From: Ceraceosorus guamensis
Taxonomy: Eukaryota; Basidiomycota; Exobasidiomycetes; Ceraceosorales; Ceraceosoraceae
Direction of reading: 5' to 3'
DNA length: 36,817 bases
NCBI RefSeq assembly: GCF_003144195.1
Contig: NW_020290129.1
Span: 1 to 36,817, forward strand
Positions 1 to 36,817 of the stretch are shown in pieces (position 1 is the first letter of the stretch; every line of letters begins with the position of its first letter). Both the position numbers and the translations under genes were made by a program. The notes under the pieces were generated by a model. That model did not search any database. It worked only from the letters and a program-made list of their open reading frames with translations, and had not been told where the DNA came from.

Positions 1-467
1 CCCCCCCCCCATCCTACCCTATCTTTTCTTCTTTCGTTCACTGCTCGCTCGCGAAAATCACTCTCGAATAGGCCTATCAACTTCATCAGCAAGCCGTTCG
101 AGGGGGTTGCAGCGACGAGTGACCTTGACTCCATAGCAACATTCGCAACAGTCGTTTATCTGCCGCATTCTCTTCTTGAAGCAAGTCAATATCGATACAT
201 TTCACAACCCCTCTTTTTGGTCTGAGCGGCTTCCATGTGGCTTTCGCGCTTGCGTTCATGCGAGGCTTATCGCTCGGAAGATTCAGCGGGTGCGCTACGC
301 ACCGCAAAAATTGCAAAGCTCGAGGCTCCTTCAGCTTTGAAGAGCGATCGAGAATGTGACTGGCATTACGTGAGACGAATGTTTCTGTTGGTCTGAACGC
401 GTATCGCATTGCAGGTGCTTGAGCCGACAGCGGCCGCACGCAGGATGAGAAGGATGAAGTGGACTGA
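1..467. other. Left-edge gene-free flank, 3' of TEL2
   Basis: I see no gene that I can support here. The stretch begins with ten C residues and a pyrimidine-rich run, then continues as mixed sequence up to the TEL2 stop codon. A minus-strand open frame crosses it and overlaps the end of TEL2 in another frame, but it resembles no family I know. The stretch probably contains the TEL2 3' UTR. The pyrimidine-rich start could be the upstream region of a gene lying outside the window. Confidence 0.5.
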
Positions 468-3400
468 CTACATTCTCTGACCGAGGTGAGACCTGATCTC
501 GTGCACTCGCACAAGTATCGCAGCAGCGCATCGTCCGCTCCTTCCAAACGACGCCGCCCGTCTACCTTTAGCATCCTCTGTCTCAAACAAGGCCTCGGTC
601 CAAGCGATGATGTCCGCAAAGATGGCGGAAGAAATGCCAGCTTGAGAAGAGGTGGTGCTTCTTGAAAGCTCATCCATCAGTGCGAGTCCCCCGTCCATCT
701 CCCAGCACGCATCCAGTAGCACTAGAATCAAGCTGGCGGAAGAAGCGCTGATAGCCTCTCGGGCATCCGTAAGATGTCGACGCGAACCATTCAACTTGCT
801 CGTGTCCGGCGCTCCGGCTTCATGCTGCTCATTTGCTTCGTCCTTGTCGTTCAGCTCCAAGTCCGAGAAGCATAGCATGCGCGTATTGGTAGCGAGGACG
901 AGTTCAAAAAGCTGGGGGACCAGGGTACGAGCGAAACCAACGGCATGTCGGGCGGCGTGCGCTAGAATGGCAAGGCAGTCCAAGTAACGCGACACCATGC
1001 TCGGGCTCAGCACTTGACCCGTCCCTGCCCTTCTGCTTGCGATAGTCGAGCCACCTCCGTGCGTACTCATGCGGGGGCGTAAGATGGAATTTGCAGTGCT
1101 CTGGCGAGAATTGGAGCTTGCTGAGCGCGATAGCTCGTCCAAGGCGATCCAGTGTCGCTGAATGAGAGGCCGCAGAAAATACACTACTGCTACGTCCAAG
1201 TATCGAGTGAGAGGAGCAAGCATCGCACCTGGCAAGGTGGAAGGATACCTCTTCGCCAAATTGTCCACTGAGCTTGCGTGTTGCGAGCTTCTCTCCTCTC
1301 GCGACACGGACAATTCAGAGCGCGAGCTCCTCGAAGTAGAGTTGACCTGCAGGGCCTTTTCGCGCTGGATTTCCGGCACTCGAGCTTCTCCTTCCGTCTT
1401 TGCGCGATCTATGGCCGTGCCGATCAGGCTCTCGTTGGCCGCTTCAAGGCTGTGCAGCGCTGGCAAGCCTGCGAGTTCCCGAACGGCCGTAGCCAAGGCA
1501 ATCAGCATGCAGCTCCTTTGCGCCAACGAGTATTGATGGTTGAAGTACTGCTCGGCAAGCAGGCTGAAAGAGAGGGGCAGAGCCGAGTAGCATGAGCGAG
1601 AGGCCGTCCGGTCTTGTCGACTGCATCCACTCACGGAGCAGTAATACGAGGCGCGGCTACGACGAGCGCAACCACTGCCTTCGTCCGCATCTCTTCGAAG
1701 TGCTTGATGCCAAAGTTGTTCTGCAGCGCTACCAACGCATAGAGCAGCTCCGCGCTGTTCTCCTCTAGACGCAGAAATGGAGTGTGCACTCTGCCTACGT
1801 AAACGCCCTACACTTCACCACACCTGACAGCCGCACGCGTATGACTCACCCACTTCACCGCCCCAACCTCTTTTGCGACGAACGAGCGCTTCGGCATGTC
1901 TCAGCGCCAATCTATTGGCCGATCTATCCTGGTCTCTTAACAGAGGTGGGAGCTCATTCACATACACCGGGACCCTTCGCCTCTTCTTCTTGGGCACGGA
2001 CATGCCGAACTCTTCATCCTCCGCCTGCCCCGAAGCCTTGGTCTCCTTGGCTTTTTGCGCTCTGCGATGCGCTTCCAAAGCCGCCCTGATGGTCGAGTCA
2101 TCCGCATCATTGGCCAGATTGAGGCCCTTCAAAGTGGACTGCAAGTGGGCGCGCTCTTCGTCGCCCGCGTCAGAAGCAGACGAGTCCTCTCCAGAGGAAG
2201 ATGCAGACGACTCGGCCTCTTCCAACTCGTGCGCGGGAGCGGGTCGTAGTCCATCTTGTCGAGCAGACGAGCTAGATACCTTTTCATCGCGTTCTTCCGT
2301 CTGCGACAAGTCGACGATGAGTGGTCGACGCATGCTGTCATTGCGAACGTTGGTCCCAGAGCTGTCAAGGGCGAGCAAGGACCCCAACGGCGAGTCCTGA
2401 TCGTGTCTCTGTAGCCTGCTTGCAGGTGCAACACGTGTGGGAAGACTTCTAGAGATGGGCTTTGGACGGCTTACTATCTGTGCTGGGCTGTGTGCCCTGT
2501 GTGGCTGTCCTGCATCCGGTATCGGCTCAGGCAATGGATCGCAACCGCGTCGCATTTCGAACACGATTCCCAACAGCCGACCGGCCTCGCTTGCACTGAC
2601 GTGAGGGGCTCGCAAATGTGGCTCGGAACCGCCGCTTTCGGTCCCCTCTCTTAATTTTGCACTCAATTTTCTAAGGACTCTGGCTTCTTCTCGCCCCTCG
2701 CCGTGCCCCTCCCAAATGGACTTGCTGAATGACAAGGTCTTTGGCGCTTCTTGATCGCCTGACTTGGACTTCTGCTGATGGGCGGCGTGATGGCTCGACA
2801 GCTCTGCACATAGCATTCCCAATCTGCGAATGTACGGATCCAAGTGGGACAGGTGCGCTCCTACTCCCTCGATGAATGTAGGGTCGTAAGGCGAGGGCAG
2901 AGGCAGAGCAATTAGCAGCGTAGTCAAGTCTGCGAGTATCCGCGTTCGAATAGCGCGTTCCCGCTTGGTGGTCAGCTCCGTGCAGCGCAGCTTTCGAAGT
3001 CTCACCGCAATTCCAAATGGGAACACTCACACAGCTCGCGTTCACGCAAGTCGATTTGGCAGCGTTTCGCATCCGACCACGTCTCAAGCACGTCTTTGGC
3101 AATACGCTGCATGACCTTGCTTCCCGCACTTTGGATGACGGAAGCCAGCGCCGTTGCGAGCGACGGCGACCAATGACGAGCTGATCGTGTACCTCGAACA
3201 ACCTCAATAAGCAGTGGCGCAAGGCGAGCTGGACCTCTGCTGGTTCTCTTGCACGGCAAGGCAGCCCGCTGGCGCTCGTCCGAGCTTGCGGAGCTTTCCT
3301 CGCTTGAGCTCGAGTCCGAAGCCAGATCTGATATGTGCTGCAGCGGCTTATCGGTCCCCGACAGTCCGAGAAAAATCTTTATGACTAGCGCAATAGCGTT

Positions 3401-4792
3401 TCTCAGATTCTCCTTGCCTGTCGAGCAAAAGTCGCGGTGCTCTTCATGGGGGACAGGCCCTCTCGAAGGACCGTCTTGGACGATCGGGGCAGCTCGTTTC
3501 AAGCCCAGGCCGCACGATACCACGTCGAACCATGCCAAGAGCGAAAGAAGGAACGTCTGGCTTTCGGTCCGCTGCAAGGTGCGCAAAAGCAGGATTTGCC
3601 ACCTGGCGGAATAAAGCGCGACTTGGTCCTCGACGCCACCTTCCGAGTCCACTATGTCAAGTCCCTCAGAAATTGGGCGAACGTACGTGTCAGACCGATG
3701 TGGACCAGCTAGGATCTCGCACCGCCTGAGAACGCAGCGCAAAAGAGCTGACCAGAAGTCTCGTCTTGCATGGCCACTTGAAGCCTCCGAAAGGGGAATT
3801 GGAGCAGCTGTGCCGCTCCTGAGTACTCTGCTCGCAAACACGCGCAGACTGTCCGCTTGAGTCCCAATGCCAATCAGCTGCTCCAACTGTTCAGCAAGAT
3901 AAGCCCCAAACTCATCGTGCTGCTGCAGACTTCGCGCCTCGTCTGGCCGAGCAAGCATGCTAGACAAGTCTTCTTGGCCCTCGCTCCAATTTGAGATCTT
4001 TGCAGGAAGCGTAAAGAGAAGTCGAACGCACTGAGCCCATCGAAGTGTAGCTTGAGGGGACACGCTGCTTGATAATGCGCGTTCATCGACGGATTGTATT
4101 CGCAGCGTCTCGTGGATGTAGCAGAGGTCCAGCGGGTAGGGCATATCTGTGTGAGATGCCGTCGACTCGGCGTGTGGGTTGCTGAGCTCGACTTGAGAGG
4201 CTGCCTCGTATGCTTGTGCTTGGCGACTGAAGAGCATCTGAACGATGCGCGTCAAGGCGCGAGCTGTGCTCTCATGCTGTGTCGCTCGCGGGCTCGACAA
4301 GAATGCAGAGAGCGTGCTTAGTGTAGCTAGCTGGATAGTGGTCACAACGATGGGTTCGAAGGGGGAGGCCGTCTCGCTCTGCCGTGTCGGAGCGACAAAC
4401 CAGGCGTAAAGAAGATCGGACCATCTCGAATGTCTTGCTCCATTGTATTTCATCTCCTCCTCGACGACCAACGCCCAGTCGACAGCGATGCGTTCCAAGA
4501 TTACCCTCTGAACGTCGCCCAAAAAGGCAGGGCGTAAACAAGCCTTCTGCTCGTCAGTCAGCTGTGGGGCCAGACTCTGATCAAAAGTGGGATCTGGCTC
4601 ATCACCTCCAACGCTGTGCCTCTTGACGCGCTTTGGACCGACTCCTAGGCCAAACAGAGCCAAAGGCTGACGCAGAACCTTCAAGACTTCATCCCAATCG
4701 CCAAAATTGCTGTTGCGTAGCTCCTCGAGCGTCTGCTGTAGCGTGCTTGACGTAGGTCCCTCCGCATTGGAGCTGGGCGTCAAGAGAGCCAT
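468..4792 (-). CDS. TEL2: TEL2-like PIKK-stability protein (TTT complex)
   Basis: Exons are 4792-3031, 2929-1850, 1764-1635 and 1563-468, giving 1355 aa; all introns are GT-AG and in phase. Tel2 works with Tti1 and Tti2 as an Hsp90-linked adaptor that stabilises PIKK kinases (TOR, ATM/ATR). The C-terminal half shows the family pattern: a LIVDLSQ segment near residue 791, an acidic and serine-rich stretch, a PKKKRRR basic cluster near residue 903, then the conserved helix-rich domain starting VYVNELPPLL near residue 910. Upstream, the segment SHLDPYIRRLGMLCAEL also matches the family. Exons 3 and 4 continue the domain (LLYALVALQNNFGIKHFEEM, then AEQYFNHQYSLAQR). The frame is open to 4834 but has no ATG there, so I chose the first in-frame ATG at 4792; a short upstream coding exon is possible. 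The protein is longer than most family members. It diverges from SRP14. Confidence 0.85.
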
Positions 4793-5538
4793 CTCACACA
4801 CTGTGCGAATATCCTCCAGACTCAGGCGCCGCAAATCGATTCAGATGCTTGTCAAGCCCGGTCGAATTTGACTCTCGCAGCGCATTTGCAGGAAGGTGGA
4901 GCCGTCGCTGCATCAGACCATCTCTGCCTCAAAAGCTCCAAGCCATTGCCTCAGGCAAAGCTCAACGTCACCTCAACCTTGAACGTGACGACTACACAAG
5001 CCCGACTTGGCGGCAAGCCTGATCACTCTTGGCTGTGATTGAGGTCTTTGGCTGATCCTTGCGGTCCGATGTTTTGCGAGTGTCCGAGTCGAGTATTGAG
5101 GAAGGGAAAAGGTTCATGCGTTTCCATGCACCTCGGCATATAATACTTACAACAGATGGTCAACCGCGTACAACCTGCTGTAAGTGGATGCCTGCCTGCC
5201 ACACGAAGTCACCTCTCGCGTGATCGCTGCTAAGCGCGTGAGCGGGACGCGTACAGTCGGCAGGCGACCGAAAGCTTGGCGCGAAGAAGCTGCCAAAGTC
5301 ACGAGACCCATTCAACGTGCGTTATAGTACCTTCGCGTCTAACGACCACGGACCATCAATCACCCATCTGAATCACACCATCATCCAGTCTCTCTCCATT
5401 TCTCGTTCAGCATCGCACCACTCTCGGAAACGTCGAGGATCTTGCAACACCAGGCTAGATTTGCGGGCTGGTCTTCTTCGTAGCCCACAAAGGGAAGGAA
5501 GGCAGAAGTTCGGATTGAGCAGTAGCTACCTTGGCAAG
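4793..5538. promoter_or_regulatory. Divergent promoter region TEL2 / SRP14
   Basis: About 0.75 kb separates the two divergent start codons and contains no supportable gene. A TATA-like AT-rich island (catataatac, about 5138-5147) lies roughly midway. No other element is convincing. The distance and orientation suggest that both housekeeping genes are driven from here. Confidence 0.45.
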
Positions 5539-6595
5539 ATGCCGCACTCCAGCAATGAAGAGGTGCGTTGATTGCTCCTTCTGAATCTTGCATGTACACC
5601 TCTCACCAAACCTTGAGACTGTTCAAGCTTACAACCTACGCTCTCGTTCCATGCGTACAGTTTCTCAATCGTCTAGGCACTCTCTTCACATCCAGCACCT
5701 CTGCCCACTCAGTCTACATCACCACAAAGAGGTTATCCTCTGGCGAGGAAGCGATGGGTGTGGAACCTGTGCAGGGAGGGGCGACGCATGGTGTGCTTTT
5801 CAGAGCAACAAATGGCAACGACGATAAGCAAAAGAAGGAAAAAATTTCGACTATTGTGAGTGTTTTGGCGCCGGCCACAGGGCGTCGGAAGCGATCACAA
5901 TTGCGGGCAAGTGTCGTTTGAGCCTGGAAGGATGCACATGGCAAAGTATGATCGACCAGAGATAACCCGCTTAGGCAGCCCGATGATCAAGCGTATGCGA
6001 AAAGTCTGCATCTGCTCAAGACATGCTCCATTTGGATCTCTTCTCAGGTCACTCCCTCGGCCTTGCCCACCTTCCAAACCTCTCTCGATGCTCTTCTACG
6101 CACACATCTCTCGACGTCTTTGAGAAAGAGGGACAAAGCCAAGGAACGGCGGGCAGAAAAGATACGCAAGGAGCAGCAAGCGATCGCATCCAGTAGCAAG
6201 GATGGTGGGAAGTTGACCTTGAGCAAGATCGGCAAGAGTGAGTGATCGAGGAACGCGCGAGCTTGCATCAAGCTAGCCTACTCTGGGAACGTCGAATGTT
6301 TTGTGCAGAGCGCAAGAGCAGCATGGACTGATCCACTATTCTGCCCGTCTACTTTCTTCCGATTCGCCTTGCGTGTCGCATGTACCGCCGTCGTGTCACA
6401 GAGCGAGGTGCAGGCCACAGGGCGCGTCAAAGAGCATCCGAAAAGGCAAAGAGGCAACGGGCGGAAAAGGCCAGGAGTCTAGCTTCCGAAGCCGCAAAGG
6501 GTCCGACTCAGAATGTCAATGTCAACGTCCAGAGCTCTGCAGCGGCGGCAACAGGTACGCCGGCGGCCCCATCGGCAAAGAAAACAAAAGCGTAG
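5539..6595 (+). CDS. SRP14: Signal recognition particle 14-kDa subunit
   Basis: Exons are 5539-5562, 5661-5855, 6048-6237 and about 6402-6595, giving about 200 aa. SRP14 pairs with SRP9 in animals, or acts as a homodimer in yeast, on the Alu domain of SRP RNA and slows elongation during co-translational targeting. The conserved core is clear: FLNRLGTLF, SVYITTKRL, VLFRATNG and EKISTIV. After the second intron come LPTFQTSLDALLRTHL and the basic KKRDK-like motif (RKRDKAKERR). The first exon encodes only eight residues (MPHSSNEE) and joins in phase to FLNRL. The last exon is a Lys/Arg/Ala-rich tail ending APSAKKTKA. Its acceptor could instead be at 6413/6414, which is also in phase and four residues shorter. 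The protein is longer than human SRP14 (about 136 aa) because of a loop insertion after TTKRL and the long basic tail. Confidence 0.9.
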
Positions 6596-7064
6596 CGAAT
6601 GTGTGGACGCGAGAGCACGGTGTAGCAGCGCAGAGGCTTGCGAATAGCATGCATGCACATGAATCAGGCTTTGTCGTTCGCTCATTCTTACAATTACGTT
6701 TGCGATTCGCTGGCAAGCTCAGCTCTGCACGTTCCTCTGCCGATCGCGTCTCCTTTCAGGCCAAAGAGTAGATAGAGCGCGAGCAATGCGGCACAGAAGA
6801 ATGTGAATCAGTCAAAGACCTCAAGAAGCCACGTCAGCAGGAGTAACGAGCGCCATCAACAAATCACACCGGTAAGCTATATCAATTATCTCATTTTTCG
6901 TTTGCGCTTTGCGAATGGATCGCCTTTCGATTCGCGGAGATTTACAAATCGCGAGCGAACGTATCGATGTTTAAACAGGTGAATTTCGAGATGAGGAAGA
7001 GGTGAGCTATTTTTTTGTCGATTTTTGCGCAAACCTCTCGCAGTGGGGCCGCGAGCGTGCATGG
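6596..7064. other. Convergent 3' intergenic, SRP14 / URA2
   Basis: About 470 bases lie between two converging stop codons. I see no gene, RNA gene or repeat here. The sequence becomes AT-richer from about 6880 to 7020, consistent with 3' UTR and polyadenylation signals for both genes, but no single site can be assigned with confidence. Confidence 0.5.
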
Positions 7065-10000
7065 CTACGCGAGCACCATAGCGAGCAGTGCTAGTCTCAC
7101 GTAGAGACCGTTCTTGACCTGTCTCCAGATAGCGCAACGTTCATCAAACACTACGTCTTCGCTGAGCTCCTCGTTGCGTGGCAAGGGATGCAGCACCACC
7201 ATTTGCCTCTTGGCTCGGCTGAGCAGACGTTGATCGACGATGTAGCTACCCTTGACCGCCTCGTATGCTTCGGTCGTCGCGAAGCGTTCCTTCTGGATGC
7301 GAGTGACGTATAGCACTGCATGTTTGACGCAAATCTCGGTCAGATAAGGCTTGTCAAGAAGAAGGAATCACTACGTGGCACTCACCATCTGTGGAAGAGA
7401 TGACGTCCTCCACATTCTGTGTCTCATACTGACGCACACCTTTCTTGGCCAAGGCGCGCTTGATCTCTTCTGGCATGCCAAGACCAGGAGGAGCGACGTA
7501 ATTGAGTGTGGCTCCGTAAAGCGCCAGCAGGTCGACCAGCGCGTGAACGGTGCGGCCATTTTTCAGATCGCCAAGCAACGTAACCGTCAAACCAGATACC
7601 GTTCCCAGTTCTTCGCGGATCGTGTAGATGTCCAAGAGCGCTTGAGTCGGGTGCGAGCCGGCGCCATCGCCCGCATTCAGAATGGGCACTGGGCTTGCTT
7701 TTGCCGCCTCTTCTGCGCTTCCGATGTTGGGGTGCCGCAAGACCACTGCGTCTGTGTACGCGCCGACCGTACGGATCGTGTCCGCCAGGCTTTCTCCCTT
7801 TTGCACGCTCGACCTAGACGTGTTCACTGCTACGACGTTGCCTCCGCCGCGCGTCATGGCTGCTTCGAAGGAGCACGATGTGCGCGTGCTTTCCTCGTAG
7901 AAGAGCGTGGTGAGAACGCGTCCCTTCAACACATCGATGACGCCATGGCGCTCGACCTGCAAGCGCAGCTCTGCAGTGACCGTGAACAGCGCGTGGAGAT
8001 CATCGCGACTGAATTGCCTTGCGCTAAGGATGTGGCGACGTGTGAAGGTGGGGTGGACTAGCATCGATCGGATGGATGGGAGTCGAGCATCGAGAGCAGG
8101 AGTCGATGTGAGATCGCCGGCCGCTAGCGTGGACATGAGACTCTGTCTCTGGGAAACGGACACAAGATCCGTAGAGCCAACGACCGGCGACTTGGCATCA
8201 CCGAGGGCGAGGGCGGGAGGAGAAGATGGCGGCTCGATCGCAGATCCCAAGGTGCCGCTTCGCAGCCCTGCAGCTGTGCTCGAGGAGAACGATACTCTGC
8301 GAAGGGCAGAGGTACCCTTTGCGGCTGTGACGGCTTTGGACGAGGGTACGCCAAGGATCCCCGAGACGTTTGCGCCGACCCCGCCATCCGACAAGCTCTC
8401 GCCATCGACCACGAGGTCCTTGCCGCGCACAATGACGCGATGGATGAATCCGACGGTCGAGCGTCCATCCAACGGAGACCAGTGCGACTGCTTGAGAAGC
8501 ACTGCAGGTCTATCAACATCCACCTCGATGCGCGTGTCCGGCTGGTCAGCAAACGAGAAGATCTCTCTGGGATTGGTGCTCAGACGTGCAATGACATCGT
8601 CGAGCGTCAATCGGTGTTCATTAACCGCGTCGAGGAGCAGTCGCAACGTCTCCTGAATACCTGTCACTGGCGACGGAACCTCGCCTAGCTCCAGAGCAAG
8701 TCGGTACGGGGTGTTGCCGACCGAGAAGACGTCGATGGTCTCTAAGTTGTCCCACAGCGCGGCTTGATCCTCAGCGCCGGGAAGGCAGCTAGCTTGGGGG
8801 TACATCTCCGTGGAGAAGAAGAGGGAGTAGACGGCGACGTCGCAAGTGACCTTCATGCCCTTGCTCTTGCTCAGCGCAATCAGACCAATGTCGTCACGCC
8901 TCATGACTCCTGTAACGTGCACGCTTCGGCCATGAAGGTTTGCGAGCAGCAGCACAGAAGCCAAGTCACTGCCGTGAGCATCCGTGATGATTGGACGAGC
9001 CTCTGGCCAGCTTGCAAAGTGAGCCGAAATGGCTGCCACCTTTCCAGCGTCGCTGCCAAGTGCGTCGGGAGAGACGACTAGCGCGCGAGCGCGCGATGAG
9101 ATGCCCTGCAGCTCAGTAGCGTTTTCTGAAGATGCCGCAATCGACAGAGCGACATCGCAGTGAGCCGCGCCAGGCACCTTGCCCTCGGCGGTTGCCAGGG
9201 AGGCTTCGTCGTAGATACCATTGGCTGCGTTGCCAAATCTCAGGCCCATGGGCAACACCTGAATTGTGGTGAAACCGTTGGCCAGAGAGGCCTTTGTGAC
9301 AGCCGCGAGGTCACGCGCGCCCGCTTGCGGATCTGCCAAGCTAGGCACGTAAGCAGCAACGTTGACCAGACCTGGGAGAATGTGGCTCTTATGGCTCGTT
9401 TTGAAATCGACGCTCGCGATTTGGAAGTTGGCTCCAGCAGCACGATGTCTCGCGATAGCCTCAACGAAGAGCTTGGCGTTCTTAACGTTGGTGATCAGAG
9501 GGATGCTGCGGTCGATGGCCAAGCGACGAGCTCTGTAGCCCATAGAAGTGAAATTGACAGGTCGGCGATATTTGTTCTTTGAGGGCAAGCTGATGAATAA
9601 TGAAGAAAGGCCTTGATCCAAATGAGTGAGCAACGAGTATGCCGCCTTGCTGCCCTCTTCGCCCTTCCACTCATCGTCCTCCGGAAGAGCCTCGAGGTGA
9701 ATGACAGGGACGCCATGCTCGGAATAGAAGTCGGCTGAGCCCGAAGAACCATAGAGGTTGAATCCCAGAGCATGTAGGGTGCGCACAGCAGGTAGCAGCT
9801 CCTGCTTCTCGCTGAACGATCCGATAGAGAGCAGGACATTCTTGGTGGGCAGCTTGATACCTGACGCAATCATGGCCTTCAGGTAGGCGTCGTACTTGTT
9901 GCGACCCATGCAAGCGACTTCTCCGGTCGATGCCATCTCGACACCAAGAATAGGGTCCGCGCCGGCGAGACGTGAGAAGGAGAACTGAGGCACCTTGACG

Positions 10001-13000
10001 CCCACATAACCGCCAGAGGGCATCTGCAGAGGTGGATAAGGGTCGACCGGAAGGCCCAGCATGATGTCCGTAGCCATCTGAATGGCGTCGACGCCCGAGA
10101 CTTTGGAAACGAAGGGGAAAGAGCGTGCCGCCCGGACATTGCATTCGATCACCTTGATTTCGTTATTTTTGGCGATGAATTGAATGTTGAACGGACCCGT
10201 GACGTGCAAACTTGCCGCAATCTTTGCTGTGGCCACCTCGATGCGGCGCACAGTCTCAGGGTCAAGGTCTTGGGGCGGAAGGATGAGCGTGGCATCTCCA
10301 GAGTGGACACCGGCGTTTTCGACGTGCTCGGAGACAAAGTGCATCATCATCTTTCCGTCGCGGGCAACGGCGTCCATCTCGATTTCCTTCGCACCTTCAA
10401 GGTACTTGGTGATGACCACTGGATGGTCGCGGTTGACTGCGGCGGCTTGGCCAAGGTAGCTGCTGAGATCTTCCGGCGAGTACACGACGTTCATCGCTGC
10501 TCCGCTGAGTACGTAAGACGGCCTGACAAGGACGGGATACCCAAATCGCGCGCAAGCTTCGTGTGCTTCTTCAAAGCTTGTGAGCTCCTTCCAGAGCGGT
10601 TGGTCGACTCCAATCTTGTCAAGCATACGCGAAAATTTGTATCTGTTCTCGGCCATGTCGATCATCTCGGGCGAGGTGCCTAGAATCTTGACGTTTTGAC
10701 GATGCAGGGGCAGCGCAATGTTGTTCGGTGTCTGGCCGCCCATCGAGATGATCACACCGGTAGCTTTCTCGGCATCATAGATGTCGAGGACCGTCTCGAG
10801 CGAGATGTTCTCAAAGTAGAGCCTGTCTGCTTCATCGTAATCCGTCGACACCGTCTCAGGATTGTAATTGACCATGACAGTCTTGAAGCCGCGCTGGCGC
10901 AAAGTGCGGATAGCTCTGACTGCGCACCAGTCAAATTCGACGGAGCTACCAATACGGTAAACGCCCGAACCCAGCACCATCACTCCACGATCCTCGAAGC
11001 TGACGTCGGACTCAGCAGCATTGTAGGTAGTGTCTAGATGCAGAAGCATCATCGCAGGTCAGTCTCTTGATTGATTCAGTACATTCGCACGAGAATCCGA
11101 CTTACAGAGGTAGTTGGTGTAGGCGGGGAATTCTGCTGCGACGGTATCGATCTGCTTGACAAAAGGTGCGATGCCGTGCTCCTTCCTGAGGCTTCGGACA
11201 GCCAGCTCGGTGCTTCCCAAGAAACCGCCAATCTGACGATCGCTGAAGCCGAGCTGCTTGGCCTGGACGAGCACCTCGGGAGGGAGATTGCCCACATGGA
11301 ACTTGCGGAAAATCACGGCGGCATCCGAAAGACCCTTTAGTTTGCGCAAAAACCAACGGTCGATAGAAGAGGCCTCGTGGACTTGGTCGACAGTGTAGCC
11401 TTTCGCGAAAGCGTTAGCAATAGCAAACATGCGCTTGTCTGTTGGGTTTGCGAGCTCTTCGTCAATCTCAGAATCGGCTGCGTAGGTATTCTGACATGCA
11501 GATGGGTAGCACGCGTAAGCTCTGCGTCACCAAGGATCAGGAAGCAAGCGAGCGCTCACCTCGCCAAAGCCGTCAAACTGGAAGTCGATGGACCGGATAG
11601 CCTTTTGAATGGCTTCTTCGAAGGTTCGACCGATGCTCATGACCTCTCCGACACTCTTCATCGAGCTGCCAAGCTTCGAGCTGACTCGGACGAATTTGCG
11701 CAAATCCCATCGAGGAAATTTGCAGACCACGTAGTCGAGGCTGGGCTCAAAGCACGCCGAGGTTTCGCGAGTGACGCTGTTCCTGATCTCGTTTAGGGGA
11801 ATGCCCAGACCAAGCTTCGCAGCGATAAAGGCAAGCGGATAGCCAGTGGCTTTGCTGGCGAGTGCAGAAGAGCGCGACAGTCTGGCGTTCACCTCAATGA
11901 TGCAGTACTCTTTGCTGTGGGGGTTGAGCGCATATTGAATATTACACTCTCCAACGACGCCAAGGTGTCGGATCACGTTGACAGCCGTAGTGCGCAGCAT
12001 GTTGTAGTCAGAGTCGTCGAGAGTCTGCGACGGCGCGATGACAATAGAATCCCCAGTGTGGATACCCAGAGGGTCAAAGTTCTGTGCAACAAAATAAGAT
12101 CGTTTGATTCAATTAGCACGCGTCACGTAGGTCCACGTCCCACAATCTTACTCACTTCCATGTTGCACACTGTAATGGTGTTGTCTCTGCAGTCGCGCAC
12201 AACCTCGTACTCGACCTCCTTCCAGCCCTTCATACTCTTCTCGACGAGCACTTGTGGCGAGTTAGCAAAAGCCGCTACGCACAGCTTGCGCAGCTCGTCT
12301 TCGTTCTTGGCGAATCCACTTCCGAGACCACCAAGGGCGAAGGCAGCGCGAACAATGACTGGGAAGCCGATACTTTTGCTTGCCGCCAAAGCCTCTTCCC
12401 AATTGACCGCACTTGCTGAAGGCGCGCATCGCTCTCCAATCTGTTCCATTGAGCGCGCAAAAAGTTCTCTGTCCTCGGTGGTGATGATCGTGTCGATCGG
12501 TGTACCAAGAATGCGCACGCCCATCTTTACCAACTCTTCCTTGATCGCGATACCGACGTTGAGCGCAGTCTGCCCGCCAAAAGTGACGTAAATGCCATCT
12601 GGGCGTTCGTGACGCACCAGCTTGAGCACAAATTCCGGAGTGACTGGGAGAAAGTACACTTTGTCTGCGAGACCGGCCGATGTCTGGATGGTAGCGATGT
12701 TGGGGTTGATCAAGATGGTGTAGAGGCCCTCCTCCTTCAGGGCCTTGATGGCCTGACTTCCACTGTAATCGAACTCTCCAGCTTGGCCGATGGACAGACC
12801 TCCGGATCCCAGCACCAGGACTTTGCGAACATTGACGCGTGGGTTCCGAGCTGCATTGTCCGCTGCTTTGCCGCCGACGAAGGGCACTGGTGGCAGCAGC
12901 TTCAGCGCATTTGCTGCAGCCCCTACCGAAGACTTGAGGATGGCACAGTCAACAACACTGCGGAGGAAGACATCGAAAAGGAACTCGGTGTCTCTTGGTC

Positions 13001-14446
13001 CAGGCGTGCTTTCGGGATGGAACTGTACACTGAAGAAGGGTCCCTGCGTGCTGTAGATGCCTTCGTTGGACCCGTCATTAGCGTTGACGAAGAGCTCATT
13101 CCAGCCGCCTGGCAGACTAGAGGCTTGGACAGCATAGCCATGATTCTGCGAAGTGATGTAGCAGCGTCCCGAGAGCTGATCTGTGCACGGTATATTGTGC
13201 CCGCGATTACCAAACTTCATCTTGGCAGTTTGCGCCCCAGCAGCCAGAGCCAGCAGCTGATGGCCCAGGCAGATGCCGAAGACGGGAATCGCGTCGGTTC
13301 CGGTGCGCTTGAGCAATTGGCTAATGCGCGCGATGGTAGGCGCACAGCTCGTAGGGTCACCAGGTCCATTGGAGATGAAGAGACCATCGAAAGGCTCCGC
13401 TTCGCCGTTCAGGAAGTCGTGGTCCCAAGGGACGACTTTCAGTTCCGCGCCTCGGCTTGTGAAGCACCTAATCTGGTTATACTTCATGCCGACGTCTAAG
13501 GCGAGAATGCGAATGGGTCGACCCGAGGGGTGCAAAAGAGGCGATGCCACCTTGGCCAGAGATCCACCTGAGCTTGTGTTGGCCGGAGTGTACAGGTGAG
13601 CTTGCTTCAAACTGACCTTTGCCACGAGGTTCAGACTGTTCGGATCGGCAAAGGGAATGTCTTCAAACTCTGCTCGCCACGGCGCCAGAGCGAGTGGATT
13701 GCCTGCAAGCTCGGCGGCAGGAGTGGTGGGCACGCTTGGTCCGAGTGTAGACCTGATCGCTTGTACTTCCTGGGCGGATCGTCGAGCGAGCAATCTAGCG
13801 AGCATGCTACCCTTGCTGCGGATGCGTTTGGTCAAAGCCCTCGTGTCGATGCCATAGATTGCGGGCACGCCTTGCTCAGTGAGCCATTGACCCAGACTCG
13901 ATTGAGCGAGGTAATGACTAAAGTCGTGGCTGTAGTACGAGATGACCAGACCTGCAATGTGAACGCGGCTGGACTCGAAGGGAGAAGCCAGCAGAGACTG
14001 GATCGATGACTCTGCCTCTTTCCGAGAAGGCACACCATAGTTGCCCACCAAGGGGAAAGTGAGCACCAAGATCTGACCTTCGTAAGAAGGATCTGTGAGG
14101 GACTCGACATATCCTACCATACCTGTTCGTCATTTCGCACAAAGGGCAACGCTGTCAGAAGCGACATCCCTTGAGTGGGTTGCGAGCTCAGAACACCAGA
14201 CGTACCAGTCTGAAACACGCATTCTCCGCTGATGCTCTTCTTTGCTCCGAAGCTGATACCTTTGTACGAGGTGCCATCTGCCAAGTCCAACACCATTTCT
14301 TCGGCAGTGACTCCGAGAGGCGCGGAAGTAGCGGGCTCAGTTGGGCCTGTGATCCGCGAAGGCATTCTCTGCATCGGAGCTGGCCGACTAGCCGCGCTGA
14401 GAGCCGCAGCTTGGCCATTCAAGCCCGCGGAGGAAGCTGCGCTCAT
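7065..14446 (-). CDS. URA2: Multifunctional CPSase II / ATCase (CAD-type)
   Basis: Exons are 14446-14206, 14122-12156, 12081-11560, 11490-11106, 11033-7386 and 7315-7065, giving 2337 aa. This protein carries out the first two steps of UMP synthesis: glutamine-dependent carbamoyl phosphate synthesis and aspartate transcarbamoylation. In order it has a glutamine amidotransferase domain (nucleophile in GICLGHQ at Cys365, then HPE at 449-451), two CPSase ATP-grasp halves ([19 protein letters not shown] and [20 protein letters not shown]), a regulatory MGS-like domain, a dihydroorotase-like domain and a C-terminal ATCase (about residues 2025-2337; [16 protein letters not shown] and LHPLPRNEE). The dihydroorotase-like domain lacks the HxH metal site ([11 protein letters not shown] where an active enzyme has it), as is known for fungal URA2, so a separate dihydroorotase must exist elsewhere. 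Five short introns split conserved motifs exactly in phase. In yeast the pathway is feedback-inhibited by UTP at the CPSase. Confidence 0.97.
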
Positions 14447-14875
14447 TTTTGTGAGGGGCGGAGATTGATGTGTTCTGGTCGTCTACGAGTCTTGCGACCA
14501 CCTCCCCAGCTGCTTGGCCTGCTGGGTCGAATACCGTCTACTTTGGAGGTCGAGGATTCGCAGCTTGCCGTAGCAGCGCAGCGAGACTCTATCTGGACAT
14601 GCGCTCACAGAATGTAAGCCAGTCTAAATAAGGGATGGCCTCCTTCCAAAGCCCAGTGGAGGAAAGAGTTGAGGTGGGGGTGAATGGTCAATGTACTCAT
14701 CTGCGCCGAATTTCCGGCCTCCAAGTTGGGGCTATTCACGAAGTGTCAACCCACCACACCATTTTCTGGCCCACTCCGACTTTGCTACTCGTGACTCTCG
14801 ACTCTTGACTGCACGGCACAAGAAATTGTGAATTTTTTTAGTCGCATGGTGCACGCTGCTTGCTGACGCTGCATT

Positions 14876-15125
14876 TTTGACTCGTGACTCTATGACTCGT
14901 GATTCATTCAAGATTCTTGATGCATCACACCAAGATTCACGATTCAAGATTCATTACGGATTTGATCGCAGCCATGCATGCATGCCTACAGCATTCAAAA
15001 TTAAAATCATCATTACGATCGACCAACGCGCGCCAATTTTCTTCCCGCGCGAACGCGACGCGTCTCGATCGGCGTGCTGGAAGATCCTACTTTGACTCAG
15101 GATTCAAGATTCACGATTATTCTTA
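14876..15125. repeat. Cluster of short degenerate ATTC/GATTC repeats
   Basis: The stretch is built from short imperfect units such as ATTCAAGATTC, CACGATTCAAGATTC and TGACTCGTGACTC, in direct and inverted order. Similar units recur elsewhere in the window, for example around 20000-20195 and 31840-31950, always outside coding exons. There are no terminal repeats, target duplications or coding capacity to suggest a transposon. It is best described as simple dispersed low-complexity repeat. Confidence 0.55.
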
Positions 15126-15194
15126 TTCAAAATTATGGCGTCCAGCACGGGTAAAAAAAAAAAAAAGCTGATGAATTCATGAATGCTGGCAGAC

Positions 15195-15234
15195 CACGTG
15201 CGTTTCACGGCAGGTGGAGGTGTGCTGTCACGTG
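15195..15234. promoter_or_regulatory. Pair of CACGTG E-box hexamers
   Basis: Two perfect palindromic CACGTG hexamers start 34 bases apart, at 15195 and 15229, in the divergent spacer between URA2 and the EMC8/9 gene. CACGTG is the core site of bHLH factors such as Cbf1, Pho4 and SREBP types. Similar pairs occur in two other promoters in this window. Binding is inferred only. Confidence 0.3.
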
Positions 15235-15675
15235 CCGCGAGATGTGAGGTTGAGGTACTGTGCGCACGGCCGCGTCGCTCTCTCCATATGAAGCAAGCGT
15301 ACAAATCAGGCGCAACACCGCATTAACTAGATGCTGCGAGACACAAGATTCGAATTCATATTGATGCGCGAACTAGTTTTCGATTCACACTCGGGCTCAG
15401 ATTCAAAGCTCCTGAATGCGAGACTCTTGACTGCCAGACTGTTCGTGACCCCCATCATGACCCTGAACGTGAAATAGTCCGACTTTCGTATCCTATCAGG
15501 CAAAGAGCCGAACTCATCCAGCCTGAGAAGAGAGTCACTGAACCTGCAGTACGGGCCTTCTCACATCAAGACCGCCGGCAGAGGGTGAGATCTACAAGGT
15601 TAGGCGCACCTGTCACACGAGCAACTTGGGACAACCTCCCTGCCAAGCCTTGCACAAATCATTCAGCTTCCGACC

Positions 15676-16451
15676 ATGGCGAGCTATGTCCTCTCTCCAG
15701 CAGCTCACTTCACGCTTCTAGCGCATGTCGGACTCCATCCGACATCGGCCGTCCTAGGCCTATTGCTCGCATCATCGAGCACCTCGAACGAGTCTGTAGA
15801 AGTTACACGCGCACTGCCATTAGTGCATCACTGGACCGCTCTGACGCCCCAACTTGACGTGTCCATCGCACTGGCAATACAGCATGTCAAAAAGACCGGA
15901 TTGAAGATTGTGGGATTGTATGCTGCAAATGAGGCGACTGGAGATGAGCTCTCGCCGATGGTGGAACGCATAGCAAAAGCCTTGGCTAGCAGTACTCAGC
16001 AAGCCGATGTGCTGGTCGCAGTGGTGAGTCGAGATCTAAAGACGGTTGCACTCGGGGGAGAAAGGCTGGCCTACTTGCAGTGTAAAGTCTAGAGCCGCTC
16101 GCTGACCAAGCAGAATCTTCCAGCTCAAGCCCAGAGCGCTTCCATCAAGTGCTCATCTAACAGGCTACCGAGTAAGCACTTCAAACAGCGGATCGAAGCA
16201 ACTGGGCTTGAATGCAATCGATACGGGCGCAGAGACGCGTACAGTGTCGATTTTGAGGAGGTTACAGGCAGGCACTCAAGATGCCAAGATCGCTGCGAGC
16301 GACTGGGATGGTCAGTACACGTCGGCTGGAGCTAATGCTTCTTGAACGCTGACTGGGCCTTGTCCTGGTTTGTTGCTTCACAGACCATCTGGAGGACACG
16401 TCGATTGATTGGCTGGCGCCTCTTCCTGCAGAAGTGACCGCCGGCTTGTAG
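15676..16451 (+). CDS. ER membrane complex subunit 8/9
   Basis: Exons are 15676-16023, 16124-16310 and 16384-16451, giving 200 aa, the usual size of the family. The ER membrane complex inserts tail-anchored and multipass proteins into the ER. EMC8/9 is its soluble cytosolic subunit, with a non-catalytic MPN fold. Supporting segments are LSPAAHFTLLAHVGLHPTSA, VLGLLL, ALPLVHHWTALTPQLDVSIA and GLKIVGLYAANE in exon 1, and DDHLEDTSIDWLAPLP at the end. The second acceptor (TTCCAG at 16123) was chosen over a nearer AG because only it keeps the frame into the GYRVSTSNSG and DHLED segments; a CTGAC branch point lies just upstream. The gene converges on the acyltransferase gene with 283 bases between stop codons. 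The paralogues EMC8 and EMC9 cannot be told apart here. Confidence 0.88.
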
Positions 16452-16734
16452 ACATTTAGCAGCACAAAGTCACAAGAAGGGAACATGGCCTCGTGGCTGC
16501 AGATCAGAGCATGTTTTCAAACATTCATCAAAGTCACGAATCACCAGCAGATGCGATGATCTTCAAAAGAGTGTGTTGTACGACAAAAAGGCGAGTAAAG
16601 AGGATTAGCAGCATCGCGGAAGGATGAACGCTCATAGATCGAGGCGTATTCAGCCCGGGTAAAGAGGAAGAGGGTATAGAAGCGGCGCTACAGATGTGCA
16701 GACGCAATGACGTCCATGAATGATCACCTGCACC

Positions 16735-18831
16735 TCAATCAGAGCTGACAGCGGCAGCTTCCTGTTCATGAGCAAAGCCGCCAGCCGTGCCGAGCTTCTC
16801 CTTGGCAGCCTCGATGAGCTCCTTGCTAGCGTCTTGGAAAGCTCTGCAAATCTCTTCCGGCAGTCTGTTCTTTCTGAGTTCGGGCGCATCGTCGCAGCTG
16901 ACAGCCAAGCTGAAATCGTCGGCATAGGAAATCATGCCGCACGACAAGCTGCTCTTTCCCGGACTCGAAGGCGGCAGGACGTGATAAGAAAAGGCCTTGT
17001 GTTGGCCGAACTCGACGGGTTTGGGAGGTCCAGGTACGTTGGTAGCGACGTGGTACTCTCTATAAGTCCTCTCGAACGCCCATCCCAGACCAAAGTAGTT
17101 TGGAAGGTAGAAGATGCGATGCTTGGAAGCTGTGCCGAAGGAGGAAAACCAAATGCGAGGCCACCAGCTTCGCTTGATCCTGTTCATCTCTCGGTGGACT
17201 TGTTGAAGCTGCGCGTCGAACGACTTGTCCTTTGGATCGTAAAAGGCGAACCATGCCACTGCGCCAGTGGTGAAATTGTTGAGCGACCAATTGCCTTGCG
17301 GTCTCACAGAGATGGGAATGAATACTGCTGTGCGTTTGTCCTTCACTGGCTTTGGCTCTGTACGATCAGCCGCCAGTCTCAGAGCGCGGGACAAGATGCC
17401 GCAAGCCACGTCGTTGAGGCTGAGGTTTACTTTATCGTTCGAAAAAGCCTTTCGAATCAATTTGATGTCCGACATGGCAATGCCGTCCGAGTGGTAGTAC
17501 AGGCGGTTGGGTGCACGGTTACCAGGTCCTGCAGCATTTGCAGGCTTCCCATACTCAAAGACTTTTCTGGAGCGCATCCACAGACCACGAGCAGTGTGGA
17601 AGCCATGCTTTGTTGTGCCCCAAATCGAAGGCTTGATGTTTCGCTGACCCGGCTTCTTGACCTTGCCGCTGCCAGTCTTTCGGTCAAAGTACGCTTGAAC
17701 CTCGGACACTGGCTTGTCCATCTGCATCGCACCGAGTGCAGAGTGGTAGGACATGATCATGCCTTGACCGTCCGAGAAGCAGTGGTGCACCTTGACGATC
17801 AGGGCAGATTTTGCCCCTTCCGAAGTTTCGATACCTCGCACAACTAGAGCATGCCAAACAGGTTTTGCAAAGTCGAAATGCTGGCCAAGGAACTTGCCCG
17901 CCTGATCGAAAAGCGCCTTCTCGTCCTTCGCGCCGCCAGGCAACGAGTCGAGAAAGGTGATGTTATCGCGCGTCTCAAAGTGGTCATCGTACACCCATCT
18001 GGCAGGTCTGAACAGACCGCCCGCCTTGATGCCGCCGCTGACGTGCGATCTTCTGCCCTTCTTCTCCTGTTCTGTCGGCGTCTTTCTCGCTACCGTTTCG
18101 CCGCGCTTCTCGGCTTTTCTGCGCGCTCGCTCATCAGAGCTTGCTTTCCAGGGACTCAGTTCGATGCGGTACCTGTACTTGGGATAGCTATCCGCCAGCT
18201 TTTCAAAGAATTGGAAAACCGTCTCGTCGTCGATGACCGTCTTGAAGAGGTACATGGAGTAGCAAGCGGTCGAGTATCCGTCATTCTCCATCAGCAAAGC
18301 AAGATTGTCGATGCCCGTGAATGGAATGACCCTGCCGCGAGGGTCGAGCGGATGGGAGGAAGTTTGGCGATCCTTTTCACTGCTGGATGTGACCGCAGCT
18401 GCGCCTGCACCAGCGAGTGCACCAGCGCCCACTGCAGCACCTGCTGCAGTCTTTTCTGGGTCATTCTCCGCAGACTTAGGTGCATCCGTAGCATTCTCTG
18501 CAACAGTCTTTTCATCGCTGGTCTTTGCCTGTGGTGGAGGAGGTCTCTGCTCGGCCGGTTCGCTCTCTCTCGGCTTTTCCTGGACAGATGGCTGCTCCAC
18601 TTTCTGCTCGACGGGCTTAGAGACTCTCCGAGAAATCCTGGCGCTTGACGGCGCCTCTGCGGCTTTCTGCGATTGAGAGGCAGATCGAGAATGAGACTTG
18701 GAGCCAGCGCGAGAGTGGGCGGGAGAAGAGGTGGGACTGGATGCTGTGGATGATCTAGCTGCCATCTGCGCTCTGATCCTAGCTCCCTGCTCAGCGGCCG
18801 TGCCTCTACCATGCGTGGGCGACGAAGACAT
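16735..18831 (-). CDS. WS/DGAT-type O-acyltransferase
   Basis: A single exon encodes 698 aa. The catalytic HHxxxDG motif of the wax ester synthase/diacylglycerol acyltransferase family is present as HHCFSDG at residues 349-355. It is followed by the family's C-terminal features, including LNDVACGILSRALR, VFIPISVRP and the NVPGPP block. Such enzymes move acyl groups from acyl-CoA to alcohols or diacylglycerol, making wax esters or triacylglycerol. Residues 1 to about 160 are Ser/Ala/Pro/Glu-rich and probably disordered, with a short Ala/Gly hydrophobic patch near 129-147. A Lys/Arg-rich insertion lies near 230-262. ATG 18831 is the first ATG of the frame and needs no intron. Substrate preference cannot be read from sequence. 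A large open frame on the opposite strand is a shadow of this gene. Confidence 0.88.
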   Translation of the reverse strand: MSSSPTHGRGTAAEQGARIRAQMAARSSTASSPTSSPAHSRAGSKSHSRSASQSQKAAEAPSSARISRRVSKPVEQKVEQPSVQEKPRESEPAEQRPPPPQAKTSDEKTVAENATDAPKSAENDPEKTAAGAAVGAGALAGAGAAAVTSSSEKDRQTSSHPLDPRGRVIPFTGIDNLALLMENDGYSTACYSMYLFKTVIDDETVFQFFEKLADSYPKYRYRIELSPWKASSDERARRKAEKRGETVARKTPTEQEKKGRRSHVSGGIKAGGLFRPARWVYDDHFETRDNITFLDSLPGGAKDEKALFDQAGKFLGQHFDFAKPVWHALVVRGIETSEGAKSALIVKVHHCFSDGQGMIMSYHSALGAMQMDKPVSEVQAYFDRKTGSGKVKKPGQRNIKPSIWGTTKHGFHTARGLWMRSRKVFEYGKPANAAGPGNRAPNRLYYHSDGIAMSDIKLIRKAFSNDKVNLSLNDVACGILSRALRLAADRTEPKPVKDKRTAVFIPISVRPQGNWSLNNFTTGAVAWFAFYDPKDKSFDAQLQQVHREMNRIKRSWWPRIWFSSFGTASKHRIFYLPNYFGLGWAFERTYREYHVATNVPGPPKPVEFGQHKAFSYHVLPPSSPGKSSLSCGMISYADDFSLAVSCDDAPELRKNRLPEEICRAFQDASKELIEAAKEKLGTAGGFAHEQEAAAVSSD

Positions 18832-19023
18832 GATGGCGCTTCAACTTGCAAAGGGTCTTGCAGGGGTGACGTGTCGCGATAGGAGGCTTATGGTAGGAAG
18901 ATGGATGGGAGTTCGAAAAGTTTTGCAGCAAACGACTCAGGCACACGTCAGGTCACCATTGTCCGCTTTGGTCGGTCAAAGAAGTTGTGAACGGCTGATC
19001 GCCATCCGGTATTTGAGCAGCAT

Positions 19024-19118
<95 letters not shown>

Positions 19119-21057
19119 CCTGCTGCAAACTCGCTCCTGAACGTTTGGGCCGGATCGGGTGGAGGCTCCGATCCGTGCAGTCACCATGCACTCACGAGTC
19201 CTCTGTGGTGGCTGCTGGTGGTACGCACTCACGAGAGGTTGGGTGCCTGCAGGCATTTTCATGCGCAAAGGACATTTGGTCGACCGGCCGGGCCGGATGC
19301 AAAAGCATGCAGCTACCTTTACAGTACCTATACCTACAGTAGGTACAGTGACTGTTGCTGTGGGTCATGGGTCAGCTAAGCAGAACCCTCTCATGCTCCT
19401 GCTCCTGCTGGTGATCAGCAACTAAGACGCGCTCGGGCAAACCCTCGCTTCCGACTCGTGACGTTCAGAAGGCGCGCCAAGGTGGCGGCGGTAAGCTGCT
19501 GCATACTTTCACGTTCTCTCATTTAGATTCAAATTGGGCTTTTTCAAAACAGCAAGGCGATCCCATCTCCATTCTATGCAGCAAAATGTAAGCGAAAACG
19601 AATCACATCGACAGTCAGCTCTGCTGCTGCGACATCACATGGTGTGTGAGTGAGCGAGTAGGGATTCTTTGCGCATTTGCAGACGAGGCATCCATCTCAC
19701 TCGTGACTCCTAGACCGCGAGTCTGAGTGCACAGGCTGCAGCTAGGCGCTCCAAAGATCATTGGGCGCGTGACTGCGCTGACCATCATCGGACTCCAATC
19801 TTGAAGGACGACGCTCGCGTGCTGGTCAGATGGGAGGAAATCCTTTTCGTTCCAGCTACTGTACTCACACTCACGACTGGTACACAAAGTCGACGCTACA
19901 AAGTCTGTGCTGTGCGCCAAGCAAATAACCGCGGTTTGCCGATCATGCTTGCCCAAAGTTTCGCATCGCACTCGCCTGAAGCTCTTGAGAAAGAGCCACA
20001 CTTACAATCGTGAATTTTGACTGAGGGATGTGTCATGAGCCGAGGTTTGAATGAGATGCGACCTTCTTCCCGTGATGGAGCCAGACGATGCGAAGCCCCT
20101 CTCCTTTCGACAATCAGAATCCTCATTGCTGCGATTCAAGCTTTGAATCTGTGGGGGTCTTGTTTGTAATCACGAATCTTGATCGTGAATCTCTACTTCC
20201 ATGCACATTGCCATCATCAGAACTTTTGTCCGCGCAGATTTACTGTACCAGTGCATCGTGAATGTGGCTTGCATCGCGAGTCTGAGTGGTGAGTCTCTAA
20301 TGGCATGGAATTGGCATCATCAAATACGTGGGTCCCATGCATGGAGAGGGGGTGGGGAGCAAAGCAGGCAAGGCTGCTTTGCGTGGGCAAGTAGAAAGGA
20401 AGGCTCGATCTCGACTTTTCACGTCCCGGCAATCCTATCCCTGCTGCCTCCCCAGCGCATTCACACGTACGACTTCGCTTTGCCGAGAGGCGATGGTCAT
20501 CAGCCCGCCCGTTCGCTGCAGAATCCCTGGCAAGCCTCGCTCCTTTTGGAATTGTTGGGGGAGAAGATGACACGAATCGCGCGACGGGGGGACAAAGTGG
20601 GGAAAGCGAGTGCGAGGGGCTTGACGTCTTGTCTCGAGTGCTCACCACAGCAGGAGTGAGCGCTATACTCTCGCAGGCTTTCCAAATCTGGGCCTTGGGC
20701 AGATGTGATTTGAGTAAAGGAGATGCGACACCGCTCGCTATCCACCTCTATCAGATTTCTTTCGCACAAAAGCAGGTCGCAAGGCTTGTTTCCTCAAAAG
20801 CTCGGTCGGTTCGACTCTGCTCGAGAGCCGTTCGAAACGCTTACCTCACCGTACGTGGCAACGCAAATGACGGTTTTTATCTGATGTTTTGATTATCATC
20901 ATATTTGCAATATGCCCACATATCAAGGTCTTTCCCATTCTCAGATAGCTTTGCTCCGCAGTGTTTGGCCCATCTTCGCGTTATCATCACGACCAAACGC
21001 GCAGGGGGAGTTCTCTGGGAGCAAAAGCAAGTCGAGGCTTGCAAATACACGGCAGCT
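18832..21057. other. 2.2-kb gene-poor intergenic region
   Basis: No gene can be supported. The region holds a long CT repeat (19025-19115), a short inverted repeat (GTACCTA at 19324-19330 with TAGGTAC at 19340-19346), and scattered TCGTGACTC and AATCACGAATC-like units around 19450, 19690 and 20000-20195. Open frames on both strands near 20200-20660 overlap each other and match no family I know. The first part should contain the acyltransferase promoter and the last part the cytochrome b5 3' UTR. Confidence 0.5.
19025..19115. repeat. (CT)n microsatellite, about 45 units
   Basis: This is an uninterrupted CT dinucleotide run of 91 bases, about 190 bases upstream of the acyltransferase start codon. 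On the gene's own strand it reads (AG)n. Perfect repeats of this length are usually length-variable between strains. Its position could affect promoter chromatin, but no effect is shown. Confidence 0.97.
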
Positions 21058-22145
21058 TCACAGCTTAGCGTTGGGCTCCAGCTCTCCAATCTTCAACTTT
21101 GCTCCGATCTTGGATAAGATCTTCTCATTGTGATACTGCGTGATGCAACAGGAGAAGCACAGCATACTCTCAGCATATATCCGAGGTACGTGCTGCTGCT
21201 GCGGTGGCACGTACTTCCAAACATCAACACTTACAGTCCAGAAAGCCTCGGAAGCGTCTTTGCCCGACATGCGCAGCACCGGCTTCTTTCCTCCAGGGTG
21301 CTGCAAGGGAATCGGAGCGCGGCAAGGTGTCAGAACATCGTGTCCACTATGCTGTCCAGAAAAGTCGATGTGCTCGCTGGCTGTTTGAACAAAAAGAAAA
21401 ACAACGGAGGCCGATACTCACATCGTCAAGGAAAGAGGTCATGTCGTACACACCTCCATCGATCACAACCCAAATGGACTCCTCTGGATCGGTGGGGGGC
21501 GATGACAAGTTGAGGATTCTGTCAGTTGAGAACGTCTCCATCCGTCCATTGCCACGACCTTCAAGATGGACGCATAAGGGACGTAACGTGTGCGCACTAC
21601 TTTCATCTTTTTCCTCCACCCCACATGCGTGCCAGGTAACAGCTCGCACCAGCTGTAAATGCGCGTGACGAGGACAGGGCGCGGCTTGACCTAGAGCAAA
21701 GGAAAGTGAAGTGTACCATGCTACCACCTACAGCCATCGACTGTGCAGACCGCTGTCTGCACAAAAGGACGGGAGGTCGAACGAGGCGAGCATGATCGCA
21801 CCGCGTCCAGACTACCAGCATCCTCCTCCTATCCTATATGTTCTCTAGCCCTTGGCACAGTACAAGGAAGCTCCTTGAAGCGGCAAAGGCCCATCTGTAT
21901 CGTCATTACCTCTACCCATCCATGCATCCATTCAAAAAGACCATGCCAAGCTAGACCTGCTCGAGCTTGCATGGGCTCGCTACTCACCGCTATTGTGCTT
22001 CTTGATCTCGTCGATCGAAAAGGTCTGTATACGCAGAAAGATTTGGGCGTACCAAGATCAGCCTGGACCATTCTGATGCTCGTGTCAAGCCCCCGCACCC
22101 CTCCCCACATGCAATTCAGATGAGACTCACCTTTGCGTCGGGCAT
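21058..22145 (-). CDS. Small cytochrome b5-domain protein
   Basis: Five exons (22145-22131, 22024-21988, 21483-21422, 21300-21235, 21135-21058) give 85 aa. It is a minimal haem-binding cytochrome b5 fold, an electron carrier for ER or cytosolic redox reactions. Motifs in order are MPDAK, TFSIDEIKKHNS, SIWVVIDGGVYDMTSFLDD, HPGG (axial His39), GKDASEAFW, YHNEKIL (second axial His62) and a KLKIGEL end. The spacing of the two histidines fits the family. There is no C-terminal membrane anchor, so it is probably soluble or a partner domain. The first exon codes for only five residues and the second for about twelve. All junctions are GT-AG and in phase. The frame upstream of ATG 22145 stays open and encodes a hydrophobic stretch, but it has no ATG, so I left it out; an upstream spliced leader exon cannot be excluded. 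Confidence 0.85.
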
Positions 22146-23049
22146 TTTGATCGAGCTTGAGGAGCGGATGAAAGTGCGAGCGTTGCGTGAGTAGCGAGGA
22201 AGTAAAGCTACGAGGCCAAGACCGAGGATTAGGACGAGACCCGAGGAAAACAAGAGAGCTGCAAAGGGTCGAGTCCTATTGCGAAGATGCGACAAAGTCG
22301 GCCAGGGCAGGGCCAGGTCCAGAGCGATACGCAAGGAAAGAAGTAGGCGTGAATGTGGGGTTGGGACGGCCAAATTTCAAGATCAGCTGGGTTAAAGGAA
22401 GCGTTCAAGTCGATCTCGGGGCAATGGATATGGTGTAGGACGCTGATGATAATCACGAATGAACATGTGCCCCGATGCGTAAGCGCGTGTGCCAAGTTGC
22501 CCGCGCGCTGCGCGCTGCGTGCTCCTCCCTCGATCGCGTTGCGTACTCCATCCCGGCCTCCCGGGAGGTGCGGCCTTGATCGGACCGGCGCGAGCGTCGC
22601 GTGCGTGGAGAAGTCGAGCGCCGGGTTTGCAGCATGCGTCTCGCTGAGAGATGGACCGCGCCTGATTGGGTACACACACACACACAGCTCAATTAAAGCG
22701 GCGGTGATGCAGCTCATCACGTGATCTCCGATCTCCTGGGATTTTTCAGATCACCACGTGATTCGCTTCAAGCCTTGTCGGATTCCTGCATGCTGTTTGT
22801 TAATTGCTGCTGCATGGTTGGCGTGTCGTGTGCCAAAATTGAAATCACATGGAAGCGCTAACCTGTCCTCAGCTTGTTGATCATCACACGCAGTAGTCGT
22901 CTGTATGCATTGAGGATTGCTTCTTCACGATCCGATGCGTGTTTCGACGCAGCATTGCAATCCGCTCCTTCAACTCGTCTCTACATGCTCCCTCTCTGAC
23001 CAAATTCACCACCACCGCAGCAGCAGCAGCAGCAAAAGGCGACCGCAAC
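22146..23049. promoter_or_regulatory. Divergent promoter region cytochrome b5 / CHORD-CS
   Basis: This 0.9-kb divergent spacer has no supportable gene. It includes a GC-rich segment (22490-22625) with a perfect 12-base palindrome CCTCCCGGGAGG at 22557-22568, a short CA run near 22673-22685, and two CACGTG hexamers at 22718-22723 and 22755-22760. Several small open frames on both strands overlap each other and look like GC-driven noise. Confidence 0.5.
22718..22760. promoter_or_regulatory. Pair of CACGTG E-box hexamers
   Basis: Two perfect CACGTG sites, both followed by AT, start 37 bases apart in the divergent promoter of the cytochrome b5 and CHORD-CS genes. This is the core recognised by bHLH regulators. 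The pairing resembles that upstream of EMC8/9 and of the SGNH-like gene. A shared regulator is speculation. Confidence 0.3.
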
Positions 23050-24522
23050 ATGCCGACATGCACCCGATTAGGTTGCGGGCAAGATTTCCACTCCTCCGCT
23101 CCCTGCACATACCATTCCGGCACGCCGGTTTTTCACGAAGGTTTGAAATCCTGGTCATGCTGTCAACAAACGCACAAGCCAGTGACGGATTTCGATGATT
23201 TCTTACGATTGCCAAGATGTTGTACGGCCGAACGGCATTCGGATGTCAAGGTTGCGCCTTTGAAGAAGGAGGACAAGGAGAGGGATGCGGGAGGGAAGAG
23301 TGGTGTGGACAAGGATGGGAAGGAGTACTATGGACAGCAACAGGGTAAAGGTGCGGGTCAGGGTGCAGCGCTTAGCGCGAATCATCTCGCAAGTCTGCAA
23401 AGGATGAAGGTGGCAGAGACTTCCAAAGAAAAGGGCAAATCCTCCGTCGTGGCAGAAGCTCCAAAGGAATACGTGGAGCAGCAAGACCCCCCAGATGCAG
23501 TCGTGTCCCACGGAAGCACTTGCAAAAGGTTGGGCTGCGGCGTCAAGCACACGCCTGCAGATGGAGAGAGGAAGAGACAGGAAGAGATCTGCACGTACCA
23601 CAAAGGAGCGCCAATCTTTCACGAAGGCTCTAAAGTGAGTTTCTTTTTCCTCCTCCCCAGAAATCATACCCTCTCGCATCTTCTCATGTGTGTGGTGGAG
23701 ATGGGGCCGGAGGGCAGGAATCGACATGCTTCTGATGCTGACAGACATCGATCGCAATTGCTCTTCATCGCCTCTGCACGCTCAATCTCGCAGGGCTACT
23801 CTTGCTGCTCCAAACGCGTGATGGATTTCAACGATTTCTTGAGCATAAAGCCCTGCACCACATCCAAGGCCGGTCATCTCTTCGTCGGATCGATGGACGA
23901 GGAGACGGAGGAGCAAAGGCGGACAGATGGCTTCGAAAGGGTGGAGTGTAGGATGGATCATTACGAGACGCCAAAGGACGTTCACGTGACAATATACGCC
24001 AAGGGGGTTGACAAGGAAGATTGCAAAGTGACATTCAAAGAGGATCAGGTGAAGTGGCTGGCTGCCTTGCGCGACTTGGTCGGCACTCGGTCCAAGCCGG
24101 GCGTTTTACTGATCAGCCACTCCCCAAACATTTCCCCCGACGCTATATACCGATCGAATGCGTCTCTCTGACGATAGATCGACATCAGCCTCGCTTTGCC
24201 CGCCTCGCCCAGCGGTCTAAAGCGCCGTTACGAGAAGCAAATGAAGCCTTTCGCCCCCATAGACGCCTCATCGAGCACATACGCTCTGACCAATTTCAAA
24301 TTGGAAATGGTCCTGGTGAGGCAAGCAAGCAAGCAAGCGAGCAAGCAAGCACATCGTGGTGCTAGGCCGTGAGAAGAAGATAAAGGCCATCAGCGCCGAC
24401 TGACGCTCCGCTGCTTTCGCTCCACTCCACGCCTTTTTTCGCAGGTCAAGGCGCAGGCCGGCCAAGGGTGGCTGACACTCGAAGCTAATCAGCGAGCGCA
24501 CGGCTACGGCACAGTCTGGTAA
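23050..24522 (+). CDS. CHORD-CS domain co-chaperone (RAR1/CHP-1/morgana type)
   Basis: Exons are 23050-23634, 23794-24048, 24178-24315 and 24445-24522, giving 351 aa. The first CHORD zinc-binding domain is at residues 4-63 (CTRLGCG, CTYHSGTPVFHEGLKSWSCC, DFDDFL, ERH). The second is at about 158-225 and is split by intron 1 (CKRLGCG, CTYHKGAPIFHEGSK, then GYSCCSKRVMDFNDFL). A CS (p23-like) domain at about 244-340 starts ECRMDHYETPKDVHVTIYAK, continues as PFAPIDASSSTYALTNFKLE and ends at GWLTLEANQRAHGYGTVW. Proteins of this kind bind Hsp90; plant RAR1 stabilises immune receptors and animal morgana acts in centrosome and ROCK regulation. ATG 23050 is the first ATG in frame and lies immediately before the first zinc ligand. 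Intron 3 contains a GCAA repeat. The gene converges on the SLC25A38-like gene with 264 bases between stops. Confidence 0.93.
24321..24351. repeat. (GCAA)n repeat inside CHORD-CS intron 3
   Basis: A short run of GCAA units with one GCGA variant lies just downstream of the intron 3 donor of the CHORD-CS gene. It is non-coding by the exon model and is a simple microsatellite. Confidence 0.8.
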
Positions 24523-24786
24523 TTACAATTGCGCACCTCGACAGCCTCGTGTAGCACCTGCAAATTCCCCCGTGTATCATGCTATTCCTTTCCTAGACAT
24601 CGGCTCGTGCGATGATTGGCTTGATGAGGATCGAAGCGGGAAATTTGCTCTCCCTTGTTCCCATCCATTGCACTTCAACTCCCCGCGCGCCCCTTCGATC
24701 CGATCGCGCCGTGGCGTGGCATGCCTGCACGCTCTTTACACAAACCTCTCCCCCCCCACCTTGCTGTTGGAGGAGTCCGGTCGATA

Positions 24787-26479
24787 TCAAGCGTGCCTTA
24801 ATCTCAACCAAGCATTCCTGCCATACTCAAAGATGCCCCACCCGATAGCGCTGCTCGCAGCCTTTCTAGCGCATCTCAATCCCAATCCGTCCAGAAAAGC
24901 ACCCGCACCTTCTTTGCTCAGCATTTCTCGCGTGAGCGAAATGAGCGTCGTGGAAGCGGATCTCTGCGATGCGGTGTTGGTGCCAAGGGCGACAGCGCTG
25001 GCATTGGCCTTGACGCTGATGGCGGACCGAGGTGTAGTTTGTAGACGCGTCTTGAGGATGTCGAAAGGATGGGTCAAGAGCGTCGCGGTTGTGCCCGCTA
25101 TCAGACCTGCACGTGCGTATTTTGCGCGCATGGTAGAAAGGGACCAAGTCGAAGAGACGGGAGGAGTCGCAAACGGGATCAGCACTTGTGATTGACCCGA
25201 ATCAGGGACAAGTACCGGCATAATCTTTGAAGGGTGATGATGAAGACTCACCGCTGGCCATGACAACCCTGGTCGAACCTGATCCTCGATCGGATACGCT
25301 GCCCAGCCAATGTTTGCAGCTCTCGTAGCAAGCCATGTACAGACCAGCGTAGGGCGCATCCCTAAGCGCCGTCGCCGTGAATCCTTGAAACAAGCCCCTT
25401 ACACCATCCGTCTTGTAGATGTGCACCAGGGCGGAGGAAATCGACTTGTATGCGGTTGGCGCAAAATTAGACGACTGTTGTTGAAGACAGTGAAAGAAAG
25501 AAGAGATGCAAGAGGGGACAGAGAGAAAATGCGAAATTAGAGAGTACGCTCTGCACCTGTTCCGTGTTCCGCTACATCCGCAACTCCCTTCCAAATCCTT
25601 TCTCTCTCCTTTTCTGTGCTACTCACCTCGAAGCGCGCCTTGACTACGGTCACGGGACACAAGACAAAGCCTATCGCAGTTCGGGCCGCTGCACCGGTGG
25701 TCAAATTCCCAATAGCACTCAGACTTGCCATTGTGCTCTCCTTGCCCTTACCCTTGCCCGTGCTAGAGGTGATCTGGGGAGCAACGGACAAGATGGGTAC
25801 GTTTGCATTGGACAAAAACCTTCTGAGTTCCGTGACCGAGTAAAAGTAAAGCGCTACGCCCGGCACATTCCTGAAGCGAAGGCGGCCAAAAAATTCGGCC
25901 GGGCGGGAGGAATGGATGTGAGTTGGGAAGTGAGTCAGCGAATTTCCACTGCTGAATGACAACGAAGAAGTGGAGCAGAAGGAGGCTCCCGGCCAAACAA
26001 TTGCCCACTGCTCACGCTTCAAGGCTTCCTCACCTAACCACAGTGGGACCCGTTCCTCTCCATAAACCCTTCACACCTTCTTCATTCACCACATTTCTAG
26101 CAACGCCCACCAACCTCCTAGTTCTTCCCGTCGCGCTCCAGTCCCTGCCACGCGTGCCATTCCCATCATCAGCAGAACGTAACCTTGGGGATTGTTGCAT
26201 GCGCGTCTTGAGCAGATCAAGAGGTTGTAGCAGCAGGCATGATGCCAGACCTGATGCGCCTCCCGATATGAGCGTTGCATAGGGCGGAATGGAGGCTTTA
26301 GACGTGACCTTAGCTTCAGACCGCGTCGAGCTGACTGAAGAAGACGAAGAAGGAGCATTCAAGGTGGCATGACTTGACGTACTGCTCGATCTCGCGCTCG
26401 TCAATGTTGCCACTGGGGTAGAGTCGCAATACGAGAGCATTTGAGCAGAGCATGAACCGACATTGATGCTTGACCACAT
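24787..26479 (-). CDS. HEM25: Mitochondrial glycine carrier, SLC25A38/Hem25 type
   Basis: Exons are 26479-26034, 25870-25627, 25474-25252 and 25106-24787, giving 410 aa. It belongs to the mitochondrial carrier family of the inner membrane. The three repeats carry the signatures QPLDLLKTRMQQ, CPVTVVKARFE and HPFDILKTRLQT. The SLC25A38-like segments are GLWRGTGPTVVRNVPGVALYF and GLFQGFTATALRDAPYAGLYM, each split or flanked by an intron. Yeast Hem25 and human SLC25A38 bring glycine into the matrix for the first step of haem synthesis. The N-terminal ~60 residues are Ser/Thr/Ala-rich and poorly conserved, so the start could instead be the in-frame ATG 13 codons later. Intron 2 is the longest, at about 152 bases. 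Hem25 is my best match among carriers; assignment rests on motifs only. Confidence 0.88.
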
Positions 26480-27481
26480 TTTTCTTCCGCACTGCGTCCG
26501 ACCTCGATGGCGAGTCCCCCCTCCGCTTCAAAGGAGATGCGGACCGTTTGTTTCTTTTTGCAGATCTGTACCTCCCCACGTCTGTCTGTCGTCCGCTTTT
26601 CCGTCCCACGTGAGGCCGCGCAACTCTCTCGAGAGGTCGAGGTGTCTCTCCACGCTCTTGGCAAGTTGACCTGAAATGGATGCTCAAAATGACCAGTCAA
26701 GGTAGTCTGGGGCGCAAGTGGAGGGCAAGAAAGCGCAGATCATCGGCGCACACCGTCAGAGTGCGAGTCTGCGAGCGGCAGAGTTAGGTTTGTGAGATGG
26801 TGAGGGTGCGGAAGCATTGCGGATCGCCTGACGCAGCGTTGAATTTGTGATTTGACGATGTGTCATGGTTGTGATTTGTAAGGCATATCAGACATCCACC
26901 AAAGGCCCGCCTAAGCAGCCATCATCAGCAGCAGCAGCAGCAGCAGCATGCAGCAATCAAAAATCAGCAACAGCGTACAGTACATGCAGGCGCGCGGTCA
27001 TTACCTACAGGAATTTAATTGAAGTCAATTTTGATTGTGATGACACGCGCGGGCGCGTCCCACCAAAAACGCGTAATTGTAGGAAAGGCTGTGCTGTGTT
27101 GCTTTACAACCGTCAATCAATCATGGGCCAAACAATTTAAGATGCAAGTAGTGGAGGGACGAGCTAAGAGAATCGCACGCACCTCGCGGCAGGAGGCCGC
27201 GCTCACGCGCTTACCTTGGCACGCGCAAGCGTGCATTCTCATACACTCATGAGCGGCAACATCGATCAATCCAAATGTGAATGAGCGGTAGCTCGCACTC
27301 AAGACTGTCTATTCACATCCTGACTCTTTCTAATGAGCATCAAGTCGTTGATCATATTCAAACAGGCAAGGGCAAATCTCGTCCGAGCTTTCAGAGCCTG
27401 GTGCAGGTCGCTACGCTCCCTGCACAGGACAGTGTGTATGTAAAAGTATTGTATATGATCGTGTAAGAGCAAGAAGCAGAC
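26480..27481. other. Intergenic, SLC25A38-like gene to 5S rRNA
   Basis: About 1 kb without a supportable gene. It should contain the promoter of the carrier gene on its left side. A CAG repeat of about seven units lies near 26926-26947. A TATA-like box precedes the 5S gene. Small open frames near 26465-26700 lie upstream of the carrier ATG on both strands and match nothing I recognise. Confidence 0.5.
27452..27457 (+). promoter_or_regulatory. TATA-like box upstream of 5S rRNA
   Basis: TATATG lies about 25-30 bases before the predicted 5' end of the 5S rRNA. In several fungi, Pol III genes have a TATA element at this distance in addition to internal boxes. This supports the gene being transcribed despite its interrupted internal control region. 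Confidence 0.45.
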
Positions 27482-27648
27482 ATGTACGGCCACACCACAG
27501 GAAAAGTGCCTGGTCCCGTCTGATCCCAGAAGCGGAGACCGGGCGCACTTGTGCGCCTGGCCAGGCCGCAAGCGAAGCGAGCCTAACCCTGTATGGTCTA
27601 GTCAGTATTGCGGTGGGGGACCACGCAAAAATCCTAGATGCCGTAGGT
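27482..27648 (+). rRNA. 5S rRNA gene with 50-nt internal insertion
   Basis: Core sequence and folding identify 5S rRNA, the Pol III-made RNA of the large ribosomal subunit. All five helices can be drawn. Helix I pairs TACGGC (27485-27490) with GCCGTA (27640-27645). Helix II pairs CCACAGG with CCTGTATGG, with a two-base bulge. Helix III pairs GCCTGG with CCAGAAGC, keeping the usual bulged AA. Helix IV pairs TTGCGGTGG with CCACGCAA around a GGGA loop. Helix V pairs TCTAG with CTAGA. Loop C (TCCCGTCTGATCC) and the GGTGGGGGACCACGC block match eukaryotic 5S. The gene spans 167 bases, but 50 of them (27534-27583) are an insertion after helix III; without it the RNA is 117 nt, the normal length. A T8 run follows directly. 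Helix I has one outer G-G mismatch. The ends are accurate to a few bases. Confidence 0.88.
27534..27583 (+). other. 50-nt GC-rich insertion in 5S loop B (intron or expansion)
   Basis: The insertion lies between AAGC (end of helix III) and TAACC (start of loop B 3' strand and helix II) and splits the position of the Pol III internal A box. It is about 74% GC. It can fold on its own into two hairpins. The first has nine pairs, CCGGGCGCA with TGCGCCTGG around CTTG (27539-27560). The second has six pairs with one bulge (27564-27583). The boundary is ambiguous by one base (27533-27582 gives the same joined product). It does not begin GT or end AG, so it is not a standard spliceosomal intron. I saw no clear bulge-helix-bulge motif for the tRNA splicing endonuclease. 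It may be retained in the RNA as an expansion segment. Confidence 0.8.
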
Positions 27649-27655
27649 TTTTTTT
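27648..27655 (+). terminator. Pol III T-run terminator of 5S rRNA
   Basis: Eight consecutive T residues follow the 3' strand of helix I, the standard RNA polymerase III termination signal. The position fits the predicted 3' end and supports transcription from the plus strand. Confidence 0.8.
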
Positions 27656-28229
27656 GCTGGAAATTTGGTGACGGTGCGCCGGTCTAGTCGCTCGTAAAGC
27701 ATGTCCCATTCATAGCCTTTACAGCACTCGACCAGAGAGGGTTCGTATTCGACATTGTTCAGCTATCACGCAGTCCCACTCGGAAGTGGGTTGATGCTTG
27801 AAAAAGGTACTTCCGTCTATGCAGTCATTCATCAGCACGTCCACTCGTAGTGTCTAGTCTTGAAGCCATGAATCACTGGCAAAGAAGATCGCTCGCCCTC
27901 GCGAACTTGTTCGATCTCGCACAGCATAGCTTTCGCTGGCGTGCAGACTCACTTCGAAATTGTTGGAAGAGTGTGCGAGAACAAAAGATTGTGGACCTCT
28001 CGCGCGTCCCAGTGAGAGAGCCCGTTCGGCATAGGGCGCTACGTCGGGATGGTCGCGCAATTTGCAACCTCGATATTGAATTCGGTGCATTTCTTGCCCC
28101 TGCCGGCGGTCGAATAGCCTCAAGGAAGCCCGCTTTCGCCGCCATTGTGGCTCGTTTTAGTTCCCCACGCTTTCTTCCTACATCTTCATGATCGTACGCC
28201 TCAGAGGCACGCTTCCACCGCTCTGGCCG

Positions 28230-28279
<50 letters not shown>

Positions 28280-28960
28280 TGCCGGTGCCGGTGCCGGCAC
28301 CTGCTGCGCGCACGAGCATTGTTCAGGCGCTGACAGTCTCCAAGGTAGATCATGCGGCGGGGTTCGGCGCTTGTACGTTGGGTAAAGCGACGTTCACGGT
28401 TGGATCTCTGCTCGACCATCGTGATCGGTTTTAGCACGCTTCATCTTTGCGGGGACCATATCGTGTCGACACGCACCTAGTACACAAGCTGGGTTGGGGT
28501 TGGGGTTGTCTACGCGATCCTGGCATCAGGCTGCAAAGTATGCGGCTACGCGAATGCTGCATTCACCGATCCTCGGCGTTGGAACGGCGCGCATTGCGCA
28601 AAGCGCGCGCACCCAAGAAGACCACTCGCCGCGACGGGCTTTGGGCTCAGACATTACATTGCGACTCAGCTATACAGAAGACAAAAGTCAAGGAAGTGTC
28701 GGCAGCGAATAGCGAGGTCAATGCAATCACACTCAAATTGTCTGCAGTGAATCTATTGGTTTAAACGAAGCGCGTATGAATATTACAAGGATAGCAGGTG
28801 TCAAGACGAGCGAGTGTTGGTGGTAACTGCGAGGGTGGAAGAAAGACGAATGAGGTAAGAGCGTATGTCGCCTAGGGTAGGCAAACGTGGCGTGTCGCTG
28901 GTTTTGGTGGAAGGAAGAGGCGTGCAGCGGTCGGTCGGTCGGTCCGAGCGAGCCTCGAGC
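27649..28960. other. Intergenic region with poly-G tract
   Basis: No gene can be supported. The main landmark is a 43-base poly-G run at 28231-28273, followed by GGTGCC hexamer repeats. Open frames crossing it are Gly- or Pro-rich low-complexity artefacts. The right end should hold the 3' UTR of the Kex2-site repeat protein gene. Confidence 0.5.
28231..28301. repeat. Poly-G(43) tract with adjoining GGTGCC repeats
   Basis: Forty-three consecutive G residues (28231-28273) are followed by about four copies of a GGTGCC hexamer (to about 28301). Such a G run can form G-quadruplexes and is hard to replicate and sequence, so its true length may differ from that given here. Confidence 0.95.
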
Positions 28961-29799
28961 TTATGCAGCGCCAATGGCCTTCTCAAGGTCAGTGACGCCG
29001 AGCTTGTCCTCCAGAGCGGTGACGGCACCTCCAGTCGCCTTGTCGAGCAGAGCGTCAATGTCCGTGACTCCGAGAGCATCCTCGAGGAGCTTCACAGCGT
29101 TTCCAATCTTTTGGATGTCGCCGGGGGCCGCTCGCTTAGCTGCGCCGATGCCCTCCTCGAGATCCGTGACGCCGAGCTTGTCCTCGAGCTTGGTGACGGC
29201 GCCACCGGTCGCCTTGTCGAGCAGGGCATCGAGGTCCGTCACGCCAAGAGCATCCTCAAGGGTCTTGACGGCGGAGCCGATCAGTTGGAGGTCTCCGGAG
29301 CGCTTGGCAAGACCCAGGGCCTCTTCGAGAGAGGTGACGCCCAGCTTGTCTTCGAGAGCAGTGACGGCTCCGCCGGTTGCCTTGTCGAGCAGAGCATCGA
29401 TGTCCGTGACGCCAAGAGCATCCTCCAGGGTCTTGACGGCCTTGCCGATCTTCACGAGGTCGGAGTCGGCACGCTTAGCGAGGCCGATAGCCTCCTCCAG
29501 CGAAGTGATGCCGAGCTTGTCCTCCAGAGCGGTAACAGCGCCGCCGGTGGCCTTGTCAAGCAGGGCGTCGATGTCCGTCACGCCGAGGGCATCCTCCAAC
29601 TGTTGACGAAAGCATGGTTCAAAGTCAGAGAAATGAAGAGAAAATCGACGGTGAAGACCGTACCGGTGTTTGTACTCACGGTCTTAACGGCCTTGCCAAT
29701 CTTGACGAGGTCAGAGTCCGCGCGCTTCTCAACGGGGACGGCAGAGGCGAAGCCAGCGAAGGCAACGATGGCGAGAGCAGCGGGGGCAGCGAAACGCAT
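28961..29799 (-). CDS. Secreted repeat protein with Kex2 (Lys-Arg) sites
   Basis: Exons are 29799-29680 and 29599-28961, giving 252 aa. Residues 1-20 are a classic signal peptide (MRFAAPAALAIVAFAGFASA), followed by a short pro-segment VPVEKR. Then come four near-identical units at 27-83, 84-140, 141-196 and 197-252, the first three ending AKR. Cleavage at Lys-Arg by a Kex2-type protease in the Golgi would release four peptides of 56-57 residues. Each unit is itself two half-repeats of the form AVxxLEDxLGVTxLxxLL/AI. The peptides have no Cys, Trp, Tyr or Phe and look like acidic amphipathic helices. The layout matches fungal Kex2-processed repeat proteins, such as smut Rep1 repellents, but I do not recognise this peptide sequence. 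A TATA box and a pyrimidine-rich leader suggest strong expression. The single intron cuts the first unit after AVKT. Confidence 0.88.
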
Positions 29800-30140
29800 T
29801 TTGAAAGGTGAGTGTGGGTTGGATTAGGGTGGGTTTGATGGGCGTGTGTTGAGGGAGGTGAGGTGAGCGGTTGAAGAGACCGAGTGTAGTGAGGGAAGAA
29901 GATGGATGATTGAACACATCCGAAGCCCCTCTTTATAGCTTCTGTTGACCAGTCGGATGTGTACCATCCATCGGCTAGCCATAAGCGGCTCGCTTCCATG
30001 GAAAGTCATGCGACGACTAGCGTCAGGGCCCCAGCCCCTGCCCACCTAGACCAGGCTCAGCGACTCATTGTCGAGTGTCCGCACACGAACGTGCGGGTCG
30101 TCGTGTGGTCTTTGGTGAGGAGAGATAAGAGTGGACGCTA
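29800..30140 (-). promoter_or_regulatory. Promoter and CT-rich leader of the Kex2-site repeat protein
   Basis: On the minus strand a TATAAAG box lies at 29937-29931, about 130 bases before the start codon. Between them the leader is rich in C and T with CCAACC/CACCC-like runs and ends TTTCAAAATG, the pattern seen in highly expressed fungal genes. No operator can be named. Confidence 0.55.
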
Positions 30141-33100
30141 GTGAATGACTACGTCGTACGGATGTGACAACCTGATGGGGATGGCCGGGTGAGCGCTGCC
30201 TGTGCTAATCATCCGCTGTAGGGAACTTTGAGCGAGATTATGCAAACGCAGGCCAAGAGAAGCTAAAGGGGTCGTCGAATGTTGAATGCACAGACCTCTA
30301 TGACCGCGCTACGAGATCGTAGGTATTCAGTCATTTCCACAGTGAATCGCCGTTGGAGGAGGCCCCCTCCCCCTGCCGGTCATGGCCTGAAGTCTGCTGC
30401 ACTTCGGCACTGGGTATCCGCGCGTGAGAGGTTTAGCTTGCGCAGCATGAGATCTTCCTGCTTCTTGCAGACGGAACTGCGCTCGAGAGGCCAGGCAGGG
30501 TGCGTGGACATGCGACGGACAGGCGACAGGGTGGGTGTCCACCGATGTACGCGGTGGTGAGGTGGTGTTTGTAGAAGGGGAAATCGACAGAAGGATGGTT
30601 CTTCGATGATGAAAATGTCGCATTAGCGTCGTAGAGATAAGGCAAGCGTCGACCAATAAAGCGGATCGCGTCACGTCCTGCACAGCCGGGTCGTCGATCG
30701 CACACTCTGACTGCCGCAGTGCCTCAAGCCGCGTCGACCGGAGGTCGGACCGGAATTCAACGCAACGCGTGGACGCATGCAGATGCAAGGGTTGCATGCA
30801 TCTACCGTAGAGTACATGCACATGCACATGCACATGCAGCTGAGCTGCTCTTTGAAAACTCACCGCGGACGGTGACGGACGGCTGGATCGGTGATGCAAC
30901 GGTGCGCTAGCTCAGTTTGCGGGGTTCATAGGGGTCCAATATTTAGAAACTCGAAGGAGAAGTGTTTCGTGCGATCTCGTGCTCCACAACATCTCGAAGC
31001 ATCGTCACATTTACATTATTTCTGTTGGTGGGACGCATGCGACTTTCTGCGCTCAATCACACGATCTTTTCGGCCATCGGATGAGCTTGCCTTCGGTCCA
31101 CCGTCACTCGCAGGTCACAGCAGCACTCCTGCGGGATGGTGCCGAGTAGAGCACAGTTTCAGTATCACACGCAAATGCGAATCACGAGCAATGTTGCGTT
31201 GCGCCGCGTCACTTTGCCTCGGCGTCTGCATTTAGAGCTCGATTTTGCGGTCCGCGAATCTTCGGAGCTTGCGCAGCTTGCAGCATATTTCGGCGTCTTG
31301 CTTCTGCTCATCCTATCCATCAGGATGTACAGTGTGTCCCTCCTTTGCCCCTTGGAACAAGCAAAGTACGGCGCACAGCCAAAACCTCGCGAGAGTGAGT
31401 CTTGCGACAGCCAGCCGCGGGAAGCCTGGGCAACGCGATCAACATCCAGTGGCATGTGGGGCCTTGGAATGTGCCGTAAAGAGTGACCAACAGTTTCGCG
31501 ACAGACGCTGCAACACCTACGCTCCTCATAGATCTGTGTAAATCACCGCCAATGCTCGCAGCAGGGCGGAGTCCGATGATCCTCCTTACACAACCTCGGC
31601 AGGTCGTTACGCAACCCAGATTCAGCATAGTCGACTCTTGCTTGCATCTCAGACCGTTTCCCATCTGCCAATCGTGATTGACGCTACGTCGACGCGGGAC
31701 GCAGCATGACCACATTTACAAGCATCTGAGTCTCAATAGGCGGAGTTTGACTTCTTTTTGCTGAGTTTCGAAAACTCACGGAGACTATGAGAAACTCCGC
31801 CGGTGCATGTGAAGCTTAGCAACAACATTTCGCAAGTTGCTGTCATTGATTCTTGATTGCCTAGCTGCACCCAAGCGCGAATTGAATGACGATAGAGGTC
31901 TAGACGGCGACCTGTACCGCTATCGCTACAGCAATCCACGATTCGAATCGCCGCGTGAATTGCGACGATCCCGCACAGCACTCAGCTCCGATTCTGGGTC
32001 GCCGGTGCGATGCATTTGCTCATGGATTGTTCCACGCCTCGCGGCAACCCGTGCTGTGCCGATCAGCGCGAAGATTACGTGTACTGCACCGCTATTACAC
32101 TCACCGGCAAGCGTATAGGCGGTGCCGAGGTAGCGAAGATGACTTCCTATCAAACATAATTGAGAATGCTGAAAGCTTTCAGTCACATTTGATTGCAAAA
32201 TTTGATTGCCTTTTGATCCATCACACCCCTGATTGCACCCACGAATGCGAGCGAGCCGTCAGCGTCACAGCATTCGGCTCGCTTGAGACTCTCCCCTCCA
32301 CCTGGCGCGTGCCGACCTAGCTGCAGGCATCAACGGCGAGCGGCGAGCGCGGTGTTGAGATCCGGAATCCCCACAGCCCTCTGCGCACGCTAAAACTCTT
32401 ATCTCGCGTTAAGGGGGTCGTTAAGCGAGCCGGAAGCGTGCACCACCACCCAAAAGATTCCGGCCGCCCGCACAATGCGCGGGCTGCTTTCGAACTGCGC
32501 TGCAATCACTGCTGCGACTGCTCTTGAAGGTTCGACTCACATTTACAGCACCATCGTGCTTGCTTGTCGGTTATTCTTGCGCTAACATGCAAAGATCAGG
32601 CTCCGTCCACATGAATGGATGAGGAAGTCCAAGCTGGGAATACGGCAACGACGAGCAGCGCAGCGCTCGCTCTTTTGCATGCACTCGCGCACTGGTACGC
32701 TTTGACGTCAGCGCCAAGCGATTCGTACACTCTGAACGCAAGATACGGTAGGGCGTGCAGTTCGGCGACTTGATCTCAAGTTACCGGCGAGTCATACAGT
32801 CACGATTACTGCCTTACAATGATTCTTGCGGAATTTGCGATTTTGAGGGTGCGACTATATCGCTCGCAGCGAGCGGTCCCCAGGTAGTAAAGAGTTCGTT
32901 CTTCCAATCCCTGCGGTCAGTCTTCATCGGGTCGCATCGTCGATGTGATTCGCACACACACAGCACCGATCTTAGCGCATCGCAAAGAGCGGCAGGGTGC
33001 GCATGAGAGGAAAGGAATCATTCGCGCGGGCTACAGTCAATGCGGATTTTGCAAACCCTGAGCAGGGCTTTTCACATTCCCTTAGCGTCGTCCACGCGTC

Positions 33101-34326
33101 AGCTCGAGATAAGAGGATGGCATCCAGATCATGCGCCGGGACCAGCAGCGTGGACGTGGAGATCGGGACCACATGGGGTGTAGCGTGGACAAGCGAGTCC
33201 GACCGCTTTGAACTGCGGTCACGAGTTCACTTGGACGTGCGTCAGATTTGTCAATCGCTTCCGGTCTTTCCGATTCTTGATTGCACCATCTGCATTAAAG
33301 TTCGGTACGCCCCTCCTGCACTGTCCGTGCACCTGACGTCGATCCGTAAGAAACTGACCTCCCATCGCGCCATTTCCAGTTCCTTTCGTGCGAATGCGAC
33401 AAGCGGAACGTCGGTCTTCTTGGAAAGAAATGTGCTTGCCCGCCTGGAACATTCCGACTTCTGACGGTCCTCGACACCTCGATCCTAGTCCTGCTTCAAG
33501 CCAAAAGAATCTTCTCGGCGAATGATGGCCCGGCATAGATCGACAAGTGCAATCGTGGATGCGAATAGGAAACAGCCCTCGTGCCATGCCGGCAGGAACA
33601 GCTAGCTGTTCATCACTGATCTGTGATGAGAGCTACCAGACCCTTCTTCTGAAGCGAGCAACTAGCTTGTTGAGCCCGATCCACTCGTGTTCCAACCGTC
33701 CAAATGAACGGCTTGCTTTGTGGAACGACGTTCGTCGCAATACGAGTAATGCATCATATTGGACCTGGTCCACCAGCGTGCTCGTGCCTTCATCCTTCCT
33801 TTCCGTCTCTCCATGCGGATGACTCACTCGACGCTGAATATCACACATGGATCAGTACCCAGTCAAGAGTCCATCGATGGGTGACACACCTTCTCGAGAC
33901 ATTTCAATCGAGTCGGATCAGTATAAGTAAAGAGGTGGGAGTCCGTGAGTCGTGAATCGAGAGCCAAAGAATGTTTGCCTTTGCGCTCGCGCGGTGTAGC
34001 CGCGGGGACAGGGTGTGCACGTGATCGGTCTATCATACACGTGATGTTCGATTTGGTGCGCACAGATGCCTCTTCAGCGCACGCGCCCTCCTGAGGGGCG
34101 AGAAGAATGAGGAGCAGACCATTGATGACTGCACGCGCAAACGAAGGCGTTCGCGATTGCGAGCACAAACAGGTCTAACTCTTGAGCTGCTCACCATCCC
34201 CATCATCTCTGATCAGCTGATTCAAACTTTCACGACGTGCTTCACGAGGAACTCGGGTCTACTCATCTTCATCTGCGCTGACCTGCTCTCACGCCCCTTC
34301 CAGCGCCAGTGCTGTCGCGTCCAATC
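30141..34326. other. About 4.2 kb without a recognisable gene
   Basis: I read all frames and found no known domain, no convincing start-intron-stop model and no transposon hallmark. Open frames reach at most about 190 codons and overlap on both strands. Landmarks are an ACATGC/CATGCA run near 30814-30839, scattered GATTC-type units (for example 31185, 31845, 31935, 33275 and 33945), and two CACGTG hexamers near 34018 and 34038 before the SGNH-like gene. The stretch may hold non-coding RNAs or a small lineage-specific gene that cannot be shown from sequence alone. Confidence 0.45.
34018..34043. promoter_or_regulatory. Pair of CACGTG hexamers upstream of the SGNH-like gene
   Basis: Perfect CACGTG sites start at 34018 and 34038, 20 bases apart (about two helical turns) and both followed by AT, roughly 300 bases before the start codon. 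They are candidate bHLH sites; the evidence is sequence only. Confidence 0.35.
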
Positions 34327-36079
34327 ATGCCTTCCAACTCGCAGTATCGGCCATTGACGCGAAAGCCAGGAGGAGCAGGTGGTCCGGTTGCGCCCGCAGC
34401 ACCCTTGGTTCTGCAAGCAGGCAAGGTGCTGACAGCAGCGAGCGCCGTCTTCATCTTTCTCAGTCTGGTCGCTTCGCTGGGACCTGGTCCAGCAACATCG
34501 GGATCTCCACGTGGAGTTCGAAGAACAGGAGTCAAGGCTCCATTGTGCGATCCTTTTTCTCTGCCTGGATACCTGGCTCGGCTGGGTCCTAGCTTGGCGG
34601 CGCCCAACGGACTCGCCACGTGGAGGACATTCGATCCGGCCTGCTCTGCCTCTCCCTTGTTGCCCAGCTTCTTGAGCAGCTTACCCTCCACAGCTCCTCA
34701 TCATCTGCACACCCCGAGCGCATCAAGCCTGGCGATGCTCAGCAACTCGACGGTGCTGCTGGTGGGCGATGCGACAGACTCGACATTGCTGACACATCTG
34801 TGCGACATTGCTGGTGAAAGAGTGGAAAAGGTGGATGGAAGACATCCGTGGAGCGAAGCGCTCAGGCTTGTACCCAAGAATCATCGTTGGCCCAACAATG
34901 ATGCTGCAGCTCTCAAATTGGGAGCAAAGCCAGACGACAGGGCCGAGATAGACAACACTGCCGACAAGACGTTGGCGCAATACTGCTACTTGCCAGATCA
35001 CGAGTAAGTTTGCAAGCGAGCTGGTGGTGGTGGTGGTGGTGATGATGCGAGTGCTATCCATGCTCTGCGCTGATCGCGAGCTTCCTCCCTCTGCCTTGCG
35101 CACTGATGCACGCTACGCACAGCTTCTTCGTTGCGAGCGTCTCTCACTATGGTACCGATACTTCATCCAAATGGCGCGACTTGCCTACCTACGTGACGCC
35201 AGCACTGTTCGAAGATCGCGTTACCGACCTCTTCTTGCCCTTTACCAAAGCCATCACTTCCACATCGTCGCAGCATCGCGCGCCATCCCTTCCCCCGCCT
35301 CGCGCCGGTGTGGATCTGGTAGTGTTCAATTCTGGACTGTGGGATTTAGCAGGCTGGGCAAAGGAGGATATCAAAGCTGGAAGGAGCGCTACGAGCGACT
35401 TGTCGGAATCTCGGCTGTTGGAATGGAGAGCTAGGAGCGTAGATATGCTCAGTGAGCTCAGCAGGGCTTTCCCTAGGAGCAGCTTGGCTTGGAGAAGCCT
35501 CTTTACGCCCGCTTCTGCTGGCGAACAGAGCGCTACTGTGGAGTGGTGGACGGGCGAGTACGCGCCTGGAGACGAGGTGAGAGATGCGTGCGAAAGGGTG
35601 GGGGCGACAACCACACTTTATTCAGCTCGCACTGCTGATGTTTCCTCCGCCACCGCCTGCGCTCCGTGCTACAACCCAGCCAAAGAATCATCCGCTCTTC
35701 TCGCTGAACCGGCTGAGCGCGCTGGATAATGCCAGATCATCGGTTTTGAGACCGCACGGGGACGATGTGGCGAAAGGTCTGAGGGATAGGGGAGCCAGGC
35801 TTCCCAAGAGGGTTAGGAGCATGCCCTGGGGCGAGTTGCTTCTCGGGTGAGTGCAGCAAGTGTACGGATCTTACAACGGACGCATTGCTCGGCGGGGCAC
35901 AGCCCTTTTTCTTCATGCGCCTCCTTTTAAAACTTTTCTCCCTTTTCTTTTCCACTTCTTCTACGAATCCCCACAGCCAAGCGCAATTGGATCCCATCTC
36001 TCCTTCGCTCGAGACGGGAGGCAGCGTATTTGTAGAGACTTTGCTGCATCAAGTCGCAGTAGCTGCTGCTGGATACTGA
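34327..36079 (+). CDS. SGNH-like type II membrane protein
   Basis: Exons are 34327-35003, 35123-35576, 35626-35846 and 35977-36079, giving 484 aa. Residues about 34-52 (VLTAASAVFIFLSLVAS) form one membrane segment after a short Pro/Gly-rich cytosolic N-terminus, so the rest is probably lumenal or extracellular. The body resembles fungal SGNH/PC-esterase-like proteins: VLLVGDATDSTLLTHLCD (about 142-160) in the place of the first catalytic block, then VVFNSGLWDLAGW, and near the C-terminus LDPISPSLETGGSVF where the family usually has a DxxH-type motif. The nucleophile block reads GDATDS rather than GDS, and the histidine is not obvious, so activity is doubtful. Relatives are often transferases or esterases acting on glycans, but no substrate can be assigned. 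ATG 34327 is the first ATG in frame. All introns are GT-AG and in phase. Confidence 0.72.
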
Positions 36080-36817
36080 AGATGCTCACTCGTGACTCAG
36101 CCTTCACCGGGGCCTCACGGACATGGCCGGCCCAAGCTATCGGCGATTCTGCCGATGGGCCTTCGGGGAAAAAAAAGGAAGATTCCCGCACTTTTCTAGA
36201 AAACGCAGAATTGCCAGCTTTCGTGCGAACCTGGGCTCGCAATATGCGCTCTCACGTCTTGTGCCTTCCACCCCAACCAGTCTATGATCGCATCATCGCT
36301 GTAATCACACAAGACCGGAACATGCTTGGACTATGGATCGCACCCGTCCTGCACCTGCCCCCCAATCAAAGTCGATCGTACAGGGTCAAGAGAAGAACGT
36401 GAGAATGGTAATGATTATTTATGACAATCTTTGCTTAATGGAGCGGTCTGCCTGCGCGCCGGCAAGACGCTTCGCCTTGTTTTTCCACGTCTGCCTGATG
36501 AGGGGGAATAGGCGGACCCAAGCATTTAACTCAGACGAGCAGCAAGAGCCATCACCGTTCAATCCCGAGACCTTGGGATTGATCCGCCAGTCGAAGCCGA
36601 CCCAAGCAATGGCGCGCGCGCGCGCGTTCCAAAAGGGAAAGGTCCAAACCCCCCCCCCCCCCCCCCAAAACAGGCCCACGAAGTTTTGGGCTTGTAGGCC
36701 CTCGGACGATCATCGTGTTAGTGTCGAGATTAGGACAGACGAAGCTACGATGAAGCTTAACATCCCAAGTACGATGCTTTGCCTGACTCGAGCCCCGTGT
36801 CGATGGGGGGGGAGGGG
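36080..36817. other. Right-edge gene-free flank with homopolymer runs
   Basis: No gene can be supported. The stretch contains a GC dinucleotide run (36612-36626), a poly-C run of 18 (36649-36666) and a G-rich terminus. The small open frames here look like chance. The left part should be the 3' UTR of the SGNH-like gene. Confidence 0.5.
36649..36666. repeat. Poly-C(18) tract
   Basis: Eighteen consecutive C residues lie about 150 bases from the right edge. With the C run at the left edge, the G-rich right edge and the internal poly-G(43), it is one of four strand-asymmetric homopolymer runs in the window. Confidence 0.9.

What the first reader, a model, noticed from the sequence alone, without database searches (positions are those of the whole stretch)
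27482..27648. 5S rRNA gene interrupted by a 50-nt structured insertion in loop B
Seen directly: all five 5S helices can be paired, the bulged AA of helix III and the GGGA loop of helix IV are kept, a T8 terminator follows, and a TATA-like box lies at about -30. Yet 50 GC-rich bases sit between AAGC and TAACC. Removing them gives 117 nt, the normal eukaryotic size. 5S rRNA is among the most length-constant RNAs known, and insertions or introns in it are very rare. The insertion also splits the internal A box bound by TFIIIA, so transcription may rely on the upstream TATA. It is either an intron of unknown type or a retained expansion segment.
Basis: partly seen in the sequence, partly recalled or inferred. 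Interest (0 to 1): 0.92.

Follow-up and report, generated by a model that had tools for sequence, protein, structure and literature searches.

The report
5S rRNA gene with hairpin insert
A smut-related fungus carries one 5S ribosomal RNA gene split by a 48-base insert that resembles hairpin sequences found next to its other 5S genes; because most of its 5S genes are intact and this copy has extra damage, it is most likely a decaying copy rather than an intron-bearing gene.

Summary
In detail: window 27482-27649 (+) is a 5S rRNA gene with a 48-nt GC-rich insert (not 50) at the loop B/helix II boundary. The genome, close to Ceraceosorus bombacis, has at least 11 Rfam 5S hits: nine uninterrupted (119-120 nt), one with a different ~33-nt hairpin insert (contig C6), and this one. 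The insert does not look like a dispersed element. 41 nt of it match hairpin inserts in 'A-type' 5S units a few hundred bases upstream of the intact genes on C42 and C8. A decayed A-type unit also lies 50 nt upstream of this gene. This copy holds 5 of the 7 private substitutions among nine B-type copies. Two break core pairs, and its predicted 5S fold lies 12.6 kcal/mol above its best alternative, against 0-0.6 for eight intact copies. Best reading: a 5S pseudogene that gained its insert by recombination with hairpin-bearing sister units. Intron is not supported. A working expanded 5S is unlikely here but open for C6 and the A-type lineage. No transcript data were available.

The parts
27482..27537 (+). 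5S rRNA gene, 5' part (helix I 5' strand to loop B), B-type
   Evidence: Rfam RF00001 match; differs from the eight B-type copies at C3G and A56G
27538..27585 (+). 48-nt insert (equally up to 27541-27588; ACC repeated at the edges)
   Evidence: comparison with eight uninterrupted B-type copies
27542..27557 (+). insert hairpin 1, GGCGCAC/GTGCGCC
   Evidence: 14-mer GCGCACTTGTGCGC occurs 4 times in the genome (reversed control: 1): here, the C42 and C8 A-type units, and C3, where no 5S context was seen
27564..27583 (+). insert hairpin 2, contains GCAAGCGAAGCGAGC
   Evidence: motif GCRAGCRAAGCRAGC: 22 matches in the genome (reversed control: 2), 13 of them at 5S loci; the other 9 lack the hairpin context
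27586..27649 (+). 5S rRNA gene, 3' part (helix II 3' strand, IV, V, helix I 3' strand)
   Evidence: Rfam RF00001 match; private changes G65T, G98A, G100A
27648..27655 (+). T8 run, RNA polymerase III terminator-like
   Evidence: sequence
27452..27456 (+). TATA-like box at about -30
   Evidence: sequence; five of eight B-type copies have TATATATA there, while C41, C42 and C8 have a weaker box too
27354..27431 (+). decayed upstream A-type 5S unit (5' half plus hairpin)
   Evidence: covariance model R1, built from the eight A-type units and not from this one: 22.4 bits, E 1.2e-4 (rough calibration)
27401..27425 (+). hairpin of that A-type relic, GTGCAGG...CCTGCAC; its loop fits the motif on the minus strand
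   Evidence: minus-strand match 27459-27395 of the same model, 23.3 bits, with most of the head unmatched

Best explanation
This is a decaying (pseudogene) member of a dispersed 5S rRNA gene family. At 7 of the 9 uninterrupted genes the locus is tandem: an upstream A-type 5S unit that carries a stable hairpin in loop B and has lost its 3' half, then an intact 5S gene. The insert here most likely came from such a hairpin array by recombination or gene conversion between 5S loci, which share long stretches of sequence. It splits the internal control region (A box, recalled position), and the copy has gathered substitutions at otherwise fixed positions. Shown: the insert, its kinship to 5S-locus hairpins, the intact sister copies, the extra substitutions. 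Inferred: the recombination route, loss of function, and no role in the ribosome.
For: 9 of 11 Rfam hits are uninterrupted, 83.4-88.5 bits, against 43.4 here and 50.8 for C6. Of 11 loci compared, the insert aligns best to the C42 and C8 A-type inserts (score 50, 41 nt; best of 2000 shuffles 31 and 28), then to a stretch upstream of C96 (32; 28); C41, C6 and C19 share only an 18-19-nt hairpin core (26-28), and C14, C27, C30, C32 and the window's own upstream region give no clear match. Apart from the C3 14-mer, no copy of the hairpin array was found away from 5S loci. This gene holds 5 of 7 private substitutions among nine B-type copies (binomial P 0.0003), two of which break helix I and helix II pairs; G100A hits the loop E GAA (motif recalled). 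Canonical fold minus best fold: 0-0.6 kcal/mol in eight intact copies, 6.3 in this copy emptied, 12.6 with the insert; 79 of 200 shuffled inserts do as badly or worse, so the insert is not tuned to the 5S fold. Four-gamete conflicts between head and hairpin columns of the A-type units, 28 of 64 against 13 of 120 within the head, suggest exchange around the hairpin.
Against: A TATA-like box, a T8 run and exact gene ends are kept. Helix III is perfect, and only five substitutions have built up, so decay is recent or partial. One of them (G98A) turns a U-G into a U-A pair. The insert placed in the C42 gene costs only 3.2 kcal/mol (though the mean probability of canonical pairs falls from 0.59 to 0.39), so it need not destroy a 5S by itself. 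The downstream TCGAA element missing here is also missing at the intact C96 copy. No expression data.
Confidence: 0.72

Rival explanations
1. The gene makes a minor, working expanded 5S rRNA of 168 nt, the insert forming an extra branch at the helix II/loop B side, as in some bacteria and archaea.
For: TATA-like box, terminator and helix III intact. Insert hairpins can form beside the enforced 5S fold. Expanded and normal 5S genes coexist in some bacteria (PMC7812874, abstract, Results and passages read).
Against: Core pairs lost, excess private substitutions, fold gap 12.6 kcal/mol and no better than shuffled inserts; nine uninterrupted copies are available.
Confidence: 0.13
2. The insert is an intron removed from the transcript by an unknown or tRNA-type splicing activity.
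For: Exact 48-nt insert; the emptied gene is a normal 120-nt 5S.
Against: No GT-AG placement, no Rfam intron match over the gathering score; similar hairpins lie at slightly different positions in A-type units; most copies lack it.
Confidence: 0.04
3. The insert is a small mobile element (hairpin or palindromic element, or a 5S-derived SINE) that jumped into the gene.
For: Double-hairpin, GC-rich, a 3-nt repeat at the edges.
Against: A mobile family should be dispersed; apart from short motif matches this one was found only at 5S loci (the DNA search skips very common words).
Confidence: 0.08
4. Assembly or cloning artefact.
For: Draft assembly of 199 contigs in which two rRNA end markers are not found; no reads available.
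Against: A 63-base query over the insert finds only itself and its best relatives differ at several positions, so it is not a misjoined copy of another held stretch.
Confidence: 0.03

Closest known systems
5S rRNA pseudogenes under birth-and-death evolution in filamentous fungi (Rooney and Ward 2005, not read; as cited in passages of PMC5555474)
   Same: Multigene 5S family in which damaged copies coexist with intact ones; broken secondary structure and substitution patterns mark pseudogenes.
   Different: Here the damage is a structured insert shared in kind with hairpins at sister 5S loci, in a relative of the smuts (a basidiomycete).
Expanded 5S rRNAs and insert-bearing 5S pseudogenes of bacteria and archaea (PMC7812874; Halococcus morrhuae, PMC7530397, abstract)
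   Different: Those are prokaryotic; several are the only 5S type of the cell, and the core fold is predicted (in Halococcus seen) to stay undisturbed. This copy has a damaged core and intact sisters.
Aspergillus nidulans 5S pseudogenes made of a 5' half joined to another conserved sequence (Borsuk and colleagues; recalled, not read)
   Same: A 5S 5' half followed by a non-5S block that is itself conserved among copies, like the A-type units here.
   Different: The block here is a hairpin in loop B, the units are tandem with intact genes, and one (C6) keeps a 3' half.

Membership tests
Fungal 5S rRNA pseudogene | Intact functional-type copies exist elsewhere in the genome | tested here: met
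   9 of 11 Rfam hits uninterrupted (47 of 1093 candidates scored, so a lower bound)
Fungal 5S rRNA pseudogene | Secondary structure destabilised | tested here: met
   predicted fold gap 12.6 kcal/mol against 0-0.6 in eight copies; two core pairs lost
Fungal 5S rRNA pseudogene | Excess substitutions at conserved positions | tested here: met
   5 of 7 private substitutions, all at positions fixed in the other eight B copies
Fungal 5S rRNA pseudogene | No functional transcript | not testable with these tools
   no RNA data held
Expanded 5S rRNA (PMC7812874 type) | 5S gene with a self-pairing insert of 13-109 nt | tested here: met
   48 nt, two predicted hairpins
Expanded 5S rRNA (PMC7812874 type) | Conserved 5S core left undisturbed | tested here: not met
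   pairs 3-117 and 15-65 lost; canonical fold 12.6 kcal/mol above the best fold
Expanded 5S rRNA (PMC7812874 type) | Expression context like that of functional copies | tested here: inconclusive
   TATA-like box and T8 kept; downstream TCGAA absent, as also at the intact C96
Intron (group I, group II, spliceosomal) | Family covariance match or GT-AG ends | tested here: not met
   only RF00001 passes its gathering score in the window; none of the four insert placements starts GT and ends AG
Intron (tRNA-type, bulge-helix-bulge) | Bulge-helix-bulge at the junctions, spliced RNA | not tested
   no transcript data
Mobile hairpin element or 5S-derived SINE | Dispersed copies outside 5S loci | tested here: not met
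   (only short motif matches elsewhere)

The most novel reading that the evidence does not exclude
Ceraceosorus has, or recently had, a working lineage of eukaryotic 5S rRNA with an expansion hairpin in loop B. All eight A-type units found carry the hairpin (its stem is partly broken in C8) and a TATATATA box. Helix III differs among them by three compensatory pairs, and C6 keeps a whole 153-nt gene with TATA, T8 and a 3' half identical to that of C42. The window's copy would be a B-type gene that acquired a similar segment. It would be the first expanded 5S rRNA described in a eukaryotic ribosome, as far as the listings of the paper searches made here show.
Probability: 0.15. Interest if true: 0.75.

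Novelty: new variant of a known kind. Interest (0 to 1): 0.36.

Why it matters
If it is a pseudogene, it shows in a smut relative the route proposed for bacteria: insert-bearing 5S remnants pass their inserts to full 5S genes by recombination. If any insert-bearing copy (C6 above all) is transcribed and built into ribosomes, the view that eukaryotic 5S rRNA does not expand would need revising, and the case could be tested with ordinary small-RNA sequencing.

Tried and rejected
Mobile element: rejected, because apart from short motif matches the hairpin sequences were found only at 5S loci. Long-term selection on an expanded A-type 5S, argued from compensatory changes in helix III among hairpin-bearing units: not accepted as proof, because head and hairpin columns conflict strongly in the four-gamete test (28 of 64), so heads may have been swapped onto the same hairpin. 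Lack of T4 runs between A and B units as a sign of co-transcription: uninformative, since 6 of 7 loci had none (C41 has one) but shuffles have almost none either. Missing downstream TCGAA as proof of death: rejected, because the intact C96 lacks it too. Target-site duplication: only a 3-nt ACC repeat, not informative. The three-sequence alignment had one row in the wrong orientation and was dropped. The 11-locus alignment mixed orientations and was not used; only the printed sequences were. An rDNA-linked 5S could not be checked: LSU- and SSU-end markers have no match in the held assembly. The first protein search gave no name that helped to place the organism.

Full report
What is there. The window is contig C134 of a 23.8-Mb, 199-contig assembly. 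A neighbouring protein (16735-18831, minus) is 98% identical over its whole length to CBOM_01403 of Ceraceosorus bombacis, with Exobasidium, Meira, Tilletia and Ustilago relatives at about 45-58%, so the genome is probably that species or a close sister. Rfam's only match over its gathering score in the window is 5S rRNA at 27482-27649 + (43.4 bits). The T8 run, the GGGA loop, the bulged AA and a TATA-like box at about -30 are present.

The insert. The genome has 11 Rfam 5S hits (47 of 1093 first-look candidates were scored, so a lower bound). Eight are near-identical 120-nt genes (C41, C42, C14, C8, C96, C19, C27, C30; 'B-type'), one is a diverged 119-nt copy (C32), one is 153 nt (C6) and one is this gene. 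Against the B-type copies the insert is 48 nt and the emptied gene is exactly 120 nt. ACC occurs at both edges, so the insert can be placed at 27538-27585 up to 27541-27588. It lies at the loop B/helix II 3'-strand boundary, within the region recalled as the 5S A box.

Where it comes from. Seven of the nine uninterrupted genes (not C96, not C32) have a second, A-type 5S unit upstream: a TATATATA box, a 5S 5' half, then a hairpin of the form GTGCRGC-GA-GC-RAA-GC-GA-GCYGCAC, without a 3' half of normal form. With C6, which has a 3' half and is a full-length gene, eight such units were found. In C42 and C8 the hairpin region is longer and contains GGCGCACTTGTGCGCCCGGCCAGCAGCGAGCAAAGCAAGC. Of 11 loci compared with the insert, C42 and C8 align over 41 nt (score 50 each; best of 2000 shuffles 31 and 28). 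A stretch upstream of C96 scores 32 (28). C41 (28; 1 of 2000 shuffles as high), C6 (28; 0) and C19 (26; 1) share only an 18-19-nt hairpin core. C14, C27, C30, C32 and the window's own upstream region give no clear match. The 14-mer GCGCACTTGTGCGC occurs four times in the genome (reversed control 1): three at 5S loci and one at C3, where no 5S context was seen. GCRAGCRAAGCRAGC occurs 22 times (reversed control 2), 13 of them at 5S loci; the other nine lack the hairpin context. A 311-base query covering the C42 array found only C42, C8, C41 and C6 (the search skips very common words). So this looks like sequence of the 5S loci, not a dispersed mobile element.

The window's own upstream unit. A covariance model built from the eight A-type units, without this locus, finds an A-type relic at 27354-27431 + (22.4 bits, E 1.2e-4, rough calibration), 50 nt upstream of the gene. 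C14, C19, C27 and C30 have a like layout. The minus strand scores about the same there (23.3 bits), chiefly on the hairpin, whose loop fits the motif on that strand: the loop seems inverted.

Is the gene alive? Among the nine B-type genes (this one emptied) there are 7 private substitutions and this copy holds 5 (positions 3, 56, 65, 98, 100; binomial P 0.0003 if each copy were equally likely to hold one). All five lie at positions fixed in the other eight. C3G and G65T break helix I and helix II pairs. G100A changes the GAA of loop E (motif recalled). G98A makes U-G into U-A and is harmless. The enforced 5S fold lies 0-0.6 kcal/mol above the best fold in the eight intact copies, 6.3 above in this copy emptied, and 12.6 above with the insert for three of its four placements (22.5 for the fourth). 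The insert set in the C42 gene gives 3.2. Of 200 shuffled inserts in this gene's flanks, 79 do as badly as the real one or worse. So the insert is tolerable in principle, is not tuned to the 5S fold, and sits in a gene whose core is decaying. Single-sequence energies are weak evidence: the mean probability of canonical pairs is 0.59-0.66 in the three intact copies examined (C42, C8, C30), 0.39 in C42 with the insert, 0.41 in this copy emptied and 0.32 in this copy as it is.

Exchange among loci. In the eight A-type units, informative columns of the head (1-54) and of the hairpin (57-86; column 55 left out) conflict in 28 of 64 pairs, against 13 of 120 within the head (12 of the 13 involve column 54) and 0 of 6 within the hairpin; the pairs are not independent. 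C14 has the C41-type head on the C30-type hairpin. In C6 the A-type head and hairpin meet a 3' half that matches C42 at 100% over 62 bases. Recombination or gene conversion around loop B is the simplest account and would also bring the insert into this gene (inference).

Helix III. Across A, B and C32 types and this gene (11 distinct rows), helix III has a covariation score of 0.639 (shuffles 0.236 +/- 0.046, 0 of 500 as high) and 18 cells changed on both sides (shuffles 6.1); the number of pairs with a double change, 4, is not above shuffles (194 of 500 as high). Within the A-type units three of its pairs and one pair of the insert hairpin change on both sides (again not above shuffles as a count, 126 of 500; cells and score are, 0 of 500). 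The 5S types thus probably diverged under RNA selection, but because heads and hairpins recombine this does not show that the hairpin-bearing form itself was functional. Whether helix II of C6 can form was not tested with a structure-aware alignment; its single-sequence best fold does not show it.

Literature. PMC7812874 (abstract, Results and passages read; [quoted passage not shown] It also notes that most of 1474 oversized 5S entries in Rfam were eukaryotic and calls them mostly 5S tandems; it did not examine them further in what I read. PMC7530397 (abstract read) shows such an insert in an archaeal ribosome without disruption of the canonical 5S. PMC5555474 (passages read) cites Rooney and Ward 2005 for birth-and-death evolution of fungal 5S genes with 18-83% pseudogenes. 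No eukaryotic expanded 5S or 5S intron was apparent from titles and abstract openings in the listings (20 of 159 papers; 20 of 24; 8 of 8; 10 of 416; 5 of 5); most subscription papers are not held.

Verdict. A real and unusual structure, best read as a 5S pseudogene with a recombination-derived insert (0.72). The strongest open point is whether C6 or any A-type unit yields an expanded 5S RNA.

Noticed in passing
L009:2475-2627 (contig C6), minus strand: A full-length 153-nt 5S gene of A-type with a loop-B hairpin insert, TATATATA box, T8 and a 3' half identical to that of C42: a better candidate for a working expanded 5S than the window's copy.
   Followed up: partly
downstream of 5S units in L001-L004, L006-L009 and L023: TCGAA within 80 nt after the 5S gene at 9 of 12 5S units (background 52 of 460 window stretches; binomial P 5e-7, units not independent), resembling a B box (GGTTCGANNCC, recalled) as downstream of yeast U6 (recalled); absent at C134, C96 and C32.
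   Followed up: partly
L023 (contig C2:258070-258131, minus): A 5S unit with TATA box, T-run and downstream TCGAA but with its 5' half missing.
   Followed up: no
L008 (contig C30 5S), gene position 77: A private A78T change creates an internal TTTT, a possible premature Pol III stop in an otherwise intact 5S gene.
   Followed up: no
G000:C30:128951-128969 (+), L057: A 19-nt exact piece of the A-type 5S (E 0.165) on the opposite strand, just downstream of the C30 5S gene.
   Followed up: no
L010 (contig C32:184777-184895): A diverged 119-nt 5S with its own helix III pairs, no clear TATA box and no A-type unit seen upstream.
   Followed up: no
window 27401-27425: Hairpin of the A-type relic with its loop apparently in inverted orientation, as a template switch between the arms could produce.
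   Followed up: partly
whole assembly G000: Two near-universal rRNA end markers (LSU start, exact; SSU end with one mismatch allowed) have no match, so the rDNA array seems absent from the assembly.
   Followed up: partly
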